Positions 1-64,000 of a stretch of 64,000 bases of DNA are shown one piece after another. Within the stretch, counting starts at the first letter, position 1, and the number at the start of each line of letters is the position of its first letter. The notes under the pieces are model-generated. The model had not been told where the DNA came from and did no database searches. It was given only the letters and a program-made list of their open reading frames with translations. Origin of the DNA: Edaphobacter lichenicola (GTDB lineage Bacteria > Acidobacteriota > Terriglobia > Terriglobales > Acidobacteriaceae); NCBI RefSeq assembly GCF_014201315.1, contig NZ_JACHDY010000005.1:310001-374000 (forward strand), given 5' to 3'. A program made the position numbers and the translations under genes.

Positions 1-109
1 GAAGGAGTCTCTGCACCTGCAGAATTTGTAACCGCAATTGAACTAAAAAGAGGTGCCAAAAAGAGAATCGCGGAAAAGCCGCCAATTTGTAACTGATTAA
101 GTAATTTCA

Positions 110-1867
110 TTACTGGCCACCCTTTTCGTCGGTAGCCGTAGTTGCTCCAGGGGGCGGAAGAATAGGCGGCCGCGCCGTTCCCTGAGCTTGACGCTGAGTC
201 TCAATCTCGCTGACGAGCATTGCCGGAGCCACGGCGCTGACGGGAATGCTCCCCGATTCGGCACCGCAGATTCCGTTGAAGATATCCTGCTTGTCGTTGG
301 TGGCGAGGATGCGGTTCAGTGCCGCCTGCGGTGTACCCACAATGCTGACTCCGCGGACGAGTTCATCCGGGCGGCCATCGACATACACACGGTAGACAAC
401 CAGCGGAATCACCTGAAAGGCCTGCGGCGACCGGCGCGTTGTGACAGCAAAGCCCGAAGAGATGTCCTCAAAGTAGAGCCCGTAGGCTTTGCCCTGCTTC
501 TTCGCCTCAGCCTTCAACATCTCGCGCAGTTCCGCGTCGCTGACGGTCTTCGAGGAGGTGACGATGAGGTTTCCCTGGCGGCCCGTCGGCATGTGTCCGG
601 TCTCGGCACGTCCATGTCCATTCGAGGTGGAGAAGCTGGCGATCGGAAGACGCGACATCAGGAAGGTGTCGAGGACGCCGTCTTTGATCAGGTCCACACG
701 ACGCGCCTGCTGGCCCTCGTCGTCGTAGCTGTAGTGGCCGCTGAGTGACACACCGTGAAAGTCAGTAAGCGTGGGATCGTCGGAGACGCTGAGAAACGGC
801 GGAAGAATCTGTTTGCCAAGCAGCTTGGTAAAGGTCTGCCCCTCGTCATCGCCACGCTGGCGCTGGCCTTCAAGGCGATGTCCAAGCACCTCGTGAAAGA
901 AGACAGCAGACGCGCGGCCACTGAGGATCGCAGGACCATTGAACGGCTCGGTAACCGGTGCGGCGCGCAACGCTTCGAGATTCTTTGCCATGGCCAGTGT
1001 CTTGTCGATCAGCGTCTTCTGATCCGGCAGATGCGAAACCTCGTCGGCCTCGAAGGTCTCGGCGCGGAAGAGATCCATGCCGTCCGCAGCGCGGGTACGG
1101 GCAACGATAACAAGACGCGCAACATGGTTCGGTGTCGCCACCTTCGCGCCTTCGGACGAGACAAAGTAGTCGGTCTCGGTGGTCGCCTCAAGTGCAATGT
1201 TGTTATAGAAGACATCTGGATATTGTTTGAACAATCCGGAGAGTTCACGCAGGCGGGTCTGCCACGCAGCAGTGTCGACGACCAGCGACGGCGAGGGAGG
1301 AAGGATCGCTGAAGCCGGCGTCTCGCTCGAAAAATCGGCGGAGGCATCTTCTTCTTTTGCGCGGACCTGCTGCTCCGTCTTCACCTTCAGGTAGCCGTCC
1401 AGCGCCTTGCCATAGCCGCGGTTAGTGGCGAACCAGAGAGTGCGAGCGATGGCGTCGCTATCGTTGGCAAGCGGCAAGGGGATGGTGGTAAGTGCGCTAT
1501 TCCTGTGGTCGCCGTGAGTGTTGTCTTCAGCAGCAGTTCCAAGACGAACCTGCACATCGGCGGTGCGACGATGGTTTTCGCGAGAGCCGGTGATCGCCCC
1601 GAACTGCGCGGTAAGGCTCATGCTGTCGCTGTCCGAGACGGCGTAGCTGAGGAAGTAGGGCTTCGGCTGTTGGGTCGCGTCCGTCGCGCTGTTCCCCAGC
1701 GAACTCATCGCCCGATGCAGCTCGGACTCCATGGTATCGATCAGCACCGCCGCCGGCGCGGGTTCACTGCGGGTTGCCGCCACTGCACTGGTACCAACAG
1801 ACGAAATCGTCACCGCTACCAGACCGGCAAACCCAACACCGGCCACCACCGCTCTTTGTCTCTTCAT
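110..1867 (-). CDS. Exported TldD/PmbA-family metallopeptidase
   Basis: Predicted zinc peptidase of the TldD/PmbA (modulator of gyrase) family. The HEXXXH zinc motif is present as HEVLGH at about residues 325-330 of a 585-residue protein, in the context FFHEVLGHRLEGQ, and a typical TldD C-terminal domain follows. I chose the start MKRQRAVVAG at 1867 because it opens a Sec-type signal peptide (basic MKRQR, hydrophobic stretch, SAVAA cleavage region). The longer frame to 1951 adds an unconvincing N-terminus. E. coli TldD is cytosolic, so the signal peptide points to an envelope-located branch of the family. The family assignment is firm; the substrate is unknown. No TldE partner lies next to it, and 157 bases separate it from the upstream sigma/anti-sigma pair. 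Confidence 0.88.
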   Translation of the reverse strand: MKRQRAVVAGVGFAGLVAVTISSVGTSAVAATRSEPAPAAVLIDTMESELHRAMSSLGNSATDATQQPKPYFLSYAVSDSDSMSLTAQFGAITGSRENHRRTADVQVRLGTAAEDNTHGDHRNSALTTIPLPLANDSDAIARTLWFATNRGYGKALDGYLKVKTEQQVRAKEEDASADFSSETPASAILPPSPSLVVDTAAWQTRLRELSGLFKQYPDVFYNNIALEATTETDYFVSSEGAKVATPNHVARLVIVARTRAADGMDLFRAETFEADEVSHLPDQKTLIDKTLAMAKNLEALRAAPVTEPFNGPAILSGRASAVFFHEVLGHRLEGQRQRGDDEGQTFTKLLGKQILPPFLSVSDDPTLTDFHGVSLSGHYSYDDEGQQARRVDLIKDGVLDTFLMSRLPIASFSTSNGHGRAETGHMPTGRQGNLIVTSSKTVSDAELREMLKAEAKKQGKAYGLYFEDISSGFAVTTRRSPQAFQVIPLVVYRVYVDGRPDELVRGVSIVGTPQAALNRILATNDKQDIFNGICGAESGSIPVSAVAPAMLVSEIETQRQAQGTARPPILPPPGATTATDEKGGQ

Positions 1868-2024
1868 GGAAAAGGAAACTCGTTTCGCCTGCAAAATACG
1901 CCTGCTGCCGAGTGTATCGGAAGTGCCGCTCCAGCGTGTAACGCCTTGCAACTCATGCCACGCCGTGCATCTTCTCCGCAGACGACTGAGGATTGGACGC
2001 AGCCGGGAGGGTTTTGTCGACAGC

Positions 2025-2366
2025 CTATTCGACGCCGTGGCGCCGCACGCTAAGCCACACCGTCAGCGCGAGGAACTGCGCGAGAAGAACAGACTCCGCC
2101 AGTCCAAAGCTAGCGTGCCTGCCGTTGTACAGCGTCACAGCGATGAGGATGACCAGCGTAAGAATCATGCCAAGAAACACCGCGTTCCGGCCGTAGTGAG
2201 TGGCAGTGAGCGAAACAGGGCGTTGGGCAGGAAGTCTGCCAGCGACGCGAGCGGCAAAATCGGCGGGAACTTCCACCCTGGGCGCAGTCTCCAGAGCATG
2301 GAGAACGCGTCGGTCCAGTTCGTCGTAGGCCCTTACCAGCTGCGAGTTCATCAATTCGTCTGACAT
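2025..2366 (-). CDS. Small membrane protein, candidate anti-sigma partner
   Basis: A 113-residue protein with a soluble N-terminal part of about 55 residues, one clear membrane segment (about residues 62-82) and a second hydrophobic stretch (about 88-106). It starts 16 bases inside the 3' end of the ECF sigma gene, so the two are probably translationally coupled. Position, size and topology suggest it holds the sigma factor at the membrane. It has no HxxxCxxC zinc anti-sigma motif, so this role rests on context only. No other function is recognisable. Confidence 0.72.
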   Translation of the reverse strand: MSDELMNSQLVRAYDELDRRVLHALETAPRVEVPADFAARVAGRLPAQRPVSLTATHYGRNAVFLGMILTLVILIAVTLYNGRHASFGLAESVLLAQFLALTVWLSVRRHGVE

Positions 2367-2908
2367 GCCGTTCTCCTCTCACTGGTTTGATTCTGCTGAA
2401 TCGCTTCACGAAGCTTCTTGCGTCCGCGGTGAAGATGGGTCCGCACCGTGCCGATCGGCATTCCCAGCGCGTAAGAGATCTGCTCGTAGCTTCGCTCTTC
2501 CTGATGATAAAGAATCAGGATCGTTCGCTCAATATGGCTGAGCCGCTGCAACTGCTCCTCGACCACCTGCTGGAATTCGCGTTCCTCGATCTGCTGTTCC
2601 GCGTTCCTGTCGGGGTGCGCCAAACGCTCTTCCCACGCCGAAGTCTCGTCCGAGAGCGAGACGTGGGAGCGGTCATCGCGGCGGCGGCGCTTCCACTCGT
2701 CCTGCGCAACATTCACCGCGATCCGGTAAAGATAAGTAGTAATCAGCGCTTCGCCGCGAAAGCTGGGCAACGCTCGATAGAGGCGCAGAAAGACATCCTG
2801 GGCAAGATCATCGAGGTGCTCGCGGCTACCCGTCAGACGCAGCAGCGTGCGAAAGACCATCGCCTGATGGTCGCGTACCAGCTGCTCGAAGGTGAGATCG
2901 ACGTCCAA
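2351..2908 (-). CDS. ECF-type RNA polymerase sigma factor
   Basis: A 185-residue sigma-70 factor with only regions 2 and 4. Region 2 lies at about residues 8-75 (LVRDHQAMVFRTLLRL, then DLAQDVFLRLYRAL). Region 4 lies at about 115-170 (LSHIERTILILYHQEERSYE and the helix-turn-helix GMPIGTVRTHLHRGRKKL). The start is TTG at 2908; region 2 begins almost at once, so a much later start is unlikely. No Shine-Dalgarno sequence precedes it. A TGAAAC-N17-GTCTAA promoter ends 7 bases before the start codon, which suggests autoregulation and perhaps a leaderless message. The downstream membrane gene overlaps it. Confidence 0.93.
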   Translation of the reverse strand: MDVDLTFEQLVRDHQAMVFRTLLRLTGSREHLDDLAQDVFLRLYRALPSFRGEALITTYLYRIAVNVAQDEWKRRRRDDRSHVSLSDETSAWEERLAHPDRNAEQQIEEREFQQVVEEQLQRLSHIERTILILYHQEERSYEQISYALGMPIGTVRTHLHRGRKKLREAIQQNQTSERRTACQTN

Positions 2909-2914
2909 GCGAGG

Positions 2915-2943
2915 TTAGACAATAGAGTGCTCCGAAAGTTTCA
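2915..2943 (-). promoter_or_regulatory. ECF promoter of the sigma gene (TGAAAC-N17-GTCTAA)
   Basis: On the minus strand TGAAAC (2943-2938) and GTCTAA (2920-2915) are separated by 17 bases. An AAC-type -35 and a GTC-type -10 are the usual ECF promoter elements. The same two hexamers at the same spacing occur on the opposite strand, and identity extends through TGAAACTTTCGGAG. The predicted transcript start falls at or within a base or two of the TTG start codon. Confidence 0.7.
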
Positions 2944-2953
2944 TTCCGGCGAG

Positions 2954-2982
2954 TGAAACTTTCGGAGTGCCTCCCGGTCTAA
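2954..2982 (+). promoter_or_regulatory. Divergent ECF promoter of the DUF6249 gene
   Basis: TGAAAC (2954-2959) and GTCTAA (2977-2982) with a 17-base spacer, matching the promoter on the other strand. The shared -35 regions make a 14-bp perfect inverted repeat (2930-2943 and 2954-2967). The 3008 gene follows with a good ribosome site (AGAGGAGG), so the sigma factor probably drives both genes. Confidence 0.7.
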
Positions 2983-3007
2983 CGCGGGCAGAAAGAGGAG
3001 GTAGTCT

Positions 3008-3466
3008 ATGGATTTTCTATCAAGTCCGTTTATTGTGCCGGTAGCCGGTTGCGCCGTCGGTGCCATCGCCATCGTCTCGGGCATCTGGTTCGAGGCCCAG
3101 CAACGCCGCAACAAGGCAGAGCAGCGTATGGCGATGATTGCGCGTGGTGTCCCCATCGCCGAGATCGAGAAGCTTTTGGGCTCCGGCGACGAGGAGAAGC
3201 GCGTCAGAGACCCTCTGCGCAGCCTCGGCAACGCACGCCGTGCAGGAATTATCCTGGTTTCGGTTGGGTTGGGATTGATCCTGTTCTTTATCACGCTCAG
3301 CGTCATTGTGCACGAGCGGGATGTCCTGGCAGGGTCGGCCGCCGGCATCATTCCACTGGCTATCGGGATAGGCTTTTTCATCGACTACAACCTGCAGAAG
3401 CGCGAACTATCGCGCTTCGGGTTGGAGATCGGCGCCGAGTCCGCAGGGGCTGGATCGGAACGATAG
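3008..3466 (+). CDS. DUF6249-type membrane protein, probable ECF target
   Basis: A 152-residue protein with an N-terminal membrane segment (about residues 8-28), a charged cytoplasmic stretch (about 30-75) and two further membrane segments (about 77-100 and 108-125). The layout and the phrase AIARGVPIAEIEKLL resemble DUF6249 proteins, whose function is unknown. The ATG follows AGAGGAGG at good spacing. It is transcribed divergently from the ECF sigma gene and carries the same promoter elements, so it probably belongs to that regulon, possibly a membrane or envelope response (inference). Confidence 0.8.
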   Translation: MDFLSSPFIVPVAGCAVGAIAIVSGIWFEAQQRRNKAEQRMAMIARGVPIAEIEKLLGSGDEEKRVRDPLRSLGNARRAGIILVSVGLGLILFFITLSVIVHERDVLAGSAAGIIPLAIGIGFFIDYNLQKRELSRFGLEIGAESAGAGSER

Positions 3467-3548
3467 GTTCCGCCGCCGCCGGTTGATCTTTTTGCGTCGC
3501 GTAGACGAATCATGCACACTGGCTTCATCAGGATGGAGCCTTTGATTG

Positions 3549-4865
3549 ATGAATGTACGTGCAGCTTTGCTTCTGCTGATCAGCTTTTTCGCAATCACGA
3601 TTCCGTCAGCGAAGGCCCTCGGAACGACCCCCACTGAGGCGCGAGCTCTGCGGGAGGCCGCACAGAATCACACGGCCTACACGCTGCCACCGGACAAGGT
3701 CAAGCTGGCGAAGGAGTTGTTCCGCGACCGCACCGCGCTGCATCTTCTAGGCGAAGGATGGGGAATCCTGCAGCTTATTCTGCTGCTGGCGCTGGGTGTG
3801 CCATCGCGCCTCCGCGACGTCGCCGAGAGGGTGACAAGGAGCCGCTGGGGTCAATGCTTCGTCTTCGTCTTTCTCTTCCTGCTGCTTACCGCGCTGCTGA
3901 ACGCGCCTCTACGGCTCTACGGACACCATGTGTCGCTCGCATACGGGCTCTCGGTACAGCGTTGGGGAAGCTGGTTCGCCGATCTAGGCAAAAGCTTTCT
4001 GCTCGAATGGATCGTGGCTGGCATCCTGGTGATGGTGCTGTTCTGGGTCATCCAGTGGTCGCCGAAGCGCTGGTGGTTCTGGTTCTGGATCCCGACGATG
4101 GTCGCGGTATTGTTCGGCGTCTTTCTCTCCCCGATCCTCGTCGATCCGCTCTTCAACAAGTTCGAGCCATTGCAGCAACGCAATCCGGCACTGGTGGCGC
4201 AGTTGGAGAGAGTAGTCGCGCGCAGTGGCGTCACCCTGCCTCCCGACAGAATGTTCTTCATGCGAGCCAGCAGCAAAGTCACGAGCATGAACGCCTACGT
4301 CACCGGCTTTGGCCCCTCGAAGCGCCTGGTACTCTGGGATACGACCATCGCCGCGGCCACGCCCGATGAGCTCGCCGGCGTCTTCGGCCACGAGTTAGGC
4401 CACTATGCGCTCCATCACATCGTGCAGGGCGTCTTGTTCAGTGCCGTTCTGCTGCTCGTCGGATTCTTCGCAGGGCAGCGAATGACATGGTGGCTGCTGG
4501 CGAGATACGGTTCGCGATGGAAGATTCGTTCGCAGAACGACTGGGCCTGCGTGGCGGTGCTGGTACTCGTACTCAACGTGTTGAACTTTTTTGCCGAGCC
4601 GATCGAAAACAGCTTCAGCCGCTCGATCGAGCACGCCGCCGATGTGTACGGGCAGGAGGCCATCCACGGCATCGTCTCCGATCCGCAAACCACCACCCAG
4701 CAAGGGTTTCAGAAGCTTGGAGAGAACTCGCTCGACGACCCAACCCCGCATCCTTTGGTCGATTTTTGGTCTGACGGGCACCCATCGACTGCAAGCCGAG
4801 CCGCCTTCGCACTAGCCTACGACCCCTGGACAGCAGGGCAGCATCCAAAGTACTTTCAACCATAA
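3549..4865 (+). CDS. M48 family (Ste24-like) membrane zinc protease
   Basis: An integral membrane metalloprotease of the CAAX prenyl protease 1/Ste24 type. The zinc motif HELGH is at about residue 280 (VFGHELGHYALHH), and the third ligand is likely the Glu in SRSIEHAADVYG near residue 355. Several membrane segments precede and flank the catalytic domain, and a signal-like hydrophobic N-terminus is present. The ATG at 3549 is preferred over the TTG at 3546 because of a GGAG about 10 bases upstream. Bacterial members take part in membrane protein quality control; the exact substrate is unknown. Its stop overlaps the start of the HIT gene by one base (TAATG). Confidence 0.92.
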   Translation: MNVRAALLLLISFFAITIPSAKALGTTPTEARALREAAQNHTAYTLPPDKVKLAKELFRDRTALHLLGEGWGILQLILLLALGVPSRLRDVAERVTRSRWGQCFVFVFLFLLLTALLNAPLRLYGHHVSLAYGLSVQRWGSWFADLGKSFLLEWIVAGILVMVLFWVIQWSPKRWWFWFWIPTMVAVLFGVFLSPILVDPLFNKFEPLQQRNPALVAQLERVVARSGVTLPPDRMFFMRASSKVTSMNAYVTGFGPSKRLVLWDTTIAAATPDELAGVFGHELGHYALHHIVQGVLFSAVLLLVGFFAGQRMTWWLLARYGSRWKIRSQNDWACVAVLVLVLNVLNFFAEPIENSFSRSIEHAADVYGQEAIHGIVSDPQTTTQQGFQKLGENSLDDPTPHPLVDFWSDGHPSTASRAAFALAYDPWTAGQHPKYFQP

Positions 4866-5233
4866 TGAAGATCCCGCCGAGTAATCTCGCATCTTCCGAC
4901 TGTCTTTTCTGCAAGATCGTCGCAGGAGACATCCCGGCAAACCGCGTCTACGAGGACGAGTTCTGCATCGGCTTCCCCGACATCAATCCGCAGGCCCCGA
5001 CGCATCTGCTCATCATCCCCAAGCAGCACGTCGCCTCCACCGCGAAGGCGGAGGCGGAACACTCTGCGTTGTTAGGTTCCCTGATGTCTGCGGCGGCCGA
5101 GATCGCGCGCGCAGAGAAGCTCAGCAAAGGCTACCGAATCGTCGTCAATACGGGCGATGATGGCGGCCAGACCGTGAATCATCTGCATCTTCATCTTCTC
5201 GGCGGCAGGCACATGAACTGGCCGCCAGGGTAG
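4865..5233 (+). CDS. HIT-family nucleotide hydrolase/transferase (HINT-like)
   Basis: A 122-residue histidine-triad protein. The catalytic motif HLHLHLLGG is near residues 103-111 and the N-terminal signature CLFCKIVAGDIPA is at about 13-25. The length matches bacterial HinT proteins, which hydrolyse adenosine phosphoramidates. A one-base overlap (TAATG) with the upstream M48 gene makes translational coupling likely. A copy of the dispersed intergenic repeat follows. Confidence 0.95.
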   Translation: MKIPPSNLASSDCLFCKIVAGDIPANRVYEDEFCIGFPDINPQAPTHLLIIPKQHVASTAKAEAEHSALLGSLMSAAAEIARAEKLSKGYRIVVNTGDDGGQTVNHLHLHLLGGRHMNWPPG

Positions 5234-5245
5234 CGGACTTCCCAC

Positions 5246-5381
5246 CGACCAACGGGAGGACCAACGAAGCTCATCCCACCCAGAAAAGGTATACAAGTCA
5301 CGAAGTGACCGCCCGAATCGGGGTCCCCGCGAACAGGTCTTCGTTCGTGGGGTGGCAAGCGTAGTGGGCCCGTCCGGCAGG
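5246..5381 (-). repeat. Dispersed 3'-end repeat, copy A
   Basis: Shares CGACCAACGGGAG, GGTATACAAGTCACGAAGTGACCGC and GGGCCCGTCCGGCAGGA blocks with copies at 20129-20201 and 27351-27430, and carries about 55 extra bases in the middle. GTCACTTCGTGAC can form a small hairpin. It begins 7 bases after the stop of the minus-strand receiver gene, in the same relative orientation as the other copies. Confidence 0.75.
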
Positions 5382-5387
5382 ACCGCA

Positions 5388-6527
5388 TTACATATTGAAG
5401 TTAGGCTCTTCTTCCTCTTCCATGCCATACCGGCGGAGGAGGTTCGGCAGATTCTGCGAGAAGGCTGCACGCGGCATCACCGTATCGCATCCCGCTTCGA
5501 CGGCCTTCGCCTTGAGATCTCCCTGCAGATGCGACAGAAAGCCGATGATCGAGGTGCTGCGCTTCAGCTTGGTCTTCAGCTTGGGAATCAGCGTCAGGGG
5601 CTTGGCGTTCGCATTGTTCAGGTCGAAGACGATCAGGCCAGGCCGATCTTCCTCCTCGCCGCCGACCAGCGAGGCAATTGCCTCCTTGTCGTTCTTGACG
5701 AAGGCGACCTTGACCCCGAGTTTGCGCGCGGTCTCAGAGATCTTGGCGATGAAGAAGAGGTCTTCGATGAAGAAGAAGATCTTCGTCGGGGCGTCTTCGG
5801 CAATCGGAATGGCGCGGCCCTGCGAGTAGTCGATGGGCTGAGAGTCGCTCTGGTAGCTGCGTCCGCCGCCATGGCCGTTGCTGCGGCCCTGGTAGTTGCC
5901 GTTGTGCGAATCCATCGTCGAAGGCGGAGTGTCGGCGAAGTTGCCGTTCACGGCGCGATAGCTGTGATCCATGGGGCCGACAAAGCTGCGAGGACCGCGC
6001 TGCTGCTGTTTGCCGCCGCCCCCCTTGCGTTTGAAGCCGCCGCTGTTATTGCCGGGCTGGTGAGTGTCGCGATCGCGATAGCCGCCGCCATTGCTGCTGA
6101 ACCCGCCGCTGTTGCTGCCGCTGGCCACGTTGCCAGGGTTCTCAGGCGAGCGTTGACGGTCGCGATCCCGGAACTTCTTCTTCCAGCGTTTGCCGCTGGA
6201 GGAGGAGCCGTTCTGCTGCTGGCCAGCGTTAGCTTGAAAGCCCTGACCGCCCTGCGGTTGAAAGGTCTGTGGAGCGGCAGCGCCCTGAATGGAGCCGACC
6301 GGCTGCCCGGCACTCTGATCGCCGGACTGGACTCCGGACTGAGCGCCCTGAGGGGAGTCTCCACCCTTGCTCTTCCGCTTCCTGCGGCGACGGCGGCTGC
6401 TTTTAGACTGACCCATGCCGTGCGGGATGTTCTGCCCGGCAAATTGCGCCTCCCCGTCCTGTTGGCCGGGAGACATTGTCGAACCCTGGTGAGAATCTAC
6501 CTCGGGTACATTCTGCTCTGAAGTCAT
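5388..6527 (-). CDS. Receiver-like domain protein with long disordered N-terminus
   Basis: A 379-residue protein. About the first 240 residues are low complexity, rich in Gly, Asn, Gln and Ser, with basic patches such as SRRRRRKRKSK. The last ~125 residues look like a CheY-type receiver: a beta strand KIFFFIEDLFF, a candidate phospho-acceptor Asp in LIVFDLNN, and helices ending in NLLRRYGMEEEEE. The acidic pair that normally binds magnesium is only partly kept (IED). The start at 6527 has AGGAAG about 7 bases upstream. The arginine-rich disordered part suggests RNA or polynucleotide binding (inference). No kinase is adjacent. Confidence 0.8.
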   Translation of the reverse strand: MTSEQNVPEVDSHQGSTMSPGQQDGEAQFAGQNIPHGMGQSKSSRRRRRKRKSKGGDSPQGAQSGVQSGDQSAGQPVGSIQGAAAPQTFQPQGGQGFQANAGQQQNGSSSSGKRWKKKFRDRDRQRSPENPGNVASGSNSGGFSSNGGGYRDRDTHQPGNNSGGFKRKGGGGKQQQRGPRSFVGPMDHSYRAVNGNFADTPPSTMDSHNGNYQGRSNGHGGGRSYQSDSQPIDYSQGRAIPIAEDAPTKIFFFIEDLFFIAKISETARKLGVKVAFVKNDKEAIASLVGGEEEDRPGLIVFDLNNANAKPLTLIPKLKTKLKRSTSIIGFLSHLQGDLKAKAVEAGCDTVMPRAAFSQNLPNLLRRYGMEEEEEPNFNM

Positions 6528-6987
6528 GCTTCCACTTCCTATTGCTTTAGATCGCAATTAACGTTCTCTCCCACGCAGAAGGCCTCTCCTTCCCCGTGAA
6601 ACTCACGGAGGAGGAACCAAACCGGTTTTGCAGCGTCGGATGAAACGGTCTCAAGTTTTACTCGAACGGACGTCTTCTATTGGTATTCGGCTGCAATCAC
6701 ACGGACAATCTGCCGGTTACGCACAGCCCGGAGCGCCAGACAGCGGCGAACCTGATTTTCACCCTCTACCTGTTTGCGACAGAGTCCGACAAATCCGGTC
6801 TACTGTAATCCTGTGTCTTCGGTCGTCAAACCTACCCGATTCGTAGCTTTCTGATGACCACACAGCGATCGGCACCCACAGCCGGTTCACAAGGCAACTC
6901 CTAGGGTACGCCCAAAGAAGCCACTTGGCAAGAACTCTCTTCTACGACTTCCTGGGCACGATTTGTTCAAAGCCAAAAGATCTGTTC

Positions 6988-7024
6988 AAAAACCAGAAGG
7001 ACCGCTTCGCTAAGCGGCCCTTCT
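6988..7024 (-). terminator. Rho-independent terminator (minus strand)
   Basis: A near-perfect hairpin, with arms around AGAAGG/CCTTCT and CCGCTT/AAGCGG, at 6995-7024 is followed on the minus strand by GGTTTTT. No T-run follows on the plus strand, which fixes the orientation. Confidence 0.7.
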
Positions 7025-7262
7025 ACAGTAAATGGCCAGTCACTGGCCTCCTGAAAGACTTCCGATGAAGGAAGCAGACCTCCGGGCTTATGGTCCACAC
7101 CATCGGTTGGGTGTAGCTTCTGCTGAGCCGGGGCCGTACCTGGCACACACCGGATTCAATCCAACGTGCTCCCTTCCATGAAGGAGCAATTCGGTCGCCA
7201 AAAGCAGAGCCAGCTATACGCTGGCAATCTCCCGGAGAAGCTGCCAGGCCTCATCTGGAAAA
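6988..7262 (-). ncRNA. Candidate structured RNA ending in an intrinsic terminator
   Basis: Read on the minus strand, the segment folds by eye into nested helices. 7246-7250 pairs with 7045-7049, 7241-7244 with 7074-7077, and 7231-7237 (CTCCGGG) with 7080-7086 (CCCGGAG). Inside are hairpins GCCAGC/GCTGGC (7209-7225) and GCTCC/GGAGC (7168-7187). A strong hairpin at 6995-7024 followed by TTTTT ends the element. Size and terminator fit a free-standing small RNA. I could not match it to 6S RNA, tmRNA, SRP RNA or RNase P by their conserved cores, so it may be a lineage-specific RNA or a divergent member of a known family. Confidence 0.45.
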
Positions 7263-7344
7263 TTTGAAAAACAGTATATTGCCTCAATCCCAGTCCATCT
7301 TTCCGTAGCCTGTCAGCCCCGGGCCTGCTGGCGAATCGGCTCGA

Positions 7345-7373
7345 TTGACCCTGCTCTGGCTGGACCCTATAAT
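7345..7373 (+). promoter_or_regulatory. Sigma-70 promoter TTGACC-N17-TATAAT
   Basis: TTGACC at 7345-7350 and a perfect TATAAT at 7368-7373 with 17 bases between. Transcription would start near 7380, giving the first ompH-like gene a leader of about 190 bases. Confidence 0.8.
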
Positions 7374-7572
7374 CTATGTGTTCCGGCAGCCCTCTCGTTT
7401 TGCCGCCGATTTGCCCTCACAGCAGTCGGTCCGAGCGAGGTCAAAGATGGGCGTGCTCTGTCTCAAGGGTGCGTTGATCGAGTGGATGGAGGGAACGGCC
7501 CAGACGGCACGCGATGGTGCGCCAGAAGCCGTACAAGGTTTGATCAATCCCTGAAGGAGTACCACACACCGC

Positions 7573-8283
7573 ATGAATCGCACCTTTGCTCTTGTTACCG
7601 CCCTCGCTGCGGGAATGACATCCGCTGCCGGAGTGGCCCAGATCGCTGGCACACCGGCTGCACCCGCTGCAGCTCCCACCCAGACCGCACCTGCTCCGGC
7701 CCCAGCACCTGCCCCGGTCGCGCCACACGCGGTCCCCGCGAAGATTGCAACCATCGAGTTCGAGCAGGTCGCCGCCGCAACCAACGAAGGACAGCGCGCC
7801 CTGCAGGCCCTGCAGAAGAAGTACGAGCCCAAAGGGGCAGAGCTGCAGGCCAAGGCACAGGAGATCGATACCCTCAAGAAGCAGCTGCAGAGCGCCCCGG
7901 CAACCCTTACCGAGTCCGAACGCGCCTCGAAGCTGCGTACCATCGACACCAAGGAAAAACAGCTCCAGCGTGATGGCGAAGATGCACAGCAGGCCGTCGC
8001 CGGCGAGCAGCAGCAGGTCATCGGTGTGGTTGCGAAAAAGCTCGCGCCAGTCGTGAAGAAATACGTCGAGGACAACGGCTACACTATGCTGCTCGATATC
8101 ACCGGCCAGCAGGGCGGCTCGATGAGCGTGCTCTGGACCAGCGAGGGCACCGATATCTCCCGCGCAGTTCTGGATGCGTACAACGCGTCTTCCGGCGTCG
8201 CACCGCCAACTCCATCCGCGCCTTCTCCCGCCGCTCACCCGCACGCCTCGGCCGCTCAGAAGCCTGCGCTGCCGAAGCAGTAA
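7573..8283 (+). CDS. OmpH/Skp-family periplasmic chaperone-like protein (copy 1)
   Basis: A 236-residue protein with a signal peptide (MNRTFALVTALAAGMTSAAG), an Ala/Pro-rich linker to about residue 55, and an OmpH/Skp domain at about 56-205. The domain has an opening beta strand (IATIEFEQVAAATNEGQRAL), a long charged coiled coil and a closing GYTMLLDITGQ strand. An Ala/Pro/His tail follows. Skp-like proteins guard unfolded outer membrane proteins in the periplasm. It is a tandem paralogue of the next gene; even the upstream GAAGGAGTACCACA and first codons are shared. The ribosome site to ATG spacing (13) is long in both. Confidence 0.9.
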   Translation: MNRTFALVTALAAGMTSAAGVAQIAGTPAAPAAAPTQTAPAPAPAPAPVAPHAVPAKIATIEFEQVAAATNEGQRALQALQKKYEPKGAELQAKAQEIDTLKKQLQSAPATLTESERASKLRTIDTKEKQLQRDGEDAQQAVAGEQQQVIGVVAKKLAPVVKKYVEDNGYTMLLDITGQQGGSMSVLWTSEGTDISRAVLDAYNASSGVAPPTPSAPSPAAHPHASAAQKPALPKQ

Positions 8284-8494
8284 CCCCGGGCATGACAGAG
8301 TTCGTCTAAGGAGAATCTACGGAGAGTTGGCTGTTCGAAGCTAATCTCTTTGAAAGCTGACCTCCGTAGTCGCCGAAGACGATGTGGTCGATAAGCCGAA
8401 TCAGTTTATCCAGAGATTTGTAACAGGCAAAAATTTTGTAACAAGCATCGACCGACCGAAGAGATCGAAATTTTGAAGGAGTACCACAGACCGC

Positions 8495-9175
8495 ATGAAT
8501 CGCACCCTCGTTCTTATCTCCGCGCTAGGCGCCGGATTGATGACCACCGCCGGAGTCTCCCAGACTGCTGCAGCTCCTGCTCCTGCCACCGCTGCACCTG
8601 CGGCCGTTGAGCCCCAGGCCATCCCCGCAAAGATCGCGCTGGTCGCCTTTGAGCAGGCGGTCTTCGCCACCAACGAAGGCCAGCGTGCCGTCCAGCAGAT
8701 TCAGGACAAGTATAAGCCCAAGAAGGATCAGATCGACACCCTCTCCAAGGAGGTCGACTCGCTCAAGGCTCAGCTGCAGAGTGCTCCCGCAACTCTCTCC
8801 GATGAAGAGCGCGCTACTCGCCTGCGCAACATCGACACCAAAGAGAAGGAGCTGAACCGCAACGCCGAGGATGCCCAGACCGCCTACAACGCGGATCTGC
8901 AGGAAGCCTACGGCAAGGTGGCCGCCAAGGTCTCGGTCACGCTGAAGGACTACGTCAGCAAGAATGGCTACACCTTGCTCCTCGATGTCAGCAGCCAGCA
9001 GAGCAACGTGATGTGGGCCAACCAGAGCATCGACGTGACCCAGGCTGTTGTGACCGCGTACAACACCTCTTCCGGTGTCGCTGCGCCGGCCCCGTCCGGA
9101 CCGTCTTCCCCGGCCCCCACGACAGCTCGTCCGCGTCCAACGACAACGCCGAAGCCCGCCGCACCGAAGCAGTAA
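8495..9175 (+). CDS. OmpH/Skp-family periplasmic chaperone-like protein (copy 2)
   Basis: A 226-residue paralogue of the preceding gene with the same plan: signal peptide MNRTLVLISALGAG, Pro/Ala linker, coiled-coil OmpH domain (PAKIALVAFEQAVFATNEGQ through GYTLLLDVSSQQ), and a Pro/Thr-rich C-terminal tail. The shared ribosome site block and shared ends of the coil indicate local gene duplication followed by divergence of linker and tail. The proteins may form mixed or alternative trimers (inference). A 210-base gap separates the copies and a strong terminator follows. Confidence 0.9.
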   Translation: MNRTLVLISALGAGLMTTAGVSQTAAAPAPATAAPAAVEPQAIPAKIALVAFEQAVFATNEGQRAVQQIQDKYKPKKDQIDTLSKEVDSLKAQLQSAPATLSDEERATRLRNIDTKEKELNRNAEDAQTAYNADLQEAYGKVAAKVSVTLKDYVSKNGYTLLLDVSSQQSNVMWANQSIDVTQAVVTAYNTSSGVAAPAPSGPSSPAPTTARPRPTTTPKPAAPKQ

Positions 9176-9197
9176 CTTCCAGAAGTTCACGTCAAAC

Positions 9198-9238
9198 GCA
9201 GCGAGGAGCCATCTCCTCGCTGCTTTGTGCGTGTTTTT
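9198..9238 (+). terminator. Terminator after ompH-like pair
   Basis: Perfect 11-bp stem GCAGCGAGGAG/CTCCTCGCTGC (9198-9208 and 9213-9223), loop CCAT, followed by TTTGTGCGTGTTTTT. Confidence 0.85.
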
Positions 9239-9598
9239 GGGGCTAAGCACAGGACCCCTGTGGAAAAATCTGTGGATTGCGGGGACCAAAGTATGGGGAA
9301 AGATCGGCGAATCTCATCTTCCATCAACCCGGCTACTTCCGCAATGTCTCCGTAAGTGCATAGGAATCAGCATATTGAGAGGCGTTTGCCAAAGTTACGA
9401 GCACGAACGATATGCGACTCTCAGCAACTAACGCTGTTTCAAGGGTTTCCACAGATCAACGTTACGACCAGGTTACATATTCCCGCATCTAAACCGGATC
9501 TGTGCCGGAACTGCACGCAAATCTCCAGGACAGATCGCATTCGTTCAATAGGAAGTTGCGTAACACTCGAAGCCGCCTGAAACAGCTGCGCCATCAGG
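9239..9598. other. Intergenic, nothing recognised
   Basis: A 360-base gap between the ompH terminator and the 3' end of lepA. I see no gene, hairpin or repeat that stands out. Confidence 0.5.
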
Positions 9599-11401
9599 CT
9601 ACTCCTCGCCGACCTTGAGGACCGCAAGGAAAGCCTCCTGCGGAATATCGACCTTTCCAATCCGCTTCATCCGCTTCTTGCCCTCTTTTTGCTTCTCGAG
9701 CAGCTTACGCTTCCGGCTGATGTCGCCGCCATAGCACTTCGCGATTACATTCTTCCGGATCGCGGTTACAGTCTCACGCGCAATGACCTTCGAGCCGATT
9801 GCGGCCTGAATGGCGACCTCGAACATCTGTCGCGGAATCAGCTCCCGCATCTTCGATACCAGCGCCCGGCCTCGCTGTTGCGCAAAGTCTTTGTGAATGA
9901 TGATCGAAAGTGCATCGACCGGATCGCCGCCAATCAGAATATCCATCTTCACCATCGGCGAAACCCACATGCCCGCAAGCTGATAGTCGAGAGAAGCGTA
10001 TCCGCGCGAGACGGTCTTCAGACGATCGTAAAAATCCAGCACAATCTCGTTCAACGGAAGCTCATACGTAATCAGAACGCGCGTGTCCGAGACATACTCC
10101 ATGTTCTGCTGCCGTCCGCGCTTCTCTTCCACCAGCTTCAAGATCCCGCCAACGTACTCTTCGTTCGTCAGAATCTTCGCCATGATCACCGGCTCTTCGA
10201 TCTGTTCGATCTCGGTCGTCTCCGGCCACCGCGAGGGATTATCCACCTCGCGCGCGCTGCCGTCGGTCATCGTGATCTTGTAGCGCACCCCCGGTGCAGT
10301 CGTAATCAGGTCGAGATCGTACTCACGCTCCAGGCGCTCCTGAATAATCTCAAGGTGCAGCAGCCCAAGAAAGCCGCAGCGAAACCCAAACCCAAGCGCG
10401 ACCGAAGACTCAGGCTCAAACGAAAATGAAGCATCGTTGAGGCGAAGCTTTTCAAGCGCGTCGCGCAGCATCGCGTGCTCATGCGAATCGACGGTATACA
10501 GCCCTGCGAACACCATGCTCTTGATATCTTCAAAACCCGGCAGCGCTTCGGCACAGGGGTTTTCGACCGAAGTGATGGTGTCTCCGACCTTGGTATCCGC
10601 AACGTTTTTGATGGTGGCAACGAAGAAACCAACCTCGCCTGCACTCAGCTCCGCAAGCTCAACCGGCTTCGGCGTCATCACGCCCATACTCTCTACGTCG
10701 AACATCTTGCCATTCGACATCACCTTGATCTTCATCCCCTTGCGCAGCCTGCCGTTGATGATGCGGGCAAGAACAATCACGCCTCTGTAGGGATCAAACC
10801 AGCTATCGAAGATCAACGCCTGCAGCGGCGCCTCGGGATCGCCCTCCGGCTGCGGCAGCAGCGTCACCACAGCCTCAAGAATGCTGGCGACATTCAGCCC
10901 CGTCTTCGCGCTGACGGCAATCGCATCATCCGCAGGCAGCCCCACGGACTTCTCAATCATCTCCTTCGTGCGCTCGATGTCGGCGCTGGGAAGGTCGATC
11001 TTATTGATGATCGGAATAATCTCGAGTCCGTTCGAGATCGCTAGATAGGCGTTGGCGAGCGTCTGTGCCTCCACACCCTGCGACGCATCGACCACCAGCA
11101 GAGCCCCTTCGCACGATGCCAGCGAGCGCGAAACCTCATAGGAAAAATCGACGTGGCCCGGCGTATCGATCAGGTTCAGCTGATAGGTCTCGCCATCGTG
11201 TGCCTTGTACATCATGCGGACCGTGTGGGCTTTGATCGTGATGCCGCGCTCGCGCTCCAGATCCATGGCGTCCAGCACCTGGGCCTGCATCTCGCGCGAG
11301 GTCAGCGAACCGGTCAGCTCCAGGAGCCGGTCGGAAAGGGTGGATTTGCCATGGTCGATATGCGCGATGATCGCGAAGTTGCGGATGTGACTTGGATCCA
11401 T
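9599..11401 (-). CDS. lepA: Translation elongation factor 4
   Basis: A ribosome-dependent GTPase that acts on stalled ribosomes. All GTPase motifs are visible: AHIDHGKST near residue 13 (G1), DTPGHVDF (G3) and NKIDLP (G4). They are followed by EF-Tu-like domain 2, EF-G-like domains III and V, and the LepA-specific C-terminal domain ending [18 protein letters not shown] place the start at [11 protein letters not shown] (11401), where family members begin; the frame runs 12 codons further without support. Product 600 residues, the usual length. It stands alone, divergent from the phosphatase gene at 11642. Confidence 0.97.
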
Positions 11402-11641
11402 TTTGTAGCTGGGTAGCCTCAATATCCATCTTAACACCCATGCGTTGCTACAAGCAGGAACGGCAGATTGCGGTAGTGGTCAGGCCGCATTGATCTATAA
11501 CGACTTGCAGGCAGCGGACAATCTCGTTCGACGGCAATTCCAAAGTCGGGCCTGTTCAGAAGCTCAAACTTTGCATCGCGGCGTTGACCGCAACATCAAA
11601 CGGGCATAGATTCCTGTCCAGTCCTTGCCAAGGAGGACACC

Positions 11642-12925
11642 ATGGCGACCCAGTTCCCCCCGCTTGATGCGTTCGATGCCCTCGAAGCAGTTCCCCACAA
11701 CATTCACTCCTCCTGCGAGTTCATCCAGGCCCTGATGAAGTTGCAGCGGGCGGCGCAACTCATCACCTCCAGCCTCGACCTCGATGTCCTGTTCGATCGC
11801 GTTGTAAACGATATCGCCGATGCGATCGGCTGCGTAGAGGTCTCCGTCTGGCTGCGCGATGCGGGCGGCGACGAGATGGTGCTTCACGGCGTGCGTGGAT
11901 GCTCAACCTACTGCAAAGGCGACCGCCTCAAGATCGGCGAACGAGGCATGGTCGGCCATGTCGCCTCAACCGGTGTGACGCGCTACGCCGGAGACGTAAC
12001 AATCGATCCCTACTACGTGGCCTGCGAACTCGACACGCGGTCTGAAGTTGCAGTTCCGCTCCTGCTTCACGGCGAGGTCATCGGAGCCCTGTGCGTCGAT
12101 CACAAGCAGATCAACGCCTTCTCGGACGACCAGATCGCCGTCATGGAGGCGTTGGCCGGCCACATCGCCGTGGCGATCGAAAACGCCAGACTCTTCCGCA
12201 ACGAGCGCCACGAGCGCGAGCAGATGCAGCGTGAAGCAGACGACGCCCGCGCTGTTCAGCAATCGCTCTTCGTCAAGGCTGTCCCGCTGGTCTGTGGCTT
12301 CGCCTTTGAAACCGCGTGGAATCCAGCCGGAACCCTCGCTGGCGATTGGTTTGATCTGATCGATCTTGGCGAAGATCGCTGCGGAATCGTGCTCGCCGAT
12401 GTCTCCGGCAAAGGAATGCCTGCGGCCCTGTTAATGTCGGCAACGCGCGCCATCCTGCGCTCGCTGGTCAAGCTCGATCCCTCTCCGGGAAAAACGCTCA
12501 TGCAGCTTAATCAGATCCTGATGGAAGACTTTCCCATGGGCAAGTTCGTCACCATGATCTACGGCGTGCTCGACGCGCGATCCCGCGAGATCACCATCGC
12601 CAGCGCCGGACATCTGCGTCCGCTCCTCATCAACGGAGAGTGCTCCTTCCTCGACATCGACACCGGCATGCCGCTCGGACTCGGCACGACGACGTATCCC
12701 GAATACAAGGTCACTCTCAAGCCGGGCACTCAACTCCTCTTCTATACGGACGGCATCACCGAGGCAATGAACCGCAGCGACGAAGAGTACGGCGCAGCGC
12801 GGCTGGTCGATCACTTCCTGCGGCCCTCGGCCTGCGTGGAGGGGCTCATCGAGGAGGTGTGCAGATTCAGCCACGGATCGAATCACACCGATGACGCGAC
12901 TGCGGTTCTGATCCGAAGCCGATAA
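11642..12925 (+). CDS. GAF-domain PP2C (RsbU/SpoIIE-like) serine phosphatase
   Basis: A 427-residue signalling protein. A GAF sensor domain covers about residues 35-185 and a SpoIIE-type PP2C phosphatase domain about 215-425. The latter has GDWFDLIDLGEDRCGIVLADVSGKGMPAAL and, near the end, YTDGITEAMN and HTDDATAVLIR, which carry the metal-binding Asp residues. A short helix joins the domains. The ATG has a strong AAGGAGG about 6 bases upstream. Such proteins usually dephosphorylate an anti-sigma antagonist in partner switching, but no STAS or kinase partner is adjacent, so the target is unknown. Confidence 0.92.
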   Translation: MATQFPPLDAFDALEAVPHNIHSSCEFIQALMKLQRAAQLITSSLDLDVLFDRVVNDIADAIGCVEVSVWLRDAGGDEMVLHGVRGCSTYCKGDRLKIGERGMVGHVASTGVTRYAGDVTIDPYYVACELDTRSEVAVPLLLHGEVIGALCVDHKQINAFSDDQIAVMEALAGHIAVAIENARLFRNERHEREQMQREADDARAVQQSLFVKAVPLVCGFAFETAWNPAGTLAGDWFDLIDLGEDRCGIVLADVSGKGMPAALLMSATRAILRSLVKLDPSPGKTLMQLNQILMEDFPMGKFVTMIYGVLDARSREITIASAGHLRPLLINGECSFLDIDTGMPLGLGTTTYPEYKVTLKPGTQLLFYTDGITEAMNRSDEEYGAARLVDHFLRPSACVEGLIEEVCRFSHGSNHTDDATAVLIRSR

Positions 12926-13063
12926 CCCGAAAGGAATGTTGATCGGACTGTGGCAGCAGTTCGCCTCGCTCTACTTTGAGAGCGCCCCTTCGCATCCCCA
13001 AAGGTTCTATTCCAACAGCGCCCGCGAATTTGCTTCTTGCACCCCTTACAATGAAAAGCGAAG

Positions 13064-14953
13064 ATGGTGCGGATGACTTTAAGCGATTCGGTGCGAACGG
13101 TGGCACTCGTGGTGGCGTGTCTGCCGCTCGTACTCTTGACGGGCTGTCCGCAGGATCAGGAGGCCTCGCCCGGCAACGCCCCCGCTTCGACAACCGCTCC
13201 GACGATCATGCAATCAGCTGCAGCCCCAACGCAATCCGCGCAGGCCGCTCCCTCCACCGCGCAGTCTGTCGACAACTCTGCCCGGGCCTTCAAGGTGCAG
13301 CAGCTGATCAACTCCGCCGAGGCAGCCTATCGCAGCGGCGTAGACAACTATCGCGCCGGCCGTCTCGACTCCGCGCGGCTCGACTTTGACTCTGCCGTCG
13401 ACCTCATGCTCACCAGCGGCATGGACCTCAAGACCGACCCGCAACTCGCCGATGAGTTCGACCATCTCTTGAACGCGGTCAACTCGCTCGAGATGGCAGC
13501 GCTGAAGCAAGGCAACGGATTCTCCCCGAAGATCGAAGAGGCGCCGCTCGACACCGCCGAAGACCTCACCTTCCCCGCGAATCCCGAGCTCACTGCAAAG
13601 CTGAAGGCCGAGCTGCAGACCGCGTCCGACCTTCCCCTCGTCATCAACGATCAGGTCGCAGGCTACATCGGGTACTTTGCGAACTCGCCCTCCTTCCACG
13701 CCCACATGCTTGCGAGCATGGAGCGCGCCGGAAAATACAAGACCATGATCCAGAAGGCGCTCACGGCCCAGGGCGTCCCGCAGGACCTCATCTACCTCGC
13801 GGTAGCCGAATCAGGCTTTCAGCCCCAGGCGCTCAATTCGAGGTCGGGCGCAGGGGGGATGTGGCAGTTCATGCCGACCGGCGCCTACGGTCTCGCACGC
13901 AACGGCTTCTTCGACGAGCGCTTCGATCCGGAAAAATCTTCGATCGCCTACGCGAAGTACATGAAGTCCCTCTACAACCAGTTCGGCGACTGGTATCTCG
14001 CGATGGCCGCCTACGACTGGGGTCCAGGCAACGTGCAGCGTGCCGTGCAGCGAACCGGCTATGCGGACTTCTGGGAGCTCTATCGCCGCAACGCGCTGCC
14101 CAGGGAGACCCGCGACTACGTCCCGAAGATCCTCGCCGCTGTCATCATGGCCAAGAACCCCGAGAAGTACGGCCTCGACAAGATGGTGCCTAACGAACCC
14201 GTCGTCTCCGATACCGTGTCGATCGACTACGCGATTGATCTGCGCCTGGTCGCCGACGTTACAAACTCCTCCCTGCCGGAGATCGTGGCCCTCAATCCCA
14301 GCCTCCTGCGCATGACCACGCCGGGAGACATGCCCTTCGATCTGCACATCCCCATCGGTACGCGCGACGTCTTCACCGAGCGCCTCAAGGAGATCCCCGA
14401 GGACAAACGCAGCACCTGGCGCTTTCACGTGGTCCGCTCCGGCGAGTCGCTCGACGGCATCGTCGCCTCGCTGCATGCCCACCTCAGCGACGTCAACGCC
14501 GCGAACGGCCTCTCTGCGACAGACAGCGTCGATGCCGGAGACGAGCTCGTCATCCCGGTGACCGTCGCCCAAAGCACGCGACCGCAGCGATACACCGTGC
14601 GTCGTGGCGACACGCTGGTCACCGTATCCGACCGATTCGGCGTCTCCGTCGAAGAGTTGCGGCGATGGAATCACCTCCGCTCAAGCACCGTGCGACCCGG
14701 CTACTCCCTCGCCGTCGCCGAGCCGGTGAAGCTCGCACCCGGAACGCACCTGCGCGGCAGAGGGGCTCGCAGAAGAAGAGGCGCGCGCACTCTTTCGACC
14801 AGTGTTCATCAGGGTTCCGCGCATCCAGCCAGCGGGCGCACTGGCTCGAAGACAAGTGGAGCGTCAACGAAAAATAAGACCGCAGGCAAGAAGACTGCGG
14901 GTGCAGCCAGGCCGAGTTCAACGACCAAAACGAAAAAGAAAGCTACACGATAA
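13064..14953 (+). CDS. Lipoprotein lytic transglycosylase with two LysM domains (MltD-like)
   Basis: A 629-residue murein lytic transglycosylase. The N-terminus is a lipoprotein signal with lipobox LLTGC (Cys 28). The SLT catalytic domain spans about residues 235-370, with the catalytic Glu in AVAESGF followed by SGAGGMWQFMP and AAYDWGPGNVQ. Two LysM peptidoglycan-binding repeats follow (WRFHVVRSGESLDGI and RYTVRRGDTLVTVSDRFGV). The last ~60 residues are very basic and Lys/Arg/Thr-rich. The start may instead be the ATG at 13073. It acts on the cell wall from the outer or inner membrane lipid anchor. Confidence 0.93.
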   Translation: MVRMTLSDSVRTVALVVACLPLVLLTGCPQDQEASPGNAPASTTAPTIMQSAAAPTQSAQAAPSTAQSVDNSARAFKVQQLINSAEAAYRSGVDNYRAGRLDSARLDFDSAVDLMLTSGMDLKTDPQLADEFDHLLNAVNSLEMAALKQGNGFSPKIEEAPLDTAEDLTFPANPELTAKLKAELQTASDLPLVINDQVAGYIGYFANSPSFHAHMLASMERAGKYKTMIQKALTAQGVPQDLIYLAVAESGFQPQALNSRSGAGGMWQFMPTGAYGLARNGFFDERFDPEKSSIAYAKYMKSLYNQFGDWYLAMAAYDWGPGNVQRAVQRTGYADFWELYRRNALPRETRDYVPKILAAVIMAKNPEKYGLDKMVPNEPVVSDTVSIDYAIDLRLVADVTNSSLPEIVALNPSLLRMTTPGDMPFDLHIPIGTRDVFTERLKEIPEDKRSTWRFHVVRSGESLDGIVASLHAHLSDVNAANGLSATDSVDAGDELVIPVTVAQSTRPQRYTVRRGDTLVTVSDRFGVSVEELRRWNHLRSSTVRPGYSLAVAEPVKLAPGTHLRGRGARRRRGARTLSTSVHQGSAHPASGRTGSKTSGASTKNKTAGKKTAGAARPSSTTKTKKKATR

Positions 14954-15110
14954 GCTACCTCGTGAAAAAGATTGCTTGCCTTCGGTAGCGCTTGGATGCA
15001 TCCTGTTGCTAGAATCTCGTCCCGGGAAGTAAAGATGTTTCTTGTTGCATCGAAGCTGGTAAGGCAACGCAGAGAACGATAGAAGTAGAGAGCAGTGAGG
15101 GATAACAAAA

Positions 15111-15923
15111 ATGATGTTCGACGACACCATCAAGCTTCACGCAGCTGCAGCCGATGACGATCATAACTTCGGCGATGAACACGATGACGAACAGGACGAT
15201 CTGCACAGCCGCTTCAACGATGACGAAGAAGAAGAAGAGGTCACGATGACCTCGGACGATGATGAAGCTCAGCTCGACGAAGAAGACACCGACGACGATC
15301 CCCACGCCGAAGAGGCGAAGCTGTTCGCGCTGCCCCCCTCCCCGGTGCGCAGCTATGAGCCGCCAACCAGAGAGTCGGTGTTGCCGGTGAAGAGCGAGTC
15401 CTCTCCGAAGCCGGCGGCCAAGAAGGTCGCGCCAGCCAAGAAGGCTGCGCCAGCCAAGAAAGCTGCGCCAGCCAAGAAAGCTGCGCCAGCCAAGAAGGCC
15501 GCGCCGCTGAAGAAGGCTGTAGCAGCAAAGAAAGCTCCTGCGAAGAAAGCAGCAACCAAAAAGGCCGCGAAGAAGGTCGTAGCTAAGAAGGTTGCGGCAA
15601 AGAAGTCCGCAGTGAAAAAAGTTCTGGCGAAGAAGGCCGCACCAAAGAAGGCCGCCGCCAAATCGAAATCTGCCGCGAAGAAGGTTAGTGCTCTGCGCGG
15701 CGGTAAGGTCGCCCCCAAAAAGGCGGCCGGCAACAAGGGCACTGCAAGCAGTAAAAAACTAAAGAAGAGAGGTACTACCTTGGCAACTAAGAAAGCAGCA
15801 AAGAAGGCACCAGCGAAGAAGGCAGCAGCAAAGAAGGCTCCTGCTAAGAAGGCGGCCAAGAAGGCTCCTGCAAAGAAGGCCGTAAAGAAGGCTGTAAAGA
15901 AGGCTGCTCCAAAAAAGAAGTAA
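15111..15923 (+). CDS. Histone H1-like Lys/Ala-repeat protein with acidic N-terminus
   Basis: A 270-residue protein of two opposite halves. Residues 1-75 are strongly acidic (runs such as DDEEEEEV and DEEDTDDD). From about residue 100 to the end it is built of AAPAKKA/KKAAKK repeats like bacterial histone H1-like proteins, which bind DNA without sequence preference. Direct DNA repeats underlie part of this (15429-15500). An in-frame TTG at 15780 with an AGAGAGG site 7 bases before it would give a separate 47-residue AKK-repeat protein beginning MATKKAAKKAPAKK. A nucleoid role is likely; the acidic half could be self-shielding (inference). Confidence 0.8.
   Translation: MMFDDTIKLHAAAADDDHNFGDEHDDEQDDLHSRFNDDEEEEEVTMTSDDDEAQLDEEDTDDDPHAEEAKLFALPPSPVRSYEPPTRESVLPVKSESSPKPAAKKVAPAKKAAPAKKAAPAKKAAPAKKAAPLKKAVAAKKAPAKKAATKKAAKKVVAKKVAAKKSAVKKVLAKKAAPKKAAAKSKSAAKKVSALRGGKVAPKKAAGNKGTASSKKLKKRGTTLATKKAAKKAPAKKAAAKKAPAKKAAKKAPAKKAVKKAVKKAAPKKK
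15429..15500 (+). repeat. Four tandem 18-bp coding repeats
   Basis: Four consecutive units of GCGCCAGCCAAGAAGGCT with one or two third-position changes, each coding APAKKA within the histone-like gene. Confidence 0.9.
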
Positions 15924-15945
15924 CTAACACCAAGGCAAGCAAATA

Positions 15946-15981
15946 GGCCCGGACTCCTCAATTGAGAGCCCGGGCCTTTTT
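15946..15981 (+). terminator. Terminator after histone-like gene
   Basis: GGCCCGG and CCGGGCC arms closed by CTC/GAG around an AATT loop, then TTTTT. It lies between convergent genes and could also serve the peroxiredoxin gene from the other side. Confidence 0.8.
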
Positions 15982-15999
15982 GCGTCTGCTGATAAGTCT

Positions 16000-16548
16000 T
16001 TACTTCTTGGCGGCCGTGATCTCAGCCAGAACTTCCGTGCTGTGGACGTTCGGATCGACCTTCTCCCACACCTTCTCCACCTTGCCGTCGGGCGAGATCA
16101 GGAACGTCTCGCGATTGGCAAACTTCATCACGCCGTAGTTCTTCACCGGGACGCCATACAGATCGACCACCTTGTGATCCGGATCAGCGAGCAGCTTGAA
16201 GCTGAACGTATCCTTCGAGCACCACGTCTTGTGCCCTTCCACCGTATCCAGGCTCACACCCAGAACGACCGCGTTCAGAGCGTCATACTTCGCGATGTCG
16301 CGCTGGAAGTTATGCGCCTCGATCGTGCAGCCGGTCGTCTGGTCCTTCGGGTAGAAGTAGAGCACGACCCACTTGCCCTTGTAGTCGGTCAGGCTGACCG
16401 GCTTGTCCTCCTGCGAGGGCAGGGTAAAGTTGGGCGCCACGGCTCCAGCCTGTATTGTGTCTGCGGCGGGCGCTGCATTCGCCCTGATACCTACGCCGCA
16501 CGCCGCTGCTACGCCGATGATTGCTGCGATCCAAACTGCTTTGCGCAT
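16000..16548 (-). CDS. Exported peroxiredoxin (AhpC/TSA, Bcp type)
   Basis: A thiol peroxidase of 182 residues with an N-terminal signal peptide or anchor (MRKAVWIAAIIGVAAACG). The peroxidatic Cys lies in YFYPKDQTTGCTIEAHNF, with the conserved upstream Pro and Thr. A second Cys in KTWCSKDTF is a likely resolving residue, but it is further away than in E. coli Bcp. The thioredoxin fold continues to VDPNVHSTEVL. It probably detoxifies hydroperoxides in the periplasm, needing a periplasmic thiol donor (inference). GGGGA precedes the ATG. Confidence 0.92.
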   Translation of the reverse strand: MRKAVWIAAIIGVAAACGVGIRANAAPAADTIQAGAVAPNFTLPSQEDKPVSLTDYKGKWVVLYFYPKDQTTGCTIEAHNFQRDIAKYDALNAVVLGVSLDTVEGHKTWCSKDTFSFKLLADPDHKVVDLYGVPVKNYGVMKFANRETFLISPDGKVEKVWEKVDPNVHSTEVLAEITAAKK

Positions 16549-16673
16549 GGTGGTTCCCCTTGTGTCGTTCTCTTAGCTGTAGACGAATGGCCGCCGCGTT
16601 AGACGCGCACCGAATGTCCTGACGGCAATTTTACCCTTCCAATGCAACCCTTTACAGAGCGGTGACAAGATCT

Positions 16674-17540
16674 TTACATCGCGACGATCGTAATCCCGGC
16701 CTCGTCCGCTGCGCTGAAGATCGCCGCAGGATCAAACATCAGCGTTCTCTCTGCCTCAATTGCAAGGCAGGTGGCCCCCGCGGCCTTCATCGCCTCGATC
16801 GTCGCGACGCCGATCACAGGCACATCGAAGCGCATGTCCTGATTGGGCTTGGCCACCTTCACCACCGTAAGCGCGCGGCGAAGCGTAGTCTCGTCTCCCA
16901 CTCCAAGCGTACGAAAGAGCTCCCCGGCGCGTGCAATCGTAGCGTCCGTTCCTTCCATCGCCTCCACGGCCACGCACGCCTGCGCCGCAATCACCACCGT
17001 CTGGCCCAGATCGTACCCGGCAATCGCCTGCGCCACCGTGCGTCCATAGACGACGTCCTTCTCCTCCTCCGCATCAGGAGTCCGCCGCGTAAGCACACCA
17101 GCCTTCGCCAGCAGCGGCTCCAGATACTGCGTTGACGAGATCAGCTCAATCCCCTCATCGCCAAGAACCTTAGCCACCGCACCCAGCAACATATCGGTAT
17201 TCCGAGTGCGAAGATTCAGCAACAGCTTCGCCAGCCGCCAGTCCGGCCGAATGCTCGAGAAGATCTGTTTGTGCTTTACCTGTCCAGCCATCACGGCCCG
17301 CGTCACACCCTCTGCGCGAAAGGTTTCAATCAGCCGCGAGAGCTCCCCAAGCGAAAGCCAGTGGACGCGAACCCCAGCATCGGCAGCCGCACGGTCGTTC
17401 ATCTCAGGGTCGGTCTCCTCAGTGATCGCCACAACCACAACCTGCAACCCATGCGCACGCGCAGCATCCAGCAGCAGAAACGGAAAGCGTCCGTTCCCTG
17501 CAATCAGTCCCAACTTCTCAGGTGCGTCCGATAAAGTCAT
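16674..17540 (-). CDS. lpxI: UDP-2,3-diacylglucosamine pyrophosphatase LpxI
   Basis: Hydrolyses UDP-2,3-diacylglucosamine to lipid X in lipid A synthesis; LpxI replaces LpxH in many bacteria. The DUF1009 signatures are visible: LGLIAGNGRFPFLLLDAAR at the N-terminus, AGQVKHKQIFSSIRPD in the middle, and the C-terminal domain with PNQDMRFDVPVIGVATIE and ITIVAM. The length (288 residues from the ATG at 17540) is normal. A TTG at 17549 is an alternative but overlaps the GGAG site. It is the last gene of the fabZ-lpxA-oxidoreductase-lpxI set, 21 bases after the oxidoreductase stop. Confidence 0.93.
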   Translation of the reverse strand: MTLSDAPEKLGLIAGNGRFPFLLLDAARAHGLQVVVVAITEETDPEMNDRAAADAGVRVHWLSLGELSRLIETFRAEGVTRAVMAGQVKHKQIFSSIRPDWRLAKLLLNLRTRNTDMLLGAVAKVLGDEGIELISSTQYLEPLLAKAGVLTRRTPDAEEEKDVVYGRTVAQAIAGYDLGQTVVIAAQACVAVEAMEGTDATIARAGELFRTLGVGDETTLRRALTVVKVAKPNQDMRFDVPVIGVATIEAMKAAGATCLAIEAERTLMFDPAAIFSAADEAGITIVAM

Positions 17541-17561
17541 TTTCTCCAAGGTTGAGACAGA

Positions 17562-18719
17562 CTACTTGGCCGCTTCTGCAACTTCACGAGCAAGATAAAT
17601 CGTCCTGCCACTCTGCGCAGACCGTCGCGCAGCATCGAGAATCCGAACCACAGTAATATTTGTGTCGAGCGAGTTCAAATCATGCTGCGGCTTCACCGTC
17701 CCAGCCAGAACCGCGGCAAGATAGTTCAGCGAATCATTTTGCGGTGCCTGAAGCGGCGGCGCAGTCTCAACGTGTTCGGATTTCTCCCCGGTCAAACGAG
17801 CGCGAAGCATCGCACCAGGCGCCGCATCCTCATACACCGTATCCACATACCCGGTCGCCCCGTAGATCTCCATATCCTTGCGCGCAAAGGGCCAGTTCCA
17901 CGAGCCCTGAAGTATCGCCTGCGCATGAGGATAGGTCAGCACCACCGTGCTGTCGTCATCGACGTTAGGATAGATCTTCGGCTTAATCTGCAGCGTAACC
18001 GCGGTCACGGAAATCGGAAGCTCCCCATGCAGGATCCACGTAGCCAGATCCACTCCATAGCAACCAAAGTCGAAGAGCGCCCCAGCGCCGTTCTGCTTCG
18101 GGTCCGTCAGCCAGCTCAAAAACTCCGGATCAACCCCGATCTCCTTCGGCCCCTCGTGACCGTCATGCACGACCAGCTTGCGCAGATCGCCAATCTTCCC
18201 CTCCTCCAGCATCTTCACCGCAGCGGTGTTCGAGTTGTACCAGGTCGTCTCGTAGTTGGTCAGCACCGGAACGTTGTACCTCTCCGAGAGCGCCTGGATC
18301 GCGAGCGCGTCCTCCACCGTAGTGGCCAGCGGCTTCTCCACCATCGCAGCGATATGCAGCGGCGCAGCCTCTTCAATCGCCGCACGATGCCCCGCAATCG
18401 AGGTGTAAACCAGAATCGCCTGCGGCTGCGTACGCTTCAACATCTCCGCTTCGGTCGCGAAGAACATACTCCCAGGAAGGTGTGTCTTCGCAATATACTT
18501 CTGGCGCAGCGCCGGGTCCGGATCGGAGACACCCACCAGCGCAATCTCAGGATGAGCCGCAAGCTTCCCCAGAAAACCCTGCACGTGCCCATGAACCAGT
18601 CCAACGATCGCCACACGCAGAGGCGGAGCCGCCTGCGCCTCTGCGCTCGCAGAAAAAGAAAAAGTTGCAGCAAAAAGGGAAGCAGCGAGGACGAAACGAT
18701 TCGAAACCGACAAGATCAT
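17562..18719 (-). CDS. Exported Gfo/Idh/MocA-family oxidoreductase
   Basis: A 385-residue NAD(P)-dependent dehydrogenase of the Gfo/Idh/MocA family. A Sec-like signal peptide (to about ASAEAQA, residue 30) is followed by a Rossmann domain (VAIVGLVHGHVQGFLG, VGVSDPDP) and the family signature EKPLATTVEDA near residue 140. A beta-sheet substrate domain completes it. The gene sits between lpxA and lpxI. In Acidithiobacillus and Leptospira, the oxidoreductase GnnA, encoded beside lpxA, makes the 3-amino sugar of lipid A. That is a tempting parallel, but the signal peptide and lack of a GnnB aminotransferase argue against it. The substrate is unknown. Confidence 0.85.
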   Translation of the reverse strand: MILSVSNRFVLAASLFAATFSFSASAEAQAAPPLRVAIVGLVHGHVQGFLGKLAAHPEIALVGVSDPDPALRQKYIAKTHLPGSMFFATEAEMLKRTQPQAILVYTSIAGHRAAIEEAAPLHIAAMVEKPLATTVEDALAIQALSERYNVPVLTNYETTWYNSNTAAVKMLEEGKIGDLRKLVVHDGHEGPKEIGVDPEFLSWLTDPKQNGAGALFDFGCYGVDLATWILHGELPISVTAVTLQIKPKIYPNVDDDSTVVLTYPHAQAILQGSWNWPFARKDMEIYGATGYVDTVYEDAAPGAMLRARLTGEKSEHVETAPPLQAPQNDSLNYLAAVLAGTVKPQHDLNSLDTNITVVRILDAARRSAQSGRTIYLAREVAEAAK

Positions 18720-18769
18720 AACGGGCCAACTCCAATCTGATGCTCTGTGCCAGACACTACCTAAAGCGC

Positions 18770-19555
18770 CTACTTGATAATCCCACGCTCGCTGTTGGCG
18801 ATAAAGTCCGCGAGATACGCAACATGCTCTCCCGCGCCGCCGGAGGCAATCGTCTCGCGAATGGCCGCCAGCGCATCGGAGATATTAAGCTTTGAAGCAA
18901 GCAGCGTGCGATAAGCCGCGCGCAGCTCCTTCAGTTGTTGCGGCGTAAATCCCCGCCGCTCCAAACCAACTTTATTCAGCCCGTAAGCATGGTTGTTCCG
19001 TTCTATAGAGGTGAGCGAGTAAGGAAGAACGTTCTGCGTAATCGTCGTCCCACCGCCGATGTAAGCGTACCGCCCAATCCTGCAAAACTGATGCACCGGA
19101 CACAGCGCCCCAACCACCGCATAGTCTTCCACCGTCACATGTCCCGCCAGCGTAGCCGAGTTGGCCAGAATGCATCCATTACCAATCTGCGAGTCATGCC
19201 CAATGTGCGTATACGCCATAATCAGGCACTCACTCCCAACCCTGGTAGTTCCCCCGCCACCCTTGGTCCCGCGCGAAATCGTTACATATTCGCGAATCAT
19301 ATTGCCGTCGCCGATCTCCACCCGCGTCGGCTCCCCCGCATACTTCAAATCCTGCGGCGAGATCCCGATGCATGCAAACGAGAAGACACGATTCCCACGT
19401 CCCATCGTAAGGTGCCCATCGAGCACCACGTGCGAGACCAGCTCACACTCCTCGCCCAGCACAACATCAGGACCAACCGTGCAGTAAGGACCAACCGTGC
19501 AGCTCGCAGGAATCTGCGCACCCGCCGCAACGATGGCTGTCGGATGGATGCTCAC
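18770..19555 (-). CDS. lpxA: UDP-N-acetylglucosamine acyltransferase LpxA
   Basis: First committed step of lipid A synthesis: transfers a 3-hydroxyacyl chain from ACP to UDP-GlcNAc. The protein shows left-handed beta-helix hexapeptide repeats from IHPTAIVAAGAQIP onward, then HIGHDSQIGNGCILANSATLAGHV with the catalytic His, and a helical C-terminus. The start is GTG at 19555, overlapping the fabZ stop by 4 bases (GTGA). That gives 261 residues, matching E. coli (262). The longer upstream frame lies inside fabZ and is not used. Confidence 0.96.
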   Translation of the reverse strand: MSIHPTAIVAAGAQIPASCTVGPYCTVGPDVVLGEECELVSHVVLDGHLTMGRGNRVFSFACIGISPQDLKYAGEPTRVEIGDGNMIREYVTISRGTKGGGGTTRVGSECLIMAYTHIGHDSQIGNGCILANSATLAGHVTVEDYAVVGALCPVHQFCRIGRYAYIGGGTTITQNVLPYSLTSIERNNHAYGLNKVGLERRGFTPQQLKELRAAYRTLLASKLNISDALAAIRETIASGGAGEHVAYLADFIANSERGIIK

Positions 19556-20073
19556 TCTGCCGGAGTCTCCGGCGCAGCCTTCTTCACCACTCGCGGCACC
19601 ACCTGGCACATCACCGTAGCGTCGCACACCAGCTTGCCATCCACCGTGATGTTCCCCAGCATCTTCACCGCTCGGCTCCGCCACTGCAGCACCGTCACCT
19701 CGATGCGAAGCTGATCCCCCGGCAGCACCGGCCGGCGAAACCGCGCATTCTCAATCCCCGTAAACACCATCAGCTTCTGGTCGCGGTCGGGAATCTCGGT
19801 CAGCAGCAGCGCCCCACCCGTCTGCGCGATCGCCTCCACCATCAAAACCCCAGGCATGATCGGGTAGTCCGGAAAGTGCCCCTGAAAGTGCGGCTCATTG
19901 ATCGTCACATTCTTGATCGCCACAATCCGCTGCTTACGCTCCATCTCGACCACGCGGTCGATCAGCAAAAAAGGATAGCGGTGCGGCAGCAGGGACATGA
20001 TCTCGAGAATGTCCATCGTAGTGCGTGCCGCTGGTTGTTCGTCGGCAATCTGATCCGTCGTAGTCTCACTCAT
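19552..20073 (-). CDS. fabZ: 3-hydroxyacyl-ACP dehydratase FabZ
   Basis: A hot-dog-fold dehydratase of type II fatty acid synthesis. The core begins at LLPHRYPFLLIDRVVE. The catalytic His is in PHFQGHFPDYPIMPG and the catalytic Glu in VLMVEAIAQTGG. I place the start at MSETTTDQ (20073), giving 173 residues with a 25-residue N-terminal extension relative to E. coli. It overlaps lpxA by four bases, a classic arrangement linking hydroxyacyl-ACP use by the two pathways. A dispersed repeat copy lies upstream. Confidence 0.95.
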   Translation of the reverse strand: MSETTTDQIADEQPAARTTMDILEIMSLLPHRYPFLLIDRVVEMERKQRIVAIKNVTINEPHFQGHFPDYPIMPGVLMVEAIAQTGGALLLTEIPDRDQKLMVFTGIENARFRRPVLPGDQLRIEVTVLQWRSRAVKMLGNITVDGKLVCDATVMCQVVPRVVKKAAPETPAE

Positions 20074-20128
20074 GGCAAGGATGAGTATAAACGCCGAACC
20101 ACGCCAATCGAACGAAACTGCTATCTCC

Positions 20129-20201
20129 GCGACCAACGGGAGCGCCAACCGAAGGGGTCACGAAGTGATCGCCCCGCGCGTAGCGGGCCCGTCCGGCAGG
20201 A
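20129..20201 (-). repeat. Dispersed 3'-end repeat, copy B
   Basis: The compact copy: CGACCAACGGGAGCGCCAAC, GGGGTCACGAAGTGATCGC and GCGGGCCCGTCCGGCAGGA blocks. It begins one base beyond the cysK stop codon. Confidence 0.8.
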
Positions 20202-20202
20202 C

Positions 20203-21258
20203 TCACCCCGCCCCCTGCAGCTGCGCCCCCGGTGTCGACCGCGAGATCTCCAGCTCCTCCGGCGTCATATCCACCGCAATATCCGCAAACAGCGGCGTAC
20301 TCAGGTACCGCTCCCCAGTATCCGGCAGCATGCACAGCACAGTCGAGCCCTTCGCCGCCTCCGCACACACCCTCAGCGCCCCGGCAAAGGTCGCCCCCGA
20401 CGTAATCCCCACGAAGATCCCCTCCTTCAGCGCCAACTCCTGGCTGCACTTGATCGCATCGGCGTTCCCAATCCGCAGCACCTGATCAATCCTGTGGTCA
20501 TCAATCGCATCCTGCGTCAGGCTCGAGATAAAATCCGGGCTCCACCCTTGCTGCGGGTGCGGAGTCCACGCCGGGTGGCTCCCCGACGGCGTCCGATCCG
20601 CATTCCGCGGCTGCGCCTCCCCGCTCGAGATCATCGGCGCCGCATCCGGCTCACACACCACAATCTTCGTCTCCGGACGCTTCTCCGCCAGCACCCGCGC
20701 CACTCCCTTCAGCGTCCCACCCGTACCAAACCCCGTCACCCAGTAGTCCAGCCGGTCGCCCTCAAAATCCCTCAGAATCTCCTGCGCCGTCGTCCGCGAG
20801 TGCATCTCCGCATTCGCCTCATTCTCAAACTGCAGCGTCCTGAACCACCCATGCTTCTCCGCCAGCTCATTCGTCTTTTTGATCATTCCCACCGCCCTCT
20901 CCGCCGCCGGCGTCAACACAATCTTCGCCCCCAGAAACCGCATCAGCTTCCGCCGCTCAATGCTGAACGTCTCCGCCATCACCACCACCAGCGGATACCC
21001 CTTCTGTGCGCACACCATCGCCAGACCAATGCCCGTATTCCCGCTCGTAGCTTCAATCACCGTCTGCCCCGGCTTCAGCGTCCCGCGCCGTTCCGCGTCC
21101 TCAATCACGCCCAGCGCCAGCCTGTCCTTCACCGACCCCAGCGGATTGAACGCCTCCACCTTCACATACAGATCCACATCCGGCGGCGCAAGCTTGTTGA
21201 TGCGAACCACAGGCGTATTCCCCACTGTCTCCAGAATATTTGCGAACTTCCGTTTCAT
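20203..21258 (-). CDS. cysK: Cysteine synthase (O-acetylserine sulfhydrylase)
   Basis: A PLP enzyme making cysteine from O-acetylserine and sulfide. The pyridoxal Lys lies in NPLGSVKDRLALGVIEDAE near residue 44. The substrate loop EATSGNTGIGLAMV and the phosphate-binding GTGGTLKGVAR are intact. At 351 residues it is longer than usual (about 310): about 35 residues rich in Pro, Ser and His are inserted after CEPDAAPMISSGEAQ, where family members carry a short loop. AAGGAG precedes the ATG. A CysM-type assignment is possible but the core reads as CysK. Confidence 0.92.
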   Translation of the reverse strand: MKRKFANILETVGNTPVVRINKLAPPDVDLYVKVEAFNPLGSVKDRLALGVIEDAERRGTLKPGQTVIEATSGNTGIGLAMVCAQKGYPLVVVMAETFSIERRKLMRFLGAKIVLTPAAERAVGMIKKTNELAEKHGWFRTLQFENEANAEMHSRTTAQEILRDFEGDRLDYWVTGFGTGGTLKGVARVLAEKRPETKIVVCEPDAAPMISSGEAQPRNADRTPSGSHPAWTPHPQQGWSPDFISSLTQDAIDDHRIDQVLRIGNADAIKCSQELALKEGIFVGITSGATFAGALRVCAEAAKGSTVLCMLPDTGERYLSTPLFADIAVDMTPEELEISRSTPGAQLQGAG

Positions 21259-21321
21259 ATCGTCTCGCTCCTTTGGTCTGCACAGAGTCTACTCAGGCCC
21301 GGTCGTTCTTACTGTTTTTTC

Positions 21322-22194
21322 TTACTGTTTTTTCTTCAACAACACATCCGGATTGAACATATCCGGCGAAGCATCCACGTCATACTCCACCTTCAGCAGA
21401 AACGTCTGACTCGCCAGATCCCCATTGTGATATCTGCTGATCGTAAGCGCCGTCGGCAGCCCCTGGATCGTGTGGTAGTCCGCATACTCCTCCGCGTCTT
21501 CGTCGAAGTCCTTGAAGGTCTCATTCCTCCACTCAAAGGTACGCCGCAGCGGCAGGTGCGTCGTAGCATCCAGGTACAGCGTCACCCCGTCGTTTTCCGC
21601 AGAAAGAATCGAGACCTTCTCGGCCAGCTGCCGCTCCACCATGCTCGTCCCTTCATACACCACCACCACGCCCGGAGCCTTCAGCCACGTATTCACCACC
21701 GCCTCCACCGAGTGCTCCTGCCGCCGATAAAAGTCCGTCACCTGATCCTTCGGCAGCTCGGTCCGGCCTTTGTAGGTCACCTCGTACCCCTTGCCCGCCG
21801 TCCATATCTGCACAATATCGATCTTCTTCCCCGGCAGAAGAATGCTCTTGTCCGTAATAAATCCCACCCGCAGCGCCTCGAACCGATTCGCCGTCGCAAA
21901 CTGGCGCGTCGAAGTAAAGTCAATCACGATGCCCGTCGGCGTGCCCCGAAAGAAGCGCCCAACATGCCCAAGCTCGCGCATATTGCGCCGATGCAGCCAT
22001 GCGTCCCCGCCCAGCGCCTCCACCATCTCATCCAGCAGCTTGTGTCCACGCTGCTCCGGCGTCTGTCCCGCAGGCGTCACCGGAGCAGCGCTGGGAATCT
22101 CGCTGGCCTGCGACCACAGCGACTGAGTCGTCCCCAATCCAAGGCTCAATCCAAGCCCAACCGCAACGCCGATTCTAACCACAATCTGCTTCAT
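21322..22194 (-). CDS. Secreted protein of unknown function (possible LolA-like fold)
   Basis: A 290-residue protein with a signal peptide (MKQIVVRIGVAVGLGLSLGLG, cleavage near SLWSQA). The mature part has alternating beta strands and the phrases LLDEMVEALGGDAWL and YLDATTHLPLRRTFEWR. These recall acidobacterial proteins labelled outer-membrane lipoprotein-sorting-like, but I see no decisive motif. I prefer the ATG at 22194, with TGGAG 7 bases upstream, over the ATG at 22209, which overlaps the upstream SDR stop. It is probably co-transcribed with that gene. Confidence 0.8.
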   Translation of the reverse strand: MKQIVVRIGVAVGLGLSLGLGTTQSLWSQASEIPSAAPVTPAGQTPEQRGHKLLDEMVEALGGDAWLHRRNMRELGHVGRFFRGTPTGIVIDFTSTRQFATANRFEALRVGFITDKSILLPGKKIDIVQIWTAGKGYEVTYKGRTELPKDQVTDFYRRQEHSVEAVVNTWLKAPGVVVVYEGTSMVERQLAEKVSILSAENDGVTLYLDATTHLPLRRTFEWRNETFKDFDEDAEEYADYHTIQGLPTALTISRYHNGDLASQTFLLKVEYDVDASPDMFNPDVLLKKKQ

Positions 22195-22205
22195 CGAGAC
22201 TCCAC

Positions 22206-22979
22206 TCATCCCACCAGCACCGCGCCGCCATTCACATTGAAGATCTCGCCCGAGATAAACCCAGCGAACGGCGTACAAAGAAAAAGTACAGGAGCAGCAA
22301 TCTCCTCCACATGCGCCGGACGCCCCAGCGGAATCAGAGACAGCAGCTTCTTCGAGACCTCTGGATCGTTCAGCACCCCAGCCGAAGCATCGGTCGCCAC
22401 CCACCCCGGCGCAACGCAGTTGCAATAAATCCCCTCGCCGATCAGCTCCGTCGAAAGGCTCTTGGTCAAGCTGATCAGCGCCCCCTTCGTAGCCGCGTAG
22501 TCGGCATGGAACGCCTCGCCCCTCTGCCCTGCCGTAGAGCTGATCAAAACAATATGCCCACGCGCAGAGCCGGTCTGCGGCTGAACCTTCATCTGGGCCA
22601 CAGCAGCCCTTACCACCCCAAACACGCTATCCAGATTCGTCCCCATCGTCAAACGCCACTGTGCACTCGTCATCTCGGCGATAGGCGCATCCTGCGCAGG
22701 CCACACGCCATGATTCAGAATCGCGCAATCCACCCGCCCGAACGCCGCCACCGCAGCGCGCACCAGCGCCGCACCGTCCTCCGGGGTAGAAAGTGTCTGC
22801 TCCACCGCGCGACACACCTCAGGGCCGCCGCACTCCGCCACAATCGCCTCGGCCTCCTTCGCCGCCGACCGATAGTTGAAGACCACCTTCGCCCCCGCCT
22901 GCCGAAACATCCGCACCGTCGCCGCGCCGATCCCGCGCGAGCCGCCCGTAATCAGCGCAACCCTCCCGGCCAGCGACAT
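22206..22979 (-). CDS. Short-chain dehydrogenase/reductase (FabG-like)
   Basis: A classical SDR of about 257 residues. The NADP-binding motif TGGSRGIG is near residue 12, followed by the NHG variant of NNAG and the catalytic Ser in VLISSTAGQRGE. The YxxxK pair is in DYAATKGALISL (Tyr and Lys). The C-terminus HVEEIAAPVLFLCTPFAGFISGEIFNVNGG is typical. It is a probable 3-oxoacyl-ACP reductase or related ketoreductase; the substrate cannot be told. The start at 22979 is chosen by family alignment; the ATG at 23009 is an alternative. Confidence 0.9.
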   Translation of the reverse strand: MSLAGRVALITGGSRGIGAATVRMFRQAGAKVVFNYRSAAKEAEAIVAECGGPEVCRAVEQTLSTPEDGAALVRAAVAAFGRVDCAILNHGVWPAQDAPIAEMTSAQWRLTMGTNLDSVFGVVRAAVAQMKVQPQTGSARGHIVLISSTAGQRGEAFHADYAATKGALISLTKSLSTELIGEGIYCNCVAPGWVATDASAGVLNDPEVSKKLLSLIPLGRPAHVEEIAAPVLFLCTPFAGFISGEIFNVNGGAVLVG

Positions 22980-23099
22980 CGTGACACCAGAGCTACCGCT
23001 ATTCAACATAGATTAGACACATCCCATGATTCTTCTTGACGCCATTCAACCACACACAGAGAATTCTCTACCAGATCCCCTCGAAGGAGTTAGCCGCCT

Positions 23100-23486
23100 A
23101 TGAAAATCGCCGTCCTCATCGCACGCATCCTGCTTGGACTAGTCTTTCTCGTATTTGGTCTCAACGCCTTCTTCCACTTCATCCCCATGCAAACCATCCC
23201 CGGAGACGCCGGAGTCATGGCCACCCTCATGTACACCCACGGCTGGCTCACCTTCCACGGCCTCCTCTACACCATCGCTGGCATCCTGCTGATCGTAGGC
23301 CGCTACGTCCCCGTAGGCCTGGTGATCCTAGGCCCAATCCTGGTCAACATCCTCGTCTTTCACATCACCCTGGCGCCGTCCGGCATCGGCATGGGCCTGT
23401 TCTGCACCCTCCTCGAGCTCTTCCTCATCTGGGCCTACTGGCCAGCCTTCGAAGGAATCTTCACTTCAGACGGCCGCCGAGCCTAG
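23100..23486 (+). CDS. DoxX-like small membrane protein
   Basis: A 128-residue protein with four membrane segments (about residues 5-25, 42-62, 66-86 and 92-115). The opening ARILLGLVFLVFGLNAFFHF resembles DoxX-family proteins, whose role in bacteria is mostly unknown. GAAGGAG lies 10 bases before the ATG. It stands alone, divergent from the SDR gene. Confidence 0.85.
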   Translation: MKIAVLIARILLGLVFLVFGLNAFFHFIPMQTIPGDAGVMATLMYTHGWLTFHGLLYTIAGILLIVGRYVPVGLVILGPILVNILVFHITLAPSGIGMGLFCTLLELFLIWAYWPAFEGIFTSDGRRA

Positions 23487-23505
23487 CTACCTCCGCGGCT
23501 GTTGC

Positions 23506-23907
23506 CTACCCGTTCTCTACGCGAGCCTTTATATCCGAGTACGCCATCTCGATCAGCCTGCCGAGCGATGCGGCGTCTGTTGCCGTTCCCGGTCGTAGCT
23601 TCACATGGCGCATGAACTTGCCGGTGCCCTGCAACAAGCGCGCCGGATCCGCCAGCGCTGCGCCATGAAAGAATCCCACGTTGACGTGCGAAGCGAAGAC
23701 ATTCACGTAGCCGAACGGCGCATCTCCCAGACACGCCACCGGACATCCGTCATGCACAAGCTCCCGGACCTCGTCCCCGCATCGTCGCATCCTCTCAAAC
23801 CACTCCTGCGCGATGAATCCCAACTCCCCGCCATGCTCTTTCATCCAAGCATCGATGGAGGGATCGTGTTCGACGGCGCCGTCGAATCGCAGCAACTCCG
23901 TTCTCAT
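23506..23907 (-). CDS. DUF1801 family protein
   Basis: A 133-residue protein with the DUF1801 (YdhG-like) signature: WMKEHGGELGFIAQEWFERM, then VNVGFFHGAALADP and GKFMRHVKLRPG. Members fold like CyaY/YdhG and have no agreed activity. Its ATG overlaps the stop of the upstream VOC gene by one base (TGATG), so the pair is coupled. Confidence 0.88.
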   Translation of the reverse strand: MRTELLRFDGAVEHDPSIDAWMKEHGGELGFIAQEWFERMRRCGDEVRELVHDGCPVACLGDAPFGYVNVFASHVNVGFFHGAALADPARLLQGTGKFMRHVKLRPGTATDAASLGRLIEMAYSDIKARVENG

Positions 23908-24362
23908 CAGCTCTCGCGCGCAGCGGCTTCCAACGCGGGCAGGTCCATCTTGACCATCCCCATCATGGCCTCCATCGCTTTGGGGTGACTGATCAACTCG
24001 CCGATATTGCGTGGCACAATCTGCCAGCACAGGCCGAAGCGGTCTGTCAGCCAGCCGCAGGCCATCGGTTTGCCGCCCTCGATCAACTTGTCCCAGTAGC
24101 CGTCGATCTCTTCCTGCGAGTCGCAGCGGACGAAGAACGAGAAGGCCGGGTTGAGCTGATGCGCAGGGCCGCCGTTGAGAAAGACCATCTCCTGGCCTTC
24201 CAGCTCGATCGTGATCGTGGCAATCTTGCCCACGGGCCACGGACCGACGCCCTTCGAACGCAGCTCATCGAGCCTGCGCGCATGCGGGAAGACGCTGAGG
24301 TAAAACTCGGCGGCTTCTCCCGCGTTGTCATCGAACCAGAGGAATGGCGCAACTTTGTTCAT
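23907..24362 (-). CDS. VOC-superfamily protein (PhnB-like)
   Basis: About 151 residues of the glyoxalase/VOC fold, in the branch often mislabelled 3-demethylubiquinone methyltransferase: PFLWFDDNAGEAAEFYLSVF, FLNGGPAHQLNPAFSFFV, DRFGLCWQIVP. Enzymatic activity is unproven for this branch. The ATG at 24371 three codons upstream is equally possible. It forms a two-gene unit with the DUF1801 gene. Confidence 0.9.
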   Translation of the reverse strand: MNKVAPFLWFDDNAGEAAEFYLSVFPHARRLDELRSKGVGPWPVGKIATITIELEGQEMVFLNGGPAHQLNPAFSFFVRCDSQEEIDGYWDKLIEGGKPMACGWLTDRFGLCWQIVPRNIGELISHPKAMEAMMGMVKMDLPALEAAARES

Positions 24363-24479
24363 GGCTGGCATGGTAGCAACGAGACGTCCGCGACGACAAG
24401 CCGACTTATCAGTACCAATCCAATGGCCCTTCTCGATACGCGCTGAATCGTGTGGCGATACTTACGTGGCTGCAATCTC

Positions 24480-25565
24480 TTACAGAGAAGCGACGACAGG
24501 TAAAGAGGAGGGCGATCGGAAGCCATCGCCACCGCGCCAGCTTATAGGCGAGAGAAGGCGCACCTTTGGAAGACGCTCGACGAGCGTGTAGGTGGCGGCA
24601 ACAGTGGCGGTGCGGATAAGTGGTGCCCCGACGCATGCATGCCGCCCAGCGCCAAGGCTGACCTGTCCCAGGCCCCGACGCATGACAGACACCTCGTTTG
24701 GATTGGAAAAGCGATCAGGGTCTCGGTTCGCTGCGAAGATGCGTAGCGTAAGCCGCTCTCCATGGCGAATGCAGATTCCGTTGACCATCGTATCTGCCTG
24801 GGCTCGTCGATAGACAAATCGCGTCAATCCAGCAAAGCGCAACAACTCCTCTACCCCTCGTGCAATCAGAGCAGGTTGGCAATGAAGACGACTCCATTCT
24901 TCAGGATGATTGATGAGCCCGAACCATACATTCCCCAGCAGGTGCACCATGGTCTGCGAGAGTGCCACAAAACCAGACTCACGCAAAGGCATTGGGCCTG
25001 AGGCAAAGTAAGGACACAACGCCGCAGAGGCCGCCTTGGATCTTGATTTAAGTTCAAGCGCAAAGGGGTCGGCGGACGAGGCGGAGACCTGCCTGGCCAA
25101 CTGATTGAGCGAGTCGATGTCATTACAGGAGGGTTGCGTCACTTGCAGCGCAAGCGCAAGGCAGACAGGCTCTGCGTAATCCTTGATCAGATCAACAGGC
25201 TGTCCCCAGTGGAGACTTGCAAGCTGCGCTCTGGCATCTTCGAACATCTGTCTTCGCACCGAGCGCAATACTTTTGACGAAAGTGCCTCGCGTGTCTCTA
25301 ATCTCATACCAAGTCTGGCATCTTCATCGACTATCAACTCGCCTTTCTTGTGCGAAGGGCCGACCAACAAGAGCTCGGGAGAATGAAGTGCTGCAACGAC
25401 GTCGGCGTAACGGCTCAGTATCCAACAATCGGCCTTCGAATCGAAATAAGCAGGCTGAACTCGTGGATGACTGCGAGCCCCTAACCAATCATCTTCCGAC
25501 GCAGACCGTCTCTCCTGCATTGGAGAGTTCGTAGTTTCGTGTACGACAGGATCCGAGAGACTCAT
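24480..25565 (-). CDS. Cytochrome P450
   Basis: A 361-residue soluble bacterial P450. The heme-ligand motif is LGAGRHACVG with the Cys near residue 318. The K-helix EXXR is in GVEELLRFAG, and NRDPDRFSNP is the meander region. The I-helix reads ALSQTMVHLLG where most P450s have AGHETT/AGxDT: the Thr is kept but the acidic residue is Gln. The protein is somewhat short. The start at 25565 has GGAGG 10 bases upstream. It diverges from a B12-radical SAM gene 224 bases away, suggesting a joint pathway; redox partners are not encoded nearby. Substrate unknown. Confidence 0.92.
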   Translation of the reverse strand: MSLSDPVVHETTNSPMQERRSASEDDWLGARSHPRVQPAYFDSKADCWILSRYADVVAALHSPELLLVGPSHKKGELIVDEDARLGMRLETREALSSKVLRSVRRQMFEDARAQLASLHWGQPVDLIKDYAEPVCLALALQVTQPSCNDIDSLNQLARQVSASSADPFALELKSRSKAASAALCPYFASGPMPLRESGFVALSQTMVHLLGNVWFGLINHPEEWSRLHCQPALIARGVEELLRFAGLTRFVYRRAQADTMVNGICIRHGERLTLRIFAANRDPDRFSNPNEVSVMRRGLGQVSLGAGRHACVGAPLIRTATVAATYTLVERLPKVRLLSPISWRGGDGFRSPSSLPVVASL

Positions 25566-25789
25566 AGCAACTCGTCCTCCGCGAAAAAGACTGCCGCCGA
25601 TCACAGGAGTGCATAACAGGGCCCAGGCGTTAGTGCAGTCCTCGAGATACGCGACATGCTTCATAATTACAGCCACATGCGCGATGCAGGACACCGATGA
25701 CAATCTGCTTACAACACGATTACACCAGGCTGACACGTCTCTGTGCTTAGCGACCGATCCTCAGATGGAAAGTGTGGTACCGATCAGCC

Positions 25790-27292
25790 ATGATGACACG
25801 TGGAAAGGTCGTCCTCTTCTATCCGCCATACGACGGACCACCTCTTGGAGCGCCCCTTTCACTTCTTGCTCTAGCTGGTACTCTTCGAGCCGCGTCATTC
25901 GAAGTTGTCCTGATTGATGCGGCGATCGAGCCCAACTATCTGTTGCGTATTGAAGAAGAATGCCAATTCGCCCTTTGCATAGGTATCTCTGTGCTAACCG
26001 GCCCAATGATTCGCGGTGCGATCGAGGCTGCCCAACACATCAAAAAACATACGCCTAATGTCTGCGTCGTCTTTGGCGGCTGGCATCCTACACTCTGTCC
26101 GGAGTCGACTCTTCAAGAAGAGTTCGTCGATGTGGTGGTGCGTGGGCAGGGTGAAATCACGATCGTCGAGCTTGCAGAGGCGCTTGCCGGCAACAAGCCT
26201 CTGGACTTCATTCAGGGGTTGTCCTGGAAGAAGGGCGGCCGCCTGATCGAAAACCTCGAACGGCGCGTGCAACCAATCGACACCTTTCCTCTTCCCGCCT
26301 ACGAGCTAATCGACTTCGATGCCTATGAAAAGGCCTCCGGAAAACGAGAGCTGGCCTACGCAACCAGCGTAGGCTGTCCGTATGCATGCAACTACTGCAC
26401 CGACATGGTGGTCTATAAGCGACGCTTCAATGCATATTCAGCGGAGCATGTCGTTGGAGAGTTGACTGGGCTTGTCAAGCAGTATGGTATTACCCACGTC
26501 GCGTTGCTCGACTCCAACTTTCCCGTCGATTTGCGGCGGGCGATTGCCATCGCTCAGGGCATTCGTGACTCAGGCGTAAAGTTCACCTGGACCTTTCAGG
26601 CCTCTACCGATTTTATCTGCCGCATGAGTCAGGAAGAGGTTCAACTACTGGCTGACAGCGGCGTCACTCATATGGGCTTTGGCACAGAGTCCACATCGAA
26701 AGCCGTACTGAAGCTGATGAATAAGCGGCACCAGCGCGTCGACGAGATGTACGAGACAGCGCGCAAGACGAGCCTGGCCGGCATTCGCGTCACCTTCAAT
26801 CTCATCCTTGGCTATCCTGGCGAAACCGATGAGGATCGGCTGATTACCTTCCGAACCATGAGCGATATCGGTAGAAGATTCGGCAACATGCGCTTCTCAC
26901 CCAACATCTTCACCCCCTACCCCGGAATTCCTATTTGGCCTCAGCTTCGCGAACTGGGAGTGGTAGAACCGAAGACCCTGCAGGAATGGATGGATATGCC
27001 ACTGGGTGCGAATCTTTTACCCTGGCTCCAAGGGCCCGAGTTTAGCCACTTCGAGCGGGTACTCTCTTTTTTCCTTCTTCTAAATCAGCTGCGCAAGCAT
27101 TCTGAGGAAGCTACGTTCACAAAACGAGTATTCAACCTGATACTCGAAACGACGATTCGTTGGCGGCTTCAATGGAGTCTTTTTTCCTTTCCTTGGGAGC
27201 TATGGCTCTCAAAGCTATCAGAGCATTTAGTGAGACGCCGTTCCCTCATTACAGGACAGGAGCTTCCGGTCGGGGCCGCGAAGGTCTGCTGA
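25790..27292 (+). CDS. B12-binding-type radical SAM enzyme
   Basis: A 500-residue enzyme. The N-terminal 150 residues form a cobalamin-binding-like domain (VVLFYPPYDGPPLGAPLSLL, FGGWHPTLCPES, VRGQGEIT). It is followed by a radical SAM core whose 4Fe-4S motif is GCPYACNYCTDM near residue 200. FGTESTSKAVLKLMNKRH and FNLILGYPGETDEDR continue the barrel. The C-terminal ~100 residues are aromatic-rich. Family members methylate unactivated carbons or rearrange rings (BchE, HpnR and others); the product here cannot be assigned. The ATG at 25790 or 25793 is preferred to an upstream GTG. Confidence 0.9.
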   Translation: MMTRGKVVLFYPPYDGPPLGAPLSLLALAGTLRAASFEVVLIDAAIEPNYLLRIEEECQFALCIGISVLTGPMIRGAIEAAQHIKKHTPNVCVVFGGWHPTLCPESTLQEEFVDVVVRGQGEITIVELAEALAGNKPLDFIQGLSWKKGGRLIENLERRVQPIDTFPLPAYELIDFDAYEKASGKRELAYATSVGCPYACNYCTDMVVYKRRFNAYSAEHVVGELTGLVKQYGITHVALLDSNFPVDLRRAIAIAQGIRDSGVKFTWTFQASTDFICRMSQEEVQLLADSGVTHMGFGTESTSKAVLKLMNKRHQRVDEMYETARKTSLAGIRVTFNLILGYPGETDEDRLITFRTMSDIGRRFGNMRFSPNIFTPYPGIPIWPQLRELGVVEPKTLQEWMDMPLGANLLPWLQGPEFSHFERVLSFFLLLNQLRKHSEEATFTKRVFNLILETTIRWRLQWSLFSFPWELWLSKLSEHLVRRRSLITGQELPVGAAKVC

Positions 27293-27350
27293 TCTCCGCA
27301 GTTGCAGCAATGCGGTGGGTCCTCCCGTTGGCCGGAAGAAAGATGGCTCG

Positions 27351-27430
27351 CGACCAACGGGAGCGCCAACCGAAGGGGTATACAAGTCACGAAGTGACCG
27401 CTGCCCGCGCAGGGCGCCAGTCCGGCAGGA
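27351..27430 (-). repeat. Dispersed 3'-end repeat, copy C
   Basis: Full copy: CGACCAACGGGAGCGCCAAC, GGGGTATACAAGTCACGAAG and AGTCCGGCAGGA blocks. It begins 14 bases beyond the stop of the minus-strand MmcQ/YjbR gene. TCCCGTTGG (27323-27331) and CCAACGGGA (27353-27361) add an inverted repeat at its far edge. Confidence 0.8.
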
Positions 27431-27444
27431 CAGAGCTTCTAGGC

Positions 27445-27900
27445 TCACCGTCCTCTAGCAGCCTTCGCAGCCAACAACTTCCTCCGCTCCGCGATCAACC
27501 GCTTCTGCTGAGCCGCAGGCATCTCAAGCACCGCCCGAACCTTCGGTGGCAGCTTCGCCAGCGTAAGCGCATGCGCCGCACTCAGCTCCCGCTCCCACTC
27601 CGTCTTGCGAAACACATCCCAACCAGACACCGCGACCCAAAAAATACGAGCCGAATAAGGAGCAGGAAAAATTCCATCGACCTCAATCAACTCCGAGTAG
27701 CGCTCCGGCCCTGCAGAATAGGAGATCACGCGGCTCTTCTCACTCCGCTCCAGGCTCTCGTTCTCGTCCAGTCGCATCATCGCAAACATCTTGCCGCCAA
27801 TCGCCTTATCTCCCACCCAAAAGACAAGCCCACCCCACTGCGCCGTCTCAAGCACATGCGGCAGACCCAGCAGATAGCTGCGAATCCGTTCAATATCCAT
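27445..27900 (-). CDS. MmcQ/YjbR family protein
   Basis: 151 residues of the MmcQ/YjbR (CyaY-like fold) family: MDIERIRSYLLGLPHVLET at the start, WVGDKAIGGKMFAMMRL in the middle, SGWDVFRKTEWERELSAAHALTLAKLPPK near the end, then a basic tail. Family members are small, possibly DNA-binding proteins of unsettled function. The start at 27900 is set by the family N-terminus. Confidence 0.88.
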   Translation of the reverse strand: MDIERIRSYLLGLPHVLETAQWGGLVFWVGDKAIGGKMFAMMRLDENESLERSEKSRVISYSAGPERYSELIEVDGIFPAPYSARIFWVAVSGWDVFRKTEWERELSAAHALTLAKLPPKVRAVLEMPAAQQKRLIAERRKLLAAKAARGR

Positions 27901-27951
27901 CCCCGGAGTATAAAACGCGGCCGATCTAAATTCGCCCCGCAACCGTAAACT

Positions 27952-28362
27952 TCAACGCAACCGCAAACGAATAGCTCCCTTCGCGGTCGAAGGATCAACC
28001 ATGTGCCCATGACGCGTCACCACGATCCTCCCCGCAGCCACCAACCGCCGAGCCGCAGCCCGAGCCGGCTCCATCAGACCCTCCCAGTCCCGCCGACTCT
28101 CCAGCCCACCCACCGCCTTCGCCGCCTCCGACGGACAGATCGTCTTATCCTGCCCCCGCTCCGCCAGCAGCTCAAGGATCGCCGCCTCAAGCTCAGCGTC
28201 CAACTCCCCCGGCCTATACCCCCTGCACTCATCGCTGCAGTACTTGATCACATCCCAGTCCTGCGCCCACCTCTCGCGCCACGCAAAGCTGCGCCCACAC
28301 GTCTTGCAGATCTTGTCCCTGTGCGGAGTAGTGCGTTCGGGTTTGCGTCGACGGTCCGGCAT
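27952..28362 (-). CDS. DUF2256-DUF3253 fusion protein
   Basis: A 136-residue protein with two recognised unknown domains. The N-terminal zinc-finger-like DUF2256 has CKTCGRSF and YCSDEC as the four Cys ligands, with WRERWAQDWDVIK between. The DUF3253 winged-helix-like domain follows (AAILELLAERGQDKTICPSE, RRLVAAGRIVVTRHG). Zinc plus winged-helix features suggest nucleic-acid contact (inference). The start is placed at MPDRRRKPER; the frame upstream is not domain-like. Confidence 0.85.
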   Translation of the reverse strand: MPDRRRKPERTTPHRDKICKTCGRSFAWRERWAQDWDVIKYCSDECRGYRPGELDAELEAAILELLAERGQDKTICPSEAAKAVGGLESRRDWEGLMEPARAAARRLVAAGRIVVTRHGHMVDPSTAKGAIRLRLR

Positions 28363-28642
28363 AAAAAAGAACGAGCAGGGAACCCATAAAAAAGAAGATG
28401 CAGGGAGCCGCAGAGCCACCACGCGCCCGGTGCAAATCCCTGAAAAAATCTTACAAAAAGTTGGCGTATTTTTTCGACCTCGAAAGTGACGGCTAAAACA
28501 CCACATCAGCCACGCAAATCACCACAACTTCACCACAAAAAACCACTACAAAACACACCAGAATTCGCAAAACCCCCAGCAAAAGACCACTTCGATACCC
28601 AACATTTTTTTTTCCGCGGAACCCTCCAAATTTAGGAGAGAC

Positions 28643-29854
28643 TTGTACCTATCCATGACGAAAACGACGAAACAAAAGAAGCAGACCAAACAGACCAGCA
28701 AGCCCTCCCCCAAAAAACTCCGCGTCGGCATCCTCTTCGGTGGCCGCTCCGGCGAGCACGAGGTCTCCCTCCTCTCCGCCGCCTCCATCCTCAAATCCAT
28801 CGACCAGTCAAAATACGAAGTAATCCCCATAGGAATCACCAAACAAGGCCAGTGGCTCACCTCCGCCGCCGCCCAGCACCTCCTCGCAGGTAACACAAAA
28901 CCCGCGCCAATCCAGAAGAAACGCGCCACCACCGAATCAATCGAACTCCGCGCCAGCGCCAATCTCGCCCAGCAGAACGGCTCCCTCGCCCAATCCCTCG
29001 ACGTCATCTTCCCCGTCCTCCACGGTACCTTCGGCGAAGACGGCACCATCCAGGGCCTCTTCGAACTAGCCGACATCGCCTACGTAGGCTCCGGCGTCCT
29101 CGGCTCCGCCACCGGCATGGACAAGTCCGCCATGAAGCAGCTCTTCGCCGCCGCCGGCCTGCCGCAAACCCCGCACGTCAACCTCCTGCGCAGCGAGTGG
29201 AAGGCCGACGCCAAACGCTGCATCAAGCGCATCGAAAAGAAGCTCGACTATCCCGTCTTCGTAAAACCCGCGAATCTAGGCTCTTCCGTAGGCATCAGCA
29301 AAGTTCACGACCGCAGCGAACTCGCACCCGCCATGGACCTCGCCGCCAGCTACGACCGCAAGCTCATCATCGAGCAGGGAGTCGGCGGCCCCGGCGCAAA
29401 GCCTCGCGAACTCGAAGTAGCCGTCCTCGGCAACGACTCCCCCGAAGCCTCCGTCGTCGGCGAGATCGTCCCCGGCGCCGAGTTCTACGACTACAACGCC
29501 AAGTACCACTCCGACACCTCCATCCCCATCATCCCGGCCAAGCTCTCCAAGTCCGAATCAAAACAGATCCGCGAGATGGCCATCGCCGCCTTCCGCGCCT
29601 GCGACTGCGCCGGCCTCGCCCGCGTCGACTTCCTCATGGATCCAGCAGTTGTAAACAAGAAGGGCAGGGAATCAAAACCCGCCCGCATCTACCTCAACGA
29701 AATCAACACCATGCCCGGCTTCACCAGCATCAGCATGTACCCCAAGCTATGGGAGGCCACCGGCATGCCCTACAGACAACTCATCGACCGCCTCATAGCC
29801 CTTGCCGCCGAACGCCACGAAGAAAAACAACAGACCACCTTTACCCGCGTCTAA
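28643..29854 (+). CDS. ddl: D-alanine--D-alanine ligase
   Basis: An ATP-grasp ligase joining two D-Ala for peptidoglycan precursors. The motifs GGRSGEHEVSLLSA, PVLHGTFGEDGTIQGL, YPVFVKPANLGSSVGISKV and NEINTMPGFTSISMYPKLW are all present. 403 residues, long because of a basic, Lys/Thr/Gln-rich N-terminal tail of about 30 residues and small loops. AGGAG sits 4 bases before a TTG at 28643; the ATG at 28655 is the alternative start and lies 16 bases from the site. Confidence 0.96.
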   Translation: MYLSMTKTTKQKKQTKQTSKPSPKKLRVGILFGGRSGEHEVSLLSAASILKSIDQSKYEVIPIGITKQGQWLTSAAAQHLLAGNTKPAPIQKKRATTESIELRASANLAQQNGSLAQSLDVIFPVLHGTFGEDGTIQGLFELADIAYVGSGVLGSATGMDKSAMKQLFAAAGLPQTPHVNLLRSEWKADAKRCIKRIEKKLDYPVFVKPANLGSSVGISKVHDRSELAPAMDLAASYDRKLIIEQGVGGPGAKPRELEVAVLGNDSPEASVVGEIVPGAEFYDYNAKYHSDTSIPIIPAKLSKSESKQIREMAIAAFRACDCAGLARVDFLMDPAVVNKKGRESKPARIYLNEINTMPGFTSISMYPKLWEATGMPYRQLIDRLIALAAERHEEKQQTTFTRV

Positions 29855-29902
29855 CCACAATCGCATCGCGGTCACATGACAGAAAAAGAGAAAGGAGGAG
29901 GC

Positions 29903-30538
29903 ATGGACACCAACGGTAAACCAGTCACAGCTCCACGCCGCACGCCGAACTACGCCCTGGCCTCCTCCCTCCTCCATCTGCTCCTCCTCGCCGCGCTCAT
30001 CCACCAGAGCGCCTCATGGATCGCCCCCATCCGCCTACCCGGCAGCCCCCACGGAACCAATCTCCTGCTGACGTACTCCCCCGGCAAGGCCCCGCTACAA
30101 ACCTCCGCCCCCAACCCCAAAACCCAGCCCAGACAGGCCCAATCCACCACTCCGCTGCCAACGACACCCACGCAAAAGCCGAAAGACGCCACCGCCTCTC
30201 CCAACATCAGCTCCCCAGCCTCCACCCAGCCAGACTCTGCCGCAGGCGCCGACTCCCTCGGCTCGGGCAACATCAACATCGCCCTGCTCAGCTACTTTCC
30301 CACGCCCAAACCCGACCTCACCGCCCTTCCCCGCGGCACCAAAGGCGACGTCATCCTCGACATCGTCATCGACACCACAGGCAAGATCGCCGACATCAAG
30401 ATGACCAGTGGCCTCGGTCACGGCATCGACGAAAACGTCATCGCAACCGTCCAGCAGTGGACCTTCCACCCCGCCACCAAAGACGGCCAGCCCGTAGCGA
30501 GCGAGCAGGAGCTTCACTTCCACTACGAAAAGGCCTGA
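29903..30538 (+). CDS. TonB-like energy transducer domain protein
   Basis: A 211-residue protein. A single membrane segment (YALASSLLHLLLLAALIHQ) follows a short cytoplasmic stretch. A Pro/Thr/Ser-rich periplasmic linker comes next, and then a C-terminal TonB domain (GDVILDIVIDTTGKIADIKM, VIATVQQWTFHPATKDGQPV). TonB proteins couple proton-motive force to outer membrane receptors; no ExbBD is adjacent. I chose the ATG at 29903 because GGAGG is 5 bases upstream; the ATG at 29876 lacks a site. Confidence 0.88.
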   Translation: MDTNGKPVTAPRRTPNYALASSLLHLLLLAALIHQSASWIAPIRLPGSPHGTNLLLTYSPGKAPLQTSAPNPKTQPRQAQSTTPLPTTPTQKPKDATASPNISSPASTQPDSAAGADSLGSGNINIALLSYFPTPKPDLTALPRGTKGDVILDIVIDTTGKIADIKMTSGLGHGIDENVIATVQQWTFHPATKDGQPVASEQELHFHYEKA

Positions 30539-30575
30539 CCGCCAAAGCGCCGGCCCAGACGCCAAGCCCAGATCG

Positions 30576-31817
30576 CTAGACCACCTGGCTGTACCTGTAA
30601 CCGCCGGCAGTCATCGCAGCCAGCAACTCCTCTACCTGCTCTCGCCCGCGCGTCTCCATCGTGATATCGATCGTCGTATCGCCCAGGTTCACACCGTAAT
30701 ACGCCCGGTTGTACAGCGTATCCACGATGTTCGCGCGGTACTTCGCAATCAACAGCGTCAGCTCCGCCAGCGCCCCGGGCTTATCCAGCAGGTGAATCCG
30801 TAGCCGGATCATCCTTCCATCCTGCACCAGGCCGCGTTCGATGATCCTGCTCAGCAACGTCACATCGATATTTCCGCCGCACACCATCACCGCGGTATGC
30901 GCCCCGTTCAACGTCGTCTTCTTCTGCAATAACGCCGCCAGCGCCGCCGCTCCCGCACCCTCGGCCAGCGTCTTTTCGCGCTCGAGCAGAACAAGAATCG
31001 CCGAAGCAATCTCATCTTCGTCCACCGTGACAATCTCATCGACATACCGCTCGACCACGGGAAACGTGACATCTCCCGCACGCCGCACCGCGATACCATC
31101 AGCAATCGTGGTCGAGGCCTCCAGCGTCACCGGATGACCCAACGTCCGCGCCTCCACCATCGAAGGCAATCTGGACGTCTGCACCCCGATCACGCGAATC
31201 TCGGGCCGCGACTCTTTGATCGCGCAGGCGATCCCGCCAATCAGGCCGCCGCCGCCGATCGGCACCACCACCGCCTCCAGCTGAGGCACCTGCTCCAGCA
31301 ACTCAAGCCCAATCGTGCCCTGCCCCGCCATCACCATCGCATCGTCGAACGGATGAATAAACGTCATTCCCTCCGCCTCGCAGAGTCGGGTAGCCTCCTC
31401 GCAAGCCTCGTCGTAGTTGGCCCCGTGCAGCACCACCTCTGCTCCAAATCCCCGCGTCGCCGTAACCTTCACCAGCGGCGTCGCCAGCGGCATCACGATC
31501 AGCGCACGAATCCCCCGCTTCGTCGCATGATAGGCAACGCCCTGTGCATGGTTCCCCGCGCTGGCAGCGACCACCCCCCGTGCAGCCTGCTCCGGCGTCA
31601 GCAGCGCAAGCCGGTTCAGCGCCCCGCGCTCTTTGAACGAGCCCGTCATCTGCAGGTTTTCCAGCTTCAAATACACCTGCTGCCCCGTTAGAGCAGACAG
31701 CATCTGCGAGTGCGGACAGGGCGAGTAGTAGATCGCCTCACGCACCCGCTCCCTCGCTGCGGCCACATCGGCAAGGCTGATACTCAGTTGGCTTATCGAA
31801 TCCTTCACAGGCATCAT
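30576..31817 (-). CDS. ilvA: Threonine ammonia-lyase with C-terminal ACT domain
   Basis: A PLP enzyme converting threonine to 2-oxobutanoate, first step to isoleucine. The PLP Lys is in MTGSFKERGALNRL. The phosphate loop is PIGGGGLIGGIA, and ASAGNHAQGVAYHA is conserved. A C-terminal ACT domain (about residues 335-413, LRIHLLDKPGALAELTLLIA) gives allosteric control. The 413-residue single-ACT form is the usual one outside enterics. GAGAG precedes tandem ATGs at 31817. It lies 49 bases after tyrA in the same direction, at the end of the aromatic gene cluster. Confidence 0.95.
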   Translation of the reverse strand: MMPVKDSISQLSISLADVAAARERVREAIYYSPCPHSQMLSALTGQQVYLKLENLQMTGSFKERGALNRLALLTPEQAARGVVAASAGNHAQGVAYHATKRGIRALIVMPLATPLVKVTATRGFGAEVVLHGANYDEACEEATRLCEAEGMTFIHPFDDAMVMAGQGTIGLELLEQVPQLEAVVVPIGGGGLIGGIACAIKESRPEIRVIGVQTSRLPSMVEARTLGHPVTLEASTTIADGIAVRRAGDVTFPVVERYVDEIVTVDEDEIASAILVLLEREKTLAEGAGAAALAALLQKKTTLNGAHTAVMVCGGNIDVTLLSRIIERGLVQDGRMIRLRIHLLDKPGALAELTLLIAKYRANIVDTLYNRAYYGVNLGDTTIDITMETRGREQVEELLAAMTAGGYRYSQVV

Positions 31818-31866
31818 GATCTCTCTTCAAACTCGCAAACATCAATCTTCTAGCGTAAAAAACTAA

Positions 31867-32721
31867 TCATCGCCGCTGACGAAACCGGTTTGCCAGCGTA
31901 AACTCATCCCGCAACTCCGGCGTCCGCAGATTCTCCCGCACATGCTGCAACCGCTGCTCGAGCGCGAGCAGAGTATCCGCGACCGGCCCCGAGTTGGTCA
32001 TCGCGACATCCCGCCACATGCTGTACGGGCTCGCTCCCAACCGCGTCGTCTCCCGCAGCGCACGGCCCCCGATCGCCGCAATCTCCGGAGCATCGCCAAA
32101 CCTCTCTTCCAGCAGCGCCGACAGGGCAGTCGAGAGCATCTGCGGCAGGTGACTCACCCACGCGCACATCTCGTCGTGCCGCGTCGCATCCATGTCCAGC
32201 ATCCGCGACCCGAAGCACCCAATCCATCCGCGCCACTCTCTCTCCATCGCGGTCATCTCGAGCGTGATCGGCGTGAACAACCACATAGCGCCGTCAAAAA
32301 GTCCTCCCTCCGCCAGCAAAGCCCCTCCGGACTCTTTGCCCGCCATCGGATGTCCAGGGAGAAAAACAGCCGTACTGTCTCCAGGGAACAACTCCCGCGC
32401 CAACTCCACAATCTCGAGCTTCGTACTCCCGACATCGGTCACCAGCTGCCCCGAACGTAGCACCGGCGCCAGCTGTTGCATCCAGTCTTTGATCGCAAGT
32501 ACCGGCACCGCCAGCACAATTACATCCGCCAGCCTCGCCAGCTCCAGAGCGTTCTCGCGGCTCGCCGCCCTGCCGTCGATCGCACCCATCTGCACTGCGG
32601 ACGCCATCTCGAGTTGGCTGGTATCCCATCCGTCGATGCGCCCCCCAAAGCCAGCCGCACGCAGCGCCAGGCCCGTCGAAGCGCCAATCAATCCCGTCCC
32701 AATGATGAAAACCCGCTCCAT
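31867..32721 (-). CDS. tyrA: Prephenate dehydrogenase
   Basis: Oxidative decarboxylation of prephenate to 4-hydroxyphenylpyruvate in tyrosine synthesis. It has the NAD-binding motif FIIGTGLIGASTGLALR at residue 5. VTDVGSTKLEIVE, FLPGHPMAGKESGGALLAEG with the catalytic His, and LPQMLSTALSALL with a second conserved region follow. 284 residues, without a fused ACT or chorismate mutase domain. It starts 18 bases after aroF, so the two are co-transcribed. Confidence 0.94.
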   Translation of the reverse strand: MERVFIIGTGLIGASTGLALRAAGFGGRIDGWDTSQLEMASAVQMGAIDGRAASRENALELARLADVIVLAVPVLAIKDWMQQLAPVLRSGQLVTDVGSTKLEIVELARELFPGDSTAVFLPGHPMAGKESGGALLAEGGLFDGAMWLFTPITLEMTAMEREWRGWIGCFGSRMLDMDATRHDEMCAWVSHLPQMLSTALSALLEERFGDAPEIAAIGGRALRETTRLGASPYSMWRDVAMTNSGPVADTLLALEQRLQHVRENLRTPELRDEFTLANRFRQRR

Positions 32722-32739
32722 TATGCCCGAATCCTCGCC

Positions 32740-33759
32740 TTACGCCATGACCCTGTTCACCACTGGAGCCAGCAACTTCAGCTGCGCCATCAGTTTTTGT
32801 AACTGTTCAGGATACAAACTCTGCGCTCCATCGCTCATCGCTTTATCGGGGTTCGGATGCATCTCCATCAGCAGTCCATCCGCCCCAGCCGCGACACTCG
32901 CCAGAGCCATCGGCGGCACAAGATCGCGAATCCCAACGCCATGCGATGGATCGCCCAGCACAGGCAGATGCGTGAGCTTCTTCAGCACCGGAATCGCCGA
33001 GATATCCATCGTATTCCGCGTATAAGTCTCGTACGTCCGAATCCCCCGCTCACACAGCATCAGGCTATAGTTGCCGCCCGAGAGAATGTACTCCGCGCTC
33101 AACAGCACCTCTTCAATCGTCGCCGAGATCCCGCGCTTCATCAGCACCGGCTTGCGCACATGCCCAAGCTCGCGCAGCAGATTGAAGTTCTGCATATTGC
33201 GCGCACCCACCTGAAAGCAGTCGATAAAGGGGAGCATCAGCTCAATCTGCGAGATCTCCATCACCTCTGTGATCACCAGCAGCCCGGTCTCATCCGAGAC
33301 CTCGCGCAACAGCTTCAACCCATCCAGCCCCATACCCTGAAAGCTGTAGGGCGAGCTTCTCGGCTTAAACGCGCCTCCCCGCAGAAACTTCGCGCCCGCA
33401 GCAGCAACCTGTTTCGCGCTGGTCAGGATCTGCTCCCGAGACTCCACCGAGCACGGCCCCGCCATCACCACCACTTCCTTTCCGCCCACCACCACGCCGT
33501 TCGGAAACGTAACCGTGGTTCCCTCCGGCCGGAAGCTCCGCCCCGCCAGCTTGTATGGCGACGAGATCCGATAAGCGTCATAGACGCCGGCCAGCACCTT
33601 GAACTCGGCGACGTCGAAGTGTTCCGGCGTCCCCACACCCGCCAGAATCGTCTGTACCGCGCCCGTTGTCCGGTGAACGTTGAAGCCAAGCTCCACCATC
33701 CGTTCAATCACCTGCTGAATATTCTCTTCCGTCGCCTGGTCATGCATCGCAACTATCAT
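32740..33759 (-). CDS. aroF: DAHP synthase (AroF, type Ib with N-terminal regulatory domain)
   Basis: First step of the shikimate pathway. Catalytic landmarks are AGPCSVESREQIL, KFLRGGAFKPRSSPYSFQG and DPSHGVGIRDLVPP; the metal ligands lie in the Cys, His, Glu and Asp of these blocks. The first ~70 residues form the ferredoxin-like regulatory domain found in Thermotoga-type enzymes, which binds Tyr or Phe. 339 residues is the expected length. It sits between the chorismate mutase gene and tyrA. Confidence 0.96.
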   Translation of the reverse strand: MIVAMHDQATEENIQQVIERMVELGFNVHRTTGAVQTILAGVGTPEHFDVAEFKVLAGVYDAYRISSPYKLAGRSFRPEGTTVTFPNGVVVGGKEVVVMAGPCSVESREQILTSAKQVAAAGAKFLRGGAFKPRSSPYSFQGMGLDGLKLLREVSDETGLLVITEVMEISQIELMLPFIDCFQVGARNMQNFNLLRELGHVRKPVLMKRGISATIEEVLLSAEYILSGGNYSLMLCERGIRTYETYTRNTMDISAIPVLKKLTHLPVLGDPSHGVGIRDLVPPMALASVAAGADGLLMEMHPNPDKAMSDGAQSLYPEQLQKLMAQLKLLAPVVNRVMA

Positions 33760-33846
33760 CTTCTTCGCTTCACTCTCTTTTACGTAACAAAATTAGCTAC
33801 AAATCAATCCGGCAGATTGCAAACTTCCGGCTCCCGTGCGGGCCAG

Positions 33847-34110
33847 CTAAAGATCTCTTCGCTGTAGCGTCCGCATCACGTCAATGATTCGCTCGTAGAC
33901 ATGGAGCAACTCAGCGTCCGCCAACGGTCCCGGATTCGCCTTGCGGACACGGTCGAAGACCTCCTGCTCCCGCCGAGGCTCATAGACCGGCAGGTCCGCG
34001 GTCTTTTTGATCTCGCCAATCGCGCGTGCAGCCTCTGCCCGCTGGCTGATGAGTCGAACGATCTCAACATCCAGCTCATCAATCTTCCGTCTCCAGTCGG
34101 AGATATCCAT
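33847..34110 (-). CDS. aroQ: Chorismate mutase (AroQ type)
   Basis: An 87-residue all-helical mutase: WRRKIDELDVEIVRLISQRAEAARAIGEIKK, then the catalytic-region PVYEPRREQEVFDRV and YERIIDVMRTLQ. It is a stand-alone domain, converting chorismate to prephenate for tyrA downstream. GAGGCGA precedes the ATG. It is 115 bases from trpA and 87 bases from aroF. Confidence 0.94.
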   Translation of the reverse strand: MDISDWRRKIDELDVEIVRLISQRAEAARAIGEIKKTADLPVYEPRREQEVFDRVRKANPGPLADAELLHVYERIIDVMRTLQRRDL

Positions 34111-34225
34111 CCATTCGCCTCGCAGTGCAGCCGACCACGCCTGAACGCAGCTCGCTGCAAAGTATTTTGTACAGACAATGATAAACGTCCCATCGCGCCG
34201 CTTTGCCCGGACAACTCAGCGGTCC

Positions 34226-34987
34226 TCATGCTCTCAACCCCGCGATGAACTGCCCAACCGCAGTCGCGGCATCGGCAGGTGGAGTCTTCTCGATAAGAGC
34301 CACAATAGCGCTTCCGATAATGGCCGCATCGGCGAACTCCCCCACCGCCTTCACATGCTCAGCGTTCGAGATCCCGAATCCCACGGCGATCGGCAGCTTC
34401 GTAAACCGCCGCAGCCGCGTCACCAGCTCCGAAGCATCGCCGGCCACCTTCTGCTGCGTCCCGGTGATTCCAACCCGCGAGATCGCATACACGAACCCCT
34501 GCGACACACCCGCAATCGCCTTCAACCGGGCATCCGGACTCGTAGGCGCAGCCAGAAAGATCGGTGCCAGCCCGTTGGCCTTCATCGCCTCCAGATACTC
34601 CCCCGCCTCTTCGACGATCATGTCCGTAAGCAGCACTCCATCCGCTCCAACCCCGGCCGCTCGCGCGCAAAACGCCCCCATCCCCATCCGCACCACGGGA
34701 TTCAGATAAGAGAACAGCACGAGTCCCGCTGCCGGTCGCGCCGCCCGCAACTCCTTGGTCAGCTCCAACACGTCGGTCAGCCTTACCCCTCGCGCCACGG
34801 CACGCTCACTGGCTCGCTGAATCACCGGCCCATCCGCCAGCGGATCGCTGAACGGAACCCCAAGCTCAATCACATCCGCGCCGTTATCAATCGCAGCCAG
34901 AGCAATATCCCTCGTCGTCGCAAGGTCCGGATCACCCGCGGTGAGGTAGACAACAAGCCCAGGTTTCTTCCGGAAGCTAACGGACAT
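34226..34987 (-). CDS. trpA: Tryptophan synthase alpha chain
   Basis: Cleaves indole-3-glycerol phosphate. The catalytic Glu is in VIELGVPFSDPLADGPVIQ and the catalytic Asp in DGVLLTDMIVEEAG. The phosphate loop VGFGISNAEHV and FVYAISRVGITGTQ are intact. 253 residues from the ATG at 34987. The start lies 11 bases inside the end of a DUF4279 gene, which separates trpA from trpB. Confidence 0.96.
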   Translation of the reverse strand: MSVSFRKKPGLVVYLTAGDPDLATTRDIALAAIDNGADVIELGVPFSDPLADGPVIQRASERAVARGVRLTDVLELTKELRAARPAAGLVLFSYLNPVVRMGMGAFCARAAGVGADGVLLTDMIVEEAGEYLEAMKANGLAPIFLAAPTSPDARLKAIAGVSQGFVYAISRVGITGTQQKVAGDASELVTRLRRFTKLPIAVGFGISNAEHVKAVGEFADAAIIGSAIVALIEKTPPADAATAVGQFIAGLRA

Positions 34988-35399
34988 CGTTTCTGACCTC
35001 CTCGTCTTGCGTGACGCGGATGTTCTCGCACTCAATGTCCACGTGAAGATCCGCAATGCGTCGTAGCGTATCTGCAGAAAGGAACCAATCCCGGTTGATC
35101 CCCGATACCTGGTTGTAGACGTGAAAAGTTCCGAAGAACTTCTTAGAGAGATCGGCGACTCTCTCACGCTTCAACGACAGTGCGCCAGCCAAGTACGCTA
35201 GCTGGTCGCCAACGTGGTCGGAATCGTCATCCTCAGGCTGCCAACACCATTCCGCTCCAAGTCTCGGACCAATCGCGTCCGGTGGACCAGGATCACCGAT
35301 TCGCTTCACCCGGCTCGGCTGGATTTCGAGAAGGCGAGTAATTTCATTGGGGTCAAACTTTCCACTAAGGCAAAAGTAAGGGTGCAATACCTGACTCAT
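34977..35399 (-). CDS. DUF4279 protein inside the trp cluster
   Basis: A 140-residue protein matching DUF4279: [18 protein letters not shown], then [11 protein letters not shown], then a variable half ending in acidic and polar residues. No enzyme motif is visible. Family members often occur as small single genes, some near toxin/immunity loci. Here it overlaps trpB upstream by four bases (ATGA) and trpA downstream by eleven. It is therefore made with tryptophan synthase, which is unexpected. It has no signal peptide or membrane segment. Confidence 0.85.
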
Positions 35400-36631
35400 C
35401 CTTTCGCTCCTTCCAGGCTCAACTCTTTCCGGAGAATCCCCATATCCTTATCGCCACGTCCCGACAGATTCACCATCAACACATCCGTCTTCGCCATCGT
35501 CGGCGCCAGTCGAATTGCCTCCGCAACCGCATGAGCACTCTCAAGCGCAGGCAGAATCCCCTCCGTCCGCGACAGCGTCACCGTTGCCTTCAACGCCGCA
35601 TCATCCGAGCACGAAACATAGCTCGCCCGCCCGGAATCATGCAGCATCGCGTGCTCCGGACCCACGCTCGCATAGTCCAGCCCGGCAGAGACCGAGTGCG
35701 TACTGCTCACCTGGCCGGCATCATTTTGTAACACATACGAGTACGTACCCTGCAGCACGCCCGGCAAGCCGCCGCCTACCTTTTGAAACCGCGCCGCATG
35801 CTCTCCCAGCGCCGTCCCTCGCCCGCCAGCCTCAACACCGATCAACTGCACATTCGCATCCGGCAAAAACTCATAGAACGCACCAATTGCATTCGAGCCG
35901 CCGCCCACGCAGGCAACGATCGCCGTAGGCAGCTTCCCCTCCTGCTCCAGCATCTGCGCCCGCGCCTCACGGCTGATCACGCGATGAAAGTCCCGAACCA
36001 TCGTCGGATAAGGATGCGCCCCCAGCGCACTGCCGAGAATGTAGTAGGTCGTCCGAACATTCGTCACCCAGTCCCGCATAGCCTCGTTGATGGCGTCCTT
36101 CAGCGTAGCCGACCCCGCCGAAACTCCACGCACCTCCGCCCCCAGCAGCCGCATCCGGTACACATTCAGCTCCTGCCGCCGCATGTCCTCCTCACCCATA
36201 TAGACGACGCACTCCAGACCCAGCAACGCGCAGACCGTCGCCGTCGCCACCCCATGCTGCCCCGCGCCCGTCTCCGCAATAATCCGTTGCTTCCCCATCC
36301 TCCGCGCCAGCAGCCCCTGGCCCAGCGCGTTATTGATCTTGTGTGCGCCGGTATGCAGCAGATCTTCGCGCTTCAAATAAATCTTCGCCCCACCCAACTG
36401 CCCGGTCAGTCTCTTCGCAAAGTAGAGCGGAGTAGGCCGCCCACAGTAGTGGTGCAGCAGGTCATCCAGCTCAGCCTGAAACGCTGCATCCTTTTGAGCC
36501 AGCGCATACGCCTCCTCCAGCTCCTCAAGCGCCGCCATCAGCGTCTCCGGCACATACCTCCCGCCATACACGCCAAACCGCCCCGCCACCGCCGCACCTA
36601 TAGTCGTCCCTGCACTCGAACCTGCACTCAT
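35396..36631 (-). CDS. trpB: Tryptophan synthase beta chain
   Basis: The PLP Lys is in [32 protein letters not shown]-type phosphate binding ([16 protein letters not shown]), [14 protein letters not shown] and [10 protein letters not shown] are as in TrpB1. 411 residues from MSAGSSAG at 36631, where AGGAGAGG is 4 bases upstream. It is the first gene of the aromatic cluster and lies 37 bases behind a terminator-like hairpin. Confidence 0.96.
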
Positions 36632-36660
36632 CGGCCTCTCCTCGAATCTCGCCTTGCACA

Positions 36661-36692
36661 AAACAAAAGCCGCGACTTGGAAGGTCGCGGCT
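36661..36692 (-). terminator. Terminator between relA and trpB
   Basis: Perfect 9-bp stem AGCCGCGAC/GTCGCGGCT (36668-36676, 36684-36692) followed on the minus strand by TTTTGTTT. It could end the relA transcript, or act as an attenuator in the trpB leader. Confidence 0.75.
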
Positions 36693-36740
36693 CGTATGGA
36701 TGTCGAATCAACTGAAGTTACAGATATCTCTCAGATGAAG

Positions 36741-36812
36741 CTACTCCGCCGAGGCCGCTATTGAGCGCCAATAGCGGAGAATAAACGAAATTCGGCTGGA
36801 CTGAAGAATCAT
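36741..36812 (-). promoter_or_regulatory. Possible trp leader peptide and hairpins
   Basis: A 23-codon frame from ATG at 36812 to TAG at 36741 contains one Trp codon, which lies in the loop of the hairpin CCGCTATT/AATAGCGG (36755-36777). An overlapping pairing CTCCGC/GCGGAG (36744-36749 with 36774-36779) would exclude the first. The terminator hairpin lies about 50 bases downstream. The ribosome site is weak and only one Trp codon is present, so this is tentative. Confidence 0.3.
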
Positions 36813-36866
36813 CTTGCTATCAACCATACATCCTGCTCACCGCCTCTGCAACCCTGCGCCGCGAAC

Positions 36867-39344
36867 CTAGATCTTCTGCACCCTCTGCACATCCCGAACC
36901 CCCGGCACCTTGCGCAGATTCTGCACTAGCTTGTTCAGGTGCCTCACATCCACCGTCTCCACCACAAAGTCCACCATCACCTGGCCATCCGGCAAAGGCT
37001 TGGTATCCACGCTGCGAATATTGGTCCCATCGTCGGAGATGATCGCCGTAAACTCCTTCAGCATCCCCGCCCGGTCATCACACAACACCGTCAACTTCAC
37101 CGGATACGTCTGCGCCTTATTCGTTCCCGGCTCGGTCGGCGATGGCGACCACTCCACCTGAATCCTTCTATCCGACTCGTACAACAAATTCTGCACATTC
37201 GGACAGCTTCGCGCATGCACCGCCACGCCCTTGCCCCGCGTCACATACCCCACAATCTCCTCACCGCGAATTGGGTTACAACAACGCGCCCGGTACACCA
37301 GCAGATCGTCCTGCCCCTCCACCTGCAGCGAGTCCGAACCCTTCCCGAAGAAGACTCGCTTCACCGCCTCCGACATCTGCCCAACCACATTGCCGACTCC
37401 ACCCTCCGGCAACGCAGGCTCCGCCGACATCGTCGAACCCGGCTCCAGTTTATTCAGAACCTGCCGCGCCGAAAACTTCCCAAACCCAACACCCGCCAGC
37501 AGCTCCGCCTGCGTCCCCAGCCCATACTCACTGGCGACCCTGTCGTAGTCGGCCTCATGAAACTTGCCCAGTGCCAGCTTGTACTTTCTCGCCTCGCGGT
37601 CCAGCAGCTTCTTGCCGATCTCGATCGCGCGCTCCCGCTGATGTTCATTCAGCCAGTGCTTGATCTTGTTCCGCGCCCGCGAGCTCTTCGTAAAGCTAAG
37701 CCAGTCGCGGCTCGGAGCATGTCCAGCCTGCGTCGAAATCTCGACAATATCCCCATTCCGCAGCTTCGTTCGCAGCGGCACAATCCGTCCATTCACCTTC
37801 GCGCCCACCGTCGTATTCCCCACCTCGGTGTGGATCGCATAAGCAAAATCAATCGGGCTCGCATCCTTCGGCAGCACCACCACCTTGCCCTTCGGAGTAA
37901 AGGTGTAGACCTCCTCCGGATACAAATCGATCTTCAGCGTCGACATGAACTCATTGGGATCGGTCATCTCCCGCTGCCATTCCATCAACTGCCGCACCCA
38001 CGCCAGCCTCTGCTCATCCTTCGCGCTTACGTTGTCGGACGCCTTGTACTTCCAGTGCGCCGCGATGCCCTCCTCCGCAACGCGATGCATATCCTCCGTA
38101 CGAATCTGCACCTCGAACTGATGCTCCCCCTCCGCGATCAGCGTCGTATGCAGCGACTGATAAAGATTCGGCCGAGGCATAGCGATAAAGTCCTTAATCC
38201 TGCCCGGCACCGGCCGCCAGATCGAGTGCAACAACCCCAGCAGCGCATAGCAGTCCTGCACCGAGTTACAAATCACCCGAATCGCCAGCAGATCATAGAC
38301 CTGATCAACCGGAATCTTCTGATCCACCAGCTTCTGCTGAATCGAATACAGCCGCTTGATCCGCGACTCCACCCGCCCCTGAATCTTGAACTCCTTCAGC
38401 TTCGCCTCAAGCTGCTTCACAATCTTCTGAAGAAACTCTTCGCCCTTCCCGCGCAGCGCGTCCACCTCAGTCGACACCTGCTCATACGCATAAGGATCGG
38501 TATACCGAAACGCCAGATCCTCCAGCTCGCCGCGCAGTTTGCCCATGCCCAGCCGATGCGCCAGCGGAGCATAGATATCCAGCGTCTCCCGCGCAATCTT
38601 CTGCTGCTTCTCCGGCTTCAAATGCTCAAGCGTTCGCATATTATGCAGCCGGTCCGCCAGCTTGATGATCACCACTCGAACATCGGTCACCATCGCCAGC
38701 AGCATCTTGCGAATATTCTCCGCCTGGTGATCCTCGCGATTCGCAAACTTGATCTTCTCCAGCTTCGTCACGCCCTCGACGATGTGCGCCACCTGGTCGC
38801 CAAACCGCTTCGCAATTTCAGCAGACGTAACATCGGTATCCTCGACCGCATCATGCAGCAACCCAGCCGCAATCGCAGTCGAATCCATCTTCAGCTCCGC
38901 CAGCACCTGCGCCACTTCCAGCGGATGAATAATGTAAGGCTCGCCGCTCGCCCGCTTCTGTCCCTCATGCTGCTGCAAGCAGAACACCCAGGCGCCGCGA
39001 ATAATCTCCAGATCATCCGCCGGCCGGTTCTCATGCACCGTCTCCAGCAGCCGGTGAAACTTCGCATCCACCGCATGGATATCCTTCGCCGAACTGCCCG
39101 TCAGGTGGCTCGCCGAAGACTCCTCCACGCCCGCAATCACCAGCGCCGAGGCATCAGGCGCCGCAGACTTCTTCTTCTTCACGCGAGACGTCGTGTCCGA
39201 TCCAACCGGTGGTTCCGCGACCGGAAGAGCTGCTTCCAGCTCGATCCCCGTATCGGTATGTTCCACATCCGGCTGGCTCTTCGGTTCGTCGTGCGGCTTC
39301 GTCTGCGGGCCAGCCTGCGAAGAGGCCGGAGGAGCGATTGCCAT
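36867..39344 (-). CDS. RelA/SpoT family (p)ppGpp synthetase/hydrolase
   Basis: An 825-residue stringent-response enzyme with a Pro/Lys-rich N-terminal extension of about 95 residues. The HD hydrolase domain has HPLEVAQVLAEL and GLLHDAVEDTD; its HD pair is intact, so hydrolysis is likely. The synthetase domain (VYDLLAIRVI, GRIKDFIAMPRPNLYQSLHT), a TGS domain (YTFTPKGKVVVLPKDASPIDFAYAIHTEVG), a zinc-finger-like region (ARCCNPIRGEEIVG) and a C-terminal ACT domain (LTVLCDDRAGMLKEFTAIIS) follow. Probably the single bifunctional Rel of this organism. The start ATG at 39344 has no clear ribosome site. Confidence 0.95.
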   Translation of the reverse strand: MAIAPPASSQAGPQTKPHDEPKSQPDVEHTDTGIELEAALPVAEPPVGSDTTSRVKKKKSAAPDASALVIAGVEESSASHLTGSSAKDIHAVDAKFHRLLETVHENRPADDLEIIRGAWVFCLQQHEGQKRASGEPYIIHPLEVAQVLAELKMDSTAIAAGLLHDAVEDTDVTSAEIAKRFGDQVAHIVEGVTKLEKIKFANREDHQAENIRKMLLAMVTDVRVVIIKLADRLHNMRTLEHLKPEKQQKIARETLDIYAPLAHRLGMGKLRGELEDLAFRYTDPYAYEQVSTEVDALRGKGEEFLQKIVKQLEAKLKEFKIQGRVESRIKRLYSIQQKLVDQKIPVDQVYDLLAIRVICNSVQDCYALLGLLHSIWRPVPGRIKDFIAMPRPNLYQSLHTTLIAEGEHQFEVQIRTEDMHRVAEEGIAAHWKYKASDNVSAKDEQRLAWVRQLMEWQREMTDPNEFMSTLKIDLYPEEVYTFTPKGKVVVLPKDASPIDFAYAIHTEVGNTTVGAKVNGRIVPLRTKLRNGDIVEISTQAGHAPSRDWLSFTKSSRARNKIKHWLNEHQRERAIEIGKKLLDREARKYKLALGKFHEADYDRVASEYGLGTQAELLAGVGFGKFSARQVLNKLEPGSTMSAEPALPEGGVGNVVGQMSEAVKRVFFGKGSDSLQVEGQDDLLVYRARCCNPIRGEEIVGYVTRGKGVAVHARSCPNVQNLLYESDRRIQVEWSPSPTEPGTNKAQTYPVKLTVLCDDRAGMLKEFTAIISDDGTNIRSVDTKPLPDGQVMVDFVVETVDVRHLNKLVQNLRKVPGVRDVQRVQKI

Positions 39345-39588
39345 AGTTCATTATAGGCCGAGCAGTCAACTCCTTAGCAGCCCTGGGCAGTATCGACATA
39401 GAGTACGACTGAAGATCTGTCATTTCGACCGGCGAGGGACGGCCGTTTGTCCCGCATAGTTGGAGAAACCTGCCGTTTGCCGCTGCCAGTCCAACGCCGA
39501 TCCCTGGACCAATTGAGAACGAACCCGGCCTGGGGACGGAGCGGAGTATGACACGGAATCGTTGCGCGAGAAATGCAGATGCGCCGGT

Positions 39589-41775
39589 CTAAAACAGTTT
39601 GATCATCCAGGCGTTGCTGTTTACGGCGGCCGAGGGCATCGCGATGTGCTGGCCGTCTGGAGATGGGAGCGCCCAGGTTGTATTGCTTCCCTTGGGCTCC
39701 CAGAGTGGAGTTGCATTTCCTTCGAGATCGACATGGAGCAGGACGGCCCGAGGTTGAAGAGTACATATGAAAAATCCTGAGCCATCGGCGGTCCAATCAA
39801 GAGAGATCCCGTTAGTCCAACCCTTGACGGTGATGGTCTCCATGGTGTGTGTTTCTATCGAAAGCACGTAGATCTCAGGGGCGTCCCGGCGCTGGATCGC
39901 GATTCGGGTGCCGTCTGGTGAGAGGGCCCAGCCATAATCGGACTTCCAGTCCACTCTGAATCGCCCCAGCTCGGGTCCCCGGCCCGCGACGGGGTCAACA
40001 CTCCAGAAGACGAGTTGATCTTTAGCCACCGTGGCAATGGCGCAGAGCCGTGATGGTGCCAGAGCGCAACTTGGGGTATCGAACAGGGCATCCCGAAGAA
40101 TCACCTGCGGCGTGCCTCCTGCCATTGCTACTTTCTTCAGATCCATGGAGGTACCGGGGACGTAGCCAGCCGGAAATGGTTCGTACAAGAGCCACGCGCC
40201 GTCAGGAGTGACACGTCCGATTAGATTCCCCAGCCCGGCCGATTCGATACCTGTGACAATCGGTGTGACCTCACCGCCCGTAAAGGGGTATCGAAAGAAA
40301 CCCATCTTCGGGCCGCGATTAGACGCAAAGACAACCTCCCGGCTATCGGGGGTCCATGCCACGGGCCATTCCTGTCCTTCGGTCGAGGTAAGGGGCCTGG
40401 GAGGACTGATCCGTTTTGTGCCGGGTTCGAAACCGGCGACATAGACGCTGACCTCGAATGATCTCTTCAGAAATACAAGCTTCTTACTGTCCGATGTCGC
40501 GGACGTGGTGTCGACGCAGAAGCCCGTATTATGCGTCAACTGCTTCGGCGCGGCTGAGAAGGTGCCCTCGGTCTTGTTGAGGCGCGCAACCCAGTAGTTG
40601 CAGGTCTCTCCCGTTCGGTCGCTTTCACCGAGGACGTAGAGTAGCCGCCCATCCTGCAACCAGTAGAGGCTCCGCAGTGCGTTGTCAGACAAAAGGGTTA
40701 CCGGAGGCCCGCCTTTGAGCTCTCGAGTTTCCATCGAGATCTGGAATTGTCCCGACTTTCCTGCATATCTGAGGTACGCGATGCGATCGCTGTCAGGCGA
40801 CCACTGAACAAAGCCGAACGCGTTCGCTTCGCCGGCGTCGTCAAGCTTTCGCAGGTCATTCCCCTTCGTGTCCATCAGCCATAGCTCAGACATCGGGCCG
40901 TTGATGCGCGTGGCTTTTGTAAGAACGATGGAGGAGCCATCAGGAGAGAGCGTCCACGCGATGGCGTTATCGCGAACCTTTTTTAGTTTGCCCGCCAGAA
41001 CAGAGCCTTGCCAGATCACAGAATGACCGTCTCCTCCAAACTCGTTAACGAGGAATTGCGAACCATCCGGAAACCATTGAAAACTCCAATTGATTTGTCT
41101 CTCCTCAGGCTCGGACTGCCGCTCGATGTCACGCACCTCACCGGTCCGCAGCAGTGTGATGTGCACTCCGGTGATGTCACCGAAGAGGAGATATTTGCCG
41201 TCGGGAGAGATCGCAACCCCGGAGAGTGGGTTATCGGAAGAATGTCGAGTAAGTTGCGACTCGCCAAGTTCTGTCTGAGATGCTTGTCTTCGCGACCATA
41301 GAGCGCGTCCGACGGCGAGCAGAAGAAGAGCGGCTGCTACGAGCGACCACCGACGGAACCAGGAGACAGAAGAATGGACGGCTCCGGAAGAATCAGACCT
41401 GCCCGGCACTGCAGCCGGAAGTTGCTCTAAGTTGCCAAGAACATCGTCGTCCGAGGTTTCGACCGGGGGAAGAAATCGATATCCCACTGTCGGCACCGTG
41501 ACGATAAATCGTGGCGCCGCGGGGTCGTCCCCCAGTACCCGCCGCAAAACCGCAACGCTGCGGGTGAGTGAGTTGTCGGTGACCGCCGCTTCGCTCCAAA
41601 CCGCGTTCAGAAGCTCATCTTTCGTGATAAGCCTGCCCGGGTTGTGAAGAAAAAAGAGGAGTAAGCGAAACGCCTTCGGCTCGACGCGTGACACCTCGTT
41701 TTCTCTCGTCACGGTGAACTCGCGCTCACGGACCTCGACCCCTCCGAACCTGAAAACACGATACTTATGGTCCAT
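39589..41775 (-). CDS. Membrane-anchored winged-helix regulator with PD40/TolB-like propeller
   Basis: A CadC/ToxR-like architecture of 728 residues. An OmpR-type DNA-binding domain covers residues 1-105 (KAFRLLLFFLHNPGRLITKDELLNAVW, SVAVLRRVLGD, PTVGYRF). A linker and one membrane segment (WSLVAAALLLLAVGRALW, about 145-162) follow. The periplasmic part has repeated WD40-like PD40 blades (DGKYLLFGD, PDSDRIAYLR, PDSREVVFASNRG, DGTRIAIQRR). This domain pairing is abundant in Acidobacteriota. It senses an unknown periplasmic signal. The start is ATG 41775; a GTG precedes it directly. Confidence 0.9.
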   Translation of the reverse strand: MDHKYRVFRFGGVEVREREFTVTRENEVSRVEPKAFRLLLFFLHNPGRLITKDELLNAVWSEAAVTDNSLTRSVAVLRRVLGDDPAAPRFIVTVPTVGYRFLPPVETSDDDVLGNLEQLPAAVPGRSDSSGAVHSSVSWFRRWSLVAAALLLLAVGRALWSRRQASQTELGESQLTRHSSDNPLSGVAISPDGKYLLFGDITGVHITLLRTGEVRDIERQSEPEERQINWSFQWFPDGSQFLVNEFGGDGHSVIWQGSVLAGKLKKVRDNAIAWTLSPDGSSIVLTKATRINGPMSELWLMDTKGNDLRKLDDAGEANAFGFVQWSPDSDRIAYLRYAGKSGQFQISMETRELKGGPPVTLLSDNALRSLYWLQDGRLLYVLGESDRTGETCNYWVARLNKTEGTFSAAPKQLTHNTGFCVDTTSATSDSKKLVFLKRSFEVSVYVAGFEPGTKRISPPRPLTSTEGQEWPVAWTPDSREVVFASNRGPKMGFFRYPFTGGEVTPIVTGIESAGLGNLIGRVTPDGAWLLYEPFPAGYVPGTSMDLKKVAMAGGTPQVILRDALFDTPSCALAPSRLCAIATVAKDQLVFWSVDPVAGRGPELGRFRVDWKSDYGWALSPDGTRIAIQRRDAPEIYVLSIETHTMETITVKGWTNGISLDWTADGSGFFICTLQPRAVLLHVDLEGNATPLWEPKGSNTTWALPSPDGQHIAMPSAAVNSNAWMIKLF

Positions 41776-41881
41776 CACAAACGCATCACCCCCTCTCCGA
41801 GAAGCATCACGTTCCGATCACGACCATGCAGACGAATGCGAGGAGAGTTTCACCCAGCCGATCCGGCTGAGGTGATCTCCG

Positions 41882-42787
41882 ATGTTCAAGTTCAAGGTAC
41901 TCGCACTCACTCTGCCCCTCATTCCTTTGCTACACGCAAGAGCACAATGCCCGGGAAATGTGGCAAGTCTACACGTGCGCGTCATAGAGCGCTCACTGGT
42001 CGTCGTTCCGGTGAAGATCAATCACAGCGGTCCATACGACATGGTGGTCGATACCGGCGCTCAGGTCACCACAATTGATCCGGCGCTCCAAACCGAGCTC
42101 CATCTCTCGACCGAGGGGACCGCCGGTGTGATCGGAGCGGGGGTCTATGAGCGGGACAACCTGATTCGACTCGATCTGTTGGAGGCAGGTTCCCAGGCCG
42201 TTGCCAGTGCGCTCGCGGTGGTAGGGGACTTGCGACAGTTGCAGGTAGCCGACAAGAATATCCGGGGAATTCTCGGCTCCAACTTTTTAGGACACTTCGA
42301 TATGCTGCTGGACTACGCCCATGGCGTTCTTTGCCTCGACGACGGAAAGCGTCTACAGCAGAAGGTGAAGGGCGAACATATCGCGCTGATAAAAGCAGCG
42401 AAGTCGGACGAAGGCCCACCCTTTACGGAACGATCCGTGATTACCGTGAGAGTATCCGGCGTCAATGCTCGGGATCTCCATCTGATTCTTGACTCAGGCA
42501 GCAACGCCCCACTGTTGTTTAACAGCGCCCTACTGCCCGTGGATCTGTCGAAGAATGCTGTTCTGACGAGAGTCGACGGCAAGGGAGTGAAACGGAGGTT
42601 TGCCGTCCTGATGGCGCCGGATATTCAGGTTGGCACGCATTCGTTTCACCGGATCCCATTTGTCACACCGATAGACACAGGGAGAGATGTACCAAAGCTG
42701 CAAGAAGATGGGCTGCTACCAACGGTGCTCTTTCAGTGGATCTACATCAGCCACTCCCAGGCATACGCAGTGATTGAGCCGTGGTAG
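41882..42787 (+). CDS. Secreted retropepsin-like aspartic protease
   Basis: A 301-residue protein with signal peptide (KVLALTLPLIPLLHARA). It has two aspartyl protease half-motifs: VVDTGAQVTTID near residue 58 and LILDSGSNAPLLF near residue 203. Each carries an Asp-Thr/Ser-Gly triad, so one chain could form the active site. The layout resembles the PDZ-less acidobacterial retropepsin-like family (gag-asp/pepsin-like). It is transcribed divergently from the PD40 regulator, 106 bases apart, and may be its target (inference). Confidence 0.87.
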   Translation: MFKFKVLALTLPLIPLLHARAQCPGNVASLHVRVIERSLVVVPVKINHSGPYDMVVDTGAQVTTIDPALQTELHLSTEGTAGVIGAGVYERDNLIRLDLLEAGSQAVASALAVVGDLRQLQVADKNIRGILGSNFLGHFDMLLDYAHGVLCLDDGKRLQQKVKGEHIALIKAAKSDEGPPFTERSVITVRVSGVNARDLHLILDSGSNAPLLFNSALLPVDLSKNAVLTRVDGKGVKRRFAVLMAPDIQVGTHSFHRIPFVTPIDTGRDVPKLQEDGLLPTVLFQWIYISHSQAYAVIEPW

Positions 42788-42867
42788 CGATCTTTGGTGG
42801 TGGCGGCCCAACTTGGGGCTCCTTGTGGCGGATGCGGCCTACTCATACTGAAACGATCGCCAGAAAA

Positions 42868-42913
42868 ACACCGATCCCCACGTCTCAAAGTTCGTAAGGA
42901 CGTGGGGAATCGG
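42868..42913 (-). terminator. Terminator of the beta-helix gene
   Basis: Long hairpin pairing CCGAT-CCCCACGTC (42871-42884) with GACGTGGGG-ATCGG (42899-42913); read on the minus strand it is followed by TGTTTTTC. Confidence 0.75.
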
Positions 42914-42945
42914 GGTTGAACAGAACATCTTTCCGCTGCGTACTA

Positions 42946-44967
42946 CTAGGGCGTAACCCAGGGAGAAGGCGGTGGTGGTGGAACGACCGGTGGACGGTCG
43001 TCGCAGGTAATAGTATTGGGCAGCTCCCACGGGGCCAGCCAGGGTCCGGTAGTGCCGCCGCCAACGTTGCCGCCGAGATCGACCAACGTAAACTCCGACC
43101 CGGCCGGAGTGAAGTGGAACGAACCGCAGTTATTGACGCCAACGGCGCCTACGTTGCGGGCCTCCACGTTCTCGAAGGATGCCGAACCGGCCACCCGTGC
43201 GCTGACCACCGAGGTGCCCGTGCCGTCAACCCGGTCATCCTTGAAGTGCACGTTCGTGATCGTGTACAGGTCTTTTACGGGGAAATCGCTGACCAGCATG
43301 ATCGCGTTGTAGGTGTTATCAAGAAAGCTGTTGCCGACCACCTCAAGGTCCACGTTAATGCTCCCCTCCAACGCGTAGATCCAGATCGCGCCCAGGCCGA
43401 TGTTCCAGTTCAGCTCAAACGGGCCAGACCGAACCGTAGTGTTGTTCGTGATCCATAAGCTCCCCGTGAACGGCTGAGCTCCAAAGCGAGAACCAACCTG
43501 TAATCCGCTGCCTTCGCGGATCGGATCGGCCACCAGGTTGTTCGAAATGGTGTTGTCCGTGCCACCGTAGAGCGCGATGCCGTTGGCTAACACCGGTGTC
43601 TGCACCGTGTTGTGATCGAAGGTGTTGTTGGCGTCCTCAATCTTATCCGACCACATAGCCAGGGCGTCGTCCCCGGTGTTGCGAACAAAGTTATTCGCCA
43701 CCACCGAGTTGGTGACGCCGGTGTGGAAGTTGATTCCATCGGCGATCTGGTCCGCGATGACATTGTTGCGGACTCTTAGGTTCGACATCGGGCCATCGAA
43801 CCACATGCCCACCTTGGTGTGATGGATGTAGAGCCCTTCGATCGTCGAATGGCTCAACGAGCCGCCTATGCCGTTTACTTGGTCGCTATCAATGCGCTCC
43901 CGGACATCACCCTCGATGGCGAAGCCGGAGAGATGGACGTTCGAGCTGCCACCGTCGGCAACGTACTTGCCGTAGAAACCGACGCCGGTGTGCACCGAGC
44001 CATCTGGCAAAGGAGTACTCAGGGTCACCTGGTGTCCCTTGACGATCGTGTACCAGCTACCGGCACCTTCGATCGTGACGTTGTCAACGAGAATATGGCG
44101 GTTCACCTGATAGGTGCCTGGCGGCAAGTAGACCTCGCGGTGCCAGGCCTTCGCGAATGCGATCGCTGTGTCAAACGCGTCCGCCGAATCGCGCTGCCCG
44201 GTCGGATCGGCACCGAACCGCTGCACGTTCACGGCAGGCTCGTCGCGGTGCTGCGGGGGGCCAACCAGCTCGGAGTCAAGCAAGTCAATGACTGTCCAGG
44301 CGGCATTGCTCGAGGCCGGAGCAGTGAGGCGGATCTTGTCGCCCGCTTGGTATCTGTGACCGAGCAGCAAACGCTGTTCGTCGTAGAAGTGGTTCGGTCG
44401 GAACGGTATGGTGATGACCGGCGGCGGGGTCGTGGCCGACGGTACGCAGGCACACTCGGTAATATATTGATCGGGAAACAACAGGCCGGCGTTCGGATCA
44501 TTCGAGAACGGGTACTGGTTATACAGCCAGGCGTACTGCGAGGTCAGCGTCATGGTGACAACGGAACGGCCGTTAATTGAGACGTCGAGCGGTGCCGTAA
44601 TACCTCCGCCGGTTGGCGCATCCGGGATGCTGTAACGCACCGTAATGGCATTGGCCGCTTTGGGCAGGGTGAACTCGACATATTGTCCGGGGAGGAGCTG
44701 GACCGCTGCGCGACCCGACGCTTCGGCGGGAAGCGTGTATGCGGCCCGGGAGGGGCCAATGATCGTGCCGTCGGTCACGGCATTCTCAGCCTCCTGCTCA
44801 ACAAAGTGAGCGTTCGCCCCACGGTCATCGACCAGCGACGGGTCGAGGGCCGCGCGGGTTACCGAAGGGGTTTGGGTTTGGGGAGCAGCGTAGAGGGGTA
44901 GAGCATACGATGCCGTCAGGCACAGGACAAAGCGAGACGTGCGACTCAGGAATCCCTGAAATTTCAT
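42946..44967 (-). CDS. Secreted right-handed beta-helix protein (GH87-like glucanase candidate)
   Basis: A 673-residue protein with signal peptide (to about YALPLYAA). Residues ~45-225 look like a carbohydrate-binding beta-sandwich (FVEQEAENAVTDGTIIGPSR, EFTLPKAANAITVRYSIPDA). A pectate-lyase-like parallel beta-helix opens with NVQRFGADPTGQRDSADAFD and VYLPPGTYQV, and shows repeated NNxV turns such as VRNNVIADQIADGINFHTG and NNTISNNLVAD. The arrangement resembles GH87 mycodextranase/alpha-1,3-glucanase and related polysaccharide lyases; the catalytic residues were not located. The C-terminus is Pro-rich. Probably degrades an external polysaccharide such as fungal glucan. Confidence 0.82.
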   Translation of the reverse strand: MKFQGFLSRTSRFVLCLTASYALPLYAAPQTQTPSVTRAALDPSLVDDRGANAHFVEQEAENAVTDGTIIGPSRAAYTLPAEASGRAAVQLLPGQYVEFTLPKAANAITVRYSIPDAPTGGGITAPLDVSINGRSVVTMTLTSQYAWLYNQYPFSNDPNAGLLFPDQYITECACVPSATTPPPVITIPFRPNHFYDEQRLLLGHRYQAGDKIRLTAPASSNAAWTVIDLLDSELVGPPQHRDEPAVNVQRFGADPTGQRDSADAFDTAIAFAKAWHREVYLPPGTYQVNRHILVDNVTIEGAGSWYTIVKGHQVTLSTPLPDGSVHTGVGFYGKYVADGGSSNVHLSGFAIEGDVRERIDSDQVNGIGGSLSHSTIEGLYIHHTKVGMWFDGPMSNLRVRNNVIADQIADGINFHTGVTNSVVANNFVRNTGDDALAMWSDKIEDANNTFDHNTVQTPVLANGIALYGGTDNTISNNLVADPIREGSGLQVGSRFGAQPFTGSLWITNNTTVRSGPFELNWNIGLGAIWIYALEGSINVDLEVVGNSFLDNTYNAIMLVSDFPVKDLYTITNVHFKDDRVDGTGTSVVSARVAGSASFENVEARNVGAVGVNNCGSFHFTPAGSEFTLVDLGGNVGGGTTGPWLAPWELPNTITCDDRPPVVPPPPPSPWVTP

Positions 44968-45597
44968 GATGCCTCCTGATTAACCTTTTTCTTTTGGCAC
45001 AAAGAGGACGGTTGGACCCACCGAGCAGGCTGCTCGAGCCACGCGCTTTAGATATCCGGTCGAGCGCGGGCGAACCTCTTATATAGAACTTCGGCGTAAG
45101 ACGCAAGGCTATGTTGCTTTACTCGACAGTGAGCGTTGCAGGAGGTGTGATTGTTCGTTCTGCCGCGCCAGCTCCTCCACAGAATCCTGTCAAGCCCCAA
45201 ACCTCTCAAAAACTCATTAACCCACACATAACAAACTAGATAGATTCTCCCAAACTTGGCACTTTAGTTTCACTCCATTCGCTACACTTGATACAGAGAT
45301 CAAAAACAAACAAGCCCCGCAGGGATAGACTCCTCCGGGGTTAGAGCAATTTCCCTGTGGGTACAGGTGAGTCGATGCGCTGCGATAAATCCTCCACTCC
45401 CCCGGTAACAGGGAAATTGCTCTAACTTGTTGATAACAAGGATTCTGCACGCAACCCCTTTGTTATCTAATTTTTGCAGACCATGACCATCTGTAGGTTG
45501 TTGAATACAGGTGTTTTAGCCCCCGGTAATATGGGGGGGAGGGGGGACCCCTCTCCACCTGAAGATAGGGAGAAAGGAGAAGCCGTAGTACCGACAG
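44968..45597. other. Intergenic region with long inverted repeat
   Basis: A 630-base gap without a convincing gene. The base composition is lower in GC than its surroundings up to about 45300. It holds the inverted repeat listed separately, and a G-run around 45530-45548. Confidence 0.55.
45341..45425. repeat. 18-bp perfect inverted repeat with 49-base spacer
   Basis: TTAGAGCAATTTCCCTGT (45341-45358) and ACAGGGAAATTGCTCTAA (45408-45425) are exact reverse complements. A CCCC/GGGG hairpin (45315-45340) abuts the left arm. No transposase or target-site duplication is evident, so this could be a miniature element end pair, an operator or an RNA stem. Confidence 0.7.
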
Positions 45598-48504
45598 CTA
45601 AGCCGAGGCCGGAACCTTCCCCGCCAGTTGCCGCAGCACGTACTGCAGGATCCCGCCGTTCTGGTAGTACAGAATCTCCTGTGGCGTATCGATGCGCACC
45701 GTAGCCGAGAACTCGATTGTCTTCCCCAGATCGGACTCCGCGAACACCGTCACCACCTTGCCATCGGAGAACTTGCCATCGAGCATCGCCTTCAACAGAC
45801 CCGGCGCATCCCCGATCGCAAACAACTCCTCGCCGGTCAAATGCAGCGACTCGACGTTCTGGCCCGGCAGGAACTGCAGCGGCAGAATCCCCATCCCGAC
45901 CAGGTTCGACCGGTGAATCCGCTCATAGCTCTCGGCGATCACAAACTTGATCCCCAGCAATCGCGGCCCCTTCGCCGCCCAGTCGCGCGAAGACCCCGAG
46001 CCGTACTCCTTGCCCGCAAGAATCGCCAGCGGTGTTCCGCGCTTCGCATACTCCACGCTCGCATCGTAGATCGACATTGGCACATCCTCCGGCAGCAGCC
46101 GCGTCACACCGCCCTCGGTCCCCGGAGCCAGCTTGTTCCGCAGCCGAACATTCGCAAACGTGCCGCGCACCATCACCTCGTGGTTGCCGCGCCGCGACCC
46201 ATAGCTGTTGAAGTCCGAGGGCTTTACCCCATGCTCGGTCAGGTACTTCCCAGCAGGCCCATTCAGCTTGATCGAACCTGCCGGCGAGATGTGGTCGGTC
46301 GTCACCGAATCGCCCAGCACCGCCAGCACGCGAGCCCCATGGATATCTCCAACCGGAGCAGGCGCAGCCGGCATTCCATCGAAGTAGGGAGCCTTGCGAA
46401 TATAGGTCGAATCCGGCTCCCACCCATACGTCTCGCCATCCGGAAACTTCAGGCTCTTCCAGTTGTTGTCGCCCTCCGAAACCGTGGAGTACTGCCGACG
46501 GAACATCTCCGAATCGATCGACGAGTTCACCACCGCCGAGACCTCTGCCTGCGTAGGCCAGATGTCGCGCAGGAAGACAGGCTTTCCATCCAGATCGCGG
46601 CCCAGTGCCTCCGTCTCGAAGTTGTGCGCGATATGCCCGGCCAGCGCATAGGCCACCACCAGCGGAGGACTCATCAGGTAGTTCGCCCTCACCTCCGGCG
46701 AAATTCTCCCCTCGAAGTTTCGATTCCCCGAAAGCACCGACACCGCGACCAGACCATGATCCTCGATCGACTTCGAAACATCGGTCGGCAGCGGTCCGGA
46801 GTTTCCAATGCAGGTCGTGCATCCATATCCCACCACCTGAAACCGCAGCTGATCGAGATAAGGCATCAACCCAGCCTTCACGTAGTAGTCCGTCACCACG
46901 CGCGAACCCGGAGCCAGCGAGGTCTTCACCCATGGCGGGGTGCTCAGCCCCTTCTCCACGGCCTTCTTCGCAAGTAAGCCCGCAGCCATCATTACGTAAG
47001 GATTCGAAGTATTCGTGCAGGAGGTGATAGCCGCAATCACAATCGATCCGTGATCGAGATACTGATCCGGATCCACGCCAAACCTGCTCCGAATCGACAC
47101 ATGCGGAGCCTCCAGCTGCGGGATGGTCTCATCGCTGATCGTAATCACCGGCACCACCGGAGCCTCCACCACTGGAGCCGAAGCTCCGACGCTGCTGCTC
47201 AGATCGCCCGACTCCGAAGCCGTCCCACCCTCACCCTCCCACCGCACCATCTGTCGAATCACATGCTTGTTTCCATTCGGCCCCAGCAGCCCAGGCAACT
47301 GCTCCTTGAAGCTTGCACCCGCCTGCGACAGCGCAACCCGATCCTGCGGCCGCTTCGGCCCCGCAACACTGGACTCGACCGTCGCAAGGTCCAGCGCAAT
47401 CGTCGCCGAGTACACCGCCTCCTTTGCGTCCGCCGTATGAAACAGGCCCTGCTCGCGGTAGTAAGCCTCGACCAGAGCAATCTGCTCCTCGCTGCGCCCA
47501 GTAAGCCGGAGATACCTGAGCGTCTCCGCATCCACCGGGAAGATCCCGCAGGTAGCCCCATACTCCGGGGCCATGTTCGCAATCGTCGCGCGATCAGCCA
47601 GCGGCAGCTCCGCGATACCAGAACCATAGAACTCCACAAACTTACCGACCACGCCAAGCTTCCGCAGCATCTCGGTCACGGTCAGCACCAGGTCGGTAGC
47701 GGTCGTGCCTTCCTTCAACTTGCCCGTCAGCTTGAACCCAACCACCTGCGGCACCAGCATGCTCACCGGCTGTCCCAGCATCGCGGCCTCTGCCTCAATT
47801 CCACCCACACCCCAACCCAGCACACCCAGCCCATTCACCATCGTCGTGTGCGAATCAGTCCCCACCAGCGTATCCGGATAAGCAAAGATCTTCCCCTGTG
47901 CATCCGGCGTCGTCGTAAACACCACCCGCGCCAGATACTCCAGGTTCACCTGATGACAGATCCCCATTCCAGGCGGTACAGCTGAAAAATTATCGAACGC
48001 CGTCTGCCCCCACTTCAAAAACGCATACCGTTCGCGATTCCGCTGAAACTCCAGCGCCGCATTCAGGTCATACGCCCGCTGTGTTCCAAACTCATCCACC
48101 TGAACCGAGTGGTCGATCACCAACTCCGCCGGCTGCAGCGGATTGATCTTCTCCGGATCACCCCCCAGCGTCTTCATGGCATCCCGCATCGCAGCCAGAT
48201 CGACAACCGCAGGCACGCCGGTAAAGTCCTGCATCAGCACCCGCGCCGGCATGTACGCAATCTCTCGCGAAGGCTCCGCATTCGGATCCCAGCAAGCCAG
48301 AAACTGAATGTCTTCCGCAGTCACAGTGCGGCCATCCTCATGCCGCAGCAGGTTCTCCAGCAGAATTCGCAGCGAGAAGGGAAGTCGGCCAAGATCGATG
48401 CCCGTCCCCTCCAGCGCCTTCAGTCGAAACAGGTCGTACGTGGTCTTCCCTACAGCGAGTGTGGACAAGCTCTTGAACGAATCAGGATGCGATTGGGTCG
48501 GCAT
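45598..48504 (-). CDS. acnA: Aconitate hydratase A
   Basis: A TCA-cycle aconitase of the AcnA/IRP type, interconverting citrate and isocitrate. The 4Fe-4S ligand Cys residues are in [10 protein letters not shown] and [47 protein letters not shown] and the swivel-domain [17 protein letters not shown] are conserved. From the ATG at 48504 (GGAGAAG upstream) it is 968 residues, about 70 more than E. coli AcnA. Most of the excess is a Gly/Ser/Val/Pro-rich insert after [10 protein letters not shown], just before the SCTN domain. Confidence 0.96.
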
Positions 48505-48921
48505 GGTATCTTCTCCGAGGCGCGCTCTTGGAAGCGCGATGGTTGGGGCCGTGGTCACATCTTCGAACCGCAGACGGCGACGGCTGAAGCCTATCAAGTT
48601 TTCAGGGGAGGGGTCGAACTAGCAGCGACCGCGGTCAGGGCGACCGTGGCGAAAGCGCTTCGTGTTGGGAAGACAGCCTGCCATCAAACTAATTTTACTG
48701 CGTCCCGGCCGGTTGCGGTAAAGCGCCTGACCCTCCCACCATAGGGTGATTGCAAAACGCATCAGGCGCGCGTCCAAGGCGTCGCAACTAGCAGACTCCA
48801 CAGCATTACGCGCGGCATTGGCCATCGCGTAATCAGCCGCAAAACCGTAATGTTTAGAAAAGTGCATCTCATTCAAGAAGTTCGTGTTTATACCAGCAGC
48901 AGGTACGAGGAGACTGGCAGT
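48505..48921. other. Divergent intergenic region acnA / YXWGXW gene
   Basis: About 417 bases that should hold both promoters. I found no confident -10/-35 pair. An 85-codon minus-strand frame (48619-48876) has no ribosome site or family resemblance and is not called. Confidence 0.4.
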
Positions 48922-50781
48922 ATGTACAAATCATTTCCCAAATTCTTTCTAGGTATGGCACTTGGCACTGCATCACTTGCGGCAACAGTGACACTCTCAG
49001 GCTGTCACAAAGGCGTCGAGCCCGCCGCCATCCCCGACAACTCCGGCCCCGACCCTGCTGATGCCAACGTGGCTCCGGTAGACAACAGCCAGCCCCAGGC
49101 TGCACCTGCCCCACAACCCGTGCAGGGAAGAGTCCTCGGCATCCGCTCCCAGTCCACGCCCGAGCAAAGCTCCGAGCAGTACGCTCCGCAAGCAGACTCT
49201 CCGCCTCAAAACGAAGCCTACACCGCCGCCCAGAGCGCCCAGCCCCCCGTTCAGAACTACGACCAGAACTATGATCAGAACTACGACTACAACGCCCCCA
49301 ACAACTACGATGAGTCTCAGGTAGACGCCGGCCAGCAGGCGCTCGAAGAGGCCAATGAGCCTCCCCCACCCCTCCCCCAATACGAGCAGCCCGAAGCCCC
49401 TGCGCCCAACTACCTCTGGACGCCCGGCTACTGGGGATACGCACCCGTAGGCTACTACTGGGTCCCCGGAGCATGGTGCGCTCCACCCTTCTACGGAGCC
49501 CTCTGGACCCCTGGCTACTGGGGCTTCTTCGGCGGCCGTTACATCCTTCATCGCGGCTTCTGGGGCCCGCACATCGGCTTCTACGGCGGCGTCAACTACG
49601 GCTTCGGCTACACCGGCAGCGGCTACCACGGTGGCTACTGGCAGGGCCGCAACTTCTACTACAATCGCTCGGTCAACAACGTTAACGTCACGCGCATCAC
49701 CAACGTCTACAACCGCACTGTCGTCGTCAATAACACAACCATCAACCGCGTCTCCTACAACGGCGGCCGCGGAGGCATCAATGTACGTCCGCAGCCAGCC
49801 GAGGTGGCAGCCAACCGCGGCCCCCGCGTCCCGCCCATGACCACGCAACTCCAGTACCAGCGCGAGGCCGCACAGAATCGCCAGCAGTTCTACAACGTGA
49901 ACAAGGGCCGCCCTGCTCTGGTCGCCTCACCCCGTCCTATCGCCGCGGTCGCTCGTCCAGCCGTGCAACCAGCCCGTCCCAGCCAGCCAGAGAACCGTCC
50001 GGGCCAACCAGGCACTCGTCCCGGCGAAGTCAACCGCCCCGTCCAGCCCGCCGTCCAGCCGGCTCGCCCTGGGCAGCCAGCAGTTCAACCCGGCCGCCCT
50101 GTCCAGCCTGGAACGCGACCCGGTCAGCCAAACGCCGGCCAGCCAAATACACGGCCCGGCGAAGTCAACCGCCCTGGCCAGCCATCCTTACAACCTGCAC
50201 GTCCTGGTCAGCCAGCCGTCCAGCCAGGCCGCCCCACACAGCCTGAAACTCGTCCTGCTCAGCCAAACCCTGGTCAGCCCAACACGAGGCCCGGCGAACC
50301 CAACCGTCCAGGCCAGTCTCAAACTCGTCCCGCGCAACCCGAGACTCGTCCGGTTCAACCACAGGTACGACCCACTCAACCCGAAACCAGACCGGTCCAA
50401 CCGCAGATGCGACCCTCCCAGCCCGAAACCAAGCCGGTCGAACCGCAGGTGCGACCAGTCCAGCCACAACCCCAAACCCGTCCTGTCCAACCCCAGCCAC
50501 AGCCCCAGGTTCGCCCTGCACCGCAGAGCAGACCCGAGCCAACCCCGCAGAACGTAGCTCGTCCTCAGTATCAACCGCAACCGCGCCCCCAACCACAATC
50601 GCGCCCCGCGCCTCAAGCTCAGCCGCGTCCGGCACCTCAACCGCAATCACGTCCCGCGCCCCAAGCGCAATCGCGCCCCGCACCTCAAGCTCAGCCACGT
50701 CCGGCACCTCAACCCAGGCAGCAGGCCGAATCAAGACCCGCTCCACAGTCCGCTCCACGTGGAGAAGGAAAGCCACACTAA
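48922..50781 (+). CDS. YXWGXW-repeat lipoprotein with Pro/Gln-rich tail
   Basis: A 619-residue envelope protein. The signal ends in the lipobox LSGC (Cys about 27). Residues ~100-150 are Gln/Asn/Tyr-rich. Aromatic repeats follow (LWTPGYWGYAPVGYYWVPG, LWTPGYWGFFGGRY, GYHGGYWQGRNFYYN), typical of the YXWGXW family. From about residue 350 the chain is a long PxQPxxRPxQP tail with near-repeats such as QPETRPVQPQVRP. GAGGAG lies 10 bases before the ATG. Function unknown; a surface or cell-wall-spanning structural role is plausible (inference). Confidence 0.85.
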   Translation: MYKSFPKFFLGMALGTASLAATVTLSGCHKGVEPAAIPDNSGPDPADANVAPVDNSQPQAAPAPQPVQGRVLGIRSQSTPEQSSEQYAPQADSPPQNEAYTAAQSAQPPVQNYDQNYDQNYDYNAPNNYDESQVDAGQQALEEANEPPPPLPQYEQPEAPAPNYLWTPGYWGYAPVGYYWVPGAWCAPPFYGALWTPGYWGFFGGRYILHRGFWGPHIGFYGGVNYGFGYTGSGYHGGYWQGRNFYYNRSVNNVNVTRITNVYNRTVVVNNTTINRVSYNGGRGGINVRPQPAEVAANRGPRVPPMTTQLQYQREAAQNRQQFYNVNKGRPALVASPRPIAAVARPAVQPARPSQPENRPGQPGTRPGEVNRPVQPAVQPARPGQPAVQPGRPVQPGTRPGQPNAGQPNTRPGEVNRPGQPSLQPARPGQPAVQPGRPTQPETRPAQPNPGQPNTRPGEPNRPGQSQTRPAQPETRPVQPQVRPTQPETRPVQPQMRPSQPETKPVEPQVRPVQPQPQTRPVQPQPQPQVRPAPQSRPEPTPQNVARPQYQPQPRPQPQSRPAPQAQPRPAPQPQSRPAPQAQSRPAPQAQPRPAPQPRQQAESRPAPQSAPRGEGKPH

Positions 50782-50805
50782 AAGTACTTTCGCCGTGGCA
50801 CATGA

Positions 50806-50838
50806 GAAGACCCGCCTCGCGCGGGTCTTCTTGTTTCT
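50806..50838 (+). terminator. Terminator after YXWGXW gene
   Basis: Perfect 10-bp stem GAAGACCCGC/GCGGGTCTTC (50806-50815, 50821-50830) followed by TTGTTTCT, between convergent genes. Confidence 0.8.
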
Positions 50839-50850
50839 CTCAATCAAAAA

Positions 50851-51456
50851 TCACTCCACCCCTGACGAAGCCTCGCCCTCCAGCCAGTCATGATCGCAGT
50901 CATCGCATCGCCATCGGTTTGCTGGCTCGACCGCCTCCAGCAGGGTCTCATGGCTCCCGCATATCGGGCAGGCTGGCAACGTAAACTCTTCCGACGCAGA
51001 CTCGTCAACCTCCGCCTTGAACCGCTCAGCTAACGGCTGCGACAACAGTATCGCCGCATCCTCCGCATTCTCTGGAGCGACCACAACGCGAGGCCCCTGC
51101 ACGTCCATCCGCGATCCATCTCCCTGCAAAACGATAGATTCAATCCCTGCCTCTCGTAGCGCGAGCGAGGCAGCCACCGCACCACGCCCGTCGGCGTATT
51201 CAAAGACGCACTCCGCCGGAGCCAGCGCGGCAAAGGCCCGCAGATCCGCCAGATCGTCCTCACTCAGCACTCTCTGCTCCGCACGCTCCGGCGCTGACGA
51301 AGCCTTAAGGCCGCGCCGCGACATCTCTCCGCGCAGAGCCTCCTGCGCCATATCCGTAAGGTTACTCATTCCGCGAGCCAGGTCCAGCAACTCGTCATCC
51401 CCATAGACTGCATAGAGCTTCACGAGCTCCTGATACTGCCCCGCATCGCCAATCAT
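50851..51456 (-). CDS. DUF2007-like protein with zinc ribbon
   Basis: A 201-residue protein. The N-terminal part is helical (YQELVKLYAVYGDDELLDLA). The middle (residues ~80-150) resembles the DUF2007 'putative signal transducing protein' fold (VAASLALREAGIESIVLQGDG, GPRVVVAPENAEDA). The C-terminus is a zinc ribbon with CPICGSHE and CDDCDHDW as four Cys ligands. No catalytic motif. It lies divergent from purD by 123 bases. Confidence 0.85.
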   Translation of the reverse strand: MIGDAGQYQELVKLYAVYGDDELLDLARGMSNLTDMAQEALRGEMSRRGLKASSAPERAEQRVLSEDDLADLRAFAALAPAECVFEYADGRGAVAASLALREAGIESIVLQGDGSRMDVQGPRVVVAPENAEDAAILLSQPLAERFKAEVDESASEEFTLPACPICGSHETLLEAVEPANRWRCDDCDHDWLEGEASSGVE

Positions 51457-51579
51457 TCTCTTCCCTCGGTCAATAGCTTACAGCCGACTCGGTTTGACTT
51501 CATCTCCGACGATGCTAGCCTCGAAGTTGCGAAGCAAATTCGCACGCACAGGAGCGCATCAGCAAATGAAGGTCAACGA

Positions 51580-52872
51580 ATGAAGGTTCTGGTAATCGGC
51601 GGCGGTGGTCGCGAGCACGCTATCGTCTGGGCTCTCCTCAAATCCCCTCAAGTCACCGAGGTCCTCTGCGCTCCCGGCAACGGCGGCATCTCCGCGCTCG
51701 CCCGTTGCATCCCCTGCGACCCCGGCAACCTCCAAGAACTCGTCAACATCGTCGCCATCGAGCAGCCCGCGCTCACCGTCATCGGTCCCGAGCTCCCTCT
51801 CTCCATCGGCATCGTCGACGAGCTCACCAAGCGCGGCCACCGCGTCTTCGGCCCCACGCAAGGAGCAGCCCAGCTCGAGACCAGCAAAGCCTTTGCCAAA
51901 GAGTTCATGCAACGCCACGCCATACCCACCGCTGAGTACGGCATCTGCACCACCCTCGCGCAGGTTCGCGAAGAGCTCCCCAGCTTCGCTGTCCCCATCG
52001 TCGTCAAAGCCTCCGGCCTCGCCGCCGGCAAAGGCGTCGTCATCTGCGAGACCCACCTTCAGGCCGAAGCCGCAGCAGCCGAGATGTTCAGCGGCTCCCT
52101 CCTCGGCACGACGGAGGAGGCAGTTGTCCTCGAGGAGTTCCTCACCGGCGAGGAGCTCTCCTTCTTCGCTCTTTGCGATGGCACTCACGCCATCGAAATA
52201 GCCTCCGCGCAAGACCACAAGCGCATCGGCGAAGGCGACACCGGCCCTAACACTGGCGGCATGGGCGCCTACTCCACTGACGGCATCGCCACTCCCGCCA
52301 TGCGCAGCTGGCTCCTCCACAACGTCGCGCAAAAGGTAGTCGACGGCATGCGCTCCGAAGGCGAACCCTTCAAAGGCATCCTCTTCTGCGGCATCATGAT
52401 GTCCCCGCGCGGTCCCATGGTCCTTGAGTTCAACACCCGCTTCGGCGACCCCGAAACAGAAGCCATTCTCCTCCGCCTCGAGACCGACATCCTCGATCTC
52501 TTCAACGCCTCCATCGACGCCACCGCCAATCAGCTCACCATCAACATGCGCCCCGGAGCCAGCGTCTGCATCGTCGCAGCCAGTGGAGGCTATCCCGGCA
52601 AGTATGCCTCCGGCAAGCCCATCTCGGGCCTGCCCGACAACCTGATACGGGACGCGAGAGACAAAGCCAAAGAGGAAGACATAGTCATCTTCCACTCCGG
52701 CACGGCGATCAAAGACGGAAAGATCGTCACCGCTGGAGGCCGCGTCCTGGCGATCTCCGCCGCCGCGCCCGACCTCCAGACTGCCCTCGACAAGGCTTAC
52801 TCCGAACTCGCAAAGATCTCCTTCGAAGGCATGCAATTCCGCCGCGACATCGGCCACCGCGCCCTGCGCTAG
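51580..52872 (+). CDS. purD: Phosphoribosylamine--glycine ligase
   Basis: Second step of purine synthesis (GAR synthetase), an ATP-grasp enzyme. The N-terminal Rossmann-like MKVLVIGGGGREHAIVWAL, the ATP-binding VVKASGLAAGKGVVIC and PNTGGMGAYS, and the metal site VLEFNTRFGDPETE are all present. 430 residues, standard length. It is apart from the purL-purF pair 2.3 kb downstream on the other strand. Confidence 0.97.
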   Translation: MKVLVIGGGGREHAIVWALLKSPQVTEVLCAPGNGGISALARCIPCDPGNLQELVNIVAIEQPALTVIGPELPLSIGIVDELTKRGHRVFGPTQGAAQLETSKAFAKEFMQRHAIPTAEYGICTTLAQVREELPSFAVPIVVKASGLAAGKGVVICETHLQAEAAAAEMFSGSLLGTTEEAVVLEEFLTGEELSFFALCDGTHAIEIASAQDHKRIGEGDTGPNTGGMGAYSTDGIATPAMRSWLLHNVAQKVVDGMRSEGEPFKGILFCGIMMSPRGPMVLEFNTRFGDPETEAILLRLETDILDLFNASIDATANQLTINMRPGASVCIVAASGGYPGKYASGKPISGLPDNLIRDARDKAKEEDIVIFHSGTAIKDGKIVTAGGRVLAISAAAPDLQTALDKAYSELAKISFEGMQFRRDIGHRALR

Positions 52873-53051
52873 CAGCTGCTTGAACCCTTCCTTCGTTGTC
52901 ACTACTGCCTCCGTTCTCGTTCTACAGCATGGCGGAAGAATCTGCTTTTCCACGTCTTAAAGATTCTCAAAATCGCCGAAAAATACCGTGAGCCCCGTCG
53001 TGAACAACCCTTTGAGGCAACTATTGCAAAATAGAACAGGGGGTGAAAACC

Positions 53052-53547
53052 ATGACCGAACCTGCTCTCACTGCTAACGACCTCATCGACTGGGTTGAAA
53101 AAACCTCTACCGGATGGCGCAGCCTTCTAAACCCGCCATCCTGAACTTCTTACCATCCCATGCGACATCATGGGAGTCCAGACCGTAGCTCAACTCCTCC
53201 AGCACATCGTAGCCGTAGAGCTCCGCTTTGCCGAACGCCTCGCAGACCAGCCCGCGACCGACTACGCCAACGTTCCCTACGATTCCATCGAAGCGATCTA
53301 CGCCACCCATGATCGTACCCTTGCGCTCCTCCGCAAGCTTCTCGACTCTGAAATGAATTGGGACGAAGCAATCGAGTTTTCTACCCGCGCCATGGGGCCG
53401 GCTCGCTCTGCTCGCAAAACCATCCTCTTTCACCTCCTCCTCCACGGGATTCGCCACTACGCGCAGCTCTCCACCCTCGTTCGGCAGCATGGCGTCAAGC
53501 CCGGCTGGCCCATGGACTACCTCTTCATGGATATCGAGCCCGTCTGA
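53052..53547 (+). pseudogene. DinB-family gene broken by a frameshift
   Basis: The larger piece (from 53170) reads as a DinB/DUF664 four-helix protein: VQTVAQLLQHIVAVELRFAERLADQ with the first metal His, and HLLLHGIRHYAQL with the other two. Its missing N-terminus is found upstream in another frame: an ATG at 53052 followed by LIDWVEKTSTGWRSLLN. The frames meet at a CCC run (53132-53134); removing one C would give SLLN-RHPELLTIPCDI and an intact protein of about 164 residues. Either a recent mutation or a sequencing error; a shorter protein from 53170 would lack one helix. Confidence 0.8.
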
Positions 53548-53776
53548 TTTCGCTCCTACGCGGAAAAATCGGCTCGAAGGCAATCCGCGCTACAAAACGA
53601 GGATATCGGGCCCGGCGTTTTGACAAAGGTCCGACCACCAAACTAAAGTTTTCTTTCATGCGCAGAGCCCGCTCCTATCGCTGCTCCCAATCCTTGGCAA
53701 GCACCCACCGAAGCTGAAAACCGCTAGACAGCTGGACCGCAAACACCTTAGCTCGAAGAACCCAGGAGCAACGATC

Positions 53777-54637
53777 ATGCCCACCCGCCGCGACTTCCTC
53801 CGTCTCTCTGCCCTCGCCACCGCCGCTGGCTGTACCCTGGGTCGACTCCCCACCGCCTTCGCCGCCGACGCTCCCTTCGCCTACGGCGTCCAGCTCTACA
53901 TGGTCCGGAAAGAGGCTCCGCAGGATCTCCCAGGCATCCTCCGCGCTATCCAGCAGATCGGCTACACCCAGATCGAACTCTTTCCCATTGTCTACACTCA
54001 CCCCGCGCCCGAGCTCCGCCGCATTGTCTCCGACGCCGGGCTTGGACTCGTCTCAGCCCACTTCGACTACGCCAGCGTCCCCACCAAGATCGACTACGCC
54101 CACCAGCTCGGCCTCGAGTATATGGTCTGCCCCATGATCCCGAAAGAGCAATGGAACCTCGAAGGCTTCCACAAAGCCGCCGCCGACTTTAATACCTGGG
54201 CCCAAAGCATCCACGGTACAGGCATGCAGTTCACCTTTCATAACCACTGCTACGAGTTCGCCCCGCAAGGCCTCTCCACAGGCTTCGACGAGCTCATGAA
54301 GCACACCGATCCCGCCTTCGTAAAACTCGAGCTAGACATGTACTGGCTGGCCCAGGCCGGCCAGGATCCACTCACTATGCTGACCCGCTACGCCAACCGT
54401 GTTCGTCTCCTTCACCTCAAAGACCGCATCGCCAACGCCCCCACCGGCTTCGTAATGGGACCCACCGCCAAGCACATCACCGAGTTAGGCAAGGGAAGCC
54501 TAAACTGGACCGCCATCTTCGCCCAGGCCCACAAGCAGGGCATCCATTACGCCTATGTCGATCAGGACGACACGGCCCTTCCGATCCTCGACAGCCTCAA
54601 AGAAAACTTCGCCTACCTCCAGACCGTCAAGGCATAA
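53777..54637 (+). CDS. Tat-exported sugar phosphate isomerase/epimerase-like TIM barrel
   Basis: A 286-residue protein. The Tat signal is MPTRRDFLRLSALATAAG with the twin-arginine in TRRDFLR. The rest is an AP-endonuclease-2/xylose-isomerase-like barrel: YGVQLYMVRKEAPQDLPGIL, FTFHNHCYEFAP, KLELDMYWLAQAGQDP, RVRLLHLKD, IHYAYVDQD, with His/Glu/Asp residues placed to bind a metal. Such proteins are common in soil bacteria and act on sugars or polyols; the substrate is unknown. It converges with the MerC gene, 18 bases apart. Confidence 0.9.
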   Translation: MPTRRDFLRLSALATAAGCTLGRLPTAFAADAPFAYGVQLYMVRKEAPQDLPGILRAIQQIGYTQIELFPIVYTHPAPELRRIVSDAGLGLVSAHFDYASVPTKIDYAHQLGLEYMVCPMIPKEQWNLEGFHKAAADFNTWAQSIHGTGMQFTFHNHCYEFAPQGLSTGFDELMKHTDPAFVKLELDMYWLAQAGQDPLTMLTRYANRVRLLHLKDRIANAPTGFVMGPTAKHITELGKGSLNWTAIFAQAHKQGIHYAYVDQDDTALPILDSLKENFAYLQTVKA

Positions 54638-54655
54638 AGGGCAGTTCGAGAGGCG

Positions 54656-55081
54656 TCAACAGACTCCCTTGTCCGAGTGCGAACACCGCCTGCACGCTCT
54701 GCAAAACGTGTGATTCATCCGGTGCGCGCAGATCATCAGCACGCTCCCGGTCATCGTCACCGCCACCTCGGACCCATGCGAAGGTAGCCTCCCGCCAAAG
54801 AACGCTCCGGCGAAGATGAAACCCAGCCCAAGTGCCATCAGTCCGAGAATGCGTCTGCGCCCATGCGTGCGAAACCCCTTTACCAGCGCCATCGCACCCA
54901 GAACGGCGACACCCAACGCCAGCGTACGATGCGTCCTCTCCTCCCCTGGGAGGAAGCGAGCCATCACCACCGACATCGAGATCAAAACCGGAGTTACAGC
55001 ACAATGCACCACGCAGAGAGCAGAGGCCCACACGCCAAGATTATCTGCAGAAAAAATTGAAACGCGCAACGAGGAGTTCAT
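54656..55081 (-). CDS. MerC-domain membrane protein
   Basis: A 141-residue membrane protein with the MerC signature DNLGVWASALCVVHCAVTPV (Cys and His-Cys pair in the first segment) and further membrane segments. The tail HRMNHTFCRACRRCSH has Cys and His residues that could bind metal. MerC imports mercuric ion in mer operons, but no merA or merR is present. Many chromosomal MerC proteins sit beside metal-homeostasis genes, so another metal is possible. AT-rich sequence precedes the gene. Confidence 0.87.
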   Translation of the reverse strand: MNSSLRVSIFSADNLGVWASALCVVHCAVTPVLISMSVVMARFLPGEERTHRTLALGVAVLGAMALVKGFRTHGRRRILGLMALGLGFIFAGAFFGGRLPSHGSEVAVTMTGSVLMICAHRMNHTFCRACRRCSHSDKGVC

Positions 55082-55200
55082 TGGAGAAGACTCTTTCGTG
55101 AAGCGAGGTCGTTCAGTGTATAAACGCTATTGCAATTCTATTATCAATTTTCAATTGAAGTCATTCTCGGCTGCCCCTTCGGCCAGCGGACTCGCTAGCT

Positions 55201-56760
55201 TTACGCCGTAGTCACTGCTGGCAGAATCTCCGACACATCCACCCACTGCGTTGGGTAGTCCCCCGTATAACAAGCCGTACAGAAGCTCCCCGGTGACAGC
55301 CCATCCACCGGTTCTCCCTTCGTACATGCGTGCGTCAGCCCTACCAGGCTCAGGTACGCCAGCGAATCCGCTTCCACAAACGCGCAGATCTCAGCAATCG
55401 ACTTATTTGCCGCAATTAAATCCTTCTTGGAAGGCGTATCCACCCCGTAAAAACAAGGCGAGATCGTCGGCGGGCAAGAGATTCGCAGATGCACCTCCGT
55501 TGCCCCGGCCGCCCGTACCATCCTCACAATCTTCCTCGACGTCGTGCCGCGAATGATCGAGTCATCGATCAACACAACGCGTTTGCCTTCCAGCAGGTTT
55601 CGCATCGGATTAAGCTTCATCCTCACGCCGAAGTCCCGCACCCTCTGTTCGGGCTGAATGAACGTGCGTCCCACATAGTGATTTCGAATCAGTCCAAAGT
55701 TAAACGGTATCCCTGACTCTGCTGCGTACCCAATCGCCGCTGTCACGCCCGAGTCCGGCACCGGCACAATCAAATCCGCCGGCACACCCGACTCCCGAGC
55801 CAGCTGTCGTCCCATCTCTTCGCGCGACTGCTGCACCCACCGCCCGTAGATCTTCGAGTCAGGACGCGCAAAGTAAACATGCTCGAACACGCAGCTCGCC
55901 TGCTCCGTCGTTGTGTTGAAGTAGCGGCTCGTCACGCCATCTTCGGACACCATCACCAGCTCGCCCGGCTTCACATCACGTTCGTACTTCGCATGCAGCA
56001 GGTCGAACGCGCACGTCTCACTCGCGAAGACAAACGTATCCGGTGCACCGTCCTTGCCTTCAATCCGCCCCATGGCCAGCGGCCGAAAACCATGCGGATC
56101 GCGCGCCGCAAAGATGCGGTTCCGCGTCATCATCACAATCGAAAACGCGCCCTGCACCTGCGTCAGCGCCTCAGCCATACAATCGATCAGAGTGTTCTTC
56201 GTGGAGTGCGCAATCAACTGAATGATGATCTCGGAGTCTGACGTGGTCTGGAAGATCGCGCCATCGCGCTCCAGCCGCTCCTTCGCCGTTCCCAGGTTGA
56301 TCAGGTTGCCATTGTGCGCAATCGCAATCAAACCTTTCGTGCTCTCCACCGAGATAGGCTGCGCGTTCAGCAGCGCCGAGTCACCCGTCGTCGAATAACG
56401 TGTATGCCCAATCGCAATGTGGCCTGGCAGCTTCGCCAGCACGTCATCGGTAAAGATCTCCGACACCAGCCCCATGCCTTTGATGTCGTTAACCTGCTGC
56501 CCATCCGCGGTGGCAATGCCCGCCGACTCCTGCCCGCGGTGTTGCAGGGAGTAGAGCCCCCAGTATGTCATCCGGGCTGCATCGGGATGGTTATAGATCG
56601 CCATCACCCCACACTCTTCACGCAGCTTGTCGAACGGCGTACCGTCTTCTTCGTCTATCTCTGCTTCTTGCGTCGCTAGTCTCTTTTGATTGTCTTTCTG
56701 AAGCACTGTTGCGACTTCCCGTTCTACCACCAACTCATCCTCAACCAGAAGATCGCTCAT
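55201..56760 (-). CDS. purF: Amidophosphoribosyltransferase
   Basis: First step of purine synthesis. It is an Ntn-type glutaminase with a propeptide: about 50 residues precede the nucleophile Cys of [26 protein letters not shown] and the glutamine channel residues follow. The C-terminal phosphoribosyltransferase domain has [18 protein letters not shown] as its PRPP loop. Cys residues in the C-terminal half ([16 protein letters not shown]) match the Fe-S type. The start ATG at 56760 overlaps the purL stop (ATGA). Confidence 0.96.
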
Positions 56761-59276
56761 GCCGTCACCACCTCTGCGGCCAACTGTTCTTCCAGCGCGC
56801 CCGTCCACGATCCCTTCAGCGCAGCGATTGGTTCATCAATAACTTTCTTCCCATTGATCACGCACTCGTAGTTACCTGCGGTCACCTCGCCCAGCGAAGC
56901 CATCCACATCTTTGGATGCGCTGCCAACTCGGTCCGAATCGCTTCTACCCGCTCCGGATCTGCAGAGACGATCACCGAAGATCCAATCTCGCTGAAGAAG
57001 CGCTCCTTCAGCGCGAACGGCTCGCTCTCTGAGACATTCATCGACACTCGAACTCCTAGCTCGCGCGGAAAACAAGCCTTCGCGAACGCAACCGCCGCGC
57101 CGCCATCCGAGATGTCTGTCGCCGAAGCCAGCAAACCCTTCGCAGAAAGGGCCGCAAGCGCCCTGTGCAACGCAGCCTCTTCCGTCAGGTCCAGCAAAGG
57201 TGGAGCGCCCCAAAGCTCGTGCATCACCGTCTTCGCATATTCGGTCGATCCAAACTCCCGCTCGATATTCCGTCCTTCGCCCTGAAACGCCGAGAGGAAC
57301 AGAATCACATCTCCTGCCTTGCGAAAAGCAGAGGGTACAGCCTTCGTTACGTCGTCAATAATTCCGACGATGCCAAGCACGGGAGTCGGATAGATCCCCT
57401 CGCCCCTGGTCTCGTTGTAGAGCGAGACATTGCCACCTGTAACCGGAGTTCCCAGCGCGATGCAAGCCTCGGCAATCCCATCGATCGCCTGCGAGAGCTG
57501 CGCCATAATCTCCGGCTTCTCCGGGTTCCCGAAGTTCAAACAGTTGGTAGCCGACACCGGCATTGCGCCGGTGCAAGCGACCTTCCGCGCAGCCTCGGCC
57601 ACCGCGTGCGTCGCACCCAGCTTCGGATCGAGATAGGTCCAGCGCCCGTTGCCGGCCAGCGCCATCGCCAGTCCACGATCGCCCTTTACCGTCTCTGAAA
57701 ACTCGTGGGAAGCATTGGGCGCAACCACCGGGTTCGCTGCATCTTGATTGTCGGTGGCAAGTGTCGCTTCACCTTTGGGGGTCGAAGAGGCCACCAGGTC
57801 GGCTAACTTACCGAGCAATCCCTGATGGTGCGCCGCTCCAGCACTTTTGCCGGTGCCCTTGATGCGGATCACGCCGGCTTCACCGCCGGGGCCCTGCACC
57901 GTGTTGGTCTGCACCATTGAGTCGTACTGCTCGAAGACCCAACGCTTATCGCAGATATTCGCGCTTGCCAGCAGCTTCTTCAGATCCGCTGCGTAATCAC
58001 TAGGCTTCTTCAACTCTTCGAGCACATGGGCCGGAGGATCGAGCGGCACCGGGGCCTTCCAGACGCCTACTGGCCGGTGATAGAGCGGAGCATCATCAGT
58101 CAGCGAGCGATTCGGAATATCAGCCATCAGTTCGCCATGTTGCGTGATCACCATGTTCGGCTTCTCGGTCACTACTCCGACGATCGAAGCATCAAGACCC
58201 CACTTGGCGAAGACATCGAGAACCTCCTGCGCTCGCGGCTTGTCGGCCACCAGCAGCATTCGCTCCTGCGACTCGGACAACATAATCTCGTAGCTCGACA
58301 TTCCTGTCTCGCGTTGCGGCACCAGATCCAGCTCCACCGTCAATCCAAGATCTCCGCGTGCACCCATCTCGCAGGTCGAGCAGGTCAGACCAGCCGCGCC
58401 CATATCCTGAATCCCTAGGACCGCGCCGGTTGCCATTGCCTCAAGGCAGGCCTCGAGCAGCAGCTTCTCGAGGAACGGATCGCCCATCTGCACGTTGGGC
58501 CGCTTCTGCTCCGAGCCTTCGGTGAACTCTTCGCTCGCCATCGTGGCTCCGTGGATTCCATCGCGGCCAGTCTTTGCGCCAACGTAGATCACCGGATTGC
58601 CGACGCCGGTGGCCTTCGCATAGAAGATCTCGTCGCTGCGTACCAATCCGAGGGCAAACGCATTCAGCAGCGGATTGCCGGAGTAGCAGGCTTCGAACCG
58701 CGTCTCACCGCCGACGTTCGGTACGCCGAAGCAGTTTCCATAGCCCGCGACGCCATGGACCACGCCGGTGGCGATCTGGTGATTTCTGCGGCGCAGGGCT
58801 TCATCCGGCTCAGCCTCATCGAGTGGACCGAAGCGCAGCGAATCCATCACCGCCAGTGGCCGCGCATTCATCGTGAAGATGTCGCGAAGGATTCCACCGA
58901 CACCCGTAGCTGCACCTTGATACGGCTCGATGTAGCTGGGATGATTGTGCGATTCGATCTTGAACGCGCAGGCCCACCCATCGCCTACATCGATGATTCC
59001 GGCATTTTCTCCGGGGCCCTGCACCACGCTCCCTGGCCCGGTCTTGCGCTCGCCCCTGGTGGGCAACCGCTTGAGATGTACGCGCGAGGACTTGTAGGAG
59101 CAGTGCTCGGACCACATCACGGAAAAGATCCCCAACTCGGTGAGGGAGGGGGTGCGTCCAAGGGCTGCTTCGAGGCGCGTGTACTCCTCCGGGGTGATAC
59201 TGTGCTGCTTGAGCAGCGCCGGAGTAATGGTAGCTGGGGAGGGGGCTTTGTCTTGCTGGGCTTGCAGATTTGGCAT
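56757..59276 (-). CDS. purL: Phosphoribosylformylglycinamidine synthase subunit PurL
   Basis: The small (PurQ/PurS-dependent) form of FGAM synthase. Motifs: [15 protein letters not shown] with the catalytic His, [43 protein letters not shown] and [11 protein letters not shown]. 839 residues, longer than the usual ~740; a Ser/Ala/Asn-rich insert after [10 protein letters not shown] accounts for part. PurQ and PurS are not in the window. It overlaps purF by four bases. Confidence 0.96.
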
Positions 59277-59321
59277 GGCTCGCTAGTTAAGATTGTCGCA
59301 TGCTCAGCCGTCCTCCGCACT

Positions 59322-60218
59322 TTAGCGCCGCTCGAGGGCCGCGCGATCCCACCTCGCCACATCGGCTGCTGCGCCGTAGGAGCTCTCCAGAAACTCCATC
59401 ACCGCCTTCTCCGGGGACCCGAGCGACCGTACGGCGTCGTACTTGAAGACAAACTCTCCTAATGCTTTATCCCATCCTGCACCGTCAGGCCGGATCTTCG
59501 CGTCGGCGAGGCCGTCGGGCACCGGAGCCGCATAGCAGTAGAACGCCGCTGCACCATAGCCGCCGGTTCCTGGCCAGAACCCCGCCGAGATGACCTCATG
59601 CGAGTAGGCCTCGCGCTGAATCATGTCTGCACCTGGCCTCGGCGGCGCACGCCTGCCGGAGAACCGCGTCACGGCCAGGTCGAAACTTCCCCAGAAGAAG
59701 TGGATCGGACTCACCTTGCCGAGAAACCCCGTCTCCCAGGCACGAAAGACCTTCTCGGCGTGCGTCAGGACCTGCCAGAAGCGGTGCACATACTCCGGAT
59801 CGTAGGAGGCGTGCTCGGTGTCCTGATCGAACCGGATGGGCTTCGCCATCTCGCAGGGCGTGGGATTGATCGTCACCGAAACTCCGAGCTCCTTCAGGCA
59901 GCCTAGATACTCTGCATAGAAGTCGGCGACGCTGCGGGGCTTCAGCTTCATCGTCTGGGTTGCACCGGATCCCATCCGGAGATGGAGCTCATGCACCAGA
60001 AAGTCGAACTCGATGTCGAGCACGTCGTCTTCGTAGTCCATCGCCGAGGTGCCCAGCCCCCGGGCAGTGACATAGAGGGGCACATTCCACCAGTGGTTCT
60101 GGAGCGGAGTGAGCGCCAGACGGGTCTTGCCGACGATCTGAGTCCACATATGCAGGGTATCGGCGGTGGCTGCCCAATCACTCCACGCCAGCTCAGGCCA
60201 CTGCGGAACTCCACTCAT
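59322..60218 (-). CDS. DUF5996 family protein
   Basis: A 298-residue soluble protein matching DUF5996: WPELAWSDWAATADTLHMW, QIVGKTRLALTPLQNHWWNV, YVTARGLGTSAM, KPRSVADFYAEYL, VSPIHFFWGSFDLAVTRFSG. No function is known; conserved Trp and His residues hint at an enzyme. The start at 60218 has GGAGAGG 5 bases upstream. It lies 45 bases upstream of purL in the same direction and may share its transcript. Confidence 0.87.
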   Translation of the reverse strand: MSGVPQWPELAWSDWAATADTLHMWTQIVGKTRLALTPLQNHWWNVPLYVTARGLGTSAMDYEDDVLDIEFDFLVHELHLRMGSGATQTMKLKPRSVADFYAEYLGCLKELGVSVTINPTPCEMAKPIRFDQDTEHASYDPEYVHRFWQVLTHAEKVFRAWETGFLGKVSPIHFFWGSFDLAVTRFSGRRAPPRPGADMIQREAYSHEVISAGFWPGTGGYGAAAFYCYAAPVPDGLADAKIRPDGAGWDKALGEFVFKYDAVRSLGSPEKAVMEFLESSYGAAADVARWDRAALERR

Positions 60219-60400
60219 AATGCCTCTCCTCGAAAGATCACCAGTAGCCGAAAGCATACGCCCGCAGGGTAGAAGCCAGTGCGTGTCTGGAGAAGATCGC
60301 TTGTGAATGCAGCGAACTTCAGGAGGGTGATGAAAAGGTGCCCTCAGAAACGAAAGGCAGACCTCAGCGGCTAAAGGCGCAATGCAATCCAAGCTTTCGC

Positions 60401-60420
60401 GGCACGGCTGAAGCCGTGCC
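60401..60420. repeat. Perfect palindrome GGCACGGC-TGAA-GCCGTGCC
   Basis: An 8-bp perfect stem with a TGAA loop in the gap after dut. It looks like a REP-type element; only one copy is in the window. Confidence 0.6.
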
Positions 60421-60451
60421 CTTAAGCAAAACCGACTTTTTCAGCAGCCTC

Positions 60452-60491
60452 TTAGAGACAATGCACTAGCTTTAGAGACAATGCACTAGCT
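60452..60491. repeat. 20-bp tandem duplication at the end of dut
   Basis: TTAGAGACAATGCACTAGCT occurs twice back to back. The right unit contains the dut stop codon. Confidence 0.9.
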
Positions 60492-61016
60492 TCCGCTGCT
60501 GCCGAAACCGTTTGCTCCGCGTGGAGCTTCGACCAGCTCGCTTACCTCTTCGAAGGCTGCTTCGATCCTGCGTACGATCCGCAGCTGAGCGACTCTGTCC
60601 CCGGCCTTGATCTCGACTGCTTTCGTGCTCAGGTTCGTCATCACGACCTTGATCTCCCCGCGATATCCCGGATCGATGACGCCAGCCAGTGTGGTGACTC
60701 CCTTCACTGCAAGTCCGGAGCGGTCTTCGACCAGTGCTCCATGGGTTGCGGGAAACTCCATCGCCACGCCTGTCGCTACCGGCATCGTGATCCCGGCGTC
60801 GAGGGTCGCTCCTGCGACTGCATAAAGATCCGCTGCCAGATCCCCAAACTCTCCAGTGTGCGCGTACTTCGGCAGCTGAGCCTCGGGCTGCAACTTCACT
60901 ACGCGAATCCGCACGATATCTCCCGACTCCAACGCCATCAAACCCTCCGAAAAACCTTCATCGAACTCTATTCTTACCCGAACCGGAGTTACTGCCCTTT
61001 TATCCACATCCCCCAT
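60486..61016 (-). CDS. dut: dUTP diphosphatase
   Basis: Hydrolyses dUTP to dUMP, keeping uracil out of DNA. Trimeric dUTPase motifs are visible: AADLYAV (motif 1), EDRSGLAVKGVTTLAGVIDPGYRGEI (motifs 2-3), GDRVAQLRIV (motif 4) and the flexible C-terminal RGANGFGSSGS (motif 5). The start at MGDVDKRAV gives 176 residues with an N-terminal extension of about 25; an internal ATG at MALESGD would give the usual ~150. The frame continues upstream without support. Confidence 0.93.
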   Translation of the reverse strand: MGDVDKRAVTPVRVRIEFDEGFSEGLMALESGDIVRIRVVKLQPEAQLPKYAHTGEFGDLAADLYAVAGATLDAGITMPVATGVAMEFPATHGALVEDRSGLAVKGVTTLAGVIDPGYRGEIKVVMTNLSTKAVEIKAGDRVAQLRIVRRIEAAFEEVSELVEAPRGANGFGSSGS

Positions 61017-61062
61017 AGCATTTACCGTTCCGGTATCCCACCTTTGGGGGAGAACCACGCGC

Positions 61063-62172
61063 TCATTTTTCGTCTTTTCCTCGCTCTCCGGGCGTCCAAT
61101 CAATAGCGAGGGACGTCTTGATATGCAGTGCCCGAACCAACAGGAGAGTCGTATCGTGGCCATCAACGCCGAACAGCTGACTGCACCTGCTTTGCGCGGA
61201 ACAACTGACCCTTCGCCGGTTATCTGGCTGAAACGGCTCATCGACAGCGGCACCCTTTATATCCCGCAGAACCTGAACCCGAGCCAGTTTGCTACGCTGC
61301 AGGCGATCACGCTGCTTCTGTCGCATCCGGGGTCGCGTTACGCGGCTTGCCGTTTGGACGCCAGCCTCGCTTTGAGCGCCGGCGAGGCCGAGCTCGATGC
61401 TCCGGCTCCGCCGATCGCCTTCGACTACCGCCTGGGCCTGGACGAGCTTGAGACAATCACCCGCACCCGTACCGGCTACTCCTTCACGGAGCTCCACACC
61501 GACCTGCAGGACGCCATCCTGAGCCTGATCGCTACCCGCGACCTGACTACCCGCAAGCTCGACCTCGCCCGCTGGCTCGCTGAGCTCCACACCCATACTC
61601 TCGCGCTGGCTGCTTGAGGGTTCGTGCTGGCTGGGTGCTGGTTCGGTTGCGCTCGAGGCGCGTAGATAGAAGCCTGAAAGCTTGTCGACAAAGTCATCAT
61701 CGTCTTCGTCTTCGTCTTCGTCTTCGTCGAGGGCCAGGTCGGCTTTGGGGTCGTAGTCTTCGGGAATCTCTACTGTGGCTCCGGGTTGGGCGAGGTCGAG
61801 GCCGTCGGGGCCGGACTCTACGTCGCGGACGACTTTGGGGGCGTAGGGTTTGGTGTTGAGGCTGGCGGCGTTGTTGGAGGCCAGCTGCAGGCCGTAGAGG
61901 AGGGCGGTGGCGCGGCGGGTGTCCAGATTGCCGGTGGCGAGGGCGTTGATGACGACGGAGAGGGCGACCTGAACGGATTCGCGGTCCTCAAGGGTGTTGA
62001 GCTCGATGTGCTGGCCGGGGATGAGGTAACCGCGGGTGGCGTCGTTGTGGCGGAAGCGCTTGTGGCTCTGGTGGAGACGTGAATGGAAGTAGCACCAGAT
62101 TCCGTCGGTGAGGGACGGGGCCTGGCAGCGCGTGCCGTTGGTCTTGATGTGGCGGCAGAGTGTGTATTTCAT
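61063..62172 (-). CDS. Hypothetical protein with N-terminal Cys/His cluster
   Basis: A 369-residue frame. The first ~150 residues look like a real conserved domain: LCRHIKTNGTRCQAPSLTDGIWCYFHSRLH has Cys and His spaced like a zinc site, then DRESVQVALSVVINALATGNLDTRRATALLYGLQLAS. An acidic run (DEDEDEDEDDDD) follows near residue 155. The remaining half lies antisense to the 61156 gene and has shadow-like composition, so the functional protein may depend mostly on the N-terminal part. AGGAGG is 6 bases before the ATG at 62172. Function unknown. Confidence 0.75.
   Translation of the reverse strand: MKYTLCRHIKTNGTRCQAPSLTDGIWCYFHSRLHQSHKRFRHNDATRGYLIPGQHIELNTLEDRESVQVALSVVINALATGNLDTRRATALLYGLQLASNNAASLNTKPYAPKVVRDVESGPDGLDLAQPGATVEIPEDYDPKADLALDEDEDEDEDDDDFVDKLSGFYLRASSATEPAPSQHEPSSSQRESMGVELSEPAGEVELAGSQVAGSDQAQDGVLQVGVELREGVAGTGAGDCLKLVQAQAVVEGDRRSRSIELGLAGAQSEAGVQTASRVTRPRMRQKQRDRLQRSKLARVQVLRDIKGAAVDEPFQPDNRRRVSCSAQSRCSQLFGVDGHDTTLLLVRALHIKTSLAIDWTPGERGKDEK
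61156..61617 (+). CDS. Hypothetical helical protein, antisense to the 61063-62172 gene
   Basis: A 153-residue protein read from GTG at 61156 with AGGAG 9 bases upstream. It has natural-looking sequence: WLKRLIDSGTLYIPQNLNPSQ, FATLQAITLLLSHPGSRYAA, FTELHTDLQDAILSLIA, ARWLAELHTHTLALAA, likely all-helical. No family recognised. The whole gene lies inside the 3' half of the opposite-strand gene. Codon use with G/C third bases favours this strand over the minus frame in the overlap. Confidence 0.6.
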   Translation: MAINAEQLTAPALRGTTDPSPVIWLKRLIDSGTLYIPQNLNPSQFATLQAITLLLSHPGSRYAACRLDASLALSAGEAELDAPAPPIAFDYRLGLDELETITRTRTGYSFTELHTDLQDAILSLIATRDLTTRKLDLARWLAELHTHTLALAA

Positions 62173-62680
62173 GGACATCCTCCTGGGGGTACCCCCCCTT
62201 ATTACCTTTGTGTAAGCCCTTTTATTTGAGAGAGATGGCGGAGGTTTAGTCCGCTAAATACTTACAAACAAAAGGGTTGCCTGCAGATTATTCTTTCTAA
62301 AGGGTTTAGGTTAAAAACAGAAGCCCCGGCCGGTTGGCTCGGGGCTGATTTTGAATCTACCTACAAGGTTATCAGGTTGAGGGAAACTCATGCGCCAGCT
62401 CGATTTTGTTTGTTTTGTGATGGTTAGAGGACTTTGGGGGTTGACATGTGATTTTTCGGGGATATTTCGCATGGGTGAAGGTAAAAACGGTTTCCTCCAC
62501 TCCCCCTTCGATTCCGCTCATGGTTCGGCCGGAATGACGGTGGGTATGTAGTTTTGGCGAAGTAAAGATGTTTGGAGTTCGTTCGCCAGGTGTAGTCGGA
62601 GCGAAGTGCGCTCCAGTATAAGGATCTTGAAACGGAGCTGCCGCTTATGAGACGGTGGTCGTTCGGGCAGGAGGCTGACG
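62173..62680. other. Intergenic region
   Basis: About 510 bases. It holds the promoter region of the minus-strand Cys/His protein, a hairpin listed separately and otherwise nothing I recognise. Confidence 0.45.
62312..62346 (-). terminator. Terminator-like hairpin
   Basis: Stem AGCCCCG/CGGGGCT (62322-62328 with 62340-62346). On the minus strand it is followed by TCTGTTTTT; on the plus strand by GATTTTG, so it may work in both directions. No gene ends immediately beside it. Confidence 0.5.
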
Positions 62681-63244
62681 ATGCGGCCTAAGGGTTTCCT
62701 GGTAGTCGTGGTTGCGCTGGGCGCCGTGGTGTTAACAGGGTGCAGGCGGGTGGCGCCGATGAGGATGGATTCCTCGACTCCGGTGTCGGTGGCTATCTCG
62801 CCAAATGGGGGATCGGCACAGAGGCTTACGGCAGTCTTTCAAGACCCTAAGGGTGGGGCGCATATTCGCGAGGTAACGGTGTCGGTGATGTCGGGTGGGC
62901 TGCGTCCGGGGGATCAACGGCAGTGGTCGGCGAAGCAGTGCCTGATGCGGTATGACGTGCAGGCGCAGGATATCAACCTGGTTCCGAATATGGGTGGGGT
63001 GTGGGGGACGCATCCGGCGAAGGTGGGGAGCTCGTCGGTGGTGAAGAACTCGCAGTGCACGGTGATGGCGGCGGGTGCTTCGTCGCAGGTTGCGGGGAAG
63101 AGTCTGACGGTGAGTCTTGTGGTGGAGTTTGCGCCGGAGTTTTCGGGGGAGAAGCGGATTTATCTGCAGAGCGAGGATGCGGAGGGGGTTTGGAGCGCTA
63201 ACTATCAGCAGATGTTCGGCAGCTTGACGGTGGCTTCGCGCTGA
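62681..63244 (+). CDS. Lipoprotein of unknown function
   Basis: A 187-residue protein with lipoprotein signal MRPKGFLVVVVALGAVVLTGC (lipobox LTGC, Cys 21). The mature part is predicted beta-rich: VSVAISPNGGSAQRLTAVFQDPKG, SLTVSLVVEFAPEFSGEKRIYLQSED. It resembles Ig-like acidobacterial domains that recur in large surface proteins. AGGAGG lies about 7 bases before the ATG. Function unknown. Confidence 0.85.
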   Translation: MRPKGFLVVVVALGAVVLTGCRRVAPMRMDSSTPVSVAISPNGGSAQRLTAVFQDPKGGAHIREVTVSVMSGGLRPGDQRQWSAKQCLMRYDVQAQDINLVPNMGGVWGTHPAKVGSSSVVKNSQCTVMAAGASSQVAGKSLTVSLVVEFAPEFSGEKRIYLQSEDAEGVWSANYQQMFGSLTVASR

Positions 63245-63382
63245 GAGACTGGGGTTGTTCGAGCGGACAGCAGATCCCTCCGCTGCGCTGCGGGATGACA
63301 ACAAAATTGCGGATGACACGCACGGTGCGCGATTTTGCGGGATGACGAACAGAGGCAAACGATAAGCTTCGTGGATTTTTCT

Positions 63383-64000
63383 TTAGTTCATCCAGCGCTT
63401 GTCGTTGGGGTTCTTGCGGAGCTCGTCTGGGTCTACGTAGCGGCCGTCCTTGTCGAAGTGGACCTCGCGGTTCTGCTTGCGCATGTAGACCTCGAACTTG
63501 CGGGCGGCGCGACGGCGCTTCCATCGGTAGTAGCGGTTGCGGACGCCGAAGTACTGCTCGGAGGCGGCGAAGGCCAGGCCGCGGCGGGGGGCGAACTTGA
63601 CAAAGAGCGCGCCGCAGAGAGCGCCCGAGAGCTGGATGAGCGCGTTGAAGCTGTCGGCCTGCTTGAGCAGGATGGCGATGGCGATGAGGATGTAGATCGC
63701 GACCATGTACTTGGCCTTGATGCGGAGGACAAACCAGAGGAGGAACTCCTGGTCGCCGAAGATCATGGCGATGGCGACCATGAGGCCGAAGATGCCGGAC
63801 CAGGCTCCGGCGGCGACGATGTCGGGACGCAGGCCGAGGACGTGAGTGAACGAGATGGCGGAGGCGAGGATGGCGCCGCCGATGACGGAGGTGAGGTATA
63901 GCTCGGCCAGCCAGCGGCCGCCAAAGGAGGGTTCGAGGAGGGAGCCGGTGAACCAGAGGGTGAGCATGCCGAAGAGGATGCCGAGGATACCCTGTTCGAC
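63383..64000 (-). CDS. Rhomboid-family membrane protein, N-terminus beyond window
   Basis: The last 205 residues of a rhomboid-like intramembrane protein; the frame runs off the window end. Membrane segments and the core LVAIA-like packing are seen, with the Ser motif GAWSGIFGLM where active rhomboids have GASGxxxG. The second catalytic residue, a His normally in HLxGxxxG, is Gln here (IQLSGALCGALF). The protein may therefore be an inactive rhomboid. A long basic cytoplasmic tail (RWKRRRAARKFEVYMRKQ) and a polar end close the chain. Confidence 0.85.
   Translation of the reverse strand, partial: VEQGILGILFGMLTLWFTGSLLEPSFGGRWLAELYLTSVIGGAILASAISFTHVLGLRPDIVAAGAWSGIFGLMVAIAMIFGDQEFLLWFVLRIKAKYMVAIYILIAIAILLKQADSFNALIQLSGALCGALFVKFAPRRGLAFAASEQYFGVRNRYYRWKRRRAARKFEVYMRKQNREVHFDKDGRYVDPDELRKNPNDKRWMN

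Follow-up and report, generated by a model that had tools for sequence, protein, structure and literature searches.

A conserved mirror pair of ECF-type promoters at near-constant spacing between an ECF sigma factor gene and a DUF6249 gene in Edaphobacter lichenicola

The window (the whole stretch of DNA analysed, 64 kb of the genome of the soil bacterium E. lichenicola) carries the gene of an ECF (stress-type) sigma factor, a small membrane protein gene that follows it on the same strand and, divergently oriented, the gene of a DUF6249 membrane protein (Table 1). The sigma protein was found to match the models Sigma70_r2 (E 1.7e-17) and Sigma70_r4_2 (E 4.6e-14) in Pfam and to exceed the cut-off of the sigma70-ECF model TIGR02937 (E 4.5e-32). 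Only models of regions 2 and 4 were matched in Pfam, the sigma2 plus sigma4 composition by which ECF (group IV) factors are defined. Its nearest named relatives are of the genera Edaphobacter and Granulicella (Acidobacteriaceae), with a sigma protein identity of 92-96%. Transcripts named sigW, possibly but not necessarily those of a counterpart of the present sigma gene, are described to rise on high sugar in Granulicella sp. WH15, in the accessible part of that report (PMC7074687).

Table 1. Features of the sigma-DUF6249 locus (positions in the window)
Feature	Position	Strand	Remarks
Small membrane protein gene, probable anti-sigma	2025-2366	-	Overlaps end of sigma gene by 16 nt
ECF sigma factor gene	2351-2908	-	TTG start, 185 aa
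Estimated sigma transcript start	2908	-	First base of TTG (leaderless); inferred
-10 of sigma promoter	2915-2920	-	GTCTAA; GTC at N17 in 46/46 mirror-bearing relatives (found by protein search)
-35 of sigma promoter	2938-2943	-	TGAAAC, extended TGAAACTTt
Gap separating the two -35s	2944-2953	.	10 bp; length kept, sequence not
-35 of DUF6249 promoter	2954-2959	+	TGAAAC
-10 of DUF6249 promoter	2977-2982	+	GTCTAA; GTC at N17 in 44/46 relatives
Estimated DUF6249 transcript start	2989	+	Inferred from same -10 distance
Shine-Dalgarno of DUF6249 gene	2996-3001	+	AGGAGG; start codon ATG
DUF6249 membrane protein gene	3008-3466	+	152 aa; PF19762 E 2.3e-11

Membership of the DUF6249 family is clear, with a score of 44 bits against a curated cut-off of 33. 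The structural model of this protein was found to be all-helical (mean pLDDT 83.5), with long helices at residues 9-45, 60-101 and 114-136, and a fold search with the model returned no significant match (best E 0.15, to ExbB). A literature search for DUF6249 found no function, the sole paper with the term concerning a plant kinase family. For the small protein, no match was found in Pfam and no anti-sigma domain was recognised. Its AlphaFold2 model (mean pLDDT 76.6, pTM 0.31) consists of helices at residues 2-27, 37-44, 58-81 and 88-111, the membrane helices having been judged by eye from hydrophobicity. In class II anti-sigma factors (CnrY-like) a short helical segment embraces the sigma factor; set beside this class, the small protein is modelled with N-terminal helices (2-27, 37-44) that precede two hydrophobic helices. 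From its position and conservation, it is probably an anti-sigma factor.

The original prediction placed TGAAAC-N17-GTCTAA on both strands between the sigma and DUF6249 genes, and exactly this was found, with TGAAACTTTCGGAGCACTCTATTGTCTAA at 2915-2943 on the minus strand and TGAAACTTTCGGAGTGCCTCCCGGTCTAA at 2954-2982 on the plus strand. The pair were the sole matches to TGAAACN{16,18}GTCTAA within the 64 kb, with none in 100 dinucleotide shuffles, and accounted for two of the three matches to the pattern in the whole genome (one match in the reversed control). For ECF (group IV) promoters, a -35 with AAC and a -10 with CGT are given in summary by PMC8103513 (accessible text); the AAC is present, and the CGT is present in part, the base before GTC being variable. 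Identity of the two sites had also been claimed for eight bases beyond the -35. This holds within the window, where the identical run counted from the T of TGAAAC amounts to 14 bases; among relatives the first two or three T are kept and the CGGAG is not. The CGGAG was ruled out as part of the motif because of this lack of conservation. A hairpin or terminator reading of the gap was likewise discarded, as both estimated starts are downstream of the gap, whose sequence is unconserved.

Conservation was investigated by a protein search with the sigma factor, in which the best 80 of 139 loci were taken, 48 of them (L034-L081) forming a close set. Most of the 48 bear the title Acidobacteriaceae or Acidobacteria, the title of L058 being Rhodanobacteraceae and that of L078 "bacterium". 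Rather than keeping the genes without the motifs, relatives were found to keep both: the strict GTTTCA-gap-TGAAAC mirror is present in 46 of these 48 loci, drawn from the best 80 of 139, although the 46 are not all distinct, L055 and L056 being two copies in one genome. These two copies, in Terriglobus roseus DSM 18391, lie approximately 460 kb apart and have identical 212 upstream bases. One of the two exceptions, L058, has a single base changed in one -35. The other, L077, has neither a mirror nor a DUF6249 gene beside the sigma gene, and retains TGAAAC-N17-GTC on the sigma side. Upstream of position 3001 in L077, foreign-looking sequence adjoins the sigma -35 and is suspected to be the end of an insertion sequence. 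On the DUF6249 side, the GTC of L066 and L079 lies one base further than N17. Both elements thus travel with the sigma gene, which supports the prediction of two ECF-type promoters and of autoregulation by the adjacent sigma factor, whose gene is directly preceded by a conserved promoter of what would be its own type.

In a pattern scan of 398 genomes of the family, 52 were found to have a match, against about seven in the reversed control; 30 of these loci were opened, the remainder being known as matches only, and all 30 contain the sigma, DUF6249 and small protein genes. The gap-23 or gap-24 matches of G256, G277 and G207 were set aside by sequence alone. Outside the family, one phylum-wide scan returned only G603, which led into a second class of Acidobacteriota, and G576 (L148, with no sigma gene), and another only G603 and G570. 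Plasmids were also searched, with no near match. The mirror matches L148-L150 (gaps of 16, 23 and 24) were excluded since no sigma, DUF6249 or small protein gene was found there. In L149 and L150, at about 1501-1560, the palindrome GAAATTTC stands between GTTTCA and TGAAAC, and similar elements occur in five genomes of one genus; neither of the two loci opened has a sigma or DUF6249 gene.

With regard to gene content, an HMM scan of 96 loci identified 93 with the sigma factor, 88 with DUF6249 and 89 with the small membrane protein encoded downstream. Among the 48 close relatives, a divergent DUF6249 homologue was present in 44, the others being three loci at contig ends (L039, L054, L058) and L077, and a homologue of the small protein in 46, with both misses (L080, L081) on cut contigs. 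The conserved module is therefore the sigma gene, the small downstream membrane protein gene and the divergent DUF6249 gene. The neighbouring M48 protease and TldD genes were considered as further parts and rejected, as no more than 6 and 9 of the 48 loci, respectively, have them in their flanks. Thirty more distant loci (L082-L084, L087-L113) were also inspected, one of which (L103) is titled Acidobacteria and the others different groups. In seven of them (L082, L083, L089, L095, L096, L101, L102) the sigma gene is immediately preceded, on its own strand, by a DUF6249 gene scoring above the Pfam cut-off; the titles of these records are Polyangiaceae, Deltaproteobacteria, Alphaproteobacteria, Caulobacteraceae, Brevundimonas, Idiomarina and Bacteroidales. 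The link between sigma factor and DUF6249 is thus independent of the mirror promoters, and the predicted tie of this membrane protein to the sigma factor gains support from the close relatives and the co-directional pairs alike. DUF6249 paralogues with no sigma gene nearby were found at 20 loci of the family (L014-L033), one of which, L030, has a sigma-like ORF.

The motif had also been put forward as a usable consensus for a genome-wide regulon, and here the outcome was different: scans of the genome itself and of 60 congeners revealed no regulon past this locus. In the E. lichenicola genome, TGAAACTT-N{14,16}-GTC gave four matches, namely the pair and two with different spacing (control six), while TGAAACTT-N15-GTCTAA with up to two mismatches gave 21, namely the pair, none at one mismatch and 19 at two (control 28). 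The 60 congeneric genomes hold 65 exact sites, in 36 genomes (control one), of which 61 (27 pairs and seven lone sites) lie at the locus or its remnant. Assignment relied on the 39-bp offset, on identity with retrieved loci or, in the case of G284, on reading the sequence. The G284 site belongs to the locus proper, where a single -35 base of the mirror is altered. No common target gene was found for the four sites off the locus (G340, G310, G366, G257); one stands 97 nt before a gene whose product we take to resemble the N-terminus of ClpB, and the other three are before nothing consistent. By the strict consensus, the regulon is this locus. Since ECF promoters often differ from consensus at two or more positions, weaker sites could still extend the regulon. 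The description of the regulon as an envelope regulon found no support for an envelope role in the present results. As a general caution, the regulon marked by a good-looking sigma consensus may consist of a single locus.

The position of the sigma start codon was then considered. The transcript starts in Table 1, 81 bp apart, were estimated by placing +1 at a distance of 12 nt downstream from the G in GTC. An in-frame TAA stop lies within the sigma -10 (TTG start region 2906-2920, minus strand); past the TTG, no in-frame start occurs until an ATG 48 nt downstream, within region 2. An in-frame start codon 12-15 nt past the G of GTC was identified in 35 of 46 distinct loci, the window included (TTG at 12 nt in 24 and at 13 nt in five, GTG at 14 nt in five, ATG at 15 nt in one), with a longer distance in L039 and ten others (L067-L069, L071-L076, L080). 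Because of this close and recurrent position, the sigma mRNA probably has little or no leader. Translation of a leaderless mRNA from TTG would be uncommon. In L039 (196-227) the -10 region is tandemly duplicated upstream of the sigma start, with the second GTCTAAC 12 nt before the TTG.

The length of the gap between the two -35s was found to be more constant than its sequence. It is 10 bp in 43 of the 46 mirrors of the close loci, 9 in two and 11 in one. Over 63 distinct mirrors (of 89), 56 have a gap of 10, three of 11 and two of 9, with one each of 20 and 23; clustering at 80% identity leaves 41 clusters, with gaps of 10 (35), 11 (two), 9 (two), 20 (one) and 23 (one). Information content across the 35 gap-10 representatives is about 0-0.4 bits per position in the gap, 1.9 in the -35s and 1.6-1.9 in the GTCs, the -35 cores being fixed by the selection of mirrors, as is one -10 in loci from the pattern scan. 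The TT next to the -35, which was never selected for, is present on the sigma side of all 35 cluster representatives, and at 1.0 and 0.89 on the DUF6249 side. As yardsticks, the distance from GTC to the start codon ranges from 29 to 164 nt for DUF6249 (43 loci, some starts chosen by our own rule); for the sigma gene it begins at 12 nt and exceeds 100 nt.

To allow for other spacings, gaps of 0-30 were scanned in 240 genomes of the family, giving 37 genomes with a match (control two). After reading, G093 (an 18-bp gap within a gene) and G098 (lacking a sigma gene) were set aside, and G105 (30 bp) was set aside by its sequence pattern as a simple repeat. In G098, a congener with no DUF6249 match, GTTTCA and TGAAAC arms lie 10 bp apart before a small ORF (L222, 1544-1565), with no sigma gene within the stretch. 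The remaining 34 genomes, counted by promoter pattern and not by sigma or DUF6249 gene content, have gaps of 10 (28), 11 (four), 9 (one) and 22 (one).

A wider range of gaps was found in the second class, where a protein search with the DUF6249 of G603 matched 21 of 193 genomes. Seventeen of these loci have divergent sigma and DUF6249 genes with both -35s legible, at gaps of 23, 1, 10, 24, 10, 9, 22, 36, 10, 12, 20, 22, 20, 1, 1, 1 and 12 (L193 and L194 being near copies). The sigma-side element reads CGAAAC in three of the 17. At the remaining four loci (L195, L198, L199, L200) sigma, DUF6249 or both were not recognised. A pattern open to any gap from -1 to 29 matched 13 of the 193 genomes, with none in the control, at gaps of 22, 20, 10, 10, 23, 9, 10, 24, 12, 1, 12, 1 and 1. 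The Rayleigh test on these 13 gaps gave R 0.757 at a period of 10.9 bp, with p 0.0016 against uniform gaps after scanning periods of 9-13, a value that assumes independent genomes although the loci share ancestry. On 13, 12 and 17 gaps the p values were 0.0016, 0.0038 and 0.0006, the set of 17 including four loci found by protein search only. The gaps out of phase are that of 36 (L187), by approximately 3 bp, and those of 20, by approximately 2 bp. On a sigma tree of 43 proteins (all 17 second-class loci and 26 hand-picked from the family of the window) the four gap classes need nine changes, the minimum possible being three, and so the classes of 1, 10 and 21 bp seem to have been interchanged several times; the changes forced by starred branches only are fewer, at 4, 3 and 2 in the 10-, 21- and 1-bp classes, respectively.

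That spacing and not sequence is kept among relatives, and that the spacing changes elsewhere by approximately one DNA turn at a time, suggests that the two promoters form one device. At a probability of roughly 60%, the locus can be read as a self-contained ECF sigma circuit with one composite bidirectional promoter, on which two holoenzymes would sit on a fixed relative face of the DNA. The sigma factor encoded at 2351-2908 would direct RNA polymerase to two mirror promoters of the form TGAAACTT-N15-GTCTnA. Leftward transcription would yield the sigma factor and the overlapping small membrane protein, a putative anti-sigma factor keeping sigma inactive, and rightward transcription the DUF6249 membrane protein. 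A signal that frees the sigma factor would mainly raise sigma, its brake and DUF6249, because few or no other genes carry the motif. The -35s would be separated by some 1 bp with zero, one or two helical turns added, one turn (10 bp) being the case in the family of the window. The fixed face may be required by the two holoenzymes themselves or by upstream contacts (sigma region 4, alpha C-terminal domains), and the holoenzymes might help or alternate with each other, tying together the output of the two operons. Three features go beyond the original prediction, namely the rigid and apparently helix-phased distance of the promoters, a gene that probably codes for an anti-sigma factor, and the coincidence of the sigma start codon with the expected start of the transcript.

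One competitor is that two independent back-to-back ECF promoters are both read by the sigma factor with no interaction of polymerases, the gap being a product of descent and of scarce spare DNA. Ordinary sigma binding explains all of the elements, and the same gap could have been inherited by most loci of the family. Independent promoters do not as readily account for a gap whose sequence has been scrambled while its length was kept, when the distances from GTC to the start codons vary widely, nor for a gap that in the second class was changed repeatedly and yet to 1, 9-12 or 20-24, and once to 36. On this balance we regard independence as unlikely, if still the strongest competitor.

For the composite promoter, the estimated starts place the centre of the opposite -35 at about -48.5 with a gap of 10, -39.5 with a gap of 1 and -60.5 with a gap of 22. 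Activators contact polymerase from similar positions, a likeness suggesting that either holoenzyme may influence its neighbour, whether by helping or by excluding it. RNA polymerase with sigma E covers DNA to -60, as cited in PMC5263251 (accessible text), and therefore the upstream contacts of two holoenzymes would overlap at a gap of 10. The room left by gaps of 1, 10 and 22 differs so much that a single contact could hardly explain them all. A more specific version of the composite promoter is put forward tentatively, at somewhat less than even odds: a mirror ECF pair selected for whole turns, in which one promoter would serve as a class I/II-like activator or gate for the other, with DUF6249 as a dedicated partner of this sigma lineage across phyla. 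In that case, the ratio of sigma and brake to DUF6249 would be set by DNA geometry and not by a regulator protein.

The arrangement was compared with known systems. In the autoregulated operons of RpoE and SigW, as here, the sigma factor has sigma2 and sigma4 only, the -35 contains AAC and the -10 GTC, a promoter of the factor's own type lies upstream and a small membrane protein gene lies downstream. The -35 site of SigW is ATTGAAACCTTT, which shares the TGAAAC, and the RpoE site is GGAACTT (PMC8103513, accessible text). Unlike in these operons, the putative autoregulatory promoter here is half of a mirror pair whose helical distance is fixed, hardly any other gene is marked by the strict motif, and the sigma start codon coincides with the expected start of the transcript. 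The hrpL-hrpJ region of Pseudomonas syringae resembles the present locus in having an ECF sigma gene divergent from its own target, and there the bound holoenzyme interferes with the neighbouring promoter (PMC5263251). It differs in that hrpL is sigma-54 dependent, so that one of the two promoters is of the ECF type, and the accessible text of that paper mentions neither mirror -35s nor phasing. The interference is explained there by occlusion, with no fixed spacing mentioned in the same text, a point in favour of independent promoters. Bidirectional promoters of E. coli are alike in that one symmetrical element gives transcripts in both directions, with competition of polymerases possible (PMC12825309, accessible text). 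They have a shared -10 and starts most often 18 bp apart, with 10 and 23 also common, whereas the present locus has two separate -10s, -35s that face each other and estimated starts 81 bp apart.

An operator reading was also weighed, in which GTTTCA-gap-TGAAAC would be bound by a dimeric regulator overlapping both -35s, the promoters being secondary. The perfect dyad symmetry, the 14-base identical arms in this genome and the gap-10 palindrome of G098, which has no adjoining sigma or DUF6249 genes, are in its favour. An operator would have no need of the GTC at N17 on both sides, and no conserved regulator gene was seen among the neighbours tested (sigma, DUF6249, small protein, M48, TldD). 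Dimeric regulators usually do not tolerate gaps of 1, 10 and 22, all of which occur here, and the operator reading is considered improbable. That an ECF sigma factor of the cell other than the adjacent one reads the motif is highly improbable: the similar -35s of SigW and RpoE (PMC8103513, accessible text) imply that the motif is not exclusive in principle, but in 60 genomes hardly any of its sites lie away from this locus, and L077, from which DUF6249 is gone, still carries the sigma-side element.

Within the accessible text of open-licence papers (among them PMC8103513, PMC7406223, PMC12825309, PMC12340889, PMC7074687, PMC3174227 and PMC5263251), neither a phased ECF promoter pair nor this locus was found, and a search of open-licence papers for divergent back-to-back ECF promoters found none. 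If the phasing holds, the composite promoter would amount to a natural, repeated experiment on the mutual influence of back-to-back RNA polymerases, at a locus where no other regulator was seen and where phasing can be tested by changes of a few bases. The near-whole-turn fixed distance is the part that merits a bench test. DUF6249, a membrane family of no known function, gains a likely partner in an ECF sigma factor, in two gene arrangements and in records titled Acidobacteria, Proteobacteria and Bacteroidales. Elsewhere in the window, two tandem OmpH/Skp-like genes were identified on the plus strand at 7573-8283 and 8495-9175 (PF03938, E 4e-25 and 6.8e-23).
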